A DNA stretch of 64,000 bases from Lentilactobacillus diolivorans DSM 14421 (GTDB lineage Bacteria; Bacillota; Bacilli; Lactobacillales; Lactobacillaceae): assembly GCF_001434255.1 (NCBI RefSeq), contig NZ_AZEY01000077.1:1-64000 (forward strand), written 5' to 3'. Below the pieces are notes generated by a model. It searched no databases, had not been told where the DNA came from, and saw only the letters and a list, made by a program, of their open reading frames with translations. Each line of letters starts with the position of its first letter. Within the stretch, counting starts at the first letter, position 1. Made by a program: the position numbers and the translations under genes. Positions 1 to 64,000 of this stretch are shown piece after piece.

Positions 1-927
1 TCACCGCACTGGATTAAGATTCAAGATTATGGCGAAATTCAAGTGGTTGAGAATATTAAGCACTTAGCAACGGCAAAGATTACGACCTCGAAAATCAAAC
101 GCAAAGATGATGGGACTTACGAACTGCAATTAGTACTCAAAGACCAAATTGAACGGAAGAAGTCCATTAGCATGATTGGTGCTGACTGGAATATGAAGGA
201 CAACAAGGTCTTTCACACTTCCGATGATGAGAAAATCTATCTTGGTCAGCTTAAACTCACTAACCGGCGTCTGATTGATGTCAGGGCTAAGGCAGATGAA
301 TACGAAACAATCATTAACGGACTCAAGGGTCGCCGGGCTAAAAAGGAAAAACACCTTAGCACCGATAGTCAACAACTTGAGAGATTGAGCATTCAAATCC
401 GTTACTATTCTGCCCGGCGGGTAGGCATACTTACGGAACGGTATCGCCAGATTGCCCGGCAGATGTTTGATCATTACGATTTAATCGCCATTGAGCAATT
501 AGACGCTAAGGAAATGCGAAAAGAAAATCGAAAGTGGTCAAAAGCCGCTAACCATGGGAAGAATCGGAAACTGGCCAAAGTCAAACCTTACGAAATATCC
601 TTACTGCTCAAACAAGTAGCTGACCGTGAAGGAAAGACGCTCTTGAAGGTTGATAGTTACAAGACCAGCCAGGTTGAATTCGGCACTCTGTACCAGGAGA
701 AACACGATCCAAACGGCGAACGCCAATGGGTGTCTAAGTATACTGGAAAGTTAATTGATCGTGATTTAAACGCCAGTCGCAATATTTTGACCTGGGCGTT
801 AGAGCCAAAAAAACACATTAAGTATTTGGAACGGCAAGCAAAAATTAAAGTCGCAAAAAAGGCTGGTATCACTAAAGACAAATTGCCGAAGGTAATTCCG
901 GCCAAGGCATTAGTAACAATGAATTAG
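1..927 (+). CDS. tnpB: TnpB-like RNA-guided nuclease, 5' end outside window
   Basis: The frame is open from base 1, so the N-terminus lies upstream; the first internal ATG is at 43. It is the C-terminal part of an IS200/IS605-family TnpB. The RuvC-like acidic residues are visible: Asp in IGADWN, Glu in IAIEQL and Asp in DRDLNASRNI. The TSQ motif that normally precedes the zinc ribbon is present, but the four cysteines (CSxCG and CxxCG) are all missing, replaced by VEFGTLY and WVSKYTGKLI. In the family TnpB is a guide-RNA-directed endonuclease that helps maintain the element. No tnpA is visible here. Whether it is active without a zinc ribbon is unknown. Confidence 0.85.
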   Translation, partial: SPHWIKIQDYGEIQVVENIKHLATAKITTSKIKRKDDGTYELQLVLKDQIERKKSISMIGADWNMKDNKVFHTSDDEKIYLGQLKLTNRRLIDVRAKADEYETIINGLKGRRAKKEKHLSTDSQQLERLSIQIRYYSARRVGILTERYRQIARQMFDHYDLIAIEQLDAKEMRKENRKWSKAANHGKNRKLAKVKPYEISLLLKQVADREGKTLLKVDSYKTSQVEFGTLYQEKHDPNGERQWVSKYTGKLIDRDLNASRNILTWALEPKKHIKYLERQAKIKVAKKAGITKDKLPKVIPAKALVTMN

Positions 928-1150
928 TTGATTTGATCAACGGGCGGGGCAGAACCTAGCCGTCCTTAAGGCTCCAAGAGTTACTGTTGGCGTATCACCC
1001 TGAGCGTGCAAAACGGGTGCGAAACAGTCATTAAGATCTAATTGATCTCAGCGGCGTTGGCCGTTGCATAGCTTAAACGTTTTCTAAGATCGCGAGGCGC
1101 TTAGCAGCCCTTTGATCCAGAAGCTCGGTCATTTATGACCGAGTAGTTCA
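928..1150 (+). mobile_element. Right end of IS200/IS605-type element with candidate omega RNA
   Basis: No ORF. The tract just after tnpB is rich in short complementary segments and ends in a hairpin: CTCGGTCA at 1124-1131 pairs with TGACCGAG at 1136-1143 around a TTTA loop, extended by GAA (1120-1122) with TTC (1147-1149) across an internal loop. Imperfect hairpins of this kind are the right-end signals of IS200/IS605 elements, and in known members the guide (omega) RNA overlaps the 3' end of tnpB and runs to the right end. The RNA itself is inferred from position only. Confidence 0.5.
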
Positions 1151-1230
1151 CTACGTCCATGATACGGCGCAGCACTGGGGACGTAAAGCAATCAATTCCC
1201 ATAACTAATTTAGTAACCATTTTTTACTTG

Positions 1231-1321
1231 AAAACGGGGCTGAGACAAAAGTAATTTTGTCCAGTCCCGTTTTGTGTAATCACGATTGTTACCGAGTGGG
1301 ATCTGCTTGCTGGCGCACTCT
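1231..1321 (-). repeat. Composite hairpin element, shortened copy after thiE
   Basis: Read on the minus strand: an AGAGTG box 18 nt after the thiE stop, a collapsed large hairpin (GCGCCAGCAAGCAGATCCC), the linker CTCGGTAACAATCG, then the short hairpin GGGACTGGACAAAA / TTTTGTCTCAGCCCC followed by T residues. The short hairpin probably terminates the thi operon. The same linker and short hairpin recur at 23600, 37150, 43200, 48390, 55040 and 58540. Confidence 0.75.
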
Positions 1322-1339
1322 GGTTTAAGTTAAATCCAA

Positions 1340-1999
1340 CTATTTTTCAAACGTGGTATTCATGGTTTTAACCGTCCGAAAGACATCCTCACTCTGAGCA
1401 ATCATCGAAATTACCGCAGTTCCCGCAACCCCGGTTTTGGGTAGTTCTTGGATGTTTTCTTCTGTAATCCCACCGATCGCGACAACCGGCAACTGGCTGG
1501 CCTTGACAAGATTTGCTAGACTATCAACGCCAATCACCGGATCCGCATCCGCCTTGGATCCCGTTGGATAGACGGGACCACTACCAATGTAACTAATCCC
1601 GACTGTTTGATTGGCGATTTCAATTTGGGCTTTAGTATCACAAGATAGACCAACAAACATCGTTTCGCCAATTTCCTTGAGGACTTGGGTCACCCGCTCA
1701 TCCTTTTGACCAACGTGAACACCATCAGCATTGGTTTGAACTGCTAAGGCAACATCGTCATCGACAATAAATGGCACCTGGTAATCTGCGCATAACTCGC
1801 GTAAAGTTTGAGCCATTTTGGCTTTGGCATCGCCAGTTAATGATGTTGGTCCCTTTTCACGATATTGAAAGGCAGTAATGCCAGCTTCCAAAGCTTGTTT
1901 AACAACTTCTTCCAGCGTCTTATGCTTATCCTTAATATCTTGGGTGCCGGCAATAAAATAGCTGCGCAGCATCCCACTTTCAAATGGTAACCCCATCAT
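1340..1999 (-). CDS. thiE: Thiamine-phosphate synthase ThiE
   Basis: Joins hydroxymethylpyrimidine diphosphate and thiazole phosphate to give thiamine phosphate (cytosolic TIM barrel). At 219 aa it has the usual length. Visible motifs: QYREKG (45-50), DDDVALA (80-86), GVHVGQ (93-98), SGPVYPTGSK (140-149) and the phosphate-binding AIGGI (174-178). It is last in thiM-thiD-thiE; its ATG overlaps the thiD stop as ATGA, preceded by AGAAGGGG inside thiD, so it is translationally coupled. A second start at residue 10 is possible but has no better ribosome site. Control is expected from the TPP riboswitch at 4197-4302. Confidence 0.95.
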   Translation of the reverse strand: MMGLPFESGMLRSYFIAGTQDIKDKHKTLEEVVKQALEAGITAFQYREKGPTSLTGDAKAKMAQTLRELCADYQVPFIVDDDVALAVQTNADGVHVGQKDERVTQVLKEIGETMFVGLSCDTKAQIEIANQTVGISYIGSGPVYPTGSKADADPVIGVDSLANLVKASQLPVVAIGGITEENIQELPKTGVAGTAVISMIAQSEDVFRTVKTMNTTFEK

Positions 2000-2829
2000 T
2001 TAACCCCTTCTTCATCAGTTATTTTTGCCCAGTGGTTCAACGGGCCATGGCCATGACCAACCTGAATACCATCCGCAATCGTAGCCTGAACATATTTCTT
2101 ACCCGTTCGAATAGCCGTTTGTACATCGGCACCCTTGGCAATTTCAGCGGTGATACACGACGACAATGTATCACCGGTCCCATGAGTTCGAACCGTATCA
2201 ATTCGTGGCGCACTGATCCAAAACGATTGGCCATTTTCCAAAAGTGTAAAGTCGGCGGATCTGTCGGACTCAGTTTGATGACCGCCCTTAATTAATACAT
2301 TTTTAACCCCCATTGCCTGCAATTTTTTGGCTGCAACAACCATCTGATCCCGATCTTCAATTTTAATTCCGGTCAATTCTTCAGCTTCGGGCAAATTAGG
2401 CGTCAGAATATCAGCCAGTGGTAATAATTTATCTCGGACCGTACTAATAGCATCTTCAGAAAGCAGTCGAGCACCGCCTTTGGCAATCATGACCGGATCA
2501 ACCGTTAACGTACCTAAATCATACTTCTTCAAATTTTCAACAACCGCTTCTACGGTGGCAACATCTGCTAACATCCCTGTTTTACAAGCTCGAATTTTCA
2601 AATCCGAAGCAACCGAAGCAAACTGCTCGTCAATCATCTTTTTCGGCATTGCCATAAAGTCCTGCACGCCAATCGTATTTTGGGCGGTCACGGCCACTAC
2701 AACCGCGGCAGCAAACACATGACGCTCCTGCATGGTTTTAATATCGGCCATGACCCCAGCGCCACCGCCACTATCGGTTCCGGCAATTGTTAACGTTTGA
2801 ATGGTACTATTAATCGCTTCATCAGGCAT
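1996..2829 (-). CDS. thiD: Hydroxymethylpyrimidine (phosphate) kinase ThiD
   Basis: Phosphorylates HMP and HMP-phosphate to the diphosphate used by ThiE; ribokinase-fold enzyme of 277 aa. The N-terminal substrate site TIAGTDSGGGAG (14-25), DPVMIAKGG (111-119) and the anion-hole/catalytic motif GTGD (217-220) are intact. It starts 15 nt after thiM and overlaps thiE by 4 nt, so all three genes form one transcript. With ThiM it gives a salvage route for both thiamine halves. No thiC or thiG is present nearby, which suggests dependence on precursors, although such genes could lie elsewhere. Confidence 0.95.
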   Translation of the reverse strand: MPDEAINSTIQTLTIAGTDSGGGAGVMADIKTMQERHVFAAAVVVAVTAQNTIGVQDFMAMPKKMIDEQFASVASDLKIRACKTGMLADVATVEAVVENLKKYDLGTLTVDPVMIAKGGARLLSEDAISTVRDKLLPLADILTPNLPEAEELTGIKIEDRDQMVVAAKKLQAMGVKNVLIKGGHQTESDRSADFTLLENGQSFWISAPRIDTVRTHGTGDTLSSCITAEIAKGADVQTAIRTGKKYVQATIADGIQVGHGHGPLNHWAKITDEEGVK

Positions 2830-2844
2830 CTTTAAAAATCCTTT

Positions 2845-3633
2845 CTATTCAAAATTAGCATTCTTTTCGACTGTTTTCACATCAATTAAATGTAACTCAT
2901 CGATCAATTGAACCCCAAACGAACCAGCTAATGGTTGTTTCATTGATTTGGCAACGACTTCACCGGCAACATCAAAGACCGCCGTGGCAGTCTGGGCCGC
3001 TTCAAAATAATCATCATCAACGCCACAGAAGCAACCAATTGTACTGGATAACATGTCACCTGAACCGACGTGTAGTTTGAACAGATCCGAATTGTTAAAG
3101 ATCCGGACAACCGCGTTGCCGTCAGTAATAATATCGGTCTTACCACTTTCAACAACCACACAGTCACGCTTCTTAGCTAATGTTTTGGCGATGGTTTCCA
3201 GATCAGCTGAACCTTCACCGGCATCAATTCCCTTGGCATTCCATTCAACATCAGCCAATGCCGCAATTTCACCAGCGTTTCCACGAATAACGGCAACATC
3301 AATTTGATCAAGCAGTTCGTTACATCGTTCTTTCCGGTAGTCAACCGCACCAACAGCAACCGGATCAATAACAATCGGCTTACGATACTTATTCGCAAAT
3401 GTCGTCACGGCATCGATTTGAACGAGTTGTGATTCCGTAAATGCCCCTAAGTTAACAGTCACTGAATCACACATTTTAACCATTGCTTCGGCTTCATTCT
3501 TCTCTTCGGACATAATTGGCGAAGCGCCCAAAGCGTTGATCCCATTGGCAACATCTTGAACCGTCACAAAATTTGAAATGTTAAAAGCAATCGGATTCTT
3601 TTCCCGTAGCGTATCCAATAAATCAATTTTCAT
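2845..3633 (-). CDS. thiM: Hydroxyethylthiazole kinase ThiM
   Basis: Phosphorylates 4-methyl-5-hydroxyethylthiazole for thiamine salvage; 262 aa, normal length. Visible: NISNFVT near the N-terminus (18-24), ALGASPIMS (35-42), DPVAVG (90-95) and the kinase motif GSGD (190-193). The start is preceded by GGGAGAAACAAAC. First gene of thiM-thiD-thiE. The TPP riboswitch lies unusually far upstream, with a three-unit hairpin array (3714-4029) between riboswitch terminator and start codon. Confidence 0.95.
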   Translation of the reverse strand: MKIDLLDTLREKNPIAFNISNFVTVQDVANGINALGASPIMSEEKNEAEAMVKMCDSVTVNLGAFTESQLVQIDAVTTFANKYRKPIVIDPVAVGAVDYRKERCNELLDQIDVAVIRGNAGEIAALADVEWNAKGIDAGEGSADLETIAKTLAKKRDCVVVESGKTDIITDGNAVVRIFNNSDLFKLHVGSGDMLSSTIGCFCGVDDDYFEAAQTATAVFDVAGEVVAKSMKQPLAGSFGVQLIDELHLIDVKTVEKNANFE

Positions 3634-3713
3634 GTTTGTTTCTCCCTTGTTGTACTCTAAATTTAGTATGCGGAATGGTTAGTTAATTAAAAATTTCGAA
3701 AATCAAAACGGTT

Positions 3714-4029
3714 GCTACTTGGCCGAAACGTGCCAAAGCAAGCAGATCCCGGCCATATTAGCCCCGCCAGCCAATATTCAGAACCAGAATATCAGCTTTT
3801 GGACTGGCTACTTGGCCGAAACGTGTGCAAAGAAGCAGCTCCCGGCCATATAAGCCCTCCCAGCCAATATTCTAAGCCCGGAATATTGGGTGTTGGACTG
3901 GCTACTTGGCTGAAACGTGCCAAAGCAAGCAGATCCCGGCCATATAAGCCCCGCCAGCCAATATTCAGAACCAGAATATTAGCTGGCGGGGCTTATATTC
4001 TGGGATCTAACCGCTTGCTTTGACACTCT
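3714..4029 (-). repeat. Hairpin-element array a (three half units) in the thi leader
   Basis: Three left-arm units with GAAACG boxes near 3724, 3817 and 3911 (period 93-94 bp). The last unit is completed by the right arm into a full hairpin: GTGCCAAAGCAAGC pairs with GCTTGCTTTGACAC and GATCCC with GGGATC, with conserved internal loops (A opposite TAACC, GGCC opposite TCT). Units 1 and 3 have the same arm type and unit 2 differs. Here the AGAGTG end abuts the riboswitch terminator rather than a stop codon. Confidence 0.85.
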
Positions 4030-4034
4030 TTTTA

Positions 4035-4077
4035 CCAAAAAAGGACCGCCGCAAATACACCGATTTGCCTGCAGTCC
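4035..4077 (-). terminator. Expression-platform terminator of the TPP riboswitch
   Basis: On the minus strand a GC-rich stem (GGAC.GC..GCAAAT pairing with ATTTGC..GC.GTCC, 4043-4076) is followed by a run of six T. It lies downstream of the riboswitch aptamer and upstream of thiM, so it is the expected premature terminator when thiamine diphosphate is bound. Confidence 0.75.
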
Positions 4078-4196
4078 CACTATTAAATGTCTGATTTGGA
4101 TTGTGCTTTGGACAATTGGATAACTGACCGTGCTTCTCAAAATGAGGCGTCATTCAGCTGGCCACATTAAAATGGCCCACCCGTGACACTTCTCTG

Positions 4197-4302
4197 GTTA
4201 TCCATTCACACTTTCCTCCGCAAGCATTGACTTACAGGTTCTAAGGGATCAAGTCGAACAGACTCATCTCAGCCACTTACCGGTGGCGCCCCTAGTGTTT
4301 CT
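4197..4302 (-). promoter_or_regulatory. TPP riboswitch (THI box)
   Basis: The minus strand reads ACACTAGGGGCGCC, then GCTGAGATGAG, then CCCTTAGAACCTG and finally GCGGAGGAAAGTG. These are the conserved pieces of the thiamine diphosphate aptamer in the correct order and spacing. Bound TPP is expected to favour the terminator at 4035-4077 and shut off thiM-thiD-thiE. Confidence 0.9.
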
Positions 4303-4344
4303 ACTTTCTTTATACATGATTCAATCGGTCACGTCAATTGAATT

Positions 4345-5202
4345 TTAACGATTAAACGCTGTTTGTTTATTCAATACCTTCTGGGCATATTTTGTCAGTG
4401 CCAAAGTCAAGGCGTCTAAACAACGATCGGGCATCACTTTACGTGCCAAAAGCATTGGCTTTGCCCCAGCACCGCCAACATAGCGCGTCTTCGGTCGCCG
4501 TGAAAATGCTGCCCGATCAACCATTCTAGCGATCCGACGTGGGGTTGAAGCAAATTTATACGCGAAGGCAAAAAAGTCTGCCGACTGGCGTGCCATATTC
4601 GCATATGGACCACTTCCGGAAACGTCTAACATCCTTTCAGATGCAATGTCCTTCCAAGATGATTGAATCGCACCTGGTTCGACAACGACAACGTCAATTC
4701 CAAATGGCTTCAATTCCAAACGCATGGCGTCGCTCATTCCTTCGATTGCAAACTTGGAACCAACGTACCAACTTCCTAGTAAACTGGCAACCTTGCCATC
4801 CATTGACGACATATTAATAATCCGGCCACTCTTTTGTTTACGCATCGTTGGCAAAACCGCTTGAATCATTTTGATCACACCAAAAACATTAACCTTAAAC
4901 TCGTATTCGCCTTCCGATAGTTCAACTTCTTCAACCGAACCAAACGAGCCGAAACCGGCATTGTTCACCAGTACATCGATTCGACCGGTTTCTGCAACAA
5001 TCTCACTAACTACTCGATCAATTTCATCGTGGTCAGTGACGTCCAAATGTAACGTATGAATCCCTAAATCATCCAGCTCATTCATTTGGTAGACTCTGCG
5101 AGACAGCGCATAAACGTCCATCCCGTTTCGATAAAGGTTCTTGGCAATCTGCTTACCAATCCCTGATGATGCCCCTGTGACAATCGCTACTTTTCGACTC
5201 AT
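4345..5202 (-). CDS. Short-chain dehydrogenase/reductase (SDR)
   Basis: NAD(P)-dependent oxidoreductase of classical SDR type, 285 aa. The Rossmann motif TGASSGIG is at 9-16, NNAG at 80-83, and the Ser-Tyr-Lys catalytic set is S133, Y146 and K150 (YVGSK). Start chosen at 5202 because AGGAGGGATTCTT directly precedes this ATG; the open frame extends 25 codons further without a ribosome site. The C-terminal half is of the longer type often annotated as an oxidoreductase acting on unknown carbonyls. Substrate cannot be read from sequence. Transcribed alone. Confidence 0.88.
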   Translation of the reverse strand: MSRKVAIVTGASSGIGKQIAKNLYRNGMDVYALSRRVYQMNELDDLGIHTLHLDVTDHDEIDRVVSEIVAETGRIDVLVNNAGFGSFGSVEEVELSEGEYEFKVNVFGVIKMIQAVLPTMRKQKSGRIINMSSMDGKVASLLGSWYVGSKFAIEGMSDAMRLELKPFGIDVVVVEPGAIQSSWKDIASERMLDVSGSGPYANMARQSADFFAFAYKFASTPRRIARMVDRAAFSRRPKTRYVGGAGAKPMLLARKVMPDRCLDALTLALTKYAQKVLNKQTAFNR

Positions 5203-5455
5203 AAGAATCCCTCCTAGAAGGTATTGTGAAATTAAGTCCAGTATATCACGTAGACCGTTTACATGCCTGCTAATCACAGCTTTAAGTTGATGAATTAATA
5301 GTAGTCATAAGCTGGTTGAGAGCGTATGATGGTAAGCAAAATAAGTTGACCAGCCCTAATTGAACCAGAAAACGCTGTATTACCTGATCACTAGCGGTCA
5401 ACTCATTAATACATAAGCACCTGTTTGACAGCTCATGTGAAAAGAGGTTTTCCAT

Positions 5456-5938
5456 TTGACAGAAATCAGAACGATTAGTAAAACCGATGACGCAGCCCTA
5501 GCTAAAATCATCCGCCATTCCTTGAAATCATTTGGTCTAGACATCCCCGGAACTGCCTATTTTGATGCCGAACTCGATCATTTAAGTTCCTATTACGATG
5601 CTTCGCCTAAGCGTCAGTACTTTGTTGCCTTGACTGATAGCGGCGAAGTCCTGGGTGGTGATGGGATTGCTGAGTACGATCCAAAACACGGTGTCGCTGA
5701 GCTACAGAAACTGTATTTGGCTAAAGAGGCTCAGGGGCATCATTTAAGTTATAAATTATTGGATGCAGCGGTTGATTTTGCGAAACAAGCCGGCTATAAA
5801 ACAGTCTATTTGGAGACCCACCATAATTTGAAGACTGCTGTTCATTTGTATCAACGATATGGTTTTGCAAATTTAGGCCACCCGCTCAATAATGGCGAGC
5901 ATTCATCGATGGATTTATTCTTTGCTTTGGATATTTAA
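5456..5938 (+). CDS. GNAT-family N-acetyltransferase
   Basis: A 160-aa single-domain GNAT protein. The acetyl-CoA-binding region is the segment LQKLYLAKEAQGHHLSYKLL (about 84-103), where the usual Q/RxxGxG/A is degenerate (AQGHHLS), followed by AVHLYQRYGF (about 130-139), the typical last strand. Start is TTG at 5456 with AAAGAGG 9 nt upstream; there is no usable ATG. Substrate unknown. The gene stands alone between divergent SDR and the downstream reductase. Confidence 0.8.
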   Translation: MTEIRTISKTDDAALAKIIRHSLKSFGLDIPGTAYFDAELDHLSSYYDASPKRQYFVALTDSGEVLGGDGIAEYDPKHGVAELQKLYLAKEAQGHHLSYKLLDAAVDFAKQAGYKTVYLETHHNLKTAVHLYQRYGFANLGHPLNNGEHSSMDLFFALDI

Positions 5939-6172
5939 ATCAACGCGGCAAAATAAACGATTAAAGCCACATGTTTGCTGGAAAGTTTATCTCATTCCTG
6001 CTTTTGGTACGTATGTAACCCTTGTACGGTCGGAGTTGCTTCCCAAAACACGTTTCAAATCGGTGAGCAAATTCATTACGCATCAGCCCATAATAATTCA
6101 AAAGCGTGATTGCTTGTTGACCAACCAAATTTCATTTATCATAAAATACAATATGAAATAGGAGGAATCAAA

Positions 6173-7021
6173 ATGTCCTTAACAGATACGTACACACTTT
6201 ACAATGGTGTCAAAATCCCCCAAGTTGGATTTGGTACTTGGCAGTCAGCTGATGGCGATGAAGCCTATCATGCCGTTTTGGCTGCTCTAAACGCCGGCTA
6301 TCGACACATTGATACAGCCGCGGCATATGGCAATGAAGAAAGCGTTGGTAAAGCCATCAAAGATAGTGGTGTCAGCCGAGATGACCTATTTGTGACCACT
6401 AAACTTTGGAACGCTGACCATGGTTATGAAGCAACTAAGGAAGCATTTGGTCGGTCACTGGAAAAATTAGGCCTGGATTATGTTAATCTCTATTTAATTC
6501 ATTGGCCCAATCCGATTAAATTCCGGGATAATTGGCAGGAAGCTAACGCCGAATCTTGGCGGGCAATGGAAGAATTTTATAATCATGGCACCGCAAAAGC
6601 GATTGGGGTTTCCAATTTTCGACCAAAACACTTGGATGCCCTACTCGAAACCGCCAAGGTAAAACCAATGGTTAACCAAATGTTTATTAATCCATCGGAC
6701 ATGCAACCAGGTGTTATTGAATACAATAATAACCACGATATTTTAACGGAAGCTTACAGTCCACTTGGTACGGGTGGCATTTTCAAAATTCCTGAATTGG
6801 CTCCCATTGCTAAAAAGTACGGTAAGACACCGGCTCAAGTGGTCCTTCGTTGGTCGTTGCAACATGGATTCTTGCCACTACCCAAGTCGGTTCATGAAAA
6901 ATACATCAAGGAAAACGCTGATATCTTTGATTTCAATTTATCGAATGAAGATATGAAGACAATTGATGGTTTCCATGGTCAAGCTGGCTTGGCAACTGAT
7001 CCAGATACGGCAACGTGGTAA
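6173..7021 (+). CDS. Aldo/keto reductase
   Basis: NADPH-dependent carbonyl reductase of the AKR superfamily (2,5-diketogluconate reductase-like), 282 aa. The catalytic tetrad is visible: D47 and Y52 in HIDTAAAYGNE, K77 in TTKLW and H110 in LIHWP. The AIGVSNF motif follows. Start chosen at 6173 because AGGAGG lies 8 nt upstream; the frame extends 21 codons further without support. Followed by a bidirectional terminator. Physiological substrate not deducible. Confidence 0.92.
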   Translation: MSLTDTYTLYNGVKIPQVGFGTWQSADGDEAYHAVLAALNAGYRHIDTAAAYGNEESVGKAIKDSGVSRDDLFVTTKLWNADHGYEATKEAFGRSLEKLGLDYVNLYLIHWPNPIKFRDNWQEANAESWRAMEEFYNHGTAKAIGVSNFRPKHLDALLETAKVKPMVNQMFINPSDMQPGVIEYNNNHDILTEAYSPLGTGGIFKIPELAPIAKKYGKTPAQVVLRWSLQHGFLPLPKSVHEKYIKENADIFDFNLSNEDMKTIDGFHGQAGLATDPDTATW

Positions 7022-7049
7022 AATCGATAGAATATTTTTCCAACTAGTA

Positions 7050-7139
7050 TAAAAAGCTGATCGTTATGCGACACTTTTCCAGAGCTAAAGCCTTTACTTT
7101 AACTCTGTCAGAACATATCACATAACAATCAGCTTTTTT
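7050..7139. terminator. Long bidirectional terminator hairpin
   Basis: GCTGATCGTTATG near 7055 pairs with CATAACAATCAGC near 7122-7134, with flanking A and T runs on both sides; a second inner stem (AGAGCTAAAG with CTTTAACTCT) sits in the loop. It separates the converging aldo/keto reductase and XRE genes. Confidence 0.75.
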
Positions 7140-7160
7140 GCTTACAATCAAAAAGAATAA

Positions 7161-7448
7161 CTATTCGTTATCTTTTACAAATTTAATATCTAACTGCGTA
7201 TGGGTAGCTTCTGCAATTTTTTCGAGAGTCTTCATAGTAATGTTGGCATCCCCGCGCTCCCAACGAGCGACAGCTGACTGGGGAGCACCGACCAGGTCGC
7301 CAAGTTGCGTCTGCGTTAATTTGGCACGTTTTCGTAACTTTTCAATCGCATCCGCACATCGGTACTGTTGACGATAATGTTGAATTCCTTTAGCAAACTG
7401 CGGATCCTCTCTGCTTAGCTCATTGATCATGTCGGTGGTTTCGCTCAT
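7161..7448 (-). CDS. XRE-family helix-turn-helix protein, antitoxin-like
   Basis: A 95-aa protein with a C-terminal HTH_3 domain (about residues 34-85; AKLTQTQLGDLVG and QSAVARWERG are the two helices). The N-terminal region SETTDMINELSREDPQFAKG resembles HigA/antitoxin-type regulators. Start at 7448 chosen because AGAGGTGG precedes it at good spacing; the frame is open further upstream without a ribosome site. No toxin ORF is adjacent, so it may be an orphan antitoxin or a plain repressor. Confidence 0.8.
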   Translation of the reverse strand: MSETTDMINELSREDPQFAKGIQHYRQQYRCADAIEKLRKRAKLTQTQLGDLVGAPQSAVARWERGDANITMKTLEKIAEATHTQLDIKFVKDNE

Positions 7449-7585
7449 CGTAATATCCACCTCTACGACTCTTAACCTATCTAATTTTTTAACGTTTTCT
7501 GAATCTTCTTTATGAAAGATTCGGTAGTCATCTGTTGACCATATTATATGACGTATGATATATTTTTCAATCAAAATAGGTACTC

Positions 7586-7627
7586 AAAAGGCGCATCTGC
7601 ATATAAAGTTTTTGCAGATGCACCTTG
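7586..7627. terminator. Hairpin terminator
   Basis: GGCGCATCTGCA pairs with TGCAGATGCACC around an AT-rich loop, flanked by A and T residues. It lies between the XRE gene start and the downstream end of the surface-protein region. Confidence 0.55.
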
Positions 7628-7664
7628 TAGGCTAAACTACTTTGCTGACGTGATGGTTTTCACC

Positions 7665-7840
7665 TTATTCGCCAGTATTAAGTAAGTGAGTATATTCCTG
7701 AATAAATTCATCATCGTAAGCAATTTTATTTCGATAATAATTTGCTTTTTCAACATTAAGTCGGTAAGCTGTTGAACCTTCAAAATATTTATCAGCTTCC
7801 TAGAGATAGTGGCTAACATATCCATTCAGTCGGTAGTTTT
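7665..7840 (-). pseudogene. Possible coding remnant with in-frame stop
   Basis: The minus strand ending at the stop 7665-7667 reads plausible coding sequence (AKNYRLNGYVSHYL, stop, EADKYFEGSTAYRLN... YDDEFIQEYTHLLNTGE) interrupted by one TAG codon. It has no start or ribosome site and is not in the frame of the surface-protein gene that ends at 7858. It could be the decayed 3' end of an unidentified gene; chance is not excluded. Confidence 0.3.
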
Positions 7841-7857
7841 TCGCACAATTTTACAAT

Positions 7858-8751
7858 TTAATCTTGTAATGTTTCAGTTACGGCTTCATGCGGATCGTTT
7901 TCGCCACTTGGTGTCTCACCTGTCACCTTCTTCGAATCATCCTTGGAACTGACTTGGGAACTTTGCTGTGGATTACTTACTGTGTCTTTCCCCGTATTCG
8001 GTACAATTTCTATGACTTGACTCGTTACTGTATCAACCTTTTTTTGAACGGGAATATCAATGACAGTAGTTGGTGCATTTGTATTGGGTTTAGCTGGAAT
8101 ATCATAAATAAGCGGATCATTGCTTAATTCCGTTACCTTTTTTTGCAAATCGTCAATCTTGGAGTTTGCTGCAGTTAATTCACTATTGCTTACAGCTCTT
8201 TGATTATAAACTGTAGAAGCGTATCCACGAACCGTTCCTAATTGACTAGTCAAACTGGCAACTTGATTCTTTAAAGCCTGCTGTTGCTTGGCATCAACTT
8301 TGCTTTGATCACTTTTAGCTTCATTTAATTGACTAGTTAATGAAGCGATCTGTTGGTCCAACTTTGAAATTTCATTGTTCAAACTATCCACTTGGCTGGT
8401 ATTAGTGGTTACCGCCACATCCCGGGTCGGTTCATCGGCGTTAATCTTAAATTGAAAAGCTTTCACCTTGTATCCACGTTTGGAAATGGTTACTCGATAC
8501 TTGCCCACCTTAAACGAATGATGCGCATTGATCTCGAATTTGCCCTTCTTGTTAGCCTTACCGGCTACGTATGTAACACCGTGACTGGTAATCTTAATAT
8601 TGGCGCCACGGGTTGCCTTACCAGAAACATAGTTTGCCCCTTCTTGAACCCGATTGACCTTTGCCTTCAAGACAGCCGTCTTAGCTTGGACATTGACTGA
8701 ACCAAATAGCATCGCTGGAACAACCAACGCAGATAAAACATATTTACTCAT
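7858..8751 (-). CDS. Secreted protein with Ig-like domain and coiled coil
   Basis: A 297-aa exported protein of unknown function. Residues 1-23 form a signal peptide (cleavage after VNVQA). About 25-105 look like a bacterial Ig-like/Big_6 module (GKATRGANIKI, KGKFEINAHH, GKYRVTISKRG). About 118-205 is a heptad-type coiled coil (SLNNEISKLDQQIASLTSQL). The tail is Pro/Ser/Thr/Asp-rich and disordered. There is no LPxTG motif, LysM or SLAP anchor, so it is either released or has lost its anchor. The coding remnant just downstream may be related to that loss. Confidence 0.7.
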   Translation of the reverse strand: MSKYVLSALVVPAMLFGSVNVQAKTAVLKAKVNRVQEGANYVSGKATRGANIKITSHGVTYVAGKANKKGKFEINAHHSFKVGKYRVTISKRGYKVKAFQFKINADEPTRDVAVTTNTSQVDSLNNEISKLDQQIASLTSQLNEAKSDQSKVDAKQQQALKNQVASLTSQLGTVRGYASTVYNQRAVSNSELTAANSKIDDLQKKVTELSNDPLIYDIPAKPNTNAPTTVIDIPVQKKVDTVTSQVIEIVPNTGKDTVSNPQQSSQVSSKDDSKKVTGETPSGENDPHEAVTETLQD

Positions 8752-9094
8752 AAAAAGTCCTCCAAAAAAATTATTTGTAGGCGGTTGAATTTATCCTGGT
8801 ATAACAAATAAGTGAGTGATAAATTTCCTTTCTTAATTTTTTATTTCTTAATCAAAATAAAACCCAACCCGCGTACATAAATTAATTACGTAAACTGGTT
8901 GGATTTTTAACGAAATTATTTTAAATTATTTTGAAAAAAATTAAAACTTAGTTAGTGAAATGTAATTAACCTGCTTCTTCTTGGATTGCTACCAGGTTAT
9001 GGCCCACCACATCCCATTTTCAGTCAGTCCACATGCTAACCAATGCCACTCTGTGCTATCATACTTAATAACTAACTAAATTAAGGACGGTTCA
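8752..9094. other. Divergent intergenic region with hairpin
   Basis: No gene seen. It holds the promoters of the divergent surface-protein and rlmD genes. CCAACC (8874-8879) and GGTTGG (8897-8902) enclose an imperfect AT-rich inverted repeat, followed by ATTTTT on the plus strand and TTTTATTTT on the minus strand, so it could act as a terminator or leader structure. The rlmD ribosome site AAGGACGG is at the right edge. Confidence 0.5.
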
Positions 9095-10477
9095 ATGACT
9101 AATAATAAAAATAACGTTCACGTTAACGAAGGTGAACAATTTACGATTCAAATTAAACGAATGGGAATCAACGGCGAAGGAATTGGCTATTACGAGCGAA
9201 AACTAGTCTTTGTGCCTGGTGCGCTGCCAACCGAGAAGGTTCGCGTTGAAGTGATTATTGATCAGCAAAACTTCATTCGCGCTCGATTAGTAGAAGTATT
9301 AACCAAAAGTAAGGACCGGATCGAGCCAATCGACGATTATGCCAATGAAGTTGGGGGCTTTGAACTTGAAAATTTAGCTTATCCAGCCCAGTTGGAATTT
9401 AAGCGGGACGTGATTCGTGACTCACTCGAAAAATTTAAACCAGCCGGTTACCGAAAGTATAAATTACGACCAACCATTGGGATGGACGATCCTACTCATT
9501 ACCGAAACAAAGCCACCTTTCAAATTCGTCAAGATGGTGATCAGATAATTGCTGGTTTATATAAGGAACGCAGCCATACAGTTGTCGACATGAAAACTTC
9601 CGCGCTCCAATATCCGCTAACGATGAAAGTGATGCGGGCAATTGTTGATATGATCCAAGATTTAAAAATCCCAGCTTATGACGAAGAGAAAAATGCCGGA
9701 ATTATTAAAACAGTGATTGTTCGAGCGGCTACCGCAACGGACGAAGTACAGGTCACCTTTGTTACACAAAGTCAAAAATTATTAAAAAAGCATCAATTAT
9801 TAGAGCGAATTCAACAAGAACTACCAGAAGTCGTTTCTGTCATGCAAAATATTAATCCTGGCAAGACACCAATGGTCTGGGGTAACGAGACCATTCACTT
9901 GGCCGGTAAGGAAAAAATTACCGAAGTCCTGGACGGTCTGAAATTTGACTTATCTGCCCGAGCTTTCCTGCAAGTTAACCCGGAAATGACATCAGTATTA
10001 TATAAGGAAGCTTTCAAGGCCCTTGATCTAAGTGGTAAGGAAAAACTGGTAGATGCCTATTCAGGTGTTGGGACAATCGGTCTTTCAGTTGCCAATCAAG
10101 TTCGTGAGGTTCGCGGAATGGACACCATTGCAGATGCCGTTCATGATGCCAATATGAATGCTGTCAAAAATGGGATTGTTAACGCAATTTACGAAGTCGG
10201 TGAAGCTGAGAAATTACTTCCGGAATGGATTGACGCCGGTTGGAAACCAACTGCATTAATTGTTGATCCACCCCGAACCGGTTTAGCTGACTCCTTAATT
10301 GAGACCATTTTGGACATTACGCCTAAGAAATTCGTTTATATTTCATGTAATCCTTCGACTTTAGCTCAAGATTTAGTAAAATTGAGTGAGAAATATCAAG
10401 TGGAATACATTCAATCAGTTGATTTAATGCCACAAACCGCACGCTGTGAATGCGTTGTTAAATTCAGAAAAAAGTAA
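9095..10477 (+). CDS. rlmD: 23S rRNA (uracil-C5)-methyltransferase, RlmD/RlmCD type
   Basis: SAM-dependent methylation of uridines in 23S rRNA (in Gram-positives one enzyme, RlmCD, can modify U747 and U1939). 460 aa: N-terminal TRAM domain (about 10-70), central region without the Fe-S cysteines of E. coli RlmD, SAM-binding DAYSGVGTIGLS (about 319-330), DPPRTGL (about 390-396) and the catalytic cysteine in SCNPSTLA (about C417). Start ATG has AAGGACGG upstream. The next gene follows after 34 nt and may be cotranscribed. Confidence 0.92.
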   Translation: MTNNKNNVHVNEGEQFTIQIKRMGINGEGIGYYERKLVFVPGALPTEKVRVEVIIDQQNFIRARLVEVLTKSKDRIEPIDDYANEVGGFELENLAYPAQLEFKRDVIRDSLEKFKPAGYRKYKLRPTIGMDDPTHYRNKATFQIRQDGDQIIAGLYKERSHTVVDMKTSALQYPLTMKVMRAIVDMIQDLKIPAYDEEKNAGIIKTVIVRAATATDEVQVTFVTQSQKLLKKHQLLERIQQELPEVVSVMQNINPGKTPMVWGNETIHLAGKEKITEVLDGLKFDLSARAFLQVNPEMTSVLYKEAFKALDLSGKEKLVDAYSGVGTIGLSVANQVREVRGMDTIADAVHDANMNAVKNGIVNAIYEVGEAEKLLPEWIDAGWKPTALIVDPPRTGLADSLIETILDITPKKFVYISCNPSTLAQDLVKLSEKYQVEYIQSVDLMPQTARCECVVKFRKK

Positions 10478-10511
10478 CATTTCAATCATTTATTGAAGAA
10501 AGGAGTCGACG

Positions 10512-10946
10512 ATGCAAAATCCTTTTGGAAACGGCAATAACGATGATAATAACGACAACAATAATAATCAGCAAAATATGATTCCGATTCCGCCCAACTT
10601 TGCGACAGTCGTCAATAAAGAAACGGGCCAAATCCGAATCGCAAAAGTCGGTTTTTCGTTTACCGCGTTGATTTTTGGCTGGCTAGTCCCCATATTCCGT
10701 TCGGATTGGTACAACTTTTTATGTATTTTTGGAATTGAACTCATTGTTGGGATGGGAATTGCACTGCAGGTCAACGAACCTTTAGATATCACCTTCCCCA
10801 TTGCCTCAAACAGTTTAAATATTATTTGGATGTTCATCTACAACATGATGTACTTCAAGCATTTGTTTAAAATAGGTTACGTTCCAGCTGATGAACGATC
10901 AAAGGAACTGTTGATTGAAGCTAAATACTGGAAAGAAAATAAGTAA
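10512..10946 (+). CDS. Small membrane protein, DUF2628/HrgC-like
   Basis: A 144-aa protein with an Asn/Asp-rich N-terminus (about 5-20), then KETGQIRIAKVGFSFTALIF, typical of a family of lactobacillar membrane proteins related to DUF2628. Three hydrophobic segments are seen at about 50-65, 72-90 and 97-115; the C-terminus is charged and probably cytosolic. AAAGGAG precedes the ATG. Function unknown. It follows rlmD closely and is followed by a strong terminator. Confidence 0.7.
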   Translation: MQNPFGNGNNDDNNDNNNNQQNMIPIPPNFATVVNKETGQIRIAKVGFSFTALIFGWLVPIFRSDWYNFLCIFGIELIVGMGIALQVNEPLDITFPIASNSLNIIWMFIYNMMYFKHLFKIGYVPADERSKELLIEAKYWKENK

Positions 10947-10984
10947 TTTCAAATAATTAACTGTTAAATCATCAATATGTTTAT

Positions 10985-11033
10985 GAAGCGGCTGATAACA
11001 GGACACGATGTCTTGGTATCAGCCGCTTTATAG
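10985..11033. terminator. Rho-independent terminator
   Basis: GCGGCTGATA pairs with TATCAGCCGC, with a further CAGGACAC / GATGTCTTG inner stem. It sits 40 nt after the stop of the DUF2628-like gene. Confidence 0.75.
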
Positions 11034-11116
11034 ATATAAGTGAATCATCTAGACTTTCCATTTTAAGATATTTTCTTGAAGTCCAAACTTGAGTTCATCA
11101 ACTAGGAGTAATTGTT

Positions 11117-11522
11117 TTGGCTACTTTGCCGAAACGTGCTGTGATAAGCAGCTCCCGACCATATAAACCACTAGCGCAACACATCCCCCTTACCTTGGAT
11201 GATTGTTTTGGGCTACTTTGCCAAAACGTGCTGTGACAAGCAGCTCCCGGCCATATAAGGCACCTAACGCAATATCCCTCAAACCTGGGATGATTGTTTT
11301 GGGCTACTTTGCCGAAACGTGCTGTGACAAGCAGCTCCCGGCCATATAAACCACTAACGCAATATCCTCTTACCTTGGATGATTGTTTTGGATACTTTGC
11401 CAAAACGTGCTGTGACAAGCAGCTCCCGGCCATATAAGGCACCTAACTCAATATCCCCCAAACCTGGGATATTGAGTTAGGTGCCTTATATTCTGGGAGC
11501 TAAACGCTTGTCGCAGCACTCT
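11117..11522 (-). repeat. Hairpin-element array b (four half units)
   Basis: Units with GAAACG/AAAACG boxes at 11131, 11223, 11314 and 11402 (periods 92, 91, 88). Units 1 and 3 share one spacer (ATATAAACCACTA), units 2 and 4 another (ATATAAGGCACCTAAC), giving A-B-A-B. The last unit is completed to a full hairpin: GTGCTGTGACAAGC with GCTTGTCGCAGCAC, and GCTCCC with GGGAGC, around a perfect stem of more than 20 bp. The AGAGTG box lies 4 nt after the stop of the gene at 11527. Confidence 0.88.
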
Positions 11523-11526
11523 GGTT

Positions 11527-11847
11527 TTACCCATTCACCAGCAATTCCATCTGGCCCTTTTGCGGCGCAAAATTAATTCCCAGCAACGGTTCCTTCAAGA
11601 TTTTACCGTATTCGTCCAGTACATCATCCGGTAGTGGCGTTGTGTTCCGCAATTCAGACAAAACATCCCCGGCAGAATACGCACTTCTCAGGTCAATGAA
11701 CAAGTTGACTTTATTAGTGACATCGCGAAATAAATCAGTTAATAATCCATTAGGCTTCCCATTAACATCGGTAATCACAACCTGTGAAGAATCAAACCCC
11801 AAGTGATTAAAGCTAACCATTTTTAACACGTCAAATAAATTGTTCAT
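11527..11847 (-). CDS. Hypothetical protein
   Basis: A 106-aa acidic soluble protein that I do not recognise. No signal peptide or membrane segment. It contains the regular pattern FDSSQVVITDVNGKPNGLLTDLF and a C-terminal half rich in Leu and Pro (TPLPDDVLDEYGKILKEP). ATG at 11847 chosen because GGAGGG lies 10 nt upstream; a TTG two codons earlier is too close to that site. The 3' end abuts array b. Confidence 0.6.
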   Translation of the reverse strand: MNNLFDVLKMVSFNHLGFDSSQVVITDVNGKPNGLLTDLFRDVTNKVNLFIDLRSAYSAGDVLSELRNTTPLPDDVLDEYGKILKEPLLGINFAPQKGQMELLVNG

Positions 11848-12125
11848 GACCAATATCCCTCCGTAACGTTTACTTTAACAATTAATTATAACCGTATCTT
11901 CTGTAGAATGGAAAGAAAATCGCTTTTGAGCGGACGTTTTAGCAATATCCATAATGCAAAGATGTGCATGTGTGAGCAACGGTCTTATATAGCTAATCCC
12001 ACCACATCTCTCATTTGTCATTGCTCGTGTTTAGCTGGTCGATCTCAAAGTACTTCCTGCCATCCTTGATTTTGATACAACTAATAAGTGTTTCACAAGA
12101 ATATTAATAAGATTAAAATTTACTG
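11848..12125. other. Intergenic region, no gene seen
   Basis: Divergent region between the hypothetical gene and the dehydrogenase. I see no ORF with a ribosome site and no clear terminator; the recognisable signal is the dehydrogenase promoter immediately to its right. Confidence 0.5.
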
Positions 12126-12153
12126 TTGAAATGATTAGAACTAATGTTATACT
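12126..12153 (+). promoter_or_regulatory. Promoter of the dehydrogenase gene
   Basis: TTGAAA (12126-12131) and TATACT (12148-12153) with a 16-bp spacer, about 40 nt upstream of the ribosome site TGAGGTG. A good match to the housekeeping sigma consensus. Confidence 0.65.
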
Positions 12154-12200
12154 GATTATCAACACGGATAATACTAACAAGAAGATGTGAGGTGCATATT

Positions 12201-13154
12201 ATGACAAGAAAAATTGGTGTTATTGGAATGGGTCATGTTGGCTCAACGGTTGCTCATTACATAGTTGCAGAAGGATTTGCGGACGACTTAGTCTTAATTG
12301 ATCCAAACGAGAAAAAAGTCACAGCGGACGCTACTGATTTTGAAGACGCGATGGCTAACTTACCAGTCCATACCAACATTACGGTTAACGATTATTCAGC
12401 ACTTAAAGATGCTGATGTTGTAATTTCCGCCGTTGGAAATATTTTGCTTCAAAAAGATAACAAAGAACATGATCGTTTTATTGAATTACCATTTACCAAA
12501 AACGCGGTCAAAGACGTTAGTGCAAAATTAAAAGCATCTGGGTTTAACGGGATCTTAGTTGATATCACTAATCCGTGTGACGTTATTACCACGATGTACC
12601 AAAAGTTTACCGGTCTACCAAAGAATCACGTGATGGGAACTGGTACTTTGCTTGATTCATCACGAATGCGTCGTGCCGTGTCATCCGAATTAGGAATCGA
12701 TCCTCGTTCGGTTGCCGGCTATAACTTAGGCGAACATGGTAACTCTCAGTTTACTGCTTGGTCAACAGTCCGTGTTCTCGGCCGACCAATTACTGAGATT
12801 GCTAAGGAACGCAACATTGATTTAGCTAAATTGGATGAAGTTGCCCGAGCTGGTGGTTACACTGTCTTCCATGGCAAGCATTACACCAACTACGGAATTG
12901 CATCGGCTGCCGTCCGCTTAGCTAATATCATCATTAGTGACGCCCGAACTGAAATTCCTGTTTCCAACTGGCATGAGGAATACAATACCTACCTATCATA
13001 CCCAGCCATTGTTGGTCGTGACGGCATCATTGAACAAGATCATCTCGAATTAACTGATGATGAAAATGAAAAGTTAAAAGCATCTGCCAATTACATCCGG
13101 ACCCGATTTGAAGATACAATCGCCGGAATGGAAAAGGAAGCAGCTGCTAAATAG
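12201..13154 (+). CDS. L-2-hydroxyisocaproate dehydrogenase / L-lactate dehydrogenase family
   Basis: NAD-dependent reduction of 2-keto acids to L-2-hydroxy acids. 317 aa. The Rossmann motif GMGHVG is at 9-14 with the NAD-selecting Asp near D34, the substrate-loop Arg at about R92 (HDRF), the DxxR pair D152/R155 and the catalytic His in GEHG (177-180). The overall pattern (DFEDAMANL, GTGTLLDSSRM, NLGEHGNSQF) is closer to L-HicDH of Weissella than to the glycolytic L-LDH. ATG at 12201 has TGAGGTG 6 nt upstream; an earlier GTG lies within that site. Probably branched-chain keto acid or lactate metabolism. Confidence 0.9.
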   Translation: MTRKIGVIGMGHVGSTVAHYIVAEGFADDLVLIDPNEKKVTADATDFEDAMANLPVHTNITVNDYSALKDADVVISAVGNILLQKDNKEHDRFIELPFTKNAVKDVSAKLKASGFNGILVDITNPCDVITTMYQKFTGLPKNHVMGTGTLLDSSRMRRAVSSELGIDPRSVAGYNLGEHGNSQFTAWSTVRVLGRPITEIAKERNIDLAKLDEVARAGGYTVFHGKHYTNYGIASAAVRLANIIISDARTEIPVSNWHEEYNTYLSYPAIVGRDGIIEQDHLELTDDENEKLKASANYIRTRFEDTIAGMEKEAAAK

Positions 13155-13177
13155 ATTATCGGCTTAGTCGATTTTCA

Positions 13178-13234
13178 AAATAAAAACGCCCTTGGGGGAA
13201 TATGATTTTTCCTCCCCTAGAGGCGTTTTTGTTG
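13178..13234. terminator. Bidirectional terminator
   Basis: AAAAACGCC..TTGGGGGAA pairs with TTCCTCCCC..GGCGTTTTT. It follows the dehydrogenase stop by about 25 nt and has T runs on both strands. Confidence 0.85.
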
Positions 13235-13294
13235 TGGCAAAATATATGAGGACAATTGATTCCAGTCAGGTGGATTTCTCTGTGGAGATTATCA

Positions 13295-13681
13295 ATTTTA
13301 CTTTGCTGAAACGTGCTGAGACAAGCAGCCCCGGCCATATAAGCCACTTGCAACTTGATCTTTAACTGCTAAGCACCGATTTCATTTTGCTGAAACGTGC
13401 TGAGACAAGCAGCCCCCGCCATATAAGCCACTTGCAACTTGATCTTTAACTGCTAAGCACCGATTTTATTTTGCTGAAACGTGCAAAAGACAAGCAGCTC
13501 CCGGCCATATAAGGCACCTGCAGCTTGATTTTTAACTGCTGATCACCGATTTTATTTTGCTGAAACGTGCTGTGACAAGCAGCTCCCGGCCATATAAGCC
13601 ACTAATGCCTAAATTCCAAAACCTGGAATTTAGGCATTAGTGGCTTATATTCTGGGAGCTAAGCGCTTGTCGCAGCACTCT
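13295..13681 (-). repeat. Hairpin-element array c (four half units)
   Basis: GAAACG boxes at 13307, 13391, 13476 and 13561 (period 84-85). Units 1 and 2 are nearly identical; unit 3 has different arms (GTGCAAAAGACAAGC). Unit 4 is completed to a full hairpin (GTGCTGTGACAAGC with GCTTGTCGCAGCAC; GCTCCC with GGGAGC). The AGAGTG box follows the glpK stop codon with no base between. Confidence 0.88.
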
Positions 13682-15202
13682 TTATATTTTTGTCAACTTA
13701 TACGACCTCGTGGCATCCACCGCTGCCTGCCACCCTCGATACAATTTATCACGACGCGTTGCTTCCATATTTGGCTCAAACATCCGGCCCTTATCTACCA
13801 ACGCCTTAATTTCATCCAGATCTTTCCAATAACCAACTCCCAAGCCAGCCAATACAGCCGCGCCAAACGCCGTTGTATTTTCATCCGCTGCCCGCTGAAT
13901 TGGGATATTTAAAATATCTGCCTGGAACTGCATTAAATAGCTGTTTCGAGAAGCTCCACCATCGGCCATTAAAACCGGAATATGCATATGGGTATCGGCT
14001 TCCATTGTTTGAATAATATCCTTAGTTCCATAAGCAATTGATTGTAATGTCGCTTTGACAAAGTCATCCTTAGTTGTTCCCCTAGTTAATCCAAATACGG
14101 CACCACGCACATCCTGTTCCCAATAGGGTGCCCCTAATCCGTTAAATGCCGGAACAACATACACTTCATCATCGTCAGTCGAATTCATTGCCGCCTGCCG
14201 AGACTCCGGCACATTATCGATCAATTCCAACGTATCGGCTAACCAAGTCACAGCTGTTCCCGCCGCAAAAATTGAACCTTCCAATGCATAGGTTGTCTTC
14301 CCATCGATATTGTAGGCAATGGTGGTCAACAAATTATCATCCGACAGCTCTGGTTTGTCCCCTGTATTCATCATGATGAAGGCACCATCACCATAGGTAT
14401 TCTTAATCATTCCAGGCTCAAATGCCATTTGACCAATTAAGGCAGCCGACTGGTCACCAGCAATCCCGGAAATCGGCACTTCAATTCCGTAAAATTGATA
14501 GTTCTTCGTTGTCCCATACAGTTCACTCGATGTTTTAACATCAGGGAGCATTATCCGTGGAATATTTAATAACTTCAAAATATCGTCATCCCACCGGAGT
14601 GCATGGATATTAAACAACATCGTCCGGCTGGCATTGGTATAGTCGGTTACATGGTATTCACCGCCGGAAAGTTTCCAGACTAGCCAAGTATCAACCGTTC
14701 CAAATAACAAGTCACCCTTTTCAGCCCGCTCCTGAGCACCATCAACATGATCCAAAATCCACCGAATCTTAGTGGCAGAAAAATACGAATCAATAATCAA
14801 ACCAGTTTTCTTGTGAATCAGGTTTGAATAACCATCATTCTTTAATTTACGAGCCAGTGGCGCCGTTTGCTTAGACTGCCAACCAATTGCGTTATAAATT
14901 GGCTCACCAGTCTCCTTGTCCCAAATAAGAGTTGTTTCACGTTGGTTAACAATCCCAATTCCGGCAATGTCTTCCGGATGAATGCCGGCATCAATAAAAG
15001 CGGATGAAATCACATTTAAAACCGAAGTCCAAATTTCGTTTGGATCAGTTTCTACCCAACCATTATGAGGAATAATTTGTTTTATCGGCTTAAATGCCTC
15101 GATTACTTTTCGACCATTATGATCAAAAATCATTGCCCGGGTGCTTGTCGTCCCTTGGTCAATTGACAATAAATATTTTGGCTGATCTGTTAAACTTGCC
15201 AT
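13682..15202 (-). CDS. glpK: Glycerol kinase GlpK
   Basis: ATP-dependent phosphorylation of glycerol to glycerol-3-phosphate in the cytosol. 506 aa. FGGY-kinase phosphate motif DQGTTSTR at 15-22, substrate region [22 protein letters not shown] and the adenosine motif [14 protein letters not shown] near the C-terminus are intact. ATG at 15202 chosen because GGAGTG precedes it; an upstream TTG six codons earlier is less likely. No glpF or glpO is adjacent. A cre-like operator 20 bp upstream suggests CcpA repression in glucose. Stop codon touches array c. Confidence 0.95.
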
Positions 15203-15221
15203 TGTCTTCACTCCAATCAAA

Positions 15222-15235
15222 CGAAACCGATTTCA
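15222..15235 (-). promoter_or_regulatory. Catabolite-responsive element (cre) upstream of glpK
   Basis: On the minus strand TGAAATCGGTTTCG matches the consensus TGWAANCGNTNWCA in all positions except the last. It sits about 20 bp upstream of the glpK start, where bound CcpA would block transcription. Confidence 0.65.
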
Positions 15236-15300
15236 TATTATTTTAAAAATAGTAACACGAATCCGAAATAATTTATTAAATGATAACTTATTTTCATATT

Positions 15301-15335
15301 AAAAATGCACATTATGAACTATACCATAATGTGCA
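15301..15335 (-). terminator. Terminator of the 15393-15635 gene
   Basis: Perfect 11-bp inverted repeat TGCACATTATG / CATAATGTGCA (15306-15316 and 15325-15335) with an 8-nt loop, followed on the minus strand by TTTTT. Confidence 0.75.
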
Positions 15336-15392
15336 AATCAATTCAAATTGTTGGATTATTAACTTTTTTGAAGCATAATTAAACTAGACCAA

Positions 15393-15635
15393 TTAACGTT
15401 TGACGTCAACGTGAATATCATCGCCGTCTTTTGTGTTCAGCTTTTCATCATAACTAAAATTGGCATCTGTAAAATAATGTTTGATCTCTTTATTAACGTC
15501 TTCAAGCGGTCGATTATCACCGTCCTGACGGTTAATTACGATCTCATACTCCTTCTTGTCATCGTCGGTGTTGACAAACTTATAAATAACATCAACGGTA
15601 TTTAGAATTTCTTGAATCAATTGGCGTTCAGTCAT
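15393..15635 (-). CDS. Small hypothetical protein
   Basis: An 80-aa, strongly charged cytosolic protein of unknown function; the C-terminal half is acidic (TDANFSYDEKLNTKDGDDI). No membrane segment. ATG at 15635 chosen because GAAAGGGGT lies upstream at good spacing; the frame continues six codons further to a TTG. It has its own terminator downstream, so it is a single-gene transcript. Confidence 0.6.
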   Translation of the reverse strand: MTERQLIQEILNTVDVIYKFVNTDDDKKEYEIVINRQDGDNRPLEDVNKEIKHYFTDANFSYDEKLNTKDGDDIHVDVKR

Positions 15636-15793
15636 CTCTAATACCCCTTTCAATACACGTATATGTCTACTTTAGCGCAAATTAGTAAAAATTGTTATCA
15701 TTAAAGTTAAAAAGTCTTTTATCCTACGAAAAAATATTTACAATCGACATAATTGTGAACTATACTTAAGTTTATCATACCGAGGTGAGAATG

Positions 15794-15997
15794 ATGACTA
15801 TCGCGTCAAAAGAAATATCGAATGAATTAATGAATGCGTATAAAGCACATAAGATGGTAATGATTGAATTGAAAGACCAAAAAATGACCGGTACCGTTGC
15901 GGCAGTTAACGATAATCAGGCCTTTATCAATCGACCCGGCAAACAGGTAACAGTCATCAATCTCGACGACATTGTTAAAGTTACCGTGTTAGGTTAA
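15794..15997 (+). CDS. Small protein with SH3/Sm-like pattern
   Basis: A 67-aa protein. The second half (KDQKMTGTVAAVNDNQAFI ... VTVINLDDIVKVTVLG) has the strand pattern of small Sm-like or YolD-like proteins, in which a GxV turn is followed by a hydrophobic strand and a closing IxLDDIxxV strand. The match is by eye and not certain. GAGGTG lies 6 nt upstream of the ATG at 15794; the ATG one codon earlier is too close. Function unknown. Confidence 0.55.
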   Translation: MTIASKEISNELMNAYKAHKMVMIELKDQKMTGTVAAVNDNQAFINRPGKQVTVINLDDIVKVTVLG

Positions 15998-16035
15998 TTA
16001 TGTGTAGTCAAAGCTTCGAATATATTCTGTAAAAC

Positions 16036-16084
16036 AGCTAATTGGCTTGAGACAACATTGGTTGATCCTAAGCCATTTTTATTT
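16036..16084 (+). terminator. Terminator-like hairpin
   Basis: GGCTTGAGACAA..GATCCTAAGCC followed by ATTTTTATTT. It resembles a degenerate copy of the short hairpin of the composite element and lies about 40 nt after the small gene's stop. Confidence 0.5.
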
Positions 16085-16191
16085 GGACTCAGTTGATGCC
16101 TTTGTTGGAACATTTGCGGTTAGTAAGTTGAATATAAGTCCGACTGGAATTTTGATATGGGCTTGCTTTTTAACTGTGAATTGTCGATTCT

Positions 16192-16491
16192 ATTTAGTTG
16201 AAACGTGCAAAAGCCAAGCAGCCCCCCGGCCATATAAAATGTTTGGAGATGGCGTTATAACTGTGAATCACTGATTTTGTTTAGCTAAAACGTGCAAAAG
16301 AAGGGCTGATCCCGGCCATATAAAACATTTGGAGATGGCGTTTTAACTGTGAGTCACTGATTCCATTTAGCTAAAACGTGCAAAAGCCAAGCAGCCCCCG
16401 GCCATATAAGCCACTAACCCCCAGATTCAGAACAGGAATCTGGGGGTTAGTGGCTTATATTCTGGAGGCTAACCGCTTGGTTTTGCACTCT
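16192..16491 (-). repeat. Hairpin-element array d (three half units)
   Basis: AAACG boxes at 16200, 16286 and 16372 (period 86). Units 1 and 3 share arms (CAAAAGCCAAGCAGCC), unit 2 differs (CAAAAGAAGGGCTGATCCC). The last unit forms the full hairpin GTGCAAAAGCCAAGC with GCTTGGTTTTGCAC around a perfect inner stem ending in the loop AGAACAG. The TAG stop of the neighbouring gene overlaps the AGAGTG box. Confidence 0.88.
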
Positions 16492-17110
16492 ATTTATTTT
16501 TCTCATACAACGCCTGCTCAAACCGCTTACGCAAACTCTCCGTTAGCATAATGATATCCTTGGGGGGCTTGTTAACACTAAAATCGAAACAAAATCTTAA
16601 AGGGACACCCATATTATAGATGTCTTCATATATACTCACTGTTTTTGGATCCGCATCCCTTGTATATCCCATCAGAATTTGCATGCCTTTTTTCTTATGC
16701 AAATCCCAATTTGATGTATCTTTATTTCGCGCCAAAAGCTCACTGGGGTTAATTGAATCCAACGCATTTACCAATGTTTTAGCGTTGCTAATTTTATGCT
16801 GAACACCTAAAAAGACAATGTAACGGCGTAAAACTGGGATAACCGACGTAAAAAAAACATTTGTTGCTGCAATTTTTTCTGGAAATAAGTCTAAGATAAC
16901 ATGTTTAACTGACTTAGCCGTATAACGCCTCGGCCCTCGTAATTCATACTTATAAGACAAACCGACAAACGCCCGTGTAATATATTCCGCAGCCACTTTT
17001 TCCGGTTTTGTCAGCTTATTAAACGAACGCGTTGTTCGAAAGCGGCCAAACCAAAGGCGATTACTATCAAAGTGTTTTTCTGCTTCTACTTCCGAATATG
17101 TTTTTTGCAC
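16490..17110 (-). CDS. Hypothetical protein
   Basis: A 206-aa basic cytosolic protein that I do not recognise. It is predicted mainly alpha-helical, with several Arg/Lys-rich segments (RLWFGRFRTTRSF, YKYELRGPRRYTAK) that would suit nucleic-acid binding, but no named motif is visible. GTG at 17110 is preferred because AGAAGGTG lies 5 nt upstream; another GTG ten codons earlier lacks a ribosome site. The stop TAG is formed at the junction with array d. Confidence 0.6.
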   Translation of the reverse strand: MQKTYSEVEAEKHFDSNRLWFGRFRTTRSFNKLTKPEKVAAEYITRAFVGLSYKYELRGPRRYTAKSVKHVILDLFPEKIAATNVFFTSVIPVLRRYIVFLGVQHKISNAKTLVNALDSINPSELLARNKDTSNWDLHKKKGMQILMGYTRDADPKTVSIYEDIYNMGVPLRFCFDFSVNKPPKDIIMLTESLRKRFEQALYEKNK

Positions 17111-17242
17111 AAGATCACCTTCTACAAGGTATATTAACACGATTAGTTCGACAAACGTACTAATTTGATCGTCACCATTTCAAAAGCAAAATAAGTATTA
17201 TACAATGGTAGCTATTGAGATTAAGGAGAGCTTTTTTATATT

Positions 17243-17899
17243 ATGGCAAAAATGAAGGATTTTAAACAACGCTTCTATTATCTATGTTTATCAATTTTTA
17301 TCAACGCTGCCGGTAACGCACTGGCAATTTCCAGCAACCTTGGAAGTGCCGTTTGGACCGGTTCAGCGGTTAATCTCTCCAAAATGGTTAATATCCCATT
17401 AGGAACAACGTTATTTCTTTACGGGATTATTGTGACATTATCGAATCAGCTATTATTAGGTCAATTTGATCGACGTCGCTTCTTTTCGAATTTATTGTTT
17501 ACCTTACCATTCAGTTACTTGGTCCAATTTTCAGAATGGATTTTTGATTCACTCGGCGTTCCAACTTACGATTTCTGGTGGCGGGTCATTCTCGATATCA
17601 TTGGCCTGTTCTGTGTAGCAATGGCCGTTTCAATGTATTCTCGTGCCAATTTAATTATGCATCCCAATGACGACCTGGCTTACATCATTCGGTTTAAATT
17701 TACGCATGGTAGTGCCGTCATCTCACAATGGCTTAGTTACATTCCACCAGTTATTATTACAGGGGCCTGTTTCCTAATCACCGGCAATATATACGCGACT
17801 AACTTCGGAACCGTTTTCGCCCTTGTTTTCCAAGGTGCCATGATGAAATGGTCGGACACCCATGCCTTCCCAGCTCTCAAGCACCATGTCGATCTTTAA
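17243..17899 (+). CDS. YczE/YitT-type integral membrane protein
   Basis: A 218-aa protein with about five to six membrane segments. The opening FINAAGNALAISSNLGSAVWTGSAV is characteristic of the YczE/YyaS family of unknown-function membrane proteins. AAGGAG precedes the ATG. Its 3' end overlaps the convergent esterase gene by 23 bp, so the two transcripts are antisense over their stop codons. Function not known. Confidence 0.75.
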   Translation: MAKMKDFKQRFYYLCLSIFINAAGNALAISSNLGSAVWTGSAVNLSKMVNIPLGTTLFLYGIIVTLSNQLLLGQFDRRRFFSNLLFTLPFSYLVQFSEWIFDSLGVPTYDFWWRVILDIIGLFCVAMAVSMYSRANLIMHPNDDLAYIIRFKFTHGSAVISQWLSYIPPVIITGACFLITGNIYATNFGTVFALVFQGAMMKWSDTHAFPALKHHVDL

Positions 17900-18728
17900 T
17901 AAAAGCTGCAATCTCCTTAACTGTTTTTCGAGTTTCCGGTAATTTGAACCATAATGTATAATCATGAAATCCGTCTTTAAAGCTGGTGACATCCGGCATA
18001 ACACTGGCGGATTTTTTTAATGCCTGAATAAATCTTAAGTTACATGGCGTCAATAATTCATTATCACCATAAAAAATTTGAAGATCACCAATATTTAAAT
18101 TATCAGGATTAAAAACATCCTGCCAATCACTTGGCAGCCCAGCTGCAAACTGATCACCAATCAATTTTAATGTTTTTAAATCCAACATCACATCTGACTT
18201 TTCCCGTTCAACAAATTCCGCTTCATCAAGTCGCATATCCAACCATGGCGATATTAACGAGGCACCCTTAATTTTCGTTGGTACTTTCATAAACAACTGA
18301 ACAGCCAGAGCAGCCCCGGCAGAATCAGCCACTAAAAAAATAGGCAGCGGATCGGCAGTTACTTTATTAAAGGCAGCCATTACAAAATCCATGATTTCGG
18401 CGGCACTATATTTTGGCAGTAACGGAAAATCAAAAATTCGGATTCGACTATTTGCAGCCGTCCCAATTTTACTAATCATTTCTAATTGATCAGTATTCAT
18501 TGGAACAGTGAAGGCGCCACCATGGAAATAAATGATCTGATTGGTAGGATTTTTGACCAAATCAATCGTCACAAGTTGACCAGAATTTATCTGATTAATT
18601 TGATATTTTTTCTTACCATCCCGAAAAAGATTGATTTTTTGATTGGGATGTAAAAAACTGTGAGCAACATTTTTCTTATAATCTTCATTTTTGAATTGTT
18701 TGATTAACCGCCTTGCCATAAAGCTCAT
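17877..18728 (-). CDS. Alpha/beta hydrolase, HSL-type esterase
   Basis: A 283-aa serine esterase of the hormone-sensitive-lipase-like group. The oxyanion-hole motif HGGA is at 69-72, the nucleophile S136 is in ADSAGAA (GDSAG in most relatives) and the His is in GFHDYTLW near the C-terminus. AAAGGAG lies 8 nt upstream of the ATG. No signal peptide, so cytosolic. Convergent overlap with the YczE-like gene by 23 bp. Probably hydrolyses small acyl esters; substrate unknown. Confidence 0.85.
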   Translation of the reverse strand: MSFMARRLIKQFKNEDYKKNVAHSFLHPNQKINLFRDGKKKYQINQINSGQLVTIDLVKNPTNQIIYFHGGAFTVPMNTDQLEMISKIGTAANSRIRIFDFPLLPKYSAAEIMDFVMAAFNKVTADPLPIFLVADSAGAALAVQLFMKVPTKIKGASLISPWLDMRLDEAEFVEREKSDVMLDLKTLKLIGDQFAAGLPSDWQDVFNPDNLNIGDLQIFYGDNELLTPCNLRFIQALKKSASVMPDVTSFKDGFHDYTLWFKLPETRKTVKEIAAFIKDRHGA

Positions 18729-18828
18729 TGAAACAATCTCCTTTCAATAATTAATTGCTTAGTGCACGTGTAATTAATTTTACAGCTTATATGATTTATC
18801 AGACATATTTTCTAACTTTTTTGTAAAG

Positions 18829-18882
18829 TTCACAAAATCTTCACAATTTATTCACATTTTGGCAACAAGTCATCTTTATAGT
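18829..18882 (+). promoter_or_regulatory. Activator-type promoter of sRNA module 1
   Basis: Three perfect TTCACA repeats start at 18829, 18840 and 18851, exactly 11 bp (one helical turn) apart, with the -10 box TATAGT at 18877-18882. No good -35 box is present. Direct repeats on one face of the helix are the binding pattern of OmpR/PhoB-family response regulators such as PhoP. Confidence 0.65.
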
Positions 18883-18888
18883 AAAGAA

Positions 18889-19027
18889 CTGTTGCATGAG
18901 GTAAAACTTTTACTTCATGTTGGCAATAAATTAAATCCCCCTTTAATTTATTACTTTTGTATTCATATTCTTCCCCTAGAATATAGGTATCTTAAGATAA
19001 GACATCCCCGTGTCTTATCTTTTTTTG
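18889..19027 (+). ncRNA. Small RNA 1 with three C-rich hairpin loops
   Basis: No ORF. Predicted transcript of about 139 nt. After a first stem (CATGA.GTAAAA with TTTTAC.TCATG) come three hairpins: an 11-bp stem at 18925-18952 with loop TCCCCC, a 7-bp stem at 18965-18984 with loop TCCCCT, and the terminator at 18994-19021 (11-bp stem) with loop TCCCCG and a T run. C-rich loops are typical of small RNAs that pair with Shine-Dalgarno sequences. Expression is inferred from promoter and terminator only. Confidence 0.65.
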
Positions 19028-19240
19028 TGAGTTGAAGCAATCAGTGAAAAAGCCTAAGTACTTATTTCGGGGAAATTGGTTCATGATCAACTAACACATT
19101 CAGAAATGGTCCTCAAAATAATTACGCTACTATTAGTTTAACTTATAATTGATCAAAGCAGACACATAATCCCTTCAAAAAATGCTTTTTATGGATGAAT
19201 TGCATTGATTCTCCTTAATTGAAGAATATCTAATTGAAAG

Positions 19241-19294
19241 TTCACAAAATCTTCACACTTTAAGCACATTTTCGCAAAATCTCTACGGTATTGT
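19241..19294 (+). promoter_or_regulatory. Activator-type promoter of sRNA module 2
   Basis: TTCACA at 19241 and 19252, a weaker AGCACA at 19263, and the -10 box TATTGT at 19289-19294. The spacing is base-for-base that of module 1 (11, 11, then 26 bp). Confidence 0.6.
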
Positions 19295-19300
19295 ATAAGT

Positions 19301-19434
19301 ATAAAGAGATGTCAAAGAACGACTTTCTTAAACATAGAAATGATTCAGAAAAGTCAATTTTGGCTTCACTTTCATTTCCCCCCTCAATAAAGATATTAGT
19401 AAGGATAAGGTGCCCCCACACCTTATCTTTTTTT
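19301..19434 (+). ncRNA. Small RNA 2 with C-run and C5 terminator loop
   Basis: No ORF. Predicted transcript of about 134 nt. A run of six C (19378-19383) lies in a region with no obvious pairing partner, and the terminator at 19404-19434 is GATAAGGTG / CACCTTATC with loop CCCCCA and seven T. A 5' stem GACTTT / AAAGTC is possible. Confidence 0.6.
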
Positions 19435-19452
19435 ATGTCCTAAATCTGCCGG

Positions 19453-19639
19453 TAGCCGAGATCCTTTTTATTTGGTTGGCTCATTCGGCTTTTATTGTCC
19501 TGTATGTTAACTATCTCAATTTAACTGATTAATTAATTAGATTGACTTATTAATGACACACTTTTAGGCAATAACCTCTTTCATTACAAAAATCAATTGA
19601 TAAAACAAATTAATTTTAAATTATTAATAGCCGAGATCC
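19453..19639 (+). repeat. Direct repeat TAGCCGAGATCC
   Basis: TAGCCGAGATCC occurs at 19453-19464 and 19628-19639, each followed by a T-rich stretch. It lies between sRNA modules 2 and 3 and may mark a past duplication. Confidence 0.4.
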
Positions 19640-19686
19640 CTTTATCTGCCTTGATATCATCGGGTTTACTAAAAGTCATTCCCTAC

Positions 19687-19740
19687 TTCACACAAAAGTC
19701 ACATTTTCGTCCATTTTTGTTAATATTTACCCTGTATATT
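19687..19740 (+). promoter_or_regulatory. Activator-type promoter of sRNA module 3
   Basis: TTCACA at 19687, GTCACA at 19698, no match at the third position (GTCCAT at 19709), and the -10 box TATATT at 19735-19740. The 54-bp layout is the same as in modules 1 and 2, with the best -10 box and the weakest repeats. Confidence 0.55.
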
Positions 19741-19746
19741 AAGAAG

Positions 19747-19898
19747 CATGAAGAAGAGATAAACATTATTTCTTCTCACCCCCCAATAATTGAGTGATAG
19801 ATTAATCCCCCATTAATTTATTACTTTTCATATTCATATTCCCCTCAGAATATTGATACGATAGAGTCAAGGCGTTCCCCCGTCTTGACCCTTTTTTT
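19747..19898 (+). ncRNA. Small RNA 3 with four C-rich segments
   Basis: No ORF with a ribosome site. Predicted transcript of about 150 nt. C runs occur in CACCCCCCAA (about 19778-19785), in the loop of ATTAAT / ATTAAT (19801-19817, loop CCCCC), in the loop of ATATT / AATAT (19836-19853, loop starting CCCC) and in the terminator loop TTCCCC (19866-19889), which ends with seven T. Shares the AATTTATTACTTTT stretch and following ATTCATATTC with sRNA 1, indicating common origin. Confidence 0.6.
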
Positions 19899-20051
19899 AT
19901 CCACAATTAACGGATTATATCTTCTTTCGTCACATCGATATACCGTCATATTTGGAATTTTAACTTTTAATTATGTATGATTAATATGTAAAAATGAATT
20001 CTAACTGAATCCTACCAACTTCAACAAATCCGATGAAGGAAGTCATTAACT

Positions 20052-20318
20052 TTGAAATATAAGCCAAAATATCAGTCTCGTTTTAAGAAACACTATCAAA
20101 ATATGATCCGGGCTGGTCGCTATACCGAAACAGAATTTAAAACCATTGCGGATCAGCTGTTAAACGGCGAACCTGTTGATGACCGTCACGATGACCATGT
20201 CATTAAGGCAAAAAAATCAGAACGGGCTTTATTTATCAAAGGAAATTGGTTACTTATTTATACGATCGTTGGTGATACGGTTAAATTTTTAGACACTGGT
20301 CGCCATGGAGAAATATAG
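20052..20318 (+). CDS. YafQ-like type II toxin (RelE superfamily), solitary
   Basis: An 88-aa protein matching the YafQ family of ribosome-dependent mRNA interferases: basic N-terminus (KYQSRFKKHYQNM), central DDRHDDHVIK and final strands ALFIKGNWLLIYTI ... VKFLDTGRHGEI, where family members usually end TGTHSDLF. Start TTG at 20052 with AAGGAAG upstream. No antitoxin gene is adjacent on either side; the upstream neighbour is the sRNA cluster. It may be an orphan, silenced or inactive copy. Confidence 0.75.
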   Translation: MKYKPKYQSRFKKHYQNMIRAGRYTETEFKTIADQLLNGEPVDDRHDDHVIKAKKSERALFIKGNWLLIYTIVGDTVKFLDTGRHGEI

Positions 20319-20349
20319 CCTCGATTGGCATATTCCAAACTGGAACGGG

Positions 20350-20543
20350 GGTCCTCGCTGAAACGTGTGACATGAAGCAGATCCCGGCCATATAAGCCAC
20401 TAAAAAACCTGGCTACTTTGCCGAAACGTGCTGAAACAAGCAGCCTCCGGCCATATAAGCCACTAAAAGCCCCTATCCCAAAACAGGGATAGGGGCTTTT
20501 AGTGGCTTATATTCTGGAGACTAACCGCTTGTTGCAGCACTCT
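20350..20543 (-). repeat. Hairpin-element array e (two half units)
   Basis: GAAACG boxes at 20359 and 20422 (short period of 63). The last unit forms the full hairpin GTGCTGAAACAAGC with GCTTGTTGCAGCAC around a perfect inner stem (CACTAAAAGCCCCTATCCC and its complement). The AGAGTG box follows the stop codon of the LiaF-like gene with no base between. Confidence 0.88.
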
Positions 20544-21317
20544 TTATACAAAGTACACATCCACATCCGCCATTTTCGCCCTGCCATTCAACGTTACTGT
20601 TGGGCCATCGATTCCTTCGCTTCTATTCGTGACATCAATATCGGCCATAAACGGATCAATCTGATTCACTATTCGCCAATTCTTTGGGACATATAATTCG
20701 ACATCTGCCATATTTGCATCCAAATTAATTGTAGCCGCATCGCCTTGAATCTTAGCATCGTCAAAATAAACCTTCAAATCACCAATTGACGCATAAATAT
20801 CTGCTTGCTTAAAATCATCACTATGAATATAACGAACACTGCTTCCCATTTTCATGTTAACAATCGGGTGGGACTGATCACCATCAGTAATCTTACCATC
20901 TGGTTCGTCTTCGTCAGCCTCATCTTTATCACCACCCGTGAAGTTATACGAAACCCAGTTGCCTCTGTACCGCTTAGTAAATTGATGCCAATAATGCTTA
21001 TGCGTCAGTGGCTGCAAAATAATCGACAAACCGATACTAATCAACAACGCGATTAGCAGGATCGTCCACGGCACCAAATGCGTAATTCCCAATGGCCCCG
21101 CGTATAGCATACTCAAAAACGCCAGTGAGAAGACCGAACCAAAGATATTAAAATCCGCGACACACGAAACCAAAACAATCACCAATAAAATTGTCCAAAT
21201 AATCGTTGACGCACTCAGATGATAGCTGAACCACCCCATCTTAGCCGCCAAGATACTAATTGCACCCAGCAAAAAGATAAAACCAACGACAAACCGCCGT
21301 TTACCTGCTCTCCACAT
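20544..21317 (-). CDS. LiaF-like membrane protein
   Basis: A 257-aa protein with four hydrophobic segments in the first 105 residues, an acidic linker (DKDEADEDEPDGK, about 130-142) and a beta-rich C-terminal domain (about 150-257) with the repeated pattern MADVELYVP / MADVDVYFV, as in the LiaF/DUF2154 domain. LiaF-type proteins modulate cell-envelope stress signalling. The gene lies 4 nt downstream of a LytTR regulator and shares its transcript, which suggests a two-gene regulatory unit. Confidence 0.8.
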   Translation of the reverse strand: MWRAGKRRFVVGFIFLLGAISILAAKMGWFSYHLSASTIIWTILLVIVLVSCVADFNIFGSVFSLAFLSMLYAGPLGITHLVPWTILLIALLISIGLSIILQPLTHKHYWHQFTKRYRGNWVSYNFTGGDKDEADEDEPDGKITDGDQSHPIVNMKMGSSVRYIHSDDFKQADIYASIGDLKVYFDDAKIQGDAATINLDANMADVELYVPKNWRIVNQIDPFMADIDVTNRSEGIDGPTVTLNGRAKMADVDVYFV

Positions 21318-21321
21318 ATTA

Positions 21322-21771
21322 CTAGCCCCTTCTTTGCAGCCGATCTTTCAACTGCTTATAGTAACGCCGCGATACATACACTTGTTTATGGGAATTTTGA
21401 AATTTTACCAAGGTTCCCGAAACTGATCTAGTGAGAGAGAATATGTTGTTTAGATTGATAATTGCCGACTTGGAAATTCTTATAAACTGATCCGGCAGTT
21501 TATTTTCCAACTCATACAGCCGGAAATGGATTTGATAATCATCATCAGTGGTATGAGCATGAACCTGGCGATCATCAGTTTCAAAAAACAAAATGCTGTC
21601 AAAATCCAGATAGAACTCTGAGTTGTCCTTATAGAATACTAAAGACTGTGTTTGTTCAGTTTGTTTTTGAATTATCCGATACAGGTTCTGAACTTCCGAA
21701 TCATAACTTGGCGCTTTAATCACGATTTCTTTTTCGGTTAGCTGATCATCAATTTCAATTCGAACCTTCAT
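21322..21771 (-). CDS. LytTR-domain DNA-binding regulator
   Basis: A 149-aa transcription regulator without receiver domain. The LytTR domain spans about 45-147 (DSILFFETDDRQVHAHT, FRLYELENKLPDQFIRISKSAIINLNNI, VYVSRRYYKQLKDRL). The N-terminal 40 residues resemble the short extension of the small LytTR regulators of lactobacilli and streptococci. Paired with the LiaF-like membrane protein; such pairs (often with DUF3021 instead) are thought to be autoregulated, with the membrane partner inhibiting the regulator. Confidence 0.9.
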   Translation of the reverse strand: MKVRIEIDDQLTEKEIVIKAPSYDSEVQNLYRIIQKQTEQTQSLVFYKDNSEFYLDFDSILFFETDDRQVHAHTTDDDYQIHFRLYELENKLPDQFIRISKSAIINLNNIFSLTRSVSGTLVKFQNSHKQVYVSRRYYKQLKDRLQRRG

Positions 21772-22027
21772 CTCAACGCCCTCTCTCGCCTATGGATTAA
21801 GTACACCACTTCAGGATCCTGAAGTAAATATCATTTGCTTAAGCGGTTAATTTATCTGGGTAAGTGGTTATTTATTGGTCACAAGCGTCATCGCCGGCTT
21901 CTGAAGTGCAGGGACAACTGCCTAATGATTCGTACTACGCTGTTTTACCGGGACTGGCAAAGGATCCTAACGCTAACGTGAAAAGCCGAGTAGGACAAAT
22001 GGCAATTACTCGGCCGAAAATTATCCT
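21772..22027. other. Intergenic region, no gene seen
   Basis: Upstream region of the LytTR gene. A hairpin GCCGAGTA / TACTCGGC lies at about 21984-22014. A short plus-strand open frame here has no ribosome site or recognisable content. Confidence 0.45.
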
Positions 22028-22047
22028 TCATCTCACATCTTCCAGTC

Positions 22048-22104
22048 GGTAATAATCGTAATGATACAAAAGGACTAGGCAAAATGATTATTGTCCCAGT
22101 CCCG
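22048..22104 (+). repeat. Short-hairpin part of the composite element
   Basis: Linker AGTCGGTAATAATCG followed by the hairpin GGACTAGGCAAAA / TTATTGTCCCAGTCC. The large hairpin is missing or decayed. A likely terminator-type remnant. Confidence 0.6.
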
Positions 22105-22241
22105 AAATTATTCCAAGGCACTCACTAAAGTGCCATACGAACTTTTATTATGAAATTATTGAACGTCACTACCCACTGGGCACTCCCACCACTTCATTGT
22201 AGGCATAAATCTTTTAATCTGATGTATTTACAGTATCAAGG

Positions 22242-22496
22242 CTACATGATCAAAAACCAAGGGAATAAAAGGAAGCGCCAAATTGGACACCAAAAAGTAT
22301 CCGCATATTTCGGATCTAATTTTTCCAATTGATTTTCTAAATAAAATAGCCAAAATCCGATTAACAAGAGTAAAAGTCCAGGTACTCCAGCATTTAAATC
22401 CAACACGAAGAAATCAACAACCAGCCAAATAAAAAATGCAATGTACACAAAACGAGATAACCATATCGCCGGTCTGACTTTATTTACAGTATTCAA
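22242..22496 (-). CDS. Small membrane protein
   Basis: An 84-aa hydrophobic protein with two to three membrane segments (about 10-32, 35-52 and possibly 70-84). Start TTG at 22496 with GGAG 8 nt upstream. The C-terminus ends in a hydrophobic stretch (RFLLFPWFLIM). I do not recognise the family. It stands alone, 125 nt downstream of the secreted-protein gene on the same strand. Confidence 0.5.
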   Translation of the reverse strand: MNTVNKVRPAIWLSRFVYIAFFIWLVVDFFVLDLNAGVPGLLLLLIGFWLFYLENQLEKLDPKYADTFWCPIWRFLLFPWFLIM

Positions 22497-22622
22497 ATAA
22501 TCGGCTCCAATTCATATCATTAATGCTTCCAGAAAAAGACAAGCTTGATAATTTTTTGGAATAGTTAAGCTTTTTCTATGGCAAAAATCCTTCATACCAT
22601 ACTTTGCCCGCTACTCGGATCA

Positions 22623-23411
22623 TTATTTGAATTCACCGGTTGGGACATAATACTTCTGATTACTTAAAGTATAAACAAAATAAGTACTTGGTAACCCATC
22701 ATTCACAGATGGATACTGCAGGGTTACCTTTTTGTTTAGATTGACTTCTTTTAGCCGGTAGCGGTACTTTCCAGATTTGCGAACGGCTTGATCTTTAAGT
22801 CCTTTAATGTGGTGTCGATAATAAAAGTACTTAACGTTACCTGATTGCCGAATTTTCGTAATTTTGGCATAGGATTGCGGCTTGAAATTGGAATCCCCGG
22901 TCGGATAAAGCTTTTGATAATATTCCAAATACCCATCGACCGTTGCAATTACCATATTGCCTCGATTGTCCGCACGATTAGAAAGAAACCCACTTTGCCG
23001 CGATGCTGAAAGATGGTCGGTCAATAAAACTTTCGGCGGCTTAACAGCTGTCAAATACTGTGGTGTCCGAGTGGTCGCATCGGTCCAATTCCGCCAAGTC
23101 TTTTTCATGTGTAACTTATTTTTTCGAGTCGCGTAACTGATCATTCTGAAATTAAATTCAGCCACATTCATCGACTTGCCATTACTGGACAACTGAGTTT
23201 GTTTGGCCGCCTGAACGATCATTCCTTTAGGCAAGGTAATCCAATGCTTGGCTTTAATGCCGGCAGTCCAAACTTTGAAGGTCCGATTAACCCGATAATA
23301 CTGATAAAGTGAGTCAGTTGCTGAATCAGCCCTTACCGACAGACTACCAATTGCCAGCAAACCAGTTAGTGCCAATAATCCGATTCCGATCTGAATCTTT
23401 TTCTTTCGCAT
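22623..23411 (-). CDS. Secreted basic protein, unknown function
   Basis: A 262-aa exported protein: signal peptide with basic N-terminus MRKKKIQ and cleavage after SVRA (about residue 28). The mature part is rich in Lys, Tyr and Arg with short strand-like repeats (YYRVNRTFKVWTAG, YLEYYQKLYPTG, YFYYRHHIKGLK), a composition seen in lactobacillar SLAP- or SH3-like surface proteins, but no defined domain can be named. High pI suggests charge-based wall association. Monocistronic, divergent from element j. Confidence 0.6.
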   Translation of the reverse strand: MRKKKIQIGIGLLALTGLLAIGSLSVRADSATDSLYQYYRVNRTFKVWTAGIKAKHWITLPKGMIVQAAKQTQLSSNGKSMNVAEFNFRMISYATRKNKLHMKKTWRNWTDATTRTPQYLTAVKPPKVLLTDHLSASRQSGFLSNRADNRGNMVIATVDGYLEYYQKLYPTGDSNFKPQSYAKITKIRQSGNVKYFYYRHHIKGLKDQAVRKSGKYRYRLKEVNLNKKVTLQYPSVNDGLPSTYFVYTLSNQKYYVPTGEFK

Positions 23412-23486
23412 AACGTTTCCCCTTCCAATTTTATTTTAGCATAACGGAACCAGTGACAAGTTGCAAAAAAATGTTTTAAACAAAAC

Positions 23487-23672
23487 AGAGTGGGCCAGTA
23501 TGCGGTTAGACCCCAGAATATAAGCCCCCTAACCTGATATTCCCGATCTTGGAATGTTAGGTTAGGGGGCTTATATGGCCGGGGTCTGCTTGCTGGCGTA
23601 CGTTTTCGCTCGGTAACAATCGTGTTTGTACGAACAGAGACTGGGATAAATGACTAATGTCCCAGCCCCTCC
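23487..23672 (+). repeat. Composite hairpin element j, complete single copy
   Basis: The clearest full-length copy. AGAGTG at 23487, then the large hairpin: GACCCC (23508-23513) pairs with GGGGTC, with TTA and AGA opposite T and GGCC as internal loops, and a long inner stem (ATATAAGCCCCCTAACCT with its complement). The linker CGTTTTCGCTCGGTAACAATC follows in pieces, then the short hairpin GACTGGGA / TCCCAGCC ending 20 nt from the purB stop. It shows that the large and short hairpins belong to one unit. Confidence 0.85.
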
Positions 23673-23688
23673 TTATTTATCATTGATG

Positions 23689-24984
23689 CTATTCCAAGCC
23701 AACTCTGGCAAAAATTTCGTCAACATGGCGGATATGATAATGATAGTCAAATGCATCAGCAATTTGTTCCTCGCTCAATGCATCAGTAATTTCTTTTTTA
23801 CCCTCAACCAAATCACGGAATTGCAATCCCTCATCCCATGATTTCTTAGTAAGTGGTTGAACCAAGTCATATGCCTGTTCACGGGTCATCCCCGAATCAA
23901 TCAACTTTAACATCACCCGTTGACTGTAAATCAATCCGTAAGTCAATCCCATATTCTTCTTCATTCGCTCTGGGAAAACAGTCAGCCGTTCCAAGATTCG
24001 AGAAAAACGATGCAGCATATAGTCTAACAAGGTCAGTGTATCTGGAATAATAATCCGTTCAGCAGACGAATGGGAAATATCCCGTTCATGCCACAACGGC
24101 ACATCTTCGTAAGCCGTAATCATATGGCCACGAACAACCCGGGCCAAGCCACAAATGTTTTCCGAACCAATTGGATTACGTTTATGCGGCATTGCCGAAG
24201 ATCCCTTTTGACCAGCATCAAAGTGCTCTTCAACTTCATGAATTTCAGAACGTTGAAGGCCACGAATTTCTGTCGCAAACTCTTCCAAACTCGTCGCAAT
24301 TAGTGCCAAAGTGGCAATGTAGTCTGCGTGAAGATCACGTGGCAAAATTTGACTGGTAATTTCTTGTGCGTGAAGTCCCAGTTCATCACAAACGTATTGT
24401 TCAACAAATGGTGGGACGTTGGCAAAAGTTCCCACGGCTCCAGAAATTTGGCCCGCTTCCAACTCCTTTGAAGCAGTCGCAAATCGGCGTTTGTTTCGGT
24501 TCATTTCTGAATACCAACGGGCAAGCTTCAAACCAAAGGTTGTCGGCTCAGCTTGAACGCCGTGAGTCCGACCGATCATGACCGTATCTTTATATTTTTT
24601 AGCTTGCTTGGCGATTACATCGATAAAATGATCAATGTCAGCTTTAATAATTTGATTGGCTTGTTTAATTCGAACCCCATAAGCAGTATCTACGACATCA
24701 GTACTGGTAACACCATAGTGAATCCATTTTCGTTCAGGGCCAAGGGATTTGGAGACATCCCGCGTAAATGCCACAATATCATGATGCGTGACCGCTTCAA
24801 TTTTAGCGATTTGATCAACATCAAATGTCGCATTCTTTTTAATCTTATCAACGTCGGCCGCTGGAATCTTTCCCAGCTTCGACCAGGCTTCGTCAATGGC
24901 AATTTCAACTTTTAGCCATGACGCGTATTGGTTCTGCAGTGACCAAATATTTTTCATTTCCGGTAAAGAATATCTATCTATCAT
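23689..24984 (-). CDS. purB: Adenylosuccinate lyase PurB
   Basis: Cleaves adenylosuccinate to AMP and SAICAR to AICAR, releasing fumarate. 431 aa. The fumarase/aspartase signature [10 protein letters not shown] is near residue 264 and the TSTDVVDTA and [14 protein letters not shown]-type segments are intact. Start ATG has AAAGGAAT upstream. Divergent from purA across a 232-bp region with PurBox-like sequences. The short hairpin of element j acts as its likely terminator. Confidence 0.96.
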
Positions 24985-25067
24985 ATTGATTCCTTTCTAC
25001 TACTAAATAATGACAAGATAATAATAGCATATAGTTCATGTTTTGACCAGATTTTCCGGTGTTTGAA

Positions 25068-25105
25068 GGCGTTTTGTTCGTTTCTATTCGTAAAGTCGAA
25101 TATTA
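25068..25105. promoter_or_regulatory. Possible PurR-binding region between purB and purA
   Basis: TTTTGTTCGTTTC (25072-25084) and AAAGTCGAATATT (25092-25104) are partial matches, in opposite orientation, to the PurBox consensus AWWWCCGAACWWT (about 10 of 13 each). Position between divergent purine genes fits, but the matches are imperfect. Confidence 0.35.
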
Positions 25106-25216
25106 AACGTTTTAGCATTTATAAACATTAACCTTTTGGTTGATTATTCAGTTCGATGTTGGTAAAATTAAAAATGCTGGGTTGATGACCTGGCAATAAA
25201 ATTTAGAGGTGTTCAT

Positions 25217-26506
25217 ATGTCATCTATTGTGGTTGTTGGAAGTCAATGGGGCGACGAAGGAAAGGGTAAGATTACCGATTTCTTCGGCCAAGATGCCGAT
25301 ATTACCGCTCGCTATCAAGGCGGCGACAATGCTGGCCATACCATTGTATTAAATGGCAAAAGTTACCACTTACAACTGATTCCATCAGGTATTTTTGATC
25401 AGGAAAAATACAGTGTGATTGGTAACGGTGTCGTTGTTAACCCGAAATCCCTCATTAATGAAATTGATTCATTAAAGCAGGATGGAATCAGCACAGATAA
25501 TCTGCGAATTTCCAACCGGGCCCACGTCATCATGCCATACCATATCCTATTAGACGGTCTGCAGGAACAAAAAAAGAAGGATTCCAAGATTGGGACAACC
25601 AATAAGGGAATCGGTCCTGCATACATGGATAAATACGAACGGATTGGAATTCGGATTGCTGACTTGATCGACAAGGATACATTCGCTGAAAAGCTGCGAA
25701 GTAATCTCGAAATCAAGAATGAACTGCTCACTAAGATTTATGATGCAGAACCTTTGGACTTCGACACAATCTTTAATGAATATAACAAATACGCTGATCG
25801 AATTCGACCTTACGTTATTGATGCTTCCTATTTAATCAATAACGCATTAGATGACAATAAAAATGTCCTCTTTGAAGGTGCTCAAGGCGTCATGCTTGAT
25901 GTTGACCACGGCACTTATCCATTTGTGACATCATCTAATCCAACTGCTAGTGGTGCCGCAGTCGGAACCGGAATTGGCCCGAACCGAATTGACAATGTCA
26001 TCGGTGTTTGCAAGGCCTACACATCCCGAGTGGGTGCTGGTCCTTTCCCAACCGAATTAAAGGATGCGACTGGTGATCATATTCGAGAAGTTGGCCACGA
26101 ATATGGTGTCGTTACGAAACGGCCCCGTCGAATCGGCTGGTTTGACAGCGTGGTTCTCCGCCACTCGGCTCGAGTTTCCGGATTCACCCACCTATCACTT
26201 AACTGCTTGGATATTTTAACCGGGATTAAGACCCTAAAAATTTGTGTTGCTTATAAATTGGATGGTAAAGAAATTGACGATTATCCAGCAACATTAAAAG
26301 AATTGAATAAATGCGAGGCCGTTTACGAAGAGTTACCAGGCTGGGATGAAGATATCACAAAAGTTAAAAAGCTGAGTGATTTACCCGCTAACGCACAATA
26401 TTATCTAAAACGCGTTTCAGAATTAGTTGGGGTGCCATTTGCAACCTTCTCTGTTGGTCCCGATCGTGAACAAACCAATGTTGTGGCAGATGTGTGGAAC
26501 AAGTAA
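25217..26506 (+). CDS. purA: Adenylosuccinate synthetase PurA
   Basis: GTP-dependent conversion of IMP and aspartate to adenylosuccinate, the first committed step to AMP. 429 aa. The N-terminal GDEGKGK (12-18), NAGHT (about 38-42), [11 protein letters not shown], and the C-terminal SVGPDREQT are all as in the family. RBS GAGGTG. With purB and guaC nearby it supports AMP-IMP-GMP interconversion rather than de novo synthesis; no purCSQLFMNHD genes are in the window. Confidence 0.97.
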
Positions 26507-26546
26507 CCAATTGTGTTACTTTTCAACATTGCCGTTCACATTTTAT

Positions 26547-26600
26547 CAAATTAAGTTTAAATCCCTAATACTTCTGGGAACTTCTGGTATTAGGTTGATG
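26547..26600 (+). terminator. Hairpin between purA and guaC
   Basis: CCTAATAC (about 26564-26571) pairs with GTATTAGG (about 26587-26594), followed by TTGATGTTT. It may be a weak terminator or an intercistronic structure. Confidence 0.45.
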
Positions 26601-26637
26601 TTTAATGAACCCCGCTTACTTTTCGGAGGTAACAATA

Positions 26638-27609
26638 ATGGAAGTTTTTGATTACGAAGATATTCAACTTGTTCCAAATAAATGTATCATTAAGAGCCGA
26701 AGCGATGCTGATACATCGATTAAGTTCGGCCCAAAGACGTTTAAGATCCCAGTGGTTCCAGCAAACATGGAAACGGTCATGAATGAGCCCTTGGCAATTT
26801 GGTTTGCCCAAAACGGCTATTTCTATATTATGCACCGCTTTCAACCTGAAACCCGTGGTGCTTTCATCAAAAAGATGCATTCGTTAAACCTTTTCGCTTC
26901 AATTAGTGTTGGGATTAAGGATGATGAATACAAATTTATTGATGAACTCGTCGCTGAAGATAACAAACCCGAATATATTACCATTGATGTGGCTCACGGT
27001 CATTCTGACTGGGTAATTAAAATGATCCACTATATTAAAGAAAAATTACCAGACAGTTTCTTGATTGCCGGTAACTTAGGCACTCCGGAAGCCGTTCGGG
27101 AAATTGAAAATGCCGGTGCTGATGCAACTAAAATCGGCATCGGTCCCGGTAAAGCATGTATTACTAAGCTCAAGACCGGTTTTGGAACTGGCGGTTGGCA
27201 ATTGGCTGCACTACGACTTTGCTCAAAAGCTGCCAGAAAACCAATGATCGCTGATGGCGGTATTCGTTACAATGGCGATATCGCTAAGTCAGTCCGATTC
27301 GGTGCTTCAATGGTAATGATCGGTTCCCTATTAGCCGGCCACGAGGAATCACCTGGCAACATGCTGACCATCGATGGCAAACAATATAAACAGTATTGGG
27401 GCTCAGCTTCCGAACGTCAAAAGGGCGCTTACCGCAATGTTGAAGGCCGTCAGATGTTAGTACCGTTCCGCGGTAAGATCTCTGATACATTAAACGAAAT
27501 GCAACAAGATCTTCAATCATCCATTTCCTATGCGGGTGGTAAAGAACTAAAAGATATTCGAACAGTTGATTACGTGATTGTTAAAAATTCAATTTTGAAT
27601 GGTGACTAA
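26638..27609 (+). CDS. guaC: GMP reductase GuaC
   Basis: NADPH-dependent reductive deamination of GMP to IMP. 323 aa, the size of GuaC and shorter than IMP dehydrogenase because the CBS domains are absent. The active-site cysteine lies in [11 protein letters not shown] (about C173) and the flavodoxin-like phosphate site [12 protein letters not shown] follows. ATG at 26638 has CGGAGG upstream; the open frame begins 11 codons earlier without a site. Follows purA by 131 nt with the same orientation. Confidence 0.93.
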
Positions 27610-27681
27610 TCGCTTAAAATAACTAGTGATGTGTCAGATTCATTGTTATTTAAAGAAACTATCAAAATAGATATTATTTAG

Positions 27682-27729
27682 AAATAAGCTTTGATGATTT
27701 AGAATGAAATCATCAAAGCTTATTTTTTT
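27682..27729 (+). terminator. Strong rho-independent terminator after guaC
   Basis: A near-perfect 18-bp stem containing AGCTTTGATGATTT and its complement around the loop AGAATG, followed by a run of T. Confidence 0.9.
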
Positions 27730-27844
27730 ATCTACCTGTTTTAATTAAAGATAGCAATTCAAATGACCTCAAATAAGGTACTAGGAAGATGATTCTATCA
27801 AGTCATCAAATATTCAATTACTAATTGCACCATTTGTCTGCATC

Positions 27845-28069
27845 ATGGCTACTTGTTACCTATTAATCAGAAGTATCCTATCGTTTCGAGCGCATCATTT
27901 GACTGTTGGCCTCATTCTTCTGATCATGACTGGTTTGATGATATCGGTCACGATTAACGTGATCTTTAAGATAGGTACATCATTCACCTTAATTTACACG
28001 TTAGCCATAATTATTCTTGTAGTGCTGTATATTATTTGGCTAAATGTTCAGCGAAACCGAGAGAATTAA
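27845..28069 (+). CDS. Small membrane protein, uncertain
   Basis: A 74-aa hydrophobic ORF with two clear membrane segments (about 18-40 and 45-67) and a charged C-terminus (NVQRNREN). The start codon has no convincing ribosome site, so either a later ATG is used or the ORF is spurious; the two-segment hydrophobic pattern supports a real protein. Unknown function. Confidence 0.4.
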   Translation: MATCYLLIRSILSFRAHHLTVGLILLIMTGLMISVTINVIFKIGTSFTLIYTLAIIILVVLYIIWLNVQRNREN

Positions 28070-28093
28070 GCCGTCAATTCATTTAGATGACAA

Positions 28094-28534
28094 TTATTTT
28101 ATCATGAAATAATTAATAAAGGTTTCACCTCTCAGTTCTGCGATATGTTTTTTAACCACGTGATAGCCCACAGCTTCGAAAAAAGGTCTAGCTGTGATCG
28201 ATGCAAAACTTGAAAAAGAAGCAGCCGGACTTCGCTTCTCCAACGTGGTTACTAATTGACGAGCAATCCCTTGTCGTTGATAATTTCGATCAACAAATAA
28301 CTGATCCAAATAACCACTCAAGTCCATATCAGCGAACCCCACTATTTGATTATTTTGAATGGCAACCAACGCCAGATAATTTGTAAGCCCAGCATCCCAG
28401 CGTTTGGGATCAATCGCTGACCAAACATTAATTTGCGATTGATCATAATCCTTTGAGTTAACGGATTGAATTGTCGTTGTCATCATCTGAATAACCTGAT
28501 TTTTGTCTTTAAGGTGATATTCTCTAATTTTCAA
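28094..28534 (-). CDS. GNAT-family N-acetyltransferase
   Basis: A 146-aa GNAT protein. The acetyl-CoA motif is RNYQRQGIARQLV (Q/RxxGIA, about 83-95), preceded by the DLSGYLDQLFVD strand, and ends with ARPFFEAVGYHVVK. TTG at 28534 is chosen because AGGAGAGGAG lies 7 nt upstream; the frame runs 18 codons further. Divergent from the T-box promoter, with which its 5' region overlaps. Substrate unknown. Confidence 0.8.
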   Translation of the reverse strand: MKIREYHLKDKNQVIQMMTTTIQSVNSKDYDQSQINVWSAIDPKRWDAGLTNYLALVAIQNNQIVGFADMDLSGYLDQLFVDRNYQRQGIARQLVTTLEKRSPAASFSSFASITARPFFEAVGYHVVKKHIAELRGETFINYFMIK

Positions 28535-28581
28535 AATTAGCTCCTCTCCTGATAGTTGTGACAGCCCAGAACATTTACTAA

Positions 28582-28610
28582 TTGACAATCCTTTTAAAAC
28601 TGCTTATACT
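28582..28610 (+). promoter_or_regulatory. Promoter of the first T-box leader
   Basis: TTGACA (28582-28587) and TATACT (28605-28610) with a 17-bp spacer, a near-consensus housekeeping promoter. It sits upstream of the T-box aptamer. Confidence 0.8.
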
Positions 28611-28619
28611 AACTTTGTT

Positions 28620-28884
28620 AAATTTGAATTAGAAATCGGCATTGAAGGAAAGAGTACGTCATCGAAAATTAGTTAAGCGACTGTTGATAGTGTAAGAACA
28701 GATAATTAGGTTGACCGAAGATGAATCCGGAGCCATGTTGTTAGTGAAAGCTGATAACTCGTTGAGGTACGATATCCCTTTGAGCATTTTGGTGCTCAAC
28801 AAGATAATTAATCTCATTTTAATTATGAATTTTGGGTGGTACCACGTATAATCGTCCCTGCATTTTGCAGTGGACGATTTTTTT
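28620..28884 (+). promoter_or_regulatory. T-box riboswitch leader (oligopeptide-binding gene)
   Basis: The T-box GGGTGGTACCACG is at about 28833-28845, followed by the terminator ATCGTCC / GGACGAT (28851-28877) with a T run. Upstream is a long stem I region including AGTACG. The specifier cannot be fixed by eye; GAAGATGAATCC near 28717-28728 would give ATG (Met) or GAT (Asp). Uncharged cognate tRNA should favour read-through into the downstream genes. Confidence 0.88.
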
Positions 28885-28917
28885 ATTCAATTCTATTAAA
28901 GGAAGGGAGAAACTTCA

Positions 28918-29112
28918 ATGAGTCGAAATAGATCGCATAAGGTTATCAAATGGCTTGCACTTTGGCAAGGCGGGATTACTGGGGACACTGCATTCATGTG
29001 TTGGTTAATTATTAATCATCATCAATCCATTATATATGAAAGCAGGAAATTCAATGAAAACACGATATTTAACAGTTGCTGGTCTCGCTATCCTCAGTTT
29101 GTTTATTCTTAG
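28918..29112 (+). CDS. Short ORF directly under the T-box, possible leader or gene remnant
   Basis: A 64-codon ORF with a strong ribosome site (GGAAGGGAG). It begins MSRNRSHKVIKWLALWQGG and its end overlaps the start of the lipoprotein gene in another frame. The N-terminal part looks protein-like, the last 25 residues are the shadow of the overlapping gene. It may be the truncated first gene of the regulon or a translational leader. Not recognised. Confidence 0.4.
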   Translation: MSRNRSHKVIKWLALWQGGITGDTAFMCWLIINHHQSIIYESRKFNENTIFNSCWSRYPQFVYS

Positions 29113-30703
29113 TGGTTGCGAAAGATCAGTATCAAATACAACTTCAACTAAATTAGCTTCCAAACAAGAGGTAACTTTGGTTTCAAACAAGGAAGTCACG
29201 TCACTTGACCCATCAAATGTTATCGATGCGACTTCTTCTCAACTGATTCAAAATGTTTATGAAGGATTATATCAATTGAACTCAAAGAATCAGCCAGTTC
29301 CCACTGGCGCAACCAGTTTGCCTAAGATCACTGATCATGGTCGAACTTATGATATCACACTGAGAAAGTCAGCAAAATGGTCAAATGGTGATCCTGTTAC
29401 TGCTCAGGATTACATTTACGCTTGGCGGAGAGGTGTAACAGCAAAAATTGCGGCTTCCAATTTATATCAATATAACGCCGTTAAAAATGCTGCAAAAATC
29501 ATTAACAAAAAAGCCAACAGCAGCACCTTGGGTGTCAAGGCGCTGGGTAAATACAAGCTGAGAATTCAGCTCGAACGACCAACGGCCTACTTCACCAAAC
29601 AATTAACCACAATCTGTTTCAAACCACTTGATGAAAAGTACGTCAAACAAGCAGGTAGTCAATTTGCGGCCAACTCAAGCCATACTATTTATAACGGTCC
29701 TTTTAAACTAACAAAATTTAGTGGTACGGGAACTGCAAACAGCTGGACGTTAGTAAAAAATAATCAGTACTGGGATAAGAAAACCGTCAAGTTACAAAAA
29801 ATAAACTATCAATTAGTCAAGACAACCGGTACCGGCGTTGATCTTTTTGAAAGCGGCAAGGTCGATCAGACCCCAATTGATGGTCAATACGTAAAAAATT
29901 ATCAGGGCAAAAAAGGATTCAACAGTAAACCATCATCAACGGTCAATTATCTAGGCTATAACTTTAAGACAAAAACGCTTAAAAATGCAAAATTACGAGA
30001 GGCTCTCTCATTGATTATCAATCGAAAGTCCCTGACCAGTCGGGTTCTGCAAGATGGCAGCACTCAGGCCACCGATATCATTGCTAAAGGTATCTTTAGT
30101 AATCCTAAAACCAGGACGGATTTTGCTACAGACGCCGACAACCTTACAAAAACCGATACTAAGAAGGCGAGTCAACTATGGCAACAAGCTCAAAAGGAAA
30201 TTAACAAGAATTCTTTGACAGTCAAATTAATCACATTCGATAGTGGTACCCAGCGAACTACAGCCCAATACATCCAGGGACAAGTTCAAAAATACCTGCC
30301 CGGAATTAAATTATCATTGGTCATCCAACCGGTGTCATCCTTTATAAAAAACGCAATGCGAGGTGAGTTCGGCATCTATTTGGTCAACTGGGGAGCCGAT
30401 TATCCCGACCCATCCAGTTTGCTAAGCCTATTTACTTCCGACTCCGGCAATAACTGGGGACATTATAAAGATTCCAAGTATGACAACGCAGTTAAACAAG
30501 CAAACGGCGTCGACTCAACCAATGCTGATAAACGTTGGCAGGACCTGCAGCAGGCCCAAAAAATAATTTTGAAAGATAATGGTGTGACACCACTCTTTTT
30601 CTCTCGATTAACTTATTTACAGAATCCAAAATTAAAGGGTGTCCAAGTTAATACAGAAGAAGGCGGCTTTAATTACACTAAAGCATATCTAACAGCAAAA
30701 TAG
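29054..30703 (+). CDS. Oligopeptide ABC transporter substrate-binding lipoprotein (OppA family)
   Basis: Extracellular lipid-anchored peptide-binding protein of SBP family 5, 549 aa. Lipobox LSGC at 19-22 (Cys22). The family signature appears as ITLRKSAKWSNGDPVTAQDYIYAWRRG, followed by lobe II and the C-terminal ADYPDPSSLLSLFTS segment. ATG at 29054 is preceded by AGGAAA; an ATG six codons upstream is less likely. No permease or ATPase genes follow, so it must work with a transporter encoded elsewhere. Controlled by the T-box leader, hence amino-acid starvation. Confidence 0.92.
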   Translation: MKTRYLTVAGLAILSLFILSGCERSVSNTTSTKLASKQEVTLVSNKEVTSLDPSNVIDATSSQLIQNVYEGLYQLNSKNQPVPTGATSLPKITDHGRTYDITLRKSAKWSNGDPVTAQDYIYAWRRGVTAKIAASNLYQYNAVKNAAKIINKKANSSTLGVKALGKYKLRIQLERPTAYFTKQLTTICFKPLDEKYVKQAGSQFAANSSHTIYNGPFKLTKFSGTGTANSWTLVKNNQYWDKKTVKLQKINYQLVKTTGTGVDLFESGKVDQTPIDGQYVKNYQGKKGFNSKPSSTVNYLGYNFKTKTLKNAKLREALSLIINRKSLTSRVLQDGSTQATDIIAKGIFSNPKTRTDFATDADNLTKTDTKKASQLWQQAQKEINKNSLTVKLITFDSGTQRTTAQYIQGQVQKYLPGIKLSLVIQPVSSFIKNAMRGEFGIYLVNWGADYPDPSSLLSLFTSDSGNNWGHYKDSKYDNAVKQANGVDSTNADKRWQDLQQAQKIILKDNGVTPLFFSRLTYLQNPKLKGVQVNTEEGGFNYTKAYLTAK

Positions 30704-30717
30704 GAGGATTTGGCATT

Positions 30718-31134
30718 ATGGGAAAATACATTGTTCACTCAAAGCTCAGAAACATTGGCGCACAGGTCCAAACTCAAACCGGCCAACATCAATTTATTGT
30801 CGACGAACCAATAGTTGGTCACGGGACTGATGCCGGTCCCAACCCTGTTCAATATTTATTAGCTGCAGTCGGCGGGTGTTTAGCAATTACAGCTAATGAT
30901 ATTGCCCGTAAAGATCCATCTCTTGAAATTAAAAAATTCGAAGTTAAAACAAGTGGCGAAACCAGTCTGTATCAAGATAAAAGTTCAGACGTTTCAAAAA
31001 TCAAGATTCAAATTCACGTAGAAACAAATCTCGATAATCAACACCAAAAATATTTTATTCATCAGGTTTTAAAAGAATGTACCGTTCATAAGACTTTATC
31101 AGGAGCGGTTCCAATTGAAACAATTATTGATTAG
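30718..31134 (+). CDS. OsmC/Ohr-family peroxiredoxin-like protein
   Basis: A 138-aa protein of the OsmC family, which reduces organic hydroperoxides with two cysteines. Both are present: C54 in AVGGCLAIT and C121 in KECTVHKTL. AGGAGG lies upstream of the ATG and the gap to the lipoprotein gene is 14 nt, so it is cotranscribed under the T-box. Why a peroxide-related protein should be under amino-acid control is unclear; in lactobacilli OsmC relatives are often linked to sulfur metabolism. Confidence 0.88.
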   Translation: MGKYIVHSKLRNIGAQVQTQTGQHQFIVDEPIVGHGTDAGPNPVQYLLAAVGGCLAITANDIARKDPSLEIKKFEVKTSGETSLYQDKSSDVSKIKIQIHVETNLDNQHQKYFIHQVLKECTVHKTLSGAVPIETIID

Positions 31135-31152
31135 TTTAGGAATATGCTGTTG

Positions 31153-31716
31153 TTAGAGACACTGACCAATTAACTCTGCCAAAATTTGATAGCCACCTTC
31201 ACCAAAATGTAATCCATCATCTAAGCTCCCTTGCATAATTTGGGGAAAGTCAGGATGACGACTTAAGATTTCAAATAAGTTGAGAAAATGACAATTAGCT
31301 TGTTTTACAATCCGTTCGAGTTTATCAATGTACATTGCGATTAATTGGTTATCCCGATAGCGTTGCTTACGTTCATCAACAGCCGGTGGTGTCATAAAAT
31401 AAATCTGTCTCTGACAATACCTTTTTAATAATTGATTGATGATTTTTTCTAGATTTTGCGTATAACGATCTAGTGAAACCTGCTTATTTCTAGCTGCATC
31501 ATTAATTCCAATTAGAACAAATATTTTGTCAACGTTCCTGACTGATAAAACATCACTGTCTAACCGTCTTAATAGATCACATGTATTATTTCCAGAAACC
31601 GCTGTATTATAAATGATCAAATCGGGAAATTTATTTTTCAGCAGGCAATTAATCATTGGTTCGACTAGTCCTTCATGTCGCGCAATAATGCTATCACCCG
31701 TTAATTGAATTTTCAA
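31153..31716 (-). CDS. SGNH/GDSL hydrolase
   Basis: A 187-aa esterase/lipase-like protein. Block I GDSIIA (7-12), block III IGINDAA and block V DGLHFGEGGYQ (Asp-x-x-His) give the Ser, Asn, Asp and His of the SGNH set. TTG at 31716 is chosen because AGAGGTGATAGA precedes it; the open frame extends 21 codons upstream. No signal peptide, so cytosolic. Substrate unknown, possibly acylated sugars. Convergent with the OsmC gene. Confidence 0.85.
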   Translation of the reverse strand: MKIQLTGDSIIARHEGLVEPMINCLLKNKFPDLIIYNTAVSGNNTCDLLRRLDSDVLSVRNVDKIFVLIGINDAARNKQVSLDRYTQNLEKIINQLLKRYCQRQIYFMTPPAVDERKQRYRDNQLIAMYIDKLERIVKQANCHFLNLFEILSRHPDFPQIMQGSLDDGLHFGEGGYQILAELIGQCL

Positions 31717-31784
31717 TCTATCACCTCTTTCACAACAAATGCTATTTACCAGTTTACTGCTCATAACCTGCCGTGCCAACGCAA

Positions 31785-31830
31785 AAAAAGATGGACCAAT
31801 GAGAGTTTCTCATTAATCCATCTTTTTATT
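31785..31830 (-). terminator. Terminator of the LysM gene
   Basis: AAAAAGATGGA..AATGAGA pairs with TCTCATT..TCCATCTTTTT. It is placed about 45 nt after the LysM gene stop on the minus strand. Confidence 0.85.
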
Positions 31831-31872
31831 TTGCATTTAAACTTACTTAAAGGGTCTTTAGAAAGCTACTTT

Positions 31873-32490
31873 TTAGTAGTAACCATTTGCTTGCCAGAAT
31901 GACTTGGCAGCTGACCATGAACCGTAACGACTTTGAACGTATTGGTTAGCAACTTTTTCCTGGTTGGCAGCTGAGTAGTCGCCGTTCAAGTATGAAGCTG
32001 ATAATTGATATTTACCAACGTATTGGCCGTTAGTTGCTGAATATGAACCACCTGATTCGCGATTAGCGATCCAAGCTTTAGCTGAGCTGTCACCGCCAGT
32101 TGATGCTGAAGCAGTGTTTGCTGAATAGTTTGATGTTGTGTTGGCAGCTGCGTTATTGTTTGAGTAGCTGTAACTTGGTTGAGTCGTTTGTGCTTGACTG
32201 TAACTGTAGCTTGCTTGTGCTTTTGGTGTTGTCGTAGTAGTTGCTGCTACTTGACTTGAACCATCAGGGATAGTCAAACGTTGGCCAACTGAGATGACGT
32301 TTGCGTTTGCGAGGTTGTTTGCATTTTCGATTGCACTGGATGAGACGTTATACTTTTGAGCTAGTCCCCAAACGGTATCGCCTGACTTCACTGTGACTAC
32401 TGTGGAAGCTGATGCATATGAGAATCCTGCGAAGAAGATTCCAACGGCTGCAGCGGAAGTTGCGAGAATCATAGATAGTACTTTTTTCAA
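31873..32490 (-). CDS. LysM-domain secreted protein with transglycosylase-like C-terminus
   Basis: A 205-aa exported wall protein. Signal peptide 1-28, LysM domain about 30-76 (VKSGDTVWGLAQKYNVSSS ... ISVGQRLTIP), a Ser/Thr/Ala/Tyr-rich linker about 80-135, and a C-terminal domain (AWIANRESGGSYSATNGQYV ... GSWSAAKSFWQANGYY) like the resuscitation-type or transglycosylase-like module of lactobacillar wall hydrolases; the Glu of RESGG is the likely catalytic residue. TTG start with TAGGAG upstream. Cleaves or binds peptidoglycan. Confidence 0.85.
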   Translation of the reverse strand: MKKVLSMILATSAAAVGIFFAGFSYASASTVVTVKSGDTVWGLAQKYNVSSSAIENANNLANANVISVGQRLTIPDGSSQVAATTTTTPKAQASYSYSQAQTTQPSYSYSNNNAAANTTSNYSANTASASTGGDSSAKAWIANRESGGSYSATNGQYVGKYQLSASYLNGDYSAANQEKVANQYVQSRYGSWSAAKSFWQANGYY

Positions 32491-32696
32491 AATTACACAC
32501 TCCTATATACGTGTCTGTGTCATAGATTTTTGTGACCTCATCGATCAACAAATACAAGTGTATAGTTACGTTGTTACCAGCAAATATCACAGGCGTTAAG
32601 AATAACGGAGCATGTGTAATGTCTGTAACGGTTAGGTAATATTTGTTAAACAAGTAGTTATGAAAGGATTTTTATAACCGTTACTCCGATCTAACT

Positions 32697-34100
32697 TTAG
32701 TGGTCGTTTTCATCCGTTTTCAAATATTTCAAACCGATTCGAGTATAGCCACTGAGGATCGAAAAGATTGGTGAAGTCAAACTAAAAATAGCAAATGGTA
32801 GGTAATTAATTGTTGACACAGCAAGCGTATTAGCCGCAAATACCCCTGCAACCCCCCAAGGAATTAAATAATTAATGACAGTTCCACCATCCTCCAAAGC
32901 CCGGCTTAAGCTAACCGGTGCCAATCCAGCTTTTGAAAATGTTTCTTTAAAAGCATTTCCTGGCAAGATAACAGAAAGGTACTGTTCGCCAACAAATAAG
33001 TTGACGCCAATTCCACTCAAAATGACAGCCAGAATCAATGACCCGTTTGACCTTAATCTTCGAGACAATGGTCCCATTACTGCTTCAATCACTCCAAATT
33101 TCATCAAAAGGCCACCCAATGCCAGTGCTGAAATAATTAGGGCAATGGTGACCATCATGCTGACAATTCCACCGCGGGTCAGCAGATTATCAACGCTTTG
33201 ATTACCGGTCTTTGATACAAAACCATTCGTCAGCACATTGACAATGGCTTTAATTTGAGTGCTTGGTTTGTCAATAAAAATCATCCCAACAGCTACCACA
33301 ATATTAATAAATAGTGTTGGGATGGCAGGAATCTTTCGCCAGGCACACACAAACATTAAAATAATTGGTAAGAAAGCCCACAACGTAATATTGTAGTGAG
33401 TTGTCAAAACGCGGACCGTTTTATCAATCGCTGCCGCATTCAATTTGGCACTTGTGTTTCCAATTAGAAAGAAAACAATCAACGATGTCAAAAAAGCCGG
33501 AATGGTTGACCACATCAAGTTTCGAATATGGCTAAACAAATCCGCACCAACCACAGCTGATGCCAGATTAGTTGAATCCGATAACGGCGATGTTTTATCC
33601 CCGAAAATTGCCCCGGAAATAATAGCCCCGGCAACCATTGCCGGATTAATCCCCATCGTAACGCCCATTCCCATAAACGCAATCCCAATTGTTGAAATAA
33701 CCGTAAAGGCACTTCCGATCGCTGTCCCAACAATCGTGCAGACTAAGAAGACTGACGGCAAAAACCATTTTGCACTAATTAAATGAAAACCAAAGACCAT
33801 TAATGAAGGGATGACCCCAGCGGCAATCCATGAACTAATCAACGCACCAATCAAAATAAAAATAAACATTGGGATAATTCCCGTCGAGATTCCCTCAATA
33901 ATCCCTTGGTTAACCGAACTCCACGAAAAACCACGTGCTTTGGCCCATAGGATCAACAATAAAATAACAACCAAAATCGGAATTTGAGGTGAAATTTGGA
34001 TTTTAATCACACTAACTCCCATAACGATCAACATCCCGATTAAAACAATAATTCCCTCAATTAATCCAATCCGCGGTGCTGAATTTTCTTTACTCATCAT
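32697..34100 (-). CDS. NhaC-family Na+/H+ antiporter-like transporter, T-box controlled
   Basis: A 467-aa membrane protein with about 11-12 segments. It matches the NhaC family, including ISGAIFGDKTSPLSDSTNLAS (about 150-170) and the GGIVSMMVTIALIISALALGG region. AGAGGAG precedes the start. Under a T-box leader, and NhaC-type proteins under T-box control in lactic acid bacteria have been predicted to carry an amino acid (tyrosine in the best-known case) rather than protons. The substrate here is therefore an inference. Confidence 0.85.
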   Translation of the reverse strand: MMSKENSAPRIGLIEGIIVLIGMLIVMGVSVIKIQISPQIPILVVILLLILWAKARGFSWSSVNQGIIEGISTGIIPMFIFILIGALISSWIAAGVIPSLMVFGFHLISAKWFLPSVFLVCTIVGTAIGSAFTVISTIGIAFMGMGVTMGINPAMVAGAIISGAIFGDKTSPLSDSTNLASAVVGADLFSHIRNLMWSTIPAFLTSLIVFFLIGNTSAKLNAAAIDKTVRVLTTHYNITLWAFLPIILMFVCAWRKIPAIPTLFINIVVAVGMIFIDKPSTQIKAIVNVLTNGFVSKTGNQSVDNLLTRGGIVSMMVTIALIISALALGGLLMKFGVIEAVMGPLSRRLRSNGSLILAVILSGIGVNLFVGEQYLSVILPGNAFKETFSKAGLAPVSLSRALEDGGTVINYLIPWGVAGVFAANTLAVSTINYLPFAIFSLTSPIFSILSGYTRIGLKYLKTDENDH

Positions 34101-34145
34101 AAATTCTCCTCTTAACGATCAAGTTTGACCTGATTGATTCAACTC

Positions 34146-34380
34146 AAAAAAAGCGTCCCTATTACAATCTTTTCTGATTATAAATAGGGACGCTTTTAAC
34201 GTGGTACCACCCAAATTCAAGCCAAATCGGCTCCTCACTAGCGGATAATGGCTCTAGTTATTCCATCAGTTAATAATTCGTCACACGTTACCCTGACCGG
34301 TTCGCATCAACCACCGGCTTTCTGACCCCCAGATAAAGTGACTACTGGTTTGAAAACAATTCTTTTATTTAATTAGTTTG
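34146..34380 (-). promoter_or_regulatory. T-box riboswitch leader of the NhaC-type gene
   Basis: On the minus strand the T-box GGGTGGTACCACG (34200-34212) is followed by a terminator stem GCGTCCCTAT / ATAGGGACGC and a T run (34146-34193). Stem I includes GCCGGTGGTTGATGCGAACC. The specifier is in the region ACGAATTATTAACT; TTA, ATT or TAT are possible by eye, so Leu, Ile or Tyr. Confidence 0.88.
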
Positions 34381-34435
34381 TTTTTCATTGTAAATTTTGT
34401 AAATAATTAGCTTGTACCATTCTTTTTGAAAATAA

Positions 34436-34709
34436 ACAGATTCCGGCCATATAACGAGCTTAACCAAACATTCCAGAACCGGGAATATTTACCTAGCCGA
34501 AACGTGTGAAAGAAGGCAAATTCCGGCCATATAAGCCCTTCCAGCCAATATTTCCAAATCTAGAAGCTTTCTGGGATTTTTACCTAGCCGAAACGTGTGA
34601 GAGCAAGCAGATCCCGGCCATATAACGAGCTTAACCAAACATTCCAGAACCGGGAATATTTGGTTAAGCTCGTTATATTCTGGGATCTAACCGCTTGTTC
34701 TCACACTCT
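34436..34709 (-). repeat. Hairpin-element array f (three half units)
   Basis: A partial first unit at 34436, then GAAACG boxes near 34498 and 34589. First and last units share the spacer ATAACGAGCTTAACC, and the middle unit has ATAAGCCCTTCCAGCC. The last unit is completed: GTGTGAGAGCAAGC with GCTTGTTCTCACAC and GATCCC with GGGATC. The AGAGTG box supplies the last two codons (AGA GTG) and the TGA stop of the GNAT gene. Confidence 0.88.
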
Positions 34710-35246
34710 GCCCCCGAAGAACTCCTCCGGATAATAAATCTTACCGCTTCTATTAAACAAGCTGCCATCAAATAGTGGCTTAATCAGATTGGCACCCAAA
34801 TCCACCGGTAACGTTGAATAAATATTAAAGTTTTCCGAAGCCACATAGTTGTTTTCATAGAAGAAATCAGTATTATCAATGGCTGCAACCGCCGGATAAC
34901 CTGCTAATTGTGCACGCGTCTCCAATTCCTTTACCAACGCATGGCCAATTCCTTGATTTTGACAATCTTGGAGCACACTAATTTCAACAATTGAAGCGAT
35001 TTTAAGCGAACGCTTCTGCGAACGAAGCCTAACCGGTACCATTAAAGAATGGCCCAACACCTTATGATCATGATCCTTGGCAACCACTTCAAAATCCGAG
35101 TTGTATTGGTCATATGATCGTAAGCGGTCGATCATATCAACCTCATCACCATCAGTATTAGGCTCATCATTCTTATAGCTATCCGCGATAATCCCCCGCA
35201 CTGCCGGAAAGTCCTTGGACTCAATTGTCTCTATTGAAAAATTCAC
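34701..35246 (-). CDS. GNAT-family N-acetyltransferase, 3' end inside hairpin element
   Basis: A 181-aa acetyltransferase. The acetyl-CoA-binding pattern is QDCQNQGIGHALVKELETRA (about 96-115), followed by FFYENNYVAS. GTG start with GAGG upstream. The end is unusual: the last codons read GGC AGA GTG TGA, so Arg, Val and the stop come from the AGAGTGTGA box of the adjoining repeat. The native C-terminus may have been slightly altered by the element. Substrate unknown. Confidence 0.82.
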   Translation of the reverse strand: MNFSIETIESKDFPAVRGIIADSYKNDEPNTDGDEVDMIDRLRSYDQYNSDFEVVAKDHDHKVLGHSLMVPVRLRSQKRSLKIASIVEISVLQDCQNQGIGHALVKELETRAQLAGYPAVAAIDNTDFFYENNYVASENFNIYSTLPVDLGANLIKPLFDGSLFNRSGKIYYPEEFFGGRV

Positions 35247-35336
35247 TGATTTGACCTCACTATCCTATTTTCTTCGTTTCCGTTTATAATTATAGATAAA
35301 TAATATCACAAATCTCACTTGGAAAGTTGGTTCTCT

Positions 35337-35726
35337 ATGTCAACAAAAGTAAAACTTACTATAACAGCTATTTTAACATATTGTGTTTTTGCTATCTTGG
35401 CAATTACGCTGGGATTCTTATCACCCCACAAAATTGGTATGACTTGGTCAGTTTTTTGGTATATTGCCGCCGCCTGCATCGTTTATTACCTGTGGTTTAA
35501 AAATCTGGTATTCCAACGCGTTCTTTTTTACGCCCGTCAACTTAAATTAACTAAACAGGATCTAGAAACCATGTTGCCCAAACTAAAAAAGAACCAGGTT
35601 GTCCCTGATCCTAATCGTCGTCATTTGATGGCACCAATCTTCAATTTTCCACTCCAAGGCTTGGATATTCTAGACCGAAAACTCGCTGACGTTATTAAAG
35701 ATAAAGATATCAAGAAGTTTCGCTAG
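35337..35726 (+). CDS. Small membrane protein
   Basis: A 129-aa protein with two membrane segments (about 7-29 and 37-54 from ATG 35337) and a basic cytosolic tail (LKLTKQDLETMLPKLKKNQ). No recognised family. The ribosome site is weak (GGAAAG) and a TTG six codons upstream is possible. Its stop overlaps that of the convergent thioredoxin gene by 4 nt (CTAG). Confidence 0.55.
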   Translation: MSTKVKLTITAILTYCVFAILAITLGFLSPHKIGMTWSVFWYIAAACIVYYLWFKNLVFQRVLFYARQLKLTKQDLETMLPKLKKNQVVPDPNRRHLMAPIFNFPLQGLDILDRKLADVIKDKDIKKFR

Positions 35727-36052
35727 CCTGCGGTCATTTCAGCAACTTTCTTATCAAAATAGCTTGCCAGCTTTTCCTTTGGATAAACACCAGTGACCTT
35801 TTCAGTAGCTTTGCCATTTTTAAAAATAACCAAACTTGGAACACTTAAAACATGATATTTTTCAGCAATATCCTGGTTACCGTCCACATTCATCCTGCCA
35901 AAGTGAATCTGATCACCATAATCTTTCTCCAATGCGGCTAAAATCGGGTCCAAAATTTTGCAAGGGCCACACCAAGGCGCCCAAAAATCAATAACGGTTA
36001 GCTGATGATCAACTTCTTGTTGTAAATTATTACGAGTTATCTGAACGCTCAT
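35723..36052 (-). CDS. trxA: Thioredoxin
   Basis: A 109-aa thioredoxin with the active site WCGPC (27-31) and the cis-proline loop SVPSLVIF. Reduces protein disulfides with NADPH via thioredoxin reductase. ATG at 36052 chosen because GGGGGA precedes it. It overlaps the 3' end of the terC-like gene by 23 nt and must be translated from the same message. A second thioredoxin is likely elsewhere in the genome. Confidence 0.93.
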   Translation of the reverse strand: MSVQITRNNLQQEVDHQLTVIDFWAPWCGPCKILDPILAALEKDYGDQIHFGRMNVDGNQDIAEKYHVLSVPSLVIFKNGKATEKVTGVYPKEKLASYFDKKVAEMTAG

Positions 36053-36788
36053 CGGAAGTCCCCCTATTCTTACGAACATAATGAATAATCAGTGTAATGA
36101 TCACCGCGGCGATCACAATCAGACCAAACAAAGGTGCCGGAATTTCAATATCAATCAGTGGGATTGACAAGAATAATTTTAAAGCAATAATCCCAATCAA
36201 AATATAAGCCATTGGTTGTAATTCCGGGATAACACCCATCAACTTCATAATTACTTCTGCAACCCCACGCATTGCCAAGATACCAATCATCCCACCTATT
36301 AACACAATAACTGGATTAGGCGAAATGGCCAAAGAAGCCAGAACCGAATCAACTGAAAAGACAACATCCATGAATTCAATTTGAATCACGACTGACCAGA
36401 ACAGTGAAATGCCATGTTTCTTTTCGTTGGCTAATTTCTTAGTATGAACGACCTTTGTCTTGGTAAAAAATTTGAATACCAAGTACATTAGGTACAGGGA
36501 GCCAATCACTTTGATCTCCCAGAAATGAATCAGGTATGTGCCGACACCAATAATTAGGAATCGGAACAAATAAGCGCCCCATAACCCATAAAACAACGAT
36601 TTTTCACGTTGAGATTTGGTTGGGAGCGCTTGCGTTTGTGCAGCAAGGACTACGGCATTATCGACTGAAAGCAAGCACTCAATTGTAACCAGCGATAAAA
36701 TAATCAGCCAATCACTCCCACTCTCGATAACAGTACTCCAGTTGTGTAGATCAAAAAACGGGCCGTACAAATTTGACACCCAATCCAT
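36030..36788 (-). CDS. TerC-family integral membrane protein
   Basis: A 252-aa protein with about seven membrane segments. It has the two conserved acidic TerC motifs: TIECLLSVDNAVVLA (about 30-44) and IEFMDVVFSVDSVLA (about 137-151). TerC proteins have been linked to tellurite resistance and, in Bacillus, to manganese export and metalation of exoenzymes. ATG at 36788 is preferred, nine codons into the open frame. Forms a unit with trxA. Confidence 0.88.
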   Translation of the reverse strand: MDWVSNLYGPFFDLHNWSTVIESGSDWLIILSLVTIECLLSVDNAVVLAAQTQALPTKSQREKSLFYGLWGAYLFRFLIIGVGTYLIHFWEIKVIGSLYLMYLVFKFFTKTKVVHTKKLANEKKHGISLFWSVVIQIEFMDVVFSVDSVLASLAISPNPVIVLIGGMIGILAMRGVAEVIMKLMGVIPELQPMAYILIGIIALKLFLSIPLIDIEIPAPLFGLIVIAAVIITLIIHYVRKNRGTSDERSDNS

Positions 36789-37029
36789 CAATTTACTACC
36801 ACTCTTCCTTCTCAATGTCTGAATTTTTATCTAATTAATTCTACCATAATTTAGTAAAAGTGTGGGCGGGCAAATCGCTGAAGTTTCAATTAAGCCCTGA
36901 TCCGACCAAATTGATCTCTGCAGACATTATTTTAGTTTCGTCAGTGTTCTCGTGATTATTACCCAACCAAACCATAAAGCAAAAAACTTGCCCCCGTCAT
37001 GATTAGAAATCAATCTTGAAAGCAAGTTG

Positions 37030-37212
37030 AGAGTGGGATGAAAGGCGGTTAACTTTCAGAGCGTAATCGAATTATCCGAATATTCCGAGTTTGAATGTTT
37101 GGATAATTTGGTTACGCGGCAGGAAGTTGCCTTTTGGCGCACGTTTTCACTCGGTAATAATCATGATTACATAAAACGGGGCTGGATAAAATTACTTTTG
37201 TCTCAGCCCCGG
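37030..37212 (+). repeat. Composite hairpin element k
   Basis: AGAGTG at 37030, then ACTTTC (37050-37055) pairs with GGAAGT, with GGTTA opposite T and AGA opposite GGCA as internal loops, the same loops as in the other copies despite different arms. Linker CACTCGGTAATAATC, then the short hairpin GGGGCTGGATAAAA / TTTTGTCTCAGCCCC next to the stop of the permease gene at 37216, where it should terminate it. Confidence 0.82.
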
Positions 37213-37215
37213 ATA

Positions 37216-39135
37216 TTAATTTTTTTCGACAATTCTTCGATAGATATTGGTGGTTGCCAAGTAGATCAGCAGATAGCTGATGATCAGCACCCCGATCGTG
37301 ACAAAACTTACCGTCAGTAAAATTTTCAAATCATACATGGAGAAAAGTGACAGAACACTCTTAATCGCGGGCAGCGCAAATCCCAAATTCAAAACAGCTC
37401 CAATAATTGGGAGCATAAAGACCGTCAGCACCTGACTTCGAATTGCTTTCTTAGTCTCTTTGTTACTCAACCCGACTTTACTCATAATTTGGTAATTATG
37501 CTTATCAGCATACCCTTCAGAAACTTGCTTATAGTAGATAATCATGGTTGTCGCGCAAACCATCACGATACTAATTAAAATGCCCATGAATAGCAGGCTG
37601 CCAAACATCGCTTTTAGCAAGTCACCCATCACATATTTTGACGTGAAATTACTTGGATCAATTTTCAAGAATCGTTGAACCTCGCTCGCAAATTGTTTTT
37701 GATGCCGTTTGGTTCCACGGGTATTAAATCCTTGCGCGTAAACATTTGGCTGCGGATTAATTTGGCGGGCAATCTTTTGGTTTGCGGCGACAACAAAAAT
37801 TGGCTTATAAATCACGTGACCATAGACAAACGATCCGCGGAAGCTCTGAACTTGTTTTTTGACTTGATAACGATTACCCCGAACGTTCAAAGTCTGTTGT
37901 GAATAATTGGTTCCCGGTGCATACACAAGTATCTCATTGGACCTAAGGTGATAATGCGTATGCTGAATGCGATTGTACTGTTGAAGATCCAGTGACGAAA
38001 ATGTGCTTTCAGTTTTGGTATTAAATTGGGCCTTAAACTGATTGCCTTTCAAAACGCCCATCACCGGTGTGGTCACAGTGACAGTTTGGGGATCACTCAT
38101 GGTCACCTGATGTTTATCGGCAAGCTCATTGATTCCCTGTTTTGCACTGGTGGAAAGTGGTGCTTTAGCCACAATTTGAACATCTCGTGGACTCCAAAGA
38201 TTAATGAGATTTTTTTGCCCCGCAACTAGTGAAACCGAGGCAATCAATGCAACCAAAATTGACGTACATAACAAACTGATCGAAGCTAACCCCGCCCCGT
38301 TTTGTTTCATCCGATAAAGCATATTCGAGACCGAGATAAAGTGATTTGGTTTGTAATAATAACTTTGATTTTTCCTAAGTGCCTTCAATAAACTAATGCT
38401 TGCTGTAACAAATACTAAATACGATCCCACAACGACAAGCATAATTGCAAGGATAAACTGCCCAAACGCGGCACCGGTCGGCTTAACAGTCACTGAAACA
38501 TAATAGCCAAGTGCTAAAACAATCATTCCCATGATTGCAAGTAACGTATGCGATTTGGGCTCTGCTTCCGGTTTAGTCGCTTTCGCCCACAAATTAATTG
38601 GGTTTACCTTCCTTAATCTCCAAAAGTCAAACAGGATAATCATCAAAAAGATAACCGCGAAAATCACGGCAACATAAACCAAAGGTATCAATGTAAAGGT
38701 TTGATGGAGCGATGCTGCCCCGAAAAGAGCTTTCAAGCTCATAAATGCTAATTTAGAAAATGTAATGCCAAGGATACCGCCAATAATCGTACAGATAATG
38801 TAAAACAAACTATTTTCCAGAAAAATAATTTGGCGAAGATTATTTTTCGTGAGACCCAACATGCTGTATAACCCTAATTCTTGCGTTCGCTGTTTACTAA
38901 GCAGCCGCTCAGCGTAAAACGTTGATAAGGCAGCGATCAAAATAACAAATATCAAACCCAATTTAAGAACATAGTTTGCGACTGCCCCATATTCATTCTC
39001 TCTAATGTTGGTATTATAGATCATCGACAGGAAAATATAAGTAGTGGTTACCCACATCAAATTTGAGAGGATAAACGGGAGACTTTGACTTTTACTTTTG
39101 GTTAAATGGTGAACGGCAAGTTTTAATTGAATCAT
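37216..39135 (-). CDS. BceB-like ABC transporter permease (FtsX family)
   Basis: A 639-aa permease with about ten membrane segments and a large extracellular domain (about 300-500) between segments 7 and 8, as in BceB, YxdM or VraG. These proteins sense and help remove cell-wall-active peptides such as bacitracin or nisin from lipid II-cycle intermediates. The preceding ATPase ends with the overlap of its stop and this start (39135). With the kinase and regulator upstream it forms a four-gene Bce-type module. Confidence 0.9.
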   Translation of the reverse strand: MIQLKLAVHHLTKSKSQSLPFILSNLMWVTTTYIFLSMIYNTNIRENEYGAVANYVLKLGLIFVILIAALSTFYAERLLSKQRTQELGLYSMLGLTKNNLRQIIFLENSLFYIICTIIGGILGITFSKLAFMSLKALFGAASLHQTFTLIPLVYVAVIFAVIFLMIILFDFWRLRKVNPINLWAKATKPEAEPKSHTLLAIMGMIVLALGYYVSVTVKPTGAAFGQFILAIMLVVVGSYLVFVTASISLLKALRKNQSYYYKPNHFISVSNMLYRMKQNGAGLASISLLCTSILVALIASVSLVAGQKNLINLWSPRDVQIVAKAPLSTSAKQGINELADKHQVTMSDPQTVTVTTPVMGVLKGNQFKAQFNTKTESTFSSLDLQQYNRIQHTHYHLRSNEILVYAPGTNYSQQTLNVRGNRYQVKKQVQSFRGSFVYGHVIYKPIFVVAANQKIARQINPQPNVYAQGFNTRGTKRHQKQFASEVQRFLKIDPSNFTSKYVMGDLLKAMFGSLLFMGILISIVMVCATTMIIYYKQVSEGYADKHNYQIMSKVGLSNKETKKAIRSQVLTVFMLPIIGAVLNLGFALPAIKSVLSLFSMYDLKILLTVSFVTIGVLIISYLLIYLATTNIYRRIVEKN

Positions 39136-39899
39136 TATCTGACCTCCCCATTACTTTCCAGAGCCGTCAGACTATCAATAATTTTTTGAAGATACTGACT
39201 GCGACTTTGATCCCCACGATACAATTCGTTATAGATTTTGCCATCCTTAATGAATAGCGTCCTTTGTGCATAACTGGCTGCCTGAGCACTGTGGGTAACC
39301 ATTAAAATTGTTTGCCCCTTTTCATTAATCCGTTCAAAGACGCTCAAAATTTTCTCGGTATTGTTTGAATCAAGGGCACCCGTTGGTTCATCGGCCAACA
39401 GTAAGCTGGGATCGGTGATCAATGCTCTGGCAATTGCGACTCGCTGCTTTTGACCACCGGAAATTTCAGATGGCTGGCGCTCCAACAGGTTTTCAATGCC
39501 AAGGGTTTGACTTAGCGGTGCTAATTTATTCTCCATGAATTGATGAGATTTTTTGGACAATACCAATGGCAAATAGATGTTGTCCCGATTGTTAAAAGTA
39601 TCAAGTAAGTTAAAGCTTTGAAAAACGAATCCTAAATGCTCTCTTCGAAATTTGGATGCTTCATTCTCAGATAAATGACTAAGCTCGACCCCATTTAATC
39701 GAATTTCACCACTAGTTGGCTGATCCAAAGTTGCAATAATATTTAACAACGTTGATTTTCCCGCACCGGACTCTCCCATAATGGCAACATAGTCACCTTT
39801 TTCAACTGAAAAGCTGACATCCTTTAATGCCTGAACTTCACTTTCGTTACCTTCTGAGAAAACCTTTTTAATATGTTTTAAATTTAATAAGCTCATTAT
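39135..39899 (-). CDS. BceA-like ABC transporter ATPase
   Basis: A 254-aa ATPase. Walker A GESGAGKST (41-49), Q-loop FVFQSFNLLD, signature ISGGQKQR (about 145-152), Walker B LLLADEPTG and switch His in MVTHSAQ are intact. ATG at 39899 chosen because AGGAGGA precedes it. Closest to the BceA/MacB group and paired with the FtsX permease, whose start overlaps its stop. Drives peptide-antibiotic detoxification or signalling. Confidence 0.94.
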   Translation of the reverse strand: MMSLLNLKHIKKVFSEGNESEVQALKDVSFSVEKGDYVAIMGESGAGKSTLLNIIATLDQPTSGEIRLNGVELSHLSENEASKFRREHLGFVFQSFNLLDTFNNRDNIYLPLVLSKKSHQFMENKLAPLSQTLGIENLLERQPSEISGGQKQRVAIARALITDPSLLLADEPTGALDSNNTEKILSVFERINEKGQTILMVTHSAQAASYAQRTLFIKDGKIYNELYRGDQSRSQYLQKIIDSLTALESNGEVR

Positions 39900-39987
39900 T
39901 CTCCTCCTAAAGATCATTTCTTAACCCAGTATAAAAAGGATCCCCCAAGCTTTGTAGTTACAATGCATTAAGGAATCTTACAATTTG

Positions 39988-40980
39988 TTATTTTGTTGTT
40001 ATTTTCTTAGGATTAAAAATAAGTTTAACGGTTGTCCCAACGTTTTCCGTTGAAGAAATATCAATTTTGATATCAAGGATTTTGGCAACTCTTCGGGCCA
40101 TATATAATCCCATCCCGGTTGCTTCGCCATGCGTCCGTCCATTACTTCCGGTGAATCCCTGATCAAATATCCGTGGCAAATCACTTTTGGCAATTCCAAT
40201 TCCTTGATCACTAATTTTAAGAACATTATTGTTGTATTCAATTTGAACCGTGCTGTTTTTGTCAGAATACTTAACCGCATTGGTGATGATTTGCTCTAAT
40301 ACAAACGATAGCCACTTTGAATCAGATAGGACGTTAACAGTTGGTACATGAATATCGGGCATCACATGATGTGATAAGAAAAATGACGCATTTTGTTGAA
40401 TCACCTTTTTTATGCATTCTGCCAAATCAATTTTTTTAAAGTCCAGATCATTATTGAAGTCATCCAATCGATCGAATGTGAGCAACTGTTTAAGTTGGTA
40501 ATTAACCAATTCAATTTTTTCAGATACTTCTTCACTCGGCACCGTGGCATTGTTTTCAGCAATCATCAGTAGTGACGTAAGCGGCGTTTTCATCTCGTGG
40601 CTCCACAAAGTTAGATAGTCTTCCCGGTTTTTAAGGGATTCCTGCAAGTCACGTGTTTCAGTCAACTGTTGCTTCATTAGTTTTTTGAGGGCTTGCGAAT
40701 ATAATCTGCCATAAAATCCATGAAGCTGGAATTGTTGGAAATTTCCGTCCTTCACCAAAATATTGATTGCTTTAACATCGATCACTTTTTGATAAACTCT
40801 GAAACCAACGACAATCAAAAATGGTGCCAACGTATAGCGAACCAAATCGCCGACAACATCCAAATCGACCTTATAAAGCACGCAGATAAAATAAAACAGG
40901 AGAACAAATAGGAGATAGGCCACCAGAATCCCCCATTCAGACACAATAATTCTAAAAATCAACCTTGGTTTATTTTTCAT
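39988..40980 (-). CDS. BceS-like sensor histidine kinase
   Basis: A 330-aa intramembrane-sensing kinase. Two membrane segments at about 8-36 and 45-62 are separated by only a few residues outside, as in BceS, which senses through its transporter partner. The phosphoacceptor is H128 in WSHEMKTPLTS, followed by the N box (ITNAVKYS), G1 (DQGIGIAKSDLPRIFDQGF) and G2 (GMGLYMA). Its start overlaps the 3' end of the regulator gene by 11 nt. Confidence 0.93.
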   Translation of the reverse strand: MKNKPRLIFRIIVSEWGILVAYLLFVLLFYFICVLYKVDLDVVGDLVRYTLAPFLIVVGFRVYQKVIDVKAINILVKDGNFQQFQLHGFYGRLYSQALKKLMKQQLTETRDLQESLKNREDYLTLWSHEMKTPLTSLLMIAENNATVPSEEVSEKIELVNYQLKQLLTFDRLDDFNNDLDFKKIDLAECIKKVIQQNASFFLSHHVMPDIHVPTVNVLSDSKWLSFVLEQIITNAVKYSDKNSTVQIEYNNNVLKISDQGIGIAKSDLPRIFDQGFTGSNGRTHGEATGMGLYMARRVAKILDIKIDISSTENVGTTVKLIFNPKKITTK

Positions 40981-41653
40981 GACTTAATAACCTATAACCC
41001 TTGCCATACTCGGTCGCAATCTGATCAGCTAATCCAATCCGACTTAATTTATCTCGGAGCCGACTCATGTTGACATTCAGGATATTTTCGTCAGTAAAAT
41101 CACCATTTTGCCAAATTGACTTGATGATTTTCTTCTTTGAAATCACCTGATCTGGATTTAAAAATAATAGTTTTAAAATAATTGCCTCAGTTGCCGTTAA
41201 TTTAACAGATTGATTTTCTGCATTCAATACATTGGTAATGATGTTTAGTGTGTATTTGCCAAATTCAATTGTATCTGTTAAACGACTAACTTGGCTTGTT
41301 CTCCTCAAAATGGCTTGAATTTTAGAAATAAAAACGGCAATTGAAAACGGCTTGGTCAAGTAGTCATCAGCGCCAATGGAAATCGCTCGAATCGCATTTG
41401 GATCCATTTCTGCTGCCGATACAAACATAATCGGAACTTGAGAGAATTCTCGAATCTTTTGAGTCCAATAAAAACCATCATAAAATGGCAGCGTGATATC
41501 CATAACGATCAGGTCAGGAATCCGCTGTTTGATTTCTGAATCAATATGCTGAAAATCTTGAACCCAAAACGCTTCAAAATTCCACTTTTTCAAGGACTGA
41601 ACCATTTCATTTCGAATTGTCTGGTCATCTTCAATAATAAAAATTTTCTGCAT
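40970..41653 (-). CDS. BceR-like OmpR-family response regulator
   Basis: A 227-aa regulator. Receiver domain about 1-115 with E8/D9/D10 and phosphoacceptor D52 (VMDITLP), and a winged-helix DNA-binding domain about 130-225 (TATEAIILKLLFLNPDQVIS, LNVNMSRLRDKL). ATG at 41653 chosen from the receiver start MQKIFIIEDD. First gene of the RSAB unit. It probably activates the transporter genes from the 70-bp gap before the ATPase. Confidence 0.94.
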   Translation of the reverse strand: MQKIFIIEDDQTIRNEMVQSLKKWNFEAFWVQDFQHIDSEIKQRIPDLIVMDITLPFYDGFYWTQKIREFSQVPIMFVSAAEMDPNAIRAISIGADDYLTKPFSIAVFISKIQAILRRTSQVSRLTDTIEFGKYTLNIITNVLNAENQSVKLTATEAIILKLLFLNPDQVISKKKIIKSIWQNGDFTDENILNVNMSRLRDKLSRIGLADQIATEYGKGYRLLSHEK

Positions 41654-41731
41654 CGTTTTTCTCCACAATTAATTTACTAACAGTTTAACGCATATCAAAC
41701 AGGCCTGTTAGCCAAGAAAAACCACGTTACG

Positions 41732-42262
41732 TTATTTTTTTCTTGATATTGCGGCCTTAGCCAATGGTTCCTTATGAATCACTAATAAAATATAGATGAT
41801 ACTGGCAGACGCTGATTGAATTAGAATACACCAACTTGCAGTTTGTGAAAAATTCGTCCAGAGAAAAAGATCTTTCAGTACTTCACTGCCCAACTCGGAC
41901 AATACATTTACATTTTCGCCGGACTGCACCGCAAATCCCATTCCATATGCAAAGATAACAAACCATCCCAACAAATACTGCCAATTACGCCGTATCTCAA
42001 TGACAGGTCGACTGTTATTATCTTTTTGACCAGTTATCCGGACTGCCAAACCCGTTGTCTGGAACCATCCCACTATTATTCCAACAAGAATCGTCACCAC
42101 TAATGGCACTAATGCTGGTGGATCATTCTGAATAGTCATAATGCCGGCCACCAATGAATATACGGGGATAATGACTGTCTCTAAACGAGAGATCTTTTTA
42201 AAATGAACCACATTACGCGTAAAAAGAATCAATGCTAAAACTAACAACCAAATCTGAAACAT
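41732..42262 (-). CDS. Membrane protein of unknown function
   Basis: A 176-aa protein with four to five hydrophobic segments and a basic C-terminus (KAAISRKK). The repeated membrane pattern and central NNSRPVIEIRRNW resemble the CcdC-like/DUF1453 proteins, but I cannot assign it firmly. Located directly upstream of the Bce regulator on the same strand with 63 nt between, so it may be read with it. Confidence 0.6.
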   Translation of the reverse strand: MFQIWLLVLALILFTRNVVHFKKISRLETVIIPVYSLVAGIMTIQNDPPALVPLVVTILVGIIVGWFQTTGLAVRITGQKDNNSRPVIEIRRNWQYLLGWFVIFAYGMGFAVQSGENVNVLSELGSEVLKDLFLWTNFSQTASWCILIQSASASIIYILLVIHKEPLAKAAISRKK

Positions 42263-42462
42263 GCCTTATTTCCCCTATTCTTACTATTTATTATCCCATA
42301 CTTAATGACGTTCAATGCACAGCAAATTCAGTATATCTCGCTGTATCTGAATCACTATCCAGTTAAAACATTTTTCACCTACATATGATCACGCAAATAA
42401 CCTGGATCAATGAACAGTCGATTGGAAATTATCATGCTAAAAAAGCAATCAATGCTCGCACG

Positions 42463-43122
42463 CTAATCATTGATTGCCTTTAAATCAAAACTGCTCAAAT
42501 GATACTTAACAATAATCCGCTCCAATTTTTTAGCATAACCGGGATCCGTTGCGTAGCCATTTTCCTGTAACATACTTGCAGATTGACGATAGCTCATAAT
42601 ATTCTTTTTAGTAATGAATTTGTTGGTTACCAGCCGATTATGATCAATCATTGCCGCATTGACGTTCGGATATTTTCTAAACTGCGCCATAACCATAACA
42701 GACCTGCCCCCTTCAACCTCTCTGGTACTAAACGACACTGACTGCCCATAATAAGTTCCCTTAACGCCAAAAATATTATTAGCATCCCGATACAACTGCG
42801 ATGTCCCAAAGTTAGACTCCAGGCAAGCTTGAGCAATCACCACACTGGGCAGGACTTGGCGGTCTCTTCGATATAATTTAATTGCCGGCGTGGCCATTTC
42901 ATTAATAAACGTATTTTCCTGTCGAACAGATGGTGTTCCTGATGCCGAAGGTTTTGATTTCACAGCATTAATTGAATTTCCTAACTGCAAGCCCAAATAA
43001 TTTCTAACCACAAACCCACTGCCAATGACGCAAATTGTGATCAATAATATTAAAATAACTGGCCAAGTCTTTTTCCGCATAACTGATTTAATCACCATTT
43101 TCAATTCATTTAATACACTCAT
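42463..43122 (-). CDS. Membrane-anchored N-acetylglucosaminidase (GH73)
   Basis: A 219-aa type II membrane protein: one membrane segment at about 19-41, then a mannosyl-glycoprotein endo-beta-N-acetylglucosaminidase/FlgJ-like domain (about 75-210). The catalytic Glu is in QACLESNFGTS (about residue 102) and NNIFGVKG follows. Cleaves the glycan strands of peptidoglycan during growth or daughter-cell separation. No wall-binding repeats, so it acts close to the membrane. Single gene. Confidence 0.88.
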   Translation of the reverse strand: MSVLNELKMVIKSVMRKKTWPVILILLITICVIGSGFVVRNYLGLQLGNSINAVKSKPSASGTPSVRQENTFINEMATPAIKLYRRDRQVLPSVVIAQACLESNFGTSQLYRDANNIFGVKGTYYGQSVSFSTREVEGGRSVMVMAQFRKYPNVNAAMIDHNRLVTNKFITKKNIMSYRQSASMLQENGYATDPGYAKKLERIIVKYHLSSFDLKAIND

Positions 43123-43170
43123 TATCTTCCAATTAATGGATTAGATTCAACTCATTTATCACATTCTTAG

Positions 43171-43279
43171 AGGCTGAGGCAAAAGTAATTTTATCCAGCC
43201 CCGTTTTGTGTAATCATGATTATTACCGAGTGAAAACGAGCGCCAAAAGGCAACTTCCTGCCGCCTTTCGTCCCACTCT
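43171..43279 (-). repeat. Composite hairpin element l, deletion derivative
   Basis: Minus strand: AGAGTG 5 nt after the stop of the gene at 43285, then a shortened large hairpin in which the inner stem is lost (GAAAGGC..GCAGGAAGTTGCC), the linker CTCGGTAATAATC and the short hairpin GGGGCTGGATAAAA / TTTTGCCTCAGCC. Confidence 0.78.
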
Positions 43280-43284
43280 CATTC

Positions 43285-44265
43285 TTATACCAGTTCAATA
43301 AACCGTGTTTCATCAGGAACATCAAAAAACTTTGGGTGATCCCACGTGATCATTTCATCTGTCAGCTGAATTTTAACCACTGATTTTGCATGATAGGGCT
43401 GATAATAATAGTTTCGACTTTCACAACAAACCGCCGCTCGGTAAACGGAATATGTGGGTTGATGCGCACTACTCTTCGGGACATTAACCGAATCAAGCAA
43501 GTGCCAACAATTATCAACCGCTTCAATTTCATTATTTGGCAAATCAATGCGTTCTTTCAAATAAGCAGCTCTAATAAACCTTGAACCAGGTGAATAAGAA
43601 CCTGGCGGAATCGATTTTCCTGACACGTTACCAGTTGTTACCCGGGGTGTATTTAAAGGCACCCTATGATTGGCAAATGCTGGCGTAAAATCTAAATACT
43701 TATTGAGTCTGTCAATTTGACGTTCAAAATGATTACTATTGGTCAAGACACCAAGTGGATTTTCAATAATCTCAATTGGCGTTGTGATTGGTTCAACGAC
43801 CACAATTCGGCCGGTTCGATCACACGCGGCAAAGTGCAACTCACTGTGACCATATTTAACCAGACTATGTTTGTCCGCCATTAATTCAATCTCTTCAATG
43901 TGATCGATAATTTCCTGCACGGATCGGTAATTAGACAATAGAAAGAAAGATAATTCAAATGGGGCTAGATGGATCCTTCCCTCTCCAGGTTCTTCAACCA
44001 GTTGACTGCCATTTGTAAAGGTAAGCTTTTGGACAGCCAAACCATGCTCGTTAACCCCATCCGACACATCAATTTCATGATCATGCTGACCGCCGGAACC
44101 CAGCAGCGCGTATTTGGTTGTATAAGTACGATTATCATAAATCGACTGCCACTTAAACTGACGTGGACAAAAAACGGGTCGAGCTCCCAATCGCGGCCAA
44201 TCCATTGTTCGAGCCAAAACGTGTGCGCCATCAATCTGGCCAATTTGAAAAATACTAGTACACAT
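43285..44265 (-). CDS. Choloylglycine hydrolase / penicillin V acylase family Ntn hydrolase
   Basis: A 326-aa N-terminal-nucleophile amidase. Cys2 (MCTS) becomes the nucleophile after removal of Met1; Arg and Asp follow in ARTMDW (about 18-23), and the Asn pair in GVNEHGLAV and LTNSNHF. Family members cleave conjugated bile salts, penicillin V or N-acyl-homoserine lactones. The specificity loops do not match well-known bile salt hydrolases closely, so the substrate is open. No signal peptide. Its stop is 5 nt from element l. Confidence 0.88.
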   Translation of the reverse strand: MCTSIFQIGQIDGAHVLARTMDWPRLGARPVFCPRQFKWQSIYDNRTYTTKYALLGSGGQHDHEIDVSDGVNEHGLAVQKLTFTNGSQLVEEPGEGRIHLAPFELSFFLLSNYRSVQEIIDHIEEIELMADKHSLVKYGHSELHFAACDRTGRIVVVEPITTPIEIIENPLGVLTNSNHFERQIDRLNKYLDFTPAFANHRVPLNTPRVTTGNVSGKSIPPGSYSPGSRFIRAAYLKERIDLPNNEIEAVDNCWHLLDSVNVPKSSAHQPTYSVYRAAVCCESRNYYYQPYHAKSVVKIQLTDEMITWDHPKFFDVPDETRFIELV

Positions 44266-44563
44266 AAGATCCCCCTTTTGTTAAATAAGCATGTCACTTC
44301 ACTTAATGATTCAATGTTTCCTTATCTTACCCACTCCGAAAAACAATTTTTGAATCTCACTTCGGTCCATGGTAAGAGACTCTTTTGCCCCAATTTTTAA
44401 TCGCAATGATCAAAAAATTCACAACACCCTAACTTTTTTTAAAAACTTTAGAAATTCGGTCATTAAAACCCGCAATAAATGATAAACTTTTACTATAAAG
44501 GCTTTTTTAATTTGCAATTATTTAAAATAATTTGCTTCTATACATATTAGGGGACTAGGGAAA
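44266..44563. promoter_or_regulatory. Intergenic region with divergent promoters
   Basis: No gene. It lies between the divergent acylase-like and MMPL genes and must hold both promoters. An AT-rich stretch TTTACTATAAAGG (about 44491-44503) could be the MMPL -10 region. One isolated TTCACA occurs but lacks the 11-bp repetition of the sRNA promoters. Confidence 0.4.
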
Positions 44564-47275
44564 ATGAAAGAAACTATTACAAAATTACACAAAAACCGGA
44601 TATTCACGCTGTTAGTATGGCTGATTGTCGTCTTTATTGCAATTATTTCCGCTCCAAATATTACTAATACACTGCAATCATATAGCCAACCAACATTTTC
44701 CACGAACTCCCAACCGGCTAAAGCTGATCAGCTACGTCAACAGTGGGGCTACGACTTAGGAAATACCTCAACAGTGACTGTCGTTTATCATAATCCGAAT
44801 GGTAAACTGACAACGCAACAGCAGCAAAAGATTAGTAAAGCAATTGACAGTCTTAAAAAACAGCAGTCACTTTACAGCATCAAACGGATTGTTACACCAA
44901 GTACCAATGTTGCCGGCCAGGCGCAACTGCTATCTAAAGATGGCTCAACTCAGATGATTTCACTGGATATTGATGCTAAGACCAACACCTTGCGCGTTTT
45001 AGTGAATCAATTAGTTGGCCAAGTTAAGGTTAAAGGGCTTAAATCTTACGTCACAAGTCCCGAGATTGTCCGTGACGTTAATAATCAAAAAACAGCTCAA
45101 GTAACCCAATTAGTGTTAGTTACCCTTTTTATTGCCTCAGTATTGATTATCGGGATTTATTTCCGAGCTGTCTTAGCGCCGCTTATTTCTTTTATCAACC
45201 TGTTTATCGCCTTCGTAACTTCTTATAGTCTCTCAACGTTGCTTGCCCAACACTTTAAGTTGCCATTCTCCCAATACGTTCCCATTGAGATCGGCATTGC
45301 GACACTGGTCATGGGAACAATTTGGAATATTTATATTTATCGAAAATTACGTAATGTGATTGCCCTACAAAAAGAATCACGCTACGCCACTAAACAAACG
45401 ATTGCCGATCTGCGATTTCCAATCATCGTGGTTGGCGGTGCCTTAACCATTATTTTTGCACTCTGTGGTTTTATTAATTTTGATCAAATTCAATCTCTAT
45501 GGGCCTTGGCCATTACCTACCCTGTTCTGATACTGGTTACCCTGACTTTGAATCCGGTCTTCACGGCTGCTTTAGGTGAAAGTATTTTTTGGCCAACCAG
45601 TGCACCAACCAAGCCACTTGTTTCCCATTACTGGACGCGGGCAACTGATTTCTCATTATGGCAGCCGATCGCTAGTTTCTTAGTCGTTTTATATATTACT
45701 CTGCCATTTATCTATTTCTACCACAATAGTTTGAACTTTTCACCAATGACCAACTTAACGGAAACCAATCAAGCGACTAAAGGGGCTCGTGTTCTTCAAG
45801 CCCACTTTTCTCAAGGTAAAGCAACTCCGGTAACCATTTATTTAAAGAGTAATCAGCCACTTGATAACGAAAAATATCTGCAACACATTGATGCGTTAAC
45901 CAATAAGCTGCAACATACCCAAGGGGTTAGCGCCGTTTATTCATTAACCCAACCTGGTGGCATGCCAATTGATAAGTACTACGTATCAAACCAACTGGCC
46001 GCTATTGGTGTTAGCACTAAACAAGCCACGGGCCAGTTATCTCAAGCTTCAAATGGTATCCAGACCAACTCAAAGTCGCTCAACTTAGCTGCTCTAAAAC
46101 AACAAGTTAAAGATATGGCAAAATTAGTCCAGCGAAGTAATCAGATTATCCGGGATAGCAGCAACCTTGCTTCACAGGTTAACAGTGCCGCAGCTAACTC
46201 AAACATATCAGTCCAAAGAAATGCCTCAAGGCGGGTTCAAAGTTACCAACGTCAAATCAACGCACTGAACCAATCACTTCAATCCGTCTCATCCGGACTG
46301 GGACAATTGGCCTCAGAAGGAAATGTCATCCAAAACTACGGTCAAAACAGCTACAACAATTTACAAAGTTACAGTCAACAAATTAGTGCTGTTCAAAAGC
46401 AGCTAAAAAAGGTCAGCAACCAAGTCGATTCGTCAACCAACCAATTGAATGGCATTTACGATTACCTGAATGGGCTGCAAAAATCAGGCGCAGCTAACGT
46501 TTATTACATTACAAAAGCCCAATTATCCGATACCGATTTTCTGCAAACCATGTTAAATTACACCAGTAAGGACAAAAAGATTACGACAATCCAAGTTGTC
46601 CTTAAAAATGCACCTTCAAGTAAATCCAATCTTAAACAAATGACTAAGTTGCAAAATCAGGTTAGCTTACAACTAAGAGGCACACCCTTATCAAAGGCAA
46701 AAGTTGCTTTTACAGGTGAGCCCATGATTCAATCGATTAACCAGTCAAAGATGAACCATCATTTTGGAACCTTACTAATTCTTTTGATTGCTGGCGTTTT
46801 ACTCACTGTTTTCGCTGTCAGCCGCTCAATTTTACAACCGTTGTATTGGACGGTTGCCTTCATTATGTCCGCCATTACCGGTTTTCAACTGACTTACTTA
46901 ACGATGCATTTTGTTGCTGGTATTAAACAGTTTGACTGGCAAGTGCCATTGATTGCTGTGGCCATTTTAACGGCTGTGGCTGCTTGGCAGATTATCGCAT
47001 TGGGGCTGTCATTTAGATACACGGAACTATCTTTGCTGGAATGGATCAGACCAACAATGGCTAGCTGGGGACAGATGATGCGCTACATTATGCTGGTTGT
47101 CGTTGCTCTCGCAGTTGCGTTAACCTTTGGTGCCTCTTATGCAATGATTGAAATTGCCCTCATTGTTATCTTTACCGGCTGTGTTTATTATCTTATTCTG
47201 CCGATGATCGTATCATCAATGGGCAAATTGGCAATCACGCTTCCCAACAAAAAGAATCTATTAAAGAATAAATAG
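44564..47275 (+). CDS. MMPL/RND-family membrane transporter
   Basis: A 903-aa RND-type protein of MMPL architecture: one segment at about 15-35, a first extracellular loop (about 40-185), five segments at about 190-350, a seventh at about 375, a second long extracellular loop (about 395-730) and five final segments. The second loop holds a long Gln/Ser-rich coiled coil (about 490-650), a feature of Gram-positive YdgH-like MMPL proteins. Probably exports lipids or hydrophobic compounds. No adjacent regulator. Start has AGGGAAA upstream. Confidence 0.88.
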   Translation: MKETITKLHKNRIFTLLVWLIVVFIAIISAPNITNTLQSYSQPTFSTNSQPAKADQLRQQWGYDLGNTSTVTVVYHNPNGKLTTQQQQKISKAIDSLKKQQSLYSIKRIVTPSTNVAGQAQLLSKDGSTQMISLDIDAKTNTLRVLVNQLVGQVKVKGLKSYVTSPEIVRDVNNQKTAQVTQLVLVTLFIASVLIIGIYFRAVLAPLISFINLFIAFVTSYSLSTLLAQHFKLPFSQYVPIEIGIATLVMGTIWNIYIYRKLRNVIALQKESRYATKQTIADLRFPIIVVGGALTIIFALCGFINFDQIQSLWALAITYPVLILVTLTLNPVFTAALGESIFWPTSAPTKPLVSHYWTRATDFSLWQPIASFLVVLYITLPFIYFYHNSLNFSPMTNLTETNQATKGARVLQAHFSQGKATPVTIYLKSNQPLDNEKYLQHIDALTNKLQHTQGVSAVYSLTQPGGMPIDKYYVSNQLAAIGVSTKQATGQLSQASNGIQTNSKSLNLAALKQQVKDMAKLVQRSNQIIRDSSNLASQVNSAAANSNISVQRNASRRVQSYQRQINALNQSLQSVSSGLGQLASEGNVIQNYGQNSYNNLQSYSQQISAVQKQLKKVSNQVDSSTNQLNGIYDYLNGLQKSGAANVYYITKAQLSDTDFLQTMLNYTSKDKKITTIQVVLKNAPSSKSNLKQMTKLQNQVSLQLRGTPLSKAKVAFTGEPMIQSINQSKMNHHFGTLLILLIAGVLLTVFAVSRSILQPLYWTVAFIMSAITGFQLTYLTMHFVAGIKQFDWQVPLIAVAILTAVAAWQIIALGLSFRYTELSLLEWIRPTMASWGQMMRYIMLVVVALAVALTFGASYAMIEIALIVIFTGCVYYLILPMIVSSMGKLAITLPNKKNLLKNK

Positions 47276-47330
47276 TGTACAGTCGCTGAAAGGCAATATA
47301 ACTGTCGCAATAACCTTAGAATCAAGATCA

Positions 47331-47380
47331 AAAAGGCGGCCGGTTTCCTCAGAATTTGGAAACCGACCGCCTTTTTTTGA
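47331..47380 (+). terminator. Rho-independent terminator
   Basis: AAAGGCGG.CGGTTTCC pairs with GGAAACCG.CCGCCTTT, followed by a long T run, about 55 nt after the MMPL gene stop. Confidence 0.92.
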
Positions 47381-47582
47381 TTCACTTTTTCACTCAATAG
47401 GATCCAGGATCACACGCAGTTAAGTTTGATTGTCTGATTCAACTTAACCGAAACTGCATTTAACATTCAGTTCTCTCTGGGATACCAGCACTTGAATTTG
47501 AACATTTTTTCTCAATTTAGTTGTTAATTTGCGACTATTTTCAAAGTTTCAAACTTGATTTTAGCCAAAATTCATAAGATTT
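47381..47582. other. Intergenic region, no gene seen
   Basis: Between the terminator and the WalR-like box I see no ORF. GTTAAGTTTGATTG and CAACTTAACCG form a short interrupted inverted repeat near 47420-47452. Confidence 0.4.
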
Positions 47583-47598
47583 TGTAAAGGCATTGTAA
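47583..47598 (+). promoter_or_regulatory. WalR (YycF)-type box
   Basis: TGTAA at 47583 and 47594 with 6 bp between (TGTAAAGGCATTGTAA), matching the tandem pattern of WalR binding sites. It lies 275 bp upstream of a peptidoglycan hydrolase, the typical class of WalR target, though farther than usual. Confidence 0.45.
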
Positions 47599-47873
47599 CT
47601 TTACAAGTCAAAAATCGGTAGTTTTTCCATCAAAATCCGTTATTTTGCTTTTATTTCAATTTAAAATGTCTCAAATATATCAATTATTCTTTATTTGTAC
47701 GCACAAATAAAAGCCTTGAGGCTAACGTTTACAAGCCGCCATTTCAAACGATTGCGTACAATGTTTCATGCCATAATTTGCTTTTAACTGCATTGCAAAT
47801 TGTTTGTCACAGTCCTGCAATATACAATTGTTAAGATTATCTTTGTAAATTTGATAGGGAGTTGTTGAAAAGC

Positions 47874-48347
47874 ATGAAATTACATAATAAAGTTCTTTTG
47901 ACATTAGTTGCATTTTTCTCATTATTGACTGGCGGATTTGTGAATGCTCAAGCATCCAAAGCAGATGCTGATCCTGATTATTCTGCTGTGTATAACGTCG
48001 CTAAGCAAAACCTTGGCAAACCATATGTTTGGGGTGCTACTGGTCCTTCATCATTTGATTGTTCTGGCTTTACAAGCTACGTTTACAAAAAAGGTGCTTC
48101 AATTTCAATTCCACGAACTGCCCAAGCACAATACAATGCAGCTAAGAAGGTTTCATATAGTAACCTTCAAAAGGGCGATTTAGTATTCTTTGGTTCAAAC
48201 GCTTCTGCCATTTCACATGTTGGCTTTTATGTTGGTAATGGTAAAATGATCGATGCTCAAAATCGTGGCGTCATTACTGAAAATGTCAAGGCCCCATGGT
48301 GGCATTACGTTGGCGGTGCTCACGTTACCGATTTTGATCAAGATTGA
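47874..48347 (+). CDS. NlpC/P60 peptidoglycan endopeptidase
   Basis: A 157-aa secreted hydrolase: signal peptide 1-27 (cleavage after AQA) and a single NlpC/P60 domain (about 35-155). Catalytic Cys63 is in FDCSGF, the His in ISHVGFYVG and the third residue in the WWHY segment. Cleaves peptide stems of peptidoglycan. ATG at 47874 is 12 nt from AGGGAG, and two TTG codons (47862, 47865) are nearer, so the exact start is open. No wall-binding domain. Confidence 0.88.
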   Translation: MKLHNKVLLTLVAFFSLLTGGFVNAQASKADADPDYSAVYNVAKQNLGKPYVWGATGPSSFDCSGFTSYVYKKGASISIPRTAQAQYNAAKKVSYSNLQKGDLVFFGSNASAISHVGFYVGNGKMIDAQNRGVITENVKAPWWHYVGGAHVTDFDQD

Positions 48348-48389
48348 TTAACACATAATTTACAATCAACAACTCAATTTAACTATCAC

Positions 48390-48470
48390 AAAAATGGCTG
48401 AGACAAAAGTAATTTTGTCTCAGCCATTTTTGTATCATCACGACTATGACAAAGTGAAATCGTGAGATAA
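48390..48470 (-). repeat. Composite hairpin element m, decayed
   Basis: Short hairpin GGCTGAGACAAAA / TTTTGTCTCAGCC (48393-48426) followed by a decayed linker and large-hairpin remnant. The short-hairpin end faces the NlpC/P60 gene stop about 45 nt upstream and should terminate it. Confidence 0.7.
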
Positions 48471-48561
48471 AGGTAGCTACCGATAAGCAGCTCGTTGCAA
48501 CCAACAGTCGTTTTCTCTTACAATATAACCATGCCTAATTTAGATAGAATCGAGTGATATT

Positions 48562-49680
48562 GTGACAAACCAAAATGATCTTTCAAATGAATCGGCAGAT
48601 ATCGGTGATTACTTAAAATTGATTGCTTGTACGGCAGTCATGCTCCAAACCATTCTTAGCCTGTGTCTGCAGACTAATCCGACAATAAAAACCCAGATGC
48701 GGATCGGGATCACCTACAACCTGGTTAAATTTACGGCACCAGCCTTCATCTTCGGCATTCTTTACACAACTACCCGGACCACAATTAACAGTGACATTAC
48801 ATATGCTCATTATCTTCGAAAGCAATGGCACGCTTCCTTTGTTCCGACAATCTGGTGGACAAGTATTTACCTGCTCGTTATGCCCTGGCTGCAACAGGTC
48901 AATCACTATCACCATTTGGCAGAATTTTGCTGGCAATTTATAAATGGTAACGCCGCGCCTCATTTATGGTACAACACAATGATGCTGCAATTTATCGTGC
49001 TGATGCCGGTATTTTGGGAAATTGGTCATTTTAGCGTTAAAAGCTCGCGTCGTGGGATCACAATGGCTGCTTTAACAACCGTCATTGCTGTCAGCTGGCT
49101 GTTGTTCTATGATCAGCAAGTTTTTCACGGCCCACACATGCATGATTGGTATTTACTGGACCGGTTCTTTTTAAGCTTTATTATTTTCGGCGTTTTTGGC
49201 ACCCTGGCTTGGCAATTTCGCTGTTGGTTTAACTATTGGCTCAAACGTTGGTGGCCACTATTGATCCTGGCACTTTTAATCAGTTTTTACTGGACCAACC
49301 AAGAACTATTTTCATTTCAATTTCCCGTTAAGCTGACCAACGCACCCTACTACAAGCCATCCATGTTGATTTATGACTTGTCAGCTATCTTATTAATTGC
49401 CGCGATTGCCAGGTACCAAATCGACCGTCACCATTACATGACTAACCTGGTTCATTTATTTGCCAACTTCGCTTATAAAGCATTCCTATCGAACGTCTTT
49501 TGGGATCAGCTTCTTTGGCTGTCATTTGGAAAGTCCTTAACCATTCAACATCCCTTGCTTGGTATCTTAGCCGTTTACGTGGGAACTTGGTGCTTATCAT
49601 TCGCGTCAGCATTCACTATTCATTGGGGATGGCATCGATTACAAGTTGCAATTATTTCAATATTCAAATCGGTTAGCTAA
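48562..49680 (+). CDS. Acyltransferase family 3 membrane protein
   Basis: A 372-aa integral membrane protein with about ten segments, of the acyltransferase-3 family. The pattern LKLIACTAVMLQT at the first segment corresponds to the usual FhxAV, and GNAAPHLWYNTMMLQFIVLMPVFW (about 132-155) is the typical HLWYLxxLxxxxLxxP segment. No extracellular SGNH domain. Members O-acetylate cell-wall or teichoic polymers, or sugars. GTG start. Its stop overlaps the convergent gene by 4 nt. Confidence 0.85.
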   Translation: MTNQNDLSNESADIGDYLKLIACTAVMLQTILSLCLQTNPTIKTQMRIGITYNLVKFTAPAFIFGILYTTTRTTINSDITYAHYLRKQWHASFVPTIWWTSIYLLVMPWLQQVNHYHHLAEFCWQFINGNAAPHLWYNTMMLQFIVLMPVFWEIGHFSVKSSRRGITMAALTTVIAVSWLLFYDQQVFHGPHMHDWYLLDRFFLSFIIFGVFGTLAWQFRCWFNYWLKRWWPLLILALLISFYWTNQELFSFQFPVKLTNAPYYKPSMLIYDLSAILLIAAIARYQIDRHHYMTNLVHLFANFAYKAFLSNVFWDQLLWLSFGKSLTIQHPLLGILAVYVGTWCLSFASAFTIHWGWHRLQVAIISIFKSVS

Positions 49681-50051
49681 CCGATACCTTCATCAAGCTG
49701 GTTACTCTTTACCCATCCCGCTTTTTCAGCAATATATAGGAACGTTGCAATCTTTTTTGAATGATCTTTCACCGCTGTTTTCCGGAGCACGTGATAAGTT
49801 TCGCCGACATTTAACGTCGTCTTAGGGGTGTAACTTACCATCTCACCATCGTCGTGGAGGGTTGCACGATAAACTTTGGGGTTGGCCTGATTAGGGTGAT
49901 AAGTCTTTTCGTTTTTAAATGTCTGACTATGGTTGGTTAGATGATACGTTTTTGAACTCGCGTTAACAGTCGTGTCATGTCTAACTTCGCCTGCTGCAAT
50001 AGAAGAGACTAACGTGGCGGTTATGAAAATGGCAACTAATGATTTCTTCAT
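49677..50051 (-). CDS. Small secreted protein
   Basis: A 124-aa exported protein: signal peptide 1-20 or 1-32, then a mature part with strand pattern TYHVLRKTAVKDHSKKIATFLYIAEKAGWVKS, which resembles SH3b- or SLAP-like modules of lactobacillar surface proteins (a final GWV...L). AAGGAGG precedes the ATG. Function unknown. Convergent overlap of 4 nt with the acyltransferase gene. Confidence 0.65.
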   Translation of the reverse strand: MKKSLVAIFITATLVSSIAAGEVRHDTTVNASSKTYHLTNHSQTFKNEKTYHPNQANPKVYRATLHDDGEMVSYTPKTTLNVGETYHVLRKTAVKDHSKKIATFLYIAEKAGWVKSNQLDEGIG

Positions 50052-50202
50052 ATTTTTTAAAGGCCTCCTTGCGAATATCAGAAAAATAATGATATCTGTA
50101 GATTACAAGACACGTGGAAATGTTTCAAGGCCCCTCGAAAACCTTCTCAAAATCATCACAACTCTTTCGCAAAATTGTCACTTTTAGACGCTGTAATACA
50201 GG

Positions 50203-50250
50203 AAAAGCCCGTTTACCCAATCATTTAAGATGAGGCAAACGGACTTATAG
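50203..50250 (-). terminator. Terminator of the 50256 GNAT gene
   Basis: On the minus strand AAGTCCGTTTGCC pairs with GGGTAAACGGGCTT, followed by TTCC. Stem partly wobble-paired. Confidence 0.75.
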
Positions 50251-50255
50251 ATAAC

Positions 50256-50684
50256 TTATCTAATCACTTTTTCCATATTAACATGCTTGATGCCAACTTC
50301 AATGAACGGTTTTCCAAACACTTTAAACCCCAGCGTTTCATAAAATCCAACAGCCGTTTGCTGGGCACCCAAGTAAAATCGCTTTGTCCCCTTAAACTGA
50401 GGATCGGCCAATAAATATTGCAGCAATTGTTTTGCATAACCCTGATGGCGGGCAGCTTTCTCCGTTGCAACCCGTTGGATATGAACGCCGGCCGCCGTGG
50501 CGGTTGTTCGAGCCGTTGCAACTGGTCGACCATTTTCATACGCAACAAAAAATGTGGCACCGTCATCACTACCATCAAATTCCAGGCTTTCAGCAATTCC
50601 CTGTTCTTCGACAAAAACGTGGCGGCGAATTGTTCGTGCATCATGATAAATTGTATTAAGCTGAGTTGATTTTTTAAATTCCAA
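50256..50684 (-). CDS. GNAT-family N-acetyltransferase (YjcF/ElaA-like)
   Basis: A 142-aa GNAT protein. Characteristic start pattern ARTIRRHVFVEEQGIAESLEFDG (about 16-38), as in YjcF-type acetyltransferases, and the acetyl-CoA motif VATEKAARHQGYAKQLL (about 72-88); ends GFYETLGFKVFGKPFIEVGIKH. TTG start at 50684 with AGGT 9 nt upstream. Substrate unknown. Array g lies immediately upstream and belongs to the next gene. Confidence 0.85.
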   Translation of the reverse strand: MEFKKSTQLNTIYHDARTIRRHVFVEEQGIAESLEFDGSDDGATFFVAYENGRPVATARTTATAAGVHIQRVATEKAARHQGYAKQLLQYLLADPQFKGTKRFYLGAQQTAVGFYETLGFKVFGKPFIEVGIKHVNMEKVIR

Positions 50685-50721
50685 GAGTATTTTACCTACT
50701 TTGTTTAATATCTAAATGAAT

Positions 50722-51090
50722 CTGGGCGAAACGTATAAAAACATGACTAATGCGAGGACAGGAACTGTCTGGAATTTTTATCTGGCCGAAACGTGTGAAA
50801 GCAAGCAGATCCCGGCCATATATGCCCTTTAACCGAACATTTCAAAACCAGGAATAGTCATGGCCTTTTTACCTAGCCGAAACGTGTGAAAGAGCCGCAG
50901 CTCCCGGCCATATAAGCCCTTCCAACCAATATTCCAAAACCGGGAATATTCATGAGCTTTTTACCTAGCCGAAACGTGTGAAAGCAAGCAGATCCCGGCC
51001 ATATATGCCCTTTAACCGAACATTCCAAAACCAGGAATATTCGGTTAAAGGGCATATATTCTGGGATCTAACCGCTTGCTTTCACACTCT
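50722..51090 (-). repeat. Hairpin-element array g (four half units)
   Basis: GAAACG boxes near 50728, 50788, 50879 and 50971. Unit 1 is degenerate; units 2 and 4 have the same arms and spacer (GTGAAAGCAAGCAGATCCC, ATATATGCCC), and unit 3 differs (GTGAAAGAGCCGCAGC). The last unit is completed: GTGTGAAAGCAAGC with GCTTGCTTTCACAC and GATCCC with GGGATC. The AGAGTG box is 1 nt from the stop of the phosphatase gene. Confidence 0.88.
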
Positions 51091-51091
51091 G

Positions 51092-51748
51092 CTACTTTCC
51101 AAACGCCGTCACTCTCACCCTGTCACCATCAATTTCCAACTTTGTAATCGAACCATTCGCCGGACGCTTTGTAATGTCAAATTGCCCCTCACCATATCGT
51201 TCGACAACACTCAACAACGTATTACCATGACTAATCAGCAAAACATTGTCGCCATCCTTAATCTTGTCATTACGCTTAATTAAATCAAATCCTTGATCCA
51301 ACCGCTGCCAATATTCCTCATTATTTTCCGCTTGGTGAAACGGATCCGCTTCCTTTAAATAATCCTTAGCTTTACCAATCGAATATTTCTCAACAATATC
51401 CTTAAAGGTTGGCAAACCATGAGGAGCCCCCGCCAAATACCAAGCCTGGTCCATATCATTTCCCTCATAGTAACCGTAGAATTCTTCGCGAAAATATGGC
51501 GCAACAATCGGCTCTTTGACATCCGAAACAACGTTCTTATCCAAAATCATTTGAGCAGTTTGCTCCGCACGCGTCGTATCGCTACAATAAGCAGCAGCGA
51601 ACCTTGTATTTTTTAACTTTTCACCAGTGTCAACAGCATTTTGAACACCCTTCTTCGTTAACGGCGAATTACTCCATCCCTGAAGCTTATTGTAGATGTT
51701 GAAATAAGTCTGTCCATGTCGAACCATGTACAATGTAAATTTACTCAT
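51092..51748 (-). CDS. Histidine phosphatase family protein (phosphoglycerate mutase-like)
   Basis: A 218-aa member of the branch-1 histidine phosphatases. The phospho-accepting His is in MVRHGQTYFN (about 8-17) and the second His in LLISHGNTLLS; the Arg in TTRAEQTA is present. Its length and the missing glycolytic mutase signatures point to a broad-specificity phosphatase rather than a true phosphoglycerate mutase. ATG at 51748 has AGGATGTGG upstream. Single gene with array g at its 3' end. Confidence 0.88.
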   Translation of the reverse strand: MSKFTLYMVRHGQTYFNIYNKLQGWSNSPLTKKGVQNAVDTGEKLKNTRFAAAYCSDTTRAEQTAQMILDKNVVSDVKEPIVAPYFREEFYGYYEGNDMDQAWYLAGAPHGLPTFKDIVEKYSIGKAKDYLKEADPFHQAENNEEYWQRLDQGFDLIKRNDKIKDGDNVLLISHGNTLLSVVERYGEGQFDITKRPANGSITKLEIDGDRVRVTAFGK

Positions 51749-52027
51749 AACGCCACATCCTTTGCTTTTAATAGTTTTAGTATACCAAATCCATCGTATT
51801 CCAAATGTAAAAGTTGGATTATTCGCAAGTGTCTTTTAAGATTCGCACAAAATCCCTTAACTTTAGATTATTCTTCAAATTTATCTGATATGATAATAAA
51901 AGTGTGCAAAGACTAACTGATCAAATCAAATGCCCACATTTCCAAACCACACCGAATTAACCGATATGATTGATTTATCGATTAGTCTAAACCATTCTAA
52001 ACAGTCATACTACAAGGAGTCGTCGTT

Positions 52028-54163
52028 TTGAAATACGTTAACTCAATTCTTGAAAAATGCAGTACCCGTCGGGGATTCTTGGTTTTACTCGTAATTTGTT
52101 TCTGGGTAAAAACGATGGTCGCCTATTTTGTTGACTTTCGGCTGGGAATCACCAACCCATTTCAATTCTTTATCGTCCTTATTAATCCCCTGGCAACCAC
52201 TTGTCTACTACTTGGAATCGCCCTTTACTTTAAAAGCAGCCGGATCTTTTACCCGGTTGCGCTCCTGATCGCTATTGCAAATACTGTTTTACTTTATTTA
52301 AACGTCATTTACTTTCGGGAGTTTACTGATTTTATGACGGTCAGCACAATGACCGGGTATTCCAAAGTCAACCAGGGACTTAGTGGCAGTTCCCTGGCGC
52401 TAACCAATATTCATGATATCGTTTATTGGATTGATTTAGTCGTTATTATCGGCCTATTGGTTACCCGCAAAATTAAAATTGATCGTCGACCGTTAAACCG
52501 GCGAATCGGCTTGGCAGTCACCTCATTTTCACTCTTGTTTTTCGCGGTTAATCTATCATTAGGTGAAATGGATCGGCCACAATTGCTTACCCGGACTTTT
52601 GACCGGACCTATATTGTCAAATACTTGGGTCTGGACGCCTTTACGGTTTACGATGGGATTAAGTCCCAGCATAACAACGACATGCGGGCAACTGCTACCA
52701 AATCCGAGTTAAACGACGTCCTCAAATTCACCCATAAACATTACGCAAAACCTAATAAAAAATACTATGGCATTGCTAAAGGTAAGAACGTCATTATTCT
52801 TCATTTGGAAAGTTTCCAGCAATTTTTAATCGGTCAAAAAATTAATGGCCGTGAAGTCACCCCATTCCTAAACAAGCTTTACCGCAGTCACTCAACCTAC
52901 GCGTTTAAGAACTTTTTCCACCAAGTTGGTCAAGGTAAAACATCCGATGCTGAAAACATGTTGGAAACCAGTACGTACGGCTTGCCACAAGGCTCTCTAT
53001 TTGCCCAGCTTGGCAGTGACAATACCTTTCAGGCCGCTCCGGCAATTCTTAAACAACGGCGCAATTATACCAGTGCTGTTTTTCATGGTAACATCGCCAG
53101 CTTCTGGAACCGAAACAACGTTTATAAAAATATGGGTTATCAGTACTTCTTTGATGCCAGTTACTATGACACCTCGGGAGATCGCTCGTTGGGTTATGGT
53201 TTGAAGGACAAACTATTATTCAGAGATTCGGTTAAATACCTTCAGGCCCTTCAACAGCCATTTTACGCAAAATATATTACCGTCACGAACCATTTTCCCT
53301 ATGATCTTGATAAGGAAGATACTAATTTCAAGACAACCGACACTCAAGATAAGGTCGTCGATAATTACTTCCTAACCGCTCACTATCTTGATCAAGCTGT
53401 CCATGAATTCTACAATTATCTCCGAAAAACCGGTTTATTAAAGAATTCAATGATTATTTTGTATGGCGACCATTATGGCATTTCTGATTCTGAAAATAAG
53501 AACTTGGCTAAAGCCCTGAATCGTGATCCAGACACCTGGGATGATTACGATAATGCCCAGCTTCAACGGGTACCATTTATGATTAACCTTCCCGGCCGCA
53601 AAGACGGTTACGTTTCAAAGAAATACGCTGGCGAAATCGATGTTTTACCAACGATCATGCATCTGTTAGGATTAAGTACAAAACGGTATGTTCAATTTGG
53701 AACCGATATTTTCTCTAAGCAACATGATCAAGTTGTTGCCTTTAGAAACCAGGATTGGGTCAGCCCAAGTTTCACATCAGTCAGCGGTGATATTTATTCC
53801 AATCGGACCGGTCAATTAATGAAACTTACTAAGCGACAGCAAGCCCAGGTCAAAAAAGATAAGGATCGGGTCACTGAAGAACTATCGCTATCCGATTCAC
53901 TCAACGAAAAAAACCTGCTGCGCTTTTACCACCCCAAAGGATTTGAAAGTGTTGATCCTCGTAAATATAATTACGCCGATGAATACGAAAAAGAAAAACG
54001 AATCATTGCCAAAAAGGGTAAAAAGTCAACCAGTTTGTATTCTAAAGAGGGCAACACCGAAAAAGATTACAAGACTGACGCGCCTGAAATTCATCATAAG
54101 TCAACTGATTCCAACCGAATCAAGATTACCAATCCAGATGCCAATAACGACAGTAAACGTTAA
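52028..54163 (+). CDS. Lipoteichoic acid synthase family protein (LtaS-like)
   Basis: A 711-aa membrane sulfatase-fold enzyme that polymerises or primes glycerophosphate from phosphatidylglycerol outside the cell. Five membrane segments in the first 180 residues, then the extracellular domain: metal-binding E in HLESFQQF, catalytic T305 in GQGKTSDAENM, and YGDHYG. A Lys/Glu-rich C-terminal tail of about 70 residues is extra. TTG start with AAGGAG 8 nt upstream. Followed by a channel gene after 14 nt. Confidence 0.92.
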   Translation: MKYVNSILEKCSTRRGFLVLLVICFWVKTMVAYFVDFRLGITNPFQFFIVLINPLATTCLLLGIALYFKSSRIFYPVALLIAIANTVLLYLNVIYFREFTDFMTVSTMTGYSKVNQGLSGSSLALTNIHDIVYWIDLVVIIGLLVTRKIKIDRRPLNRRIGLAVTSFSLLFFAVNLSLGEMDRPQLLTRTFDRTYIVKYLGLDAFTVYDGIKSQHNNDMRATATKSELNDVLKFTHKHYAKPNKKYYGIAKGKNVIILHLESFQQFLIGQKINGREVTPFLNKLYRSHSTYAFKNFFHQVGQGKTSDAENMLETSTYGLPQGSLFAQLGSDNTFQAAPAILKQRRNYTSAVFHGNIASFWNRNNVYKNMGYQYFFDASYYDTSGDRSLGYGLKDKLLFRDSVKYLQALQQPFYAKYITVTNHFPYDLDKEDTNFKTTDTQDKVVDNYFLTAHYLDQAVHEFYNYLRKTGLLKNSMIILYGDHYGISDSENKNLAKALNRDPDTWDDYDNAQLQRVPFMINLPGRKDGYVSKKYAGEIDVLPTIMHLLGLSTKRYVQFGTDIFSKQHDQVVAFRNQDWVSPSFTSVSGDIYSNRTGQLMKLTKRQQAQVKKDKDRVTEELSLSDSLNEKNLLRFYHPKGFESVDPRKYNYADEYEKEKRIIAKKGKKSTSLYSKEGNTEKDYKTDAPEIHHKSTDSNRIKITNPDANNDSKR

Positions 54164-54177
54164 ACGGGGATGACAAT

Positions 54178-54975
54178 ATGGATCGATTCGATCAAGACAT
54201 CCAAAAATTAATAATTTTGTTTTATAACTTGCTGGTTGTCACGTTGGCACTTGCTTCATTTGCCTTGGCAATTTTTGATCTGGTTGGCACAATTACCATT
54301 CACAGTGGCCTTTTCAGATGGACTTTTATGTTAATTTGGGGATTCTTTCTGATCGATTATCTGGTCAGATTTATGTCTGCTAAATCCAAGAAAGATTTTC
54401 TAATTTCCAACTTATTTGACTTAATTGCATTGATTCCTTCCCACCCCATTTTCATCTTCTTCCGGATTGCAAGAATTGTCGCAATTATCCGGTATTACAA
54501 TCTGCTTTGGAAACTTGGCTGGTCAGGAAAGCTAACCCAGTCCCTTCATCGTTTTTTGTATGACACCGGCTTTATTTACTTACTATCAATTAGTCTGGTG
54601 ATTCTCATCTTCAGTTCACTGTTATTCGCCTCATTCGAACATGACTCACTTGAAAATTCACTTTGGTGGGCCATTACCACCGCGACAACTGTTGGTTACG
54701 GTGATGTCACCCCCAAGACAGATGGTGGTAAGATTGTCGCTGCTGTTTTGATGCTCGGCGGTATCGGTTTTCTAGGTTTGTTAACTTCTACAATTACTGA
54801 CTTCTTCACTAAGGAAGACAGCCAGGACGAGCAAAAAGAAACCTTACGACATTTATCAAAACAAGTCTCACAACTTTCCAAACAGGTTAGTCAATTACAA
54901 AAGAGTTTGGGGCCTGAACAAACCCGACAAAGGGAATCGGGAAGGAAACACAAGCAACATAAAGTTTCAAAATAG
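54178..54975 (+). CDS. Voltage-gated-like potassium channel
   Basis: A 265-aa ion-transport-family protein with six membrane segments, degenerate S4 (FFRIARIVAIIRYY) and the K+ selectivity filter TVGYGD (171-176). The C-terminal part (about 220-245) is a heptad repeat (LSKQVSQLSKQVSQLQKSL) likely to form a tetramer coiled coil, followed by a basic tail. GGGGAT precedes the ATG. Cotranscribed with the LTA synthase gene; a hairpin-element copy begins 3 nt after its stop. Confidence 0.9.
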   Translation: MDRFDQDIQKLIILFYNLLVVTLALASFALAIFDLVGTITIHSGLFRWTFMLIWGFFLIDYLVRFMSAKSKKDFLISNLFDLIALIPSHPIFIFFRIARIVAIIRYYNLLWKLGWSGKLTQSLHRFLYDTGFIYLLSISLVILIFSSLLFASFEHDSLENSLWWAITTATTVGYGDVTPKTDGGKIVAAVLMLGGIGFLGLLTSTITDFFTKEDSQDEQKETLRHLSKQVSQLSKQVSQLQKSLGPEQTRQRESGRKHKQHKVSK

Positions 54976-54978
54976 TAA

Positions 54979-55100
54979 AGTGAGGAAAAAATGCTTAGCT
55001 TCCAGATTGTAAGGGTTGATTTTTCCTCACGTTTTCACTCGGTAATAATTGTGATACCACAAAAAGGGACTGAGACAAATTGTTTTTGTCCAGCCCCGCT
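54979..55100 (+). repeat. Composite hairpin element n, deletion derivative
   Basis: Begins AGTGAGG 3 nt after the K+ channel stop. A shortened large hairpin (AGTGAGGAAAAA with TTTTTCCTCAC) retains CTTAGCTTCCAG. Then CACTCGGTAATAATTG and the short hairpin GGGACTGAGACAAA / TTTTTGTCCAGCCCC. Confidence 0.75.
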
Positions 55101-55115
55101 TTTAGTTGGCTCGCT

Positions 55116-55312
55116 TATTTGGACCGCATGTTTGGGCCATATAAGGCACCGGTCTCAATTTTTTCAACTGCAAATCGCTGATTCTATATGGCTGAAACGT
55201 GCAAAAGAGCCGCAGCTTTCGGCCATATAAGGCACTTAGGCGATATCCCCAGACCAGGGATATCGCCTAAGTGCCTTATATTCTGGAAGCTAACCGCGGC
55301 TTTTTGCACTCT
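55116..55312 (-). repeat. Hairpin-element array i (two half units), encodes the FNR C-terminus
   Basis: A decayed first unit (about 55116-55160) and a complete hairpin: GTGCAAAAGAGCCGC with GCGGCTTTTTGCAC, GCTTTC with GGAAGC, and a perfect inner stem from ATATAAGGCACTTAGGCG. The AGAGTG box at 55307-55312 lies inside the reductase reading frame, whose stop is the TAG of the conserved loop GGTTAG. Confidence 0.88.
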
Positions 55313-56300
55313 GCATTGATGTACTATGTACCGGCCCACGTCTGTCCGGATAAATGTGCTTCATAATGGCATTTACCGCAATTGGTGCCTCCCCAAACGC
55401 TGTTGCAATTAAGGGCTGCTTTCCTTCATACTTTGAAACATCCCCAATTGCATACACATTGTCCAGATCCGTTAAGCCACTCGCCGTGACATTAATCGTT
55501 CCCCGACTTGTTTCCGGATGATTCGTCCACTTATTCAAAGCATCATCCTGAGCGATAAACCCATAGTTGACCACGATTTTATCGACAACTAAATCCTTCA
55601 TGTCATCAGTCTTCATCTTCTTAACTTCAACCTTTACTTGACCGTTATCCAGTTGGGTCAACCCATTAATAAGATACGGCGTGACCGGTTCAATCGCCGA
55701 CTGAATTAATTTATCAACGCTACTCTCCATTGCCCGGAATTTATCACGCCGATGCAGCAAATAAACCTTTTTAGCAACTGACTTCAATAGGAGTGCTTCA
55801 TCAATGGCCGCATCACCCCCACCAGCAACTAAAACTGTTTTATCCTTAAATTGGGCCAGGTTCTTCACACTGTAAAAAAGACTTTTCCCCTCAAAATCAT
55901 CACTATTCTTAACCGCTAATTTACGAGGATTAAACGCCCCAACACCAGTAGCAATGATAATTCCTTTAGTTGTGGTTGTCCCTTTGTTGGTCGTCACTTG
56001 GTAACCATTTTCGTCTTTAGCCACATCAATTACCGTTTGGTTTAATTTAACAGTCGTCTTAGCGTCTTGAAGCTGCTTCTCCAATTGATCGACTAATTGT
56101 CTCGCTTTGATCTGTGGATAGCCACCAACGTCTAAAATCGTCTTTTCCGGATATAATGCAGCTACCTGACCACCCAATTCCGACAAACTTTCGATAATCT
56201 GAGTCTTCGCGTTTCTTAATCCAGCGTAGAACCCGGCAAACATCCCTGCGGGTCCGCCACCAATAATCGTAATATCATAATTTGAATCTGTCTCAGCCAT
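55290..56300 (-). CDS. Ferredoxin/flavodoxin--NADP reductase, thioredoxin-reductase-like type
   Basis: A 336-aa FAD- and NADPH-binding flavoprotein of the YumC/TrxR-like FNR family. FAD motif GGGPAGMFAG (14-23), ILDVGGYP, NADP motif VAGGGDAAIDEALLL and the C-terminal FAD motif VYAIGDVSKYEG are intact. The CxxC of thioredoxin reductase is absent, as expected. The last seven residues (QSAKSRG) and the TAG stop are encoded by the adjoining hairpin element, so the natural C-terminus has been replaced. A small gap separates it from prsW upstream. Confidence 0.93.
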   Translation of the reverse strand: MAETDSNYDITIIGGGPAGMFAGFYAGLRNAKTQIIESLSELGGQVAALYPEKTILDVGGYPQIKARQLVDQLEKQLQDAKTTVKLNQTVIDVAKDENGYQVTTNKGTTTTKGIIIATGVGAFNPRKLAVKNSDDFEGKSLFYSVKNLAQFKDKTVLVAGGGDAAIDEALLLKSVAKKVYLLHRRDKFRAMESSVDKLIQSAIEPVTPYLINGLTQLDNGQVKVEVKKMKTDDMKDLVVDKIVVNYGFIAQDDALNKWTNHPETSRGTINVTASGLTDLDNVYAIGDVSKYEGKQPLIATAFGEAPIAVNAIMKHIYPDRRGPVHSTSMQSAKSRG

Positions 56301-56311
56301 GAAAGAGCCTC

Positions 56312-57391
56312 CTAACGTTTCTTAATTTCTTTTTTCTTTTTGCGATGAATAATAATTTGTTGCCCCTGAAGTGTCTTGACTTCACGCAAGCCGGCATCAA
56401 TCATGATAAAAATCAGAAACCAGCCGATCACGACATCAATCGCTTCTTGAAGCAGTGAGACTTCCAAACCAGTATTGGGAATATCCCAATCCCAAAATGT
56501 GTGAAGTGCAATCACAATTAAAAAGAACACATAAAATTTAGGCCTGGTGAAAAAGTCTTTAAGCACAAACGGCTTCTTCCGGGTTTTACCGAGAATGATC
56601 GCACCACCCATAATTGCTGCCCAAATTGTGTGCGTCCCAATTGCCTGAAAGCTCCTGGTGAAAATTGTTGCCAACCCATATTCACTAACATAACCCGAAC
56701 TTTCAAACACTGAAAAGCCGGCCCCAATTGCCGCCCCAATTAAGACGCCATTAAAGATGTAATTGAGTTTATACGAATTAATAAAAATAATTATCACAAC
56801 ACATTTTGCTAATTCCTCAACCACCCCGACAATCAGTGCCGACTCAATGCTGACCGAGGTTCGAATTGGCAGCATCATGTAAAATGTCATTGTCACCAAC
56901 AGCGACAAAATCCCACCCATCAAGAAGGTTGTCAGCATCTGTAACACCGAAATATTTTGATAAACATTAATTTCAAAAAACATCATCAGTAGCGAAAACG
57001 GGACTGCCAATGAACCAATAAAAATTAGTCCGGGAATCGCCTTATTACTTTTGAAAATATACAACAATAGCATGAGCATTGCAAAACTCATTGCCAGGAC
57101 CAGAAAAATCCGCGAAAAAAACCATGGTTTAACCGGCCGACTGGATACTTTTTTTAAACTCGGTGTGGTTGTCCGGGTTCCCACAATAAATAACCGATCT
57201 GCCTGATCTTTTGTGTGTCGCTGAAACACTTCGGAAAACATTCGCGATAGATGAATTTCAACCGGGTTATCAGCATCCGTTTCGCCCAATCGTTTGGCAA
57301 TATTATCATCTAAATTGTCATAATTTCGACGGACACCGGTCCAAACCAGTGAGAAAAAGTTTCTGCCCAATCTCCTTGTTCTATTTTTCAT
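56312..57391 (-). CDS. PrsW-family intramembrane metalloprotease
   Basis: A 359-aa membrane protein with a cytosolic N-terminal region of about 95 residues (predicted soluble, Arg-rich) and about eight segments. PrsW motifs are present: EELAKCVVI (two Glu and Lys), GAAIGAGFSVFES and the metal-binding His in ALHTFWDWD. In Bacillus PrsW starts degradation of the anti-sigma factor RsiW after peptide stress; the target here is unknown. Eleven nt upstream of the FNR gene, so likely one operon. Confidence 0.85.
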   Translation of the reverse strand: MKNRTRRLGRNFFSLVWTGVRRNYDNLDDNIAKRLGETDADNPVEIHLSRMFSEVFQRHTKDQADRLFIVGTRTTTPSLKKVSSRPVKPWFFSRIFLVLAMSFAMLMLLLYIFKSNKAIPGLIFIGSLAVPFSLLMMFFEINVYQNISVLQMLTTFLMGGILSLLVTMTFYMMLPIRTSVSIESALIVGVVEELAKCVVIIIFINSYKLNYIFNGVLIGAAIGAGFSVFESSGYVSEYGLATIFTRSFQAIGTHTIWAAIMGGAIILGKTRKKPFVLKDFFTRPKFYVFFLIVIALHTFWDWDIPNTGLEVSLLQEAIDVVIGWFLIFIMIDAGLREVKTLQGQQIIIHRKKKKEIKKR

Positions 57392-57544
57392 TTAAATTAC
57401 TCCTAAGTCTTGATACTCTAAGGTTAACTTACAAAATTGCCGGTTTCAAGTTAGATTTGGAATTGAGTTTCACGTCAATTTCGGTTATGATTAGGTAAAG
57501 GGTTTTCATTATTGATATAACAACATTAACGGAGGTAATTTTTA

Positions 57545-58501
57545 ATGGCTCAGAAAAAAATGATTCTTGATCTTGATACCGGGATTGATGACGCAATGGC
57601 AATTGCTTATGCGGTTGCTGATCCAGACGTTGACCTAATTGGCATCATTGGTTCTTATGGCAATGTTTACGTAGAAGATGGTGTTCAAAACTCACTTAAG
57701 ATTTTGGAACTGTTGGGTGTCACTGACGTACCAGTCTATCAAGGACTTTCTCATTCATCTGAAACAGACCACTTTGATCGGATGCCGATCAGTGCTCAAA
57801 TTCACGGCGATAATGGAATTGGTGAAGTTCAACTTCCTGATCCAAAACGTCAACCCGAAACTGGAGATGGGATTGATTTCTTCATCGATGCCGTTAAAAA
57901 GTACGGTAAAGACCTCATTCTTGTGCCAACCGGCCCATTGACCAATTTAGATGCAGCCATCAAAAAGGCTCCGGAAATCGCTAAAGAGATCGGCAATGTG
58001 ACGATTATGGGTGGTGCCGTTACCGTTCCCGGAAATGTTACCAACGTTGCTGAAGCTAATATTCAGCAGGATGCTTCAGCTGCTGACAATGTTTTCCGAA
58101 AAGTACCGCTCACTCAAGTTGGATTGGATGTTACCCTGCGAACCTTATTAACTAAAAAAGAGACCCAGCAGTGGCGTGATCTTCACACTAAGTCCGGGGA
58201 TGCGTTTGCTGACATTGTGGACTATTATATCAAAGCTTACGAAGTCACAAGTCCAGACCTTCATGGTTGCGCACTGCATGATCCATTTGCCGTTGGCGTT
58301 GCCATTAATCCTGATTTTGTCCAAACAATTGGTCTAAATATGTATGTGACAACTGATAAAACCTATTATGGCCGGACAACCGGCGACCCGGCTCGTTTGT
58401 CAGATCCTAACACAAACGTGAAGGTTGCTGTTAATGCTGATGTTGATGCTTACCTAAATGCCTTTATGGAACATCTAACTGGCCTGTTTAAGAAGAATTA
58501 A
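57545..58501 (+). CDS. Inosine/uridine-preferring nucleoside hydrolase
   Basis: A 318-aa N-ribohydrolase that releases the base from nucleosides. The calcium-binding aspartates are in LDLDTGIDDA (8-17), and the DPFAVGVAI segment (His and Asp in HDPFA) closes the site. GGAGG lies upstream of the ATG. Nucleoside salvage fits the purA/purB/guaC interconversion genes in the window. Monocistronic, followed by a short-hairpin terminator copy. Confidence 0.93.
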   Translation: MAQKKMILDLDTGIDDAMAIAYAVADPDVDLIGIIGSYGNVYVEDGVQNSLKILELLGVTDVPVYQGLSHSSETDHFDRMPISAQIHGDNGIGEVQLPDPKRQPETGDGIDFFIDAVKKYGKDLILVPTGPLTNLDAAIKKAPEIAKEIGNVTIMGGAVTVPGNVTNVAEANIQQDASAADNVFRKVPLTQVGLDVTLRTLLTKKETQQWRDLHTKSGDAFADIVDYYIKAYEVTSPDLHGCALHDPFAVGVAINPDFVQTIGLNMYVTTDKTYYGRTTGDPARLSDPNTNVKVAVNADVDAYLNAFMEHLTGLFKKN

Positions 58502-58535
58502 TTATTAGATTACTAATAATATTTAACTGATAAAA

Positions 58536-58642
58536 GATGGGACTGGGACAAAAGTAATTTTGTCCCAGTCCCTATTTGTATAATCACGATTATTACCGAG
58601 TCGAAACGTGAGACAAAAGGCGGTTAACTCCGGCTCGTTCAT
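58536..58642 (-). repeat. Composite hairpin element o, short hairpin plus large-hairpin remnant
   Basis: The short hairpin GGGACTGGGACAAAAG / CTTTTGTCCCAGTCCC is near-perfect (58538-58571), followed by the linker TCACGATTATTACCGAG and a truncated arm (ACAAAAGGCGGTTAACTCC) that touches the stop of the HAD gene at 58643. Serves as terminator for both convergent genes. Confidence 0.75.
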
Positions 58643-59446
58643 TTAACCAAAAAAATGTTTGATATACTTTGCAACGCCATCTTCATCATTGCCAACTGTA
58701 ATGGCATTGCTAACCGCCTTAACTTCATCCTTACCATTTTCCATCGCAACACCAACTTCAGCTTTTTCAATCATCCCTAAGTCATTTTCGGCGTCTCCAA
58801 ACGCCATCAGATTATTAAACCGCCAACCAAAATGTTGTAAGAGTGCTTTTAATCCAACGACCTTATCCATCTTAGGCGCTAAGAACTCCATAATCTGTGG
58901 CTGGGAACGAACAATATGATATTGGCTCCGTAGAGTAGAGTTGATGCCACTTTGAAACTGATCCAGCAGTTCCGGATGATCGCAAACGATGGCTTTTGAA
59001 TACAAATCATTTGAATTCAACTGGTCAAAAGCAGTTGGCACAAAATTAATGTTGCCCTTGAACTGTTGTTTATACATTGAAGGCTTTAAATCAGTCATTG
59101 AATAAACTTGCTCAAAATCCAAAATATCTAATGGTGCATTTTCAGACTTGGCGAAATCATGCAACGGTGAAAATGCCCGTTTGGAAACACCACTCTTAGC
59201 CAGTTCAGCCTTGTCATTATTATGAACAACCAACGCACCATTAAATGTAATGGTATAGTCGGTTGCCTCTGTTAATCCAAGTTGCTCGATAAAATGCCAA
59301 ATTGCGTTAATTGGCCGACCCGTACACAAAACAACTTTGACGCCATTCTTATGAAGATCCTTCAACGTTTTTTCGTTTGTTGTTGAAATTGTCTTGTCAC
59401 TAGTTAATAAGGTACCATCTAAATCTAACGCCACCATTTTAATCAT
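58643..59446 (-). CDS. Cof-type HAD-family phosphatase
   Basis: A 267-aa sugar-phosphate-type phosphatase. Motif I DLDGT (8-12), motif II FNGALV, and motif III/IV FGDAENDLGM with the Lys before it; the C2-type cap of the Cof subfamily lies between. GGGGAG is 12 nt upstream of the ATG. Broad substrate range in the family (sugar phosphates, FMN, PLP), so no specific role assigned. Single gene, convergent with the nucleoside hydrolase. Confidence 0.9.
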   Translation of the reverse strand: MIKMVALDLDGTLLTSDKTISTTNEKTLKDLHKNGVKVVLCTGRPINAIWHFIEQLGLTEATDYTITFNGALVVHNNDKAELAKSGVSKRAFSPLHDFAKSENAPLDILDFEQVYSMTDLKPSMYKQQFKGNINFVPTAFDQLNSNDLYSKAIVCDHPELLDQFQSGINSTLRSQYHIVRSQPQIMEFLAPKMDKVVGLKALLQHFGWRFNNLMAFGDAENDLGMIEKAEVGVAMENGKDEVKAVSNAITVGNDEDGVAKYIKHFFG

Positions 59447-59825
59447 ATCTTAAAATCTCCCCTAATTAAAAATATGTCGGAACAAGTATCAAAAACTGAT
59501 CATCGGGCTCATTTCAAACCGCAATCCCCAATAGTCAGAAACAAAAAGCGCAGTTAGCTCCTTTTCTTACTCTGACACTTCTGATAAATATCTTCATTGT
59601 AGGAAAGTTAAAGAGATAATACAATAGGCGTTTCGTATTGATAACAAATTCATAAACAAATTATTTGTGATGGGTACATTTGTTCTGGTTAAATAACAAT
59701 GATCATTACAATTAAATGGGTAACTGTTAATAATTAGCAATCCCCCATTAATCAGTGAAAGTGAAATTTTCTCCCTAATGCGCTACACTAACTTTGAATG
59801 CAACAAATCGAAAGGGCTGGTTAAT
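59447..59825. other. Intergenic region, no gene seen
   Basis: Divergent promoter region. I find no ORF with a ribosome site. A lone CCCCC at about 59742-59746 (CAATCCCCCATTAATCAG) is reminiscent of the C-rich loops at 18925-19900 but there is no matching promoter or terminator. Confidence 0.4.
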
Positions 59826-60053
59826 ATGCAGCTGGAAAAGAAAATTGAATGGGGTGCATGGCTGATTTTGTTCTTCCCAACAATTGGCGGAGCGTCTGCA
59901 ATAACGCTTATCGATAGCACGGGCATATCAGGTTCGTTAATTGTCTTACTAGGTATTTTTGTATCAAGCAGGTTTAAGTTTGACCATAAAATGAATGCCA
60001 AATGTTACCAACTTTTAACTCGAAAAAAGGACCATCAACGGTCTACTAAATAA
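59826..60053 (+). CDS. Small membrane protein
   Basis: A 75-aa protein with two hydrophobic segments (about 8-28 and 31-50) and a basic C-terminus (KCYQLLTRKKDHQRSTK). ATG at 59826 with AAGGGCTGG upstream; the frame extends 16 codons further. No recognised family. Confidence 0.5.
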   Translation: MQLEKKIEWGAWLILFFPTIGGASAITLIDSTGISGSLIVLLGIFVSSRFKFDHKMNAKCYQLLTRKKDHQRSTK

Positions 60054-60209
60054 ATGTTACTAGTCAACTGACCGAATTAGGTGTTAAAAAAATCTCCGGA
60101 TAAAGTGAATCCGGTATAAAGGGTTCAGCTTATTAAAAAAACGGTCTGATTTTTTATCCATTAAGGAATTTCAAACCTTACTTGCCGTTTGTATTTCAAA
60201 GAATTTCAC

Positions 60210-60252
60210 AAGCAAAAAAGAGACCGAAGCAATAAATGTCTTCGGTCTCAAA
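60210..60252 (-). terminator. Terminator of the Spx-like gene
   Basis: GAGACCGAAG and CTTCGGTCTC form a perfect 10-bp stem; on the minus strand it is followed by TTTTTTG. It lies about 35 nt after the Spx-like gene's stop. Confidence 0.88.
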
Positions 60253-60287
60253 ATTTGTACGTATAACTGTTTAATTATCTAAATTGA

Positions 60288-60683
60288 TTAACTAATTTGT
60301 GATTCAAGCTCTCGAAGTTCAGCTTCACGGACACTTCTTGGAAGGAATCGACGGATTTCTTCTTCATTAAAACCAACCTCTAGTCGATGATCATCAAAAA
60401 TAATTGGTCGCTTAATCAAGTCAGGATACTTAACTACCAAATCAATCAGTTGAGATACTGACAAATTGTCAATATCAAGGTTCAACTTCTTATAAACGTT
60501 AGATCTGGTAGAAATGATGTCTTCACTGCCATTTTCGGTTAAACGCAAAATTTGTTTTACTTCATCGGCATTAAGAGGATTGGAATTAATATTTCTTTCC
60601 TTAAAATCAATGTGATGGCTCTTCAACCATGCACGTGCTTTCCTACTTGATGCGCTACTTTGTGCTACATATAAGTTCAGCAT
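60288..60683 (-). CDS. Spx-family regulator lacking the CxxC redox switch
   Basis: A 131-aa ArsC/Spx-family protein, exactly Spx size. Spx binds the alpha subunit of RNA polymerase and shifts transcription under disulfide stress through a C10-x-x-C13 switch. Here the site reads QSSASSRKAR: both cysteines are Ser (S10, S13). The alpha-CTD-contact region (SEDIISTRSN) and the cis-Pro motif RPIIFDDHRLEVGF are intact. ATG at 60683 chosen from homology; the frame runs 8 codons further. A redox-blind paralogue; other signals may regulate it. Confidence 0.85.
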   Translation of the reverse strand: MLNLYVAQSSASSRKARAWLKSHHIDFKERNINSNPLNADEVKQILRLTENGSEDIISTRSNVYKKLNLDIDNLSVSQLIDLVVKYPDLIKRPIIFDDHRLEVGFNEEEIRRFLPRSVREAELRELESQIS

Positions 60684-60906
60684 TACAATCCCCCCTAGTT
60701 CATACAAGAAGTAAAACTAAAACAACATCCTTCAACAACAATATTAACATACAGCTAAGATTTGTCAATACGGTTACTTACTTTTTATAATTAAGTTTGT
60801 GAAATTAATTGTACTACTTTTTTAAGTGAATACAACCTATAATATGGATATTGTTGGAATTTTTTTTACAGTCCAAACACATATTTAATACTGGGGGATT
60901 ATTTTT

Positions 60907-62871
60907 GTGGAAATTTTTTATTCTGTCGCACTATTAATCGTTGCGGCAATTATTTCAAACATTATCTACACTGGATTTCCAAAGATACCACTGACTTTTT
61001 ACCAAATTGGATGTGGCCTCTTATTATCGCTATTTCCAGTTTTTCAAAATTATTCGCTGTATCCGGAAATCTTCATGGTCGGGATCATTGCACCACTCAT
61101 GTTTAACGACGGTCGTAATACAAGTTCAGCTCAATTTGGCCGCTCCCTTAGGCATATTTTTTCAATGGCAATTTTTTTAGCGATTATTACAGCAGTATTA
61201 ATCGGCGGCCTCACCCACGCTTTGATGCCACTAATTCCATTAACATTATGTTTCGCGCTGGCTGCCATTGTTACACCAACCGACTCGATGGCTTTTAAAT
61301 CTATCACCGAACCAGTTGAACTCCCAAAAAATATTTCCGAAATTTTGGAAAGTGAATCTCTATTTAATGATGCATCCGGCATTGTTATTTTTAACTTAGC
61401 CCTTGGCTCATTTGTTACTGGCGACTTTTCATTTACAAAAGGACTCACAAGTTTTATTATCAGCTTTTTTGGTGGCTTGCTGGTTGGACTGATTGCCGGA
61501 CTTTGCTTCGTCCGACTTCAAACGTTTTTAATTGAACGATCAATGGATACTTCCAGTGTGATCGTGCCATTTAGTTTGATGACCCCATTCGCCATCTATC
61601 TAATTTCTGAAACACTTGGCTGCTCCGGAATTTTGGCAGTCGTCGCAGCCGGCATTATCTACGGCATTAATCAGAGTCGCCTGAAATTAACATCAACCAA
61701 CGTCCGTTTGGTCACCAGTGCCACTTGGAATATTGTGACCAGTCTTTTAAACGGGATTGTGTTTGTTTTACTTGGTGTCACGCTGCCAAGCGTTATTGTG
61801 CATATTATTCCTTACTCAAATCAATTAATTGTTGAGCTGTTTTTAATCGGAATCGCAATTTATTTGGCAATGGCAATCATTCGATTCCTCTGGGTAAAAT
61901 GCAATTTTGTTAAGACTGGTAATCATTCCGCAACGAATCAGGAAGCTTTTTTAACTGCGATTGGCGGTGTTCATGGTACGATTACGCTTTCGATGGCACT
62001 GTCCCTACCATTAACATTGTATCGGCAGGGGTTTCCATTTAGAAGTGAACTCATTTTTGTTGCCACAATTGTCATTTTGCTAAGTCTCATAATTCCTTCA
62101 CTAATGTTGCCACACTTACTACCTCGAAAAAACAAAGGGGATCAGAGTACCTTTAATCATCACAGAACCGAAATGGTCAATTATAGTATCGCTAAAGTAA
62201 AGGATAGGCAAAGTATTCCATTAGTTGATCGAAATTATGTCATTGACATGTTGACCAGCCAAAAGAGCGGTCAATCTGCTAGTCGTCAGCAAATTAAAAC
62301 GATATTATCCCAAACGCGAGAAGTCGAAGTCCAAACTGTCTTAGATCTACTTTCAAATGGTCAAATTCCTCAGCAAATTGCCAACGTGATTTCACGGCGG
62401 CTAGTAACAACACCAAGTAATGCAGGTGGCTTTTTTAAACGACTAAAATATTTTTGGCTCATTCACCTTCCCAACCGTAAACGACGTCTTGCTACCAAAA
62501 AGAGACAATCATTTATGGCTCGGTTTAGTCCTGAACAAAATCGAAAAATTATTCAGAAGCGGGATCAATTCCGTAAAATCATTGAAGACAATACCTATCA
62601 ACGAGTAAACGACTACTTGGACAAGATTGAAACGCCAAACAATAGTGCAGCTGTCGCATTTGTTAAAAACGGGTACAATTTTCGCCATATGAGAATCGAC
62701 GATTCAGATGCTTCAAACGATCGTCAAAATCAGCTTCTGATCGAGGCATTTCAGTACGAGTATTCATATGTAGCAGATGCACTGAGAAACAAAACAATTT
62801 CAAGGGAAGTCTCCGATCAATTGAACCAGAGTATCTCAACCGATCAGATGGTGTATGTAACAAATGGGTAG
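60907..62871 (+). CDS. CPA1-type Na+/H+ antiporter
   Basis: A 654-aa antiporter: about 12 membrane segments (1-400) and a cytosolic C-terminal region of about 250 residues. The conserved PTDSMAF and SLFNDASGIVIFN (Asn-Asp of the CPA1 ion site, about 150-162) are intact, as is LSMALSLP. Exchanges cytosolic Na+ or K+ for protons. GTG start with GGGGGAT upstream. Its TAG stop is immediately followed by the AGAGTG box of array h. Confidence 0.9.
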   Translation: MEIFYSVALLIVAAIISNIIYTGFPKIPLTFYQIGCGLLLSLFPVFQNYSLYPEIFMVGIIAPLMFNDGRNTSSAQFGRSLRHIFSMAIFLAIITAVLIGGLTHALMPLIPLTLCFALAAIVTPTDSMAFKSITEPVELPKNISEILESESLFNDASGIVIFNLALGSFVTGDFSFTKGLTSFIISFFGGLLVGLIAGLCFVRLQTFLIERSMDTSSVIVPFSLMTPFAIYLISETLGCSGILAVVAAGIIYGINQSRLKLTSTNVRLVTSATWNIVTSLLNGIVFVLLGVTLPSVIVHIIPYSNQLIVELFLIGIAIYLAMAIIRFLWVKCNFVKTGNHSATNQEAFLTAIGGVHGTITLSMALSLPLTLYRQGFPFRSELIFVATIVILLSLIIPSLMLPHLLPRKNKGDQSTFNHHRTEMVNYSIAKVKDRQSIPLVDRNYVIDMLTSQKSGQSASRQQIKTILSQTREVEVQTVLDLLSNGQIPQQIANVISRRLVTTPSNAGGFFKRLKYFWLIHLPNRKRRLATKKRQSFMARFSPEQNRKIIQKRDQFRKIIEDNTYQRVNDYLDKIETPNNSAAVAFVKNGYNFRHMRIDDSDASNDRQNQLLIEAFQYEYSYVADALRNKTISREVSDQLNQSISTDQMVYVTNG

Positions 62872-63212
62872 AGAGTGCGAAAAGCTGCGGCTCTTTCGCA
62901 CGTTTCGGCTCGGTTGCCCCAAACACCATCAATATTCCTGATTTGGGAATATTGGTTTGCAGGGCTTATATGGCCGGTGGCTGCGGCTCTTTTGCACGTT
63001 TGGACTCGGTTGCCCCAAACACCATCAATATTCCTGATTTGGGAATATTGGTTTGCAGGGCTTATATGGCCGGAAGCTGCGGCTCTTTTGCACGTTTCGG
63101 CTCGGTTGCCCCAAACATCATCAATATTCCTGTTTTTGGAATATTGGTTTGCAGGGCTTATATGGCCGGAAGCTGCGGCTCTTTCACACGTTTTGGCATG
63201 GTAATAAATTCC
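62872..63212 (+). repeat. Hairpin-element array h (four half units)
   Basis: The only plus-strand array. Starts AGAGTG directly after the stop codon and continues with units ending in GCACGTTTCGG at about 62897, 62993, 63088 and CACACGTTTTGG at 63185 (period about 95). The first unit is collapsed to a mini-hairpin (GTGCGAAAAGC with GGCTCTTTCGCAC), having lost the ATATAAG arm. Each spacer carries an inverted repeat around AATATTCC / GGAATATT. Confidence 0.85.
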
Positions 63213-63345
63213 ACCCATCCTTACCTCAAAATTTAAAAATCACATCCTATTGTATTAACGATTTATGATCGATTCCCCATACATTTACATTTTGAGCAGA
63301 ATTGACTATACTTGACGATATAATTGTTTTCTGTAGGTGAAAAAA

Positions 63346-64000
63346 ATGAAAATAACACTACTAGCGACCAGTGACACACATGGTTTTATTGAACCCACAA
63401 ACTATGTCGATTGCGGTTCTGATAAACCGTTTGGCATAGAAAAAGCGAGCAGCACCATTAAAAATTATATAAAAAAGCATCCCGATGAAAAAGTAATCGT
63501 CATTGATAATGGCGACTTTCTCGAGGGGTCACCAATGGCTTATTTTGTGGCCAAGCTTGCTAATGATGAAGACCGGCAAGCGTTTATCAATGCCTACAAT
63601 GAGGTTGGCTACTCTGTTGGTTCAATCGGTAATCATGAGTTCGACTACGGTCTGGACTACCTGACCCTTATGATGGAACACTCCGATCGTCAATTCATTT
63701 GTGCCAATATTATTGATCATAATAACAACCCCTTTTTAGCTGATCCTTACACAATCATCGAAATTGGCGGCGTTAAAGTTGGCTTCTTTGGTTTAACAAC
63801 CACCAGTACTAAGAAATGGAAGAACGTTAACGATTTAAACGATTTCAATCTGGAGTCTGAACTAGACGCGTGCAATCGATACATTCCTGAGCTTCGAAAG
63901 AAAGTCGACATCTTAGTTGTCGTTTATCATGGTGGCTTTGAGCGGGATCATACCGGTAACTGGAATGATATTAATCCAGGCGAAAATCGAGGCTATGATA
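63346..64000 (+). CDS. 5'-nucleotidase / cyclic-nucleotide phosphodiesterase family, 3' end outside window
   Basis: The first 218 residues of a metallophosphatase of the UshA/YunD type. Metal ligands are in ATSDTHG (about 6-12), VIDNGDFLEG and SIGNHEFDYG; VVYHGGFERD is the His-containing fourth motif. There is no signal peptide, so it is a cytosolic YunD-like form rather than a wall-anchored one. GTAGGTG lies upstream of the ATG. It continues past base 64000. Confidence 0.88.
   Translation, partial: MKITLLATSDTHGFIEPTNYVDCGSDKPFGIEKASSTIKNYIKKHPDEKVIVIDNGDFLEGSPMAYFVAKLANDEDRQAFINAYNEVGYSVGSIGNHEFDYGLDYLTLMMEHSDRQFICANIIDHNNNPFLADPYTIIEIGGVKVGFFGLTTTSTKKWKNVNDLNDFNLESELDACNRYIPELRKKVDILVVVYHGGFERDHTGNWNDINPGENRGYD

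Follow-up and report, generated by a model that had tools for sequence, protein, structure and literature searches.

What is encoded at positions 18829–19898 of the window (the whole 64,000-nucleotide stretch of Lentilactobacillus diolivorans DSM 14421 DNA analysed here; host genome, 3.26 Mb), between a divergent alpha/beta hydrolase gene on the upstream side (17877–18728, PF07859) and a YafQ-type toxin gene on the downstream side (20052–20318)? A previous interpretation made from the letters alone (hereafter, the sequence-only reading) saw no plausible gene in this region and proposed three tandem small RNA (sRNA) genes. Three consecutive modules, each running from half-sites through a -10 element and an RNA body to a terminator, were indeed found, with predicted RNAs of 130–150 nt (Table 1). 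The only open reading frame (ORF) of at least 60 amino acids (19597–19797, TTG start) overlaps the sRNA 3 body and was rejected as a gene given that relatives differ by indels across the overlapped body; ORFs within the sRNA bodies were likewise rejected as coding, given the indels in the alignments of types 1 and 3. Sequence comparisons, described below, indicate that these modules belong to a genuine family of tandem sRNA genes, conserved and as yet without a name, that is predicted to work like LhrC of Listeria and the csRNAs of streptococci and, by the tests that were run, belongs to neither. Two other features of the window are a TPP riboswitch (4196–4303, minus strand) and, at 20357–20512, two 49-nt direct repeats that are 80% identical and, next to them on the downstream side, a perfect 27-bp inverted repeat whose arms are 6 nt apart.

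Table 1. Predicted features of the three sRNA modules, in window coordinates
Feature	Position	Strand	Remarks
Half-site array 1	18829..18867	+	TTCACA at 18829, 18840, 18851; degenerate GCAACA at 18862; 11-bp period; predicted response-regulator type
-10 of sRNA 1, TATAGT	18877..18882	+	48 bp after first half-site
sRNA 1 (type 1)	18889..19026	+	start inferred about 7 nt past -10; fold z-score -8.0
Terminator 1, CCCC loop	18994..19026	+	terminator scan (18994–19021) and fold
Half-site array 2	19241..19279	+	TTCACA at 19241, 19252; degenerate half-sites beyond
-10 of sRNA 2, TATTGT	19289..19294	+	at +48; position counted by hand
sRNA 2 (type 2)	19301..19434	+	fold z-score -4.5; relatives compared by eye only
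Terminator 2	19401..19434	+	terminator scan (19401–19430)
Half-site array 3	19687..19725	+	TTCACA at 19687, GTCACA at 19698, then weaker repeats
-10 of sRNA 3, TATATT	19735..19740	+	at +48
sRNA 3 (type 3)	19747..19898	+	fold z-score -8.7; alignment and covariation
Terminator 3, UUCCCC loop	19866..19898	+	terminator scan (19866–19889) and fold

Scanning of positions 18000–20800 on both strands yielded 9 terminator-like matches, some of them overlapping, against 1.8 expected. The 419 nt of the three bodies contain 9 runs of four or more C (C4+), compared to a mean of 3.96 and a maximum of 8 in 2000 dinucleotide shuffles; there are no G4 runs in the bodies and no C4 runs between the modules. The sequence-only reading located the C-runs mostly in hairpin loops, in agreement with the MFE folds, where 7 of the 9 are wholly or mostly in loops. 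In sRNA 1, they occupy the loops of hairpin 2, hairpin 3 and the terminator; in sRNA 2, CCCCCC lies in a multiloop and the terminator loop holds CCCCC; sRNA 3 combines a CCCCCC linker, unpaired in the MFE fold, with three C-rich loops, and its hairpins 2 and 3 resemble those of sRNA 1, the stretch common to the two RNAs being AATTTATTACTTTT. A segment of sRNA 2, CATTTCCCCCCTCAATA, is the complement of a Shine-Dalgarno (SD) sequence closely preceding an AUG. When CATTTCCCCCCTC of sRNA 2 was tested as an unpaired anti-SD plus anti-start-codon segment, CATTT turned out to be paired and 4 of the 6 C unpaired in the MFE fold; a segment of this kind is not evident in sRNA 1.

Related RNA genes were detected by DNA search in all 24 Lentilactobacillus genomes, each of which also produced 1 to 3 matches in a search with the covariance model R1, the kind of search that the sequence-only reading had proposed. 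In all fetched loci but that of G011 (23 of 24), the hydrolase gene adjoins the RNA genes; a YafQ-type toxin gene, which in the window comes directly after the array, was found in 13 of the 24 loci when 1.5-kb flanks were included. The initial set of 24 loci comprised 27 type-1 and 18 type-3 copies; the three type-1 copies from G010, G018 and G019 were placed in the type-3 alignment, resulting in 24 type-1 and 21 type-3 rows. These three small genomes have one R1 copy each, with a more degenerate box, and in G018 and G019 the terminator loop has no C-run. Most copies retain the boxes, the C-runs and a terminator, contrary to the lack of conservation in relatives that, according to the sequence-only reading, would have spoken against such genes. 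C4+ is retained in the three type-1 loops in 24/24, 23/24 and 24/24 rows, and in the four type-3 segments in 20/21, 19/21, 20/21 and 19/21 rows, the misses coming from single species or pairs of like rows. The suggestion that stems change while the C-runs stay holds for type 3, where two-sided changes affect 12 of the 20 pairs, with a covariation score of 0.524 compared to 0.268 in shuffles (0 of 500 reached 0.524), in a structure predicted from the same alignment as used in this test. Of the cells in this alignment, 95.2% pair, two-sided changes occur in 62 cells (17.1 in shuffles), and pairing drops to 26–50% in slid versions of the alignment. The type-1 stems hardly covary (two-sided change in 4 of 34 pairs), most columns being invariant.

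A feature absent from the sequence-only reading is the layout of the promoters, which consist of arrays of TTCACA-type half-sites, 11 bp apart, and a -10 element. Plain sigma-70 promoters were rejected as a description of the region (6 matches against 12.4 expected in shuffles). Counted from the first half-site, the half-sites are found at 0, 11, 22 and 33, and the -10 at 48; this distance was recovered in 25 of the 27 type-1 and 11 of the 18 type-3 copies by taking the first -10 match found by a script, which in the remaining type-3 copies picked an alternative at 41 (six copies) or 51 (one copy). Direct repeats of 11 bp at a fixed distance from the -10, the hallmark by which an OmpR/PhoB-type regulon was judged, are thus present, and the arrays are, by sequence, predicted boxes of an OmpR/PhoB-type response regulator. 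The exact pattern TTCACAN5TTCACA occurs three times in the entire L. diolivorans genome, twice in array 1 and once in module 2. Summed over the 24 genus genomes, it has 103 occurrences, compared to 11 of its reversed version. With one mismatch allowed, 33 sites were found in the L. diolivorans genome compared to 18 for the reversed control, so single degenerate boxes elsewhere mean little. The same boxes were also observed in four relatives (L037–L040), where they lie between the genes in clusters encoding large exported or surface proteins of an unnamed family; in three of these loci both strands carry boxes. The N-termini of these proteins contain TYAKVTSNK or a like sequence, and no Pfam family was found for the three proteins tested.

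Under the reading we favour, an OmpR/PhoB-family response regulator would bind the 11-bp-phased TTCACA half-sites, which would replace the -35 element, and would activate the three promoters jointly, the likely signal being stress on the cell envelope. The L. diolivorans genome encodes eleven OmpR-family regulators, the names of which (LisR-like, CiaR-like, PhoP-like etc.) we assign presumptively, by likeness; for the five that were tested, there was no NCBIfam match above the cut-off among the best 25 listed for each. The leading candidate would be the LisR-like regulator, for which control of the sRNA promoters appears plausible, at slightly less than an even chance. In a survey of 36 chosen genomes (thresholds of >320 bits for LisR-like and >230 bits for CiaR-like proteins), a LisR-like regulator was identified in 33, including all 19 with a box or RNA and 14 of the 17 without an exact box. 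The latter count, together with the absence of a box before the regulator's own gene in 30 loci, makes the LisR-like assignment weak. The recognition helix of the LisR-like proteins is much alike in genomes with and without the exact box, and helix differences were rejected as a predictor of the box, there being no clean separation between genera. Autoregulatory boxes were rejected as well: four matches with at most 2 mismatches were found in the loci of the eleven regulators of the L. diolivorans genome, none directly ahead of a regulator gene; one of them follows the regulator of L088 and precedes a gene that, by eye, looks like a P-type ATPase. For lhrC5 of Listeria, PMC4132741 reports that positions -55 and -57 to -59 are needed for LisR induction; the first half-site here would fall at about -60, a coincidence that is suggestive only.

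It is a somewhat unlikely alternative that the sRNAs are real but answer not to the LisR-like protein but to another response regulator of the OmpR family, be it PhoP-like, CiaR-like or of a different type. Bacillus PhoP boxes are TTnACA repeats with an 11-bp period, a pattern closely matched by the half-sites and by their repetition ahead of the -10; PhoP-like and CiaR-like regulators are both present in the L. diolivorans genome, and WalR, L078-type and L082-type regulators were, like the LisR-like one, found in all five genomes compared. The CiaR-like regulator, however, was detected in only 18 of the 36 surveyed genomes and in just 13 of the 19 with a box or RNA; G011 (88% complete) carries the RNA without either a PhoP-like or a CiaR-like regulator; and the region upstream of pstS contains TTTACA-type repeats, not a TTCACA array.

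Beyond the genus, searching 397 genomes of the family with R1, under strict filters by which weak matches may be lost, produced matches in 28, that is, the 24 of the genus and 4 of the 373 others. Two of these four (G364 and G090) contain boxes and C-rich RNAs as judged by eye; the other two (G222 and G239) show neither and were rejected as likely chance matches. Companilactobacillus shares the promoter layout and RNA plan of Lentilactobacillus, with up to 7 copies at one locus: in L120 (1605–3439, minus strand), seven tandem copies are packed into about 1.8 kb, and for four a box is recognisable when one mismatch is allowed. In L119, extra R1 matches were noticed at 697–836, 909–1027 and 1584–1697. 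The Companilactobacillus half-sites are at 0, 11 and 33 and the -10 at 48 (43 distinct box-aligned sequences). Three Companilactobacillus C-runs are kept in 32 of 32 aligned rows chosen from 42 copies, the conservation of the terminator run being built in, since the copies were found by a pattern that included it; the consensus fold is weak (-6.1 kcal/mol). The model R2, built from these 32 rows, yielded 28 matches at E<=1 over 68 sources, mostly weak, the best being 4e-4 (L129, in g9) and one (L022, 839–947) being on the strand opposite its array; it matches other Lentilactobacillus RNAs weakly and gave no match in the L. diolivorans window or in 30 response-regulator control loci. R1 over 33 sources gave 68 matches at E<=1, and most of the strong ones coincide with modules of Companilactobacillus (down to 7e-7). 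Because R2 finds nothing in the window, the likeness of the L. diolivorans RNAs to those of Companilactobacillus rests on R1 and the layout. A scan of 20 box loci in other genera revealed a C-loop terminator downstream in 11 (Companilactobacillus, 6 of 6; g12, two; g35, g13 and g38, one each) and none in 9; the scan missed one RNA in g9, L129, later ranked first by R2. The RNAs of g12 and g38 have a two-repeat box 26 bp ahead of the -10 (hand count) and carry the motif TTTTTCATTTTTACTCCTCC or similar, complementary to the full SD plus AUG. A two-repeat box with ACTCCTCC-type motifs, near the csRNA plan, was observed in L123, L124 and L126 (g38, g12) and perhaps in L122 and L134.

A gapped pattern search of genomes of 84,980 species retrieved 77 stretches, 14 from Lentilactobacillus (including one labelled just Lactobacillaceae bacterium), 21 from Companilactobacillus (including one labelled uncultured Lactobacillus) and 42 from others. 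Among the 42, 16 look alike (one, L186, is doubtful), 12 of which come from Lachnospiraceae; the remaining 26 were set aside on their listing, with three read more closely. The 12 Lachnospiraceae stretches (L137, L144, L146, L159, L162, L165, L185, L188, L189, L192, L200 and L203) have an element in common in which CTCCCCCCTCAA forms a hairpin loop, CATTTTCCCCCCTTT a linker, and a long hairpin resembles a terminator; no Rfam match was found in the 6 of the 12 records searched. In these metagenome-assembled genomes of Lachnospiraceae, the conserved element has TTCACA boxes with a -10 at +48, and its two C-rich segments are accompanied by a long GAGCCCTTC hairpin. Other boxed, C-rich RNAs were found in Fusibacter (L153 and L156, with several C-runs per RNA) and a Clostridia MAG (L202). 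The pattern left the distance between half-site and -10 free, so the +48 spacing is not built in; the mean match to TATAAT (of 6) peaks at offset 48 in Lentilactobacillus (4.94, 17 sites), Companilactobacillus (4.68, 28 sites; 4.39 at offset 53), Lachnospiraceae (5.0, 12 sites; 4.83 at offset 35) and the four mixed records, which were picked by eye (4.5), against averages over offsets of 2.1–2.4. The 26 remaining records also peak at offset 48, at just 2.15. The rows within each group are related, such that the peaks amount to about three to five independent observations. Conceivably, though we lean against it, TTCACA half-sites, a -10 at exactly +48 and C-rich anti-SD sRNAs form an old, widespread Bacillota module, present in Lactobacillaceae, Lachnospiraceae and Fusibacter alike. 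Its RNA bodies would be replaced rapidly in evolution, the boxes and C-runs persisting, and LhrC and the csRNAs would be lineage forms of it.

As to function, we consider it fairly likely that these are tandem sRNAs, activated by a response regulator, that cover SD sites, perhaps those of envelope proteins. The three genes would encode trans-acting sRNAs, each ending at its own terminator and presenting several C-rich segments; pairing of these segments with G-rich SD sequences would block translation without Hfq, for which no match was found in the L. diolivorans genome. The targets would perhaps preferentially be envelope and exported proteins. When nine C-rich segments were compared with 396 genes (464 kb), the duplex energy was best just upstream of the start codon; because the starts were chosen with an SD score, this optimum is partly built in and shows compatibility with SD pairing, not targeting. 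The pattern TTGAGGGGGAA-N0-8-ATG, derived from the complement of the sRNA 2 C-segment, had 20 matches in the 24 genomes, compared to 6 for the reversed control, or 17 vs 6 without the three sRNA 2 genes themselves. Dropping from the 20 these three, four matches without a 100-aa ORF, two whose ORFs are short or broken and one that is an orthologue of another match left ten candidates: a DUF308 protein, an exported LRR protein, a kumamolisin-type protease, an MFS transporter, YetF, a Big_3 protein, a NEAT protein, an exported protein and a further protein that both lack a family assignment, and a Usp protein. The envelope bias of these candidates is modest, with 7 of the 10 membrane or exported against 131 of the 396 genes (p about 0.02 by hand arithmetic) according to a crude predictor that misses the Big_3 protein, exported-looking by eye. 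Within the 396-gene sample, GGGGG sites show no envelope bias (9/24 vs 122/372, p 0.39), and the values for GGGG and GAGGGG are p 0.013 and p 0.73, respectively. No candidate target was established as kept across the genus; the gene of the L078-type regulator, which scores well in L. diolivorans, was rejected as a conserved target given the lack of conservation of its GTGGGGG across the 5 relatives read.

It seems improbable that, rather than covering SD sites, the RNAs bind a protein or, as sponges, another RNA through their C-rich segments: a short motif repeated several times in each RNA, on stems that vary, does have the look of a sponge, but in sRNA 2 and the g12 and g38 RNAs the motif is part of a longer complement of SD plus AUG, an extension superfluous for a protein that simply binds C, and known UCCC sRNAs pair with mRNAs, as stated in PMC4132741. 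That the modules are non-regulators, either transcription by-products or short-peptide genes that are C-rich by chance, is highly improbable, since stems change in a compensatory way, C-runs are retained, each module has a promoter and a terminator of its own, copy number has grown and, with regard to coding, the bodies contain indels.

The likeness to LhrC and csRNAs seen in the sequence-only reading stands for the design of the RNAs but not for sequence homology, which Rfam did not reveal, nor for the CiaR box, which is absent. Rfam, which presumably holds the LhrC family, gave no sRNA family at the gathering cut-off in the window, and hence no sequence or structure match to LhrC; at E<=1, only ncr1241 and rliD appeared in 18800–19920, both far below their cut-offs. 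According to the respective reports, LhrC1–5 are multicopy, LisRK-dependent sRNAs of Listeria monocytogenes with UCCC motifs in loops and a linker (PMC4132741), pair with the SD regions of surface-protein mRNAs (PMC4132741, PMC5880928), have haem-related targets (PMC5880928), and bind Hfq without needing it (PMC4132741). The L. diolivorans RNAs likewise are multicopy, have predicted response-regulator control and carry several such motifs in loops and linker (the 9 conserved C4+ runs), and the NEAT-domain candidate target recalls the haem targets of LhrC; they differ in RNA sequence, hairpin number and the lack of an Hfq match in the genome. With the streptococcal, CiaRH-dependent csRNAs (Ccn), the L. 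diolivorans RNAs share no Rfam match. The csRNA box is TTTAAG-N5-TTTAAG, with the -10 ten after the second of two repeats, whereas here the box is TTCACA-N5-TTCACA and the -10 lies 48 bp after the first half-site; the CiaR box (NTTAAG) was rejected for the three promoters, which do not match it at up to 2 mismatches, and the one match of the CiaR repeat inside 18829–19898 (18930–18945, minus strand) is within the sRNA 1 body. In Staphylococcus, RsaE and other sRNAs use a UCCC motif for SD pairing, as described in PMC4132741. The motif is common to the RsaE-type sRNAs and the RNAs described here, without an Rfam sequence match. Staphylococcal UCCC sRNAs are not known to form tandem arrays with one response-regulator box.

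A literature search of open-licence PMC papers found no base-pairing sRNA family of like kind in lactobacilli. The present set is a family whose members can be counted in named genera and whose promoter, copies and seed motif are defined, which makes the regulator and targets testable in food bacteria, and the +48 promoter layout provides a sequence pattern for finding further RNAs of this type. That this layout is common to Lachnospiraceae suggests that two-component-driven anti-SD RNAs may be a general solution of Bacillota rather than two odd cases in pathogens.
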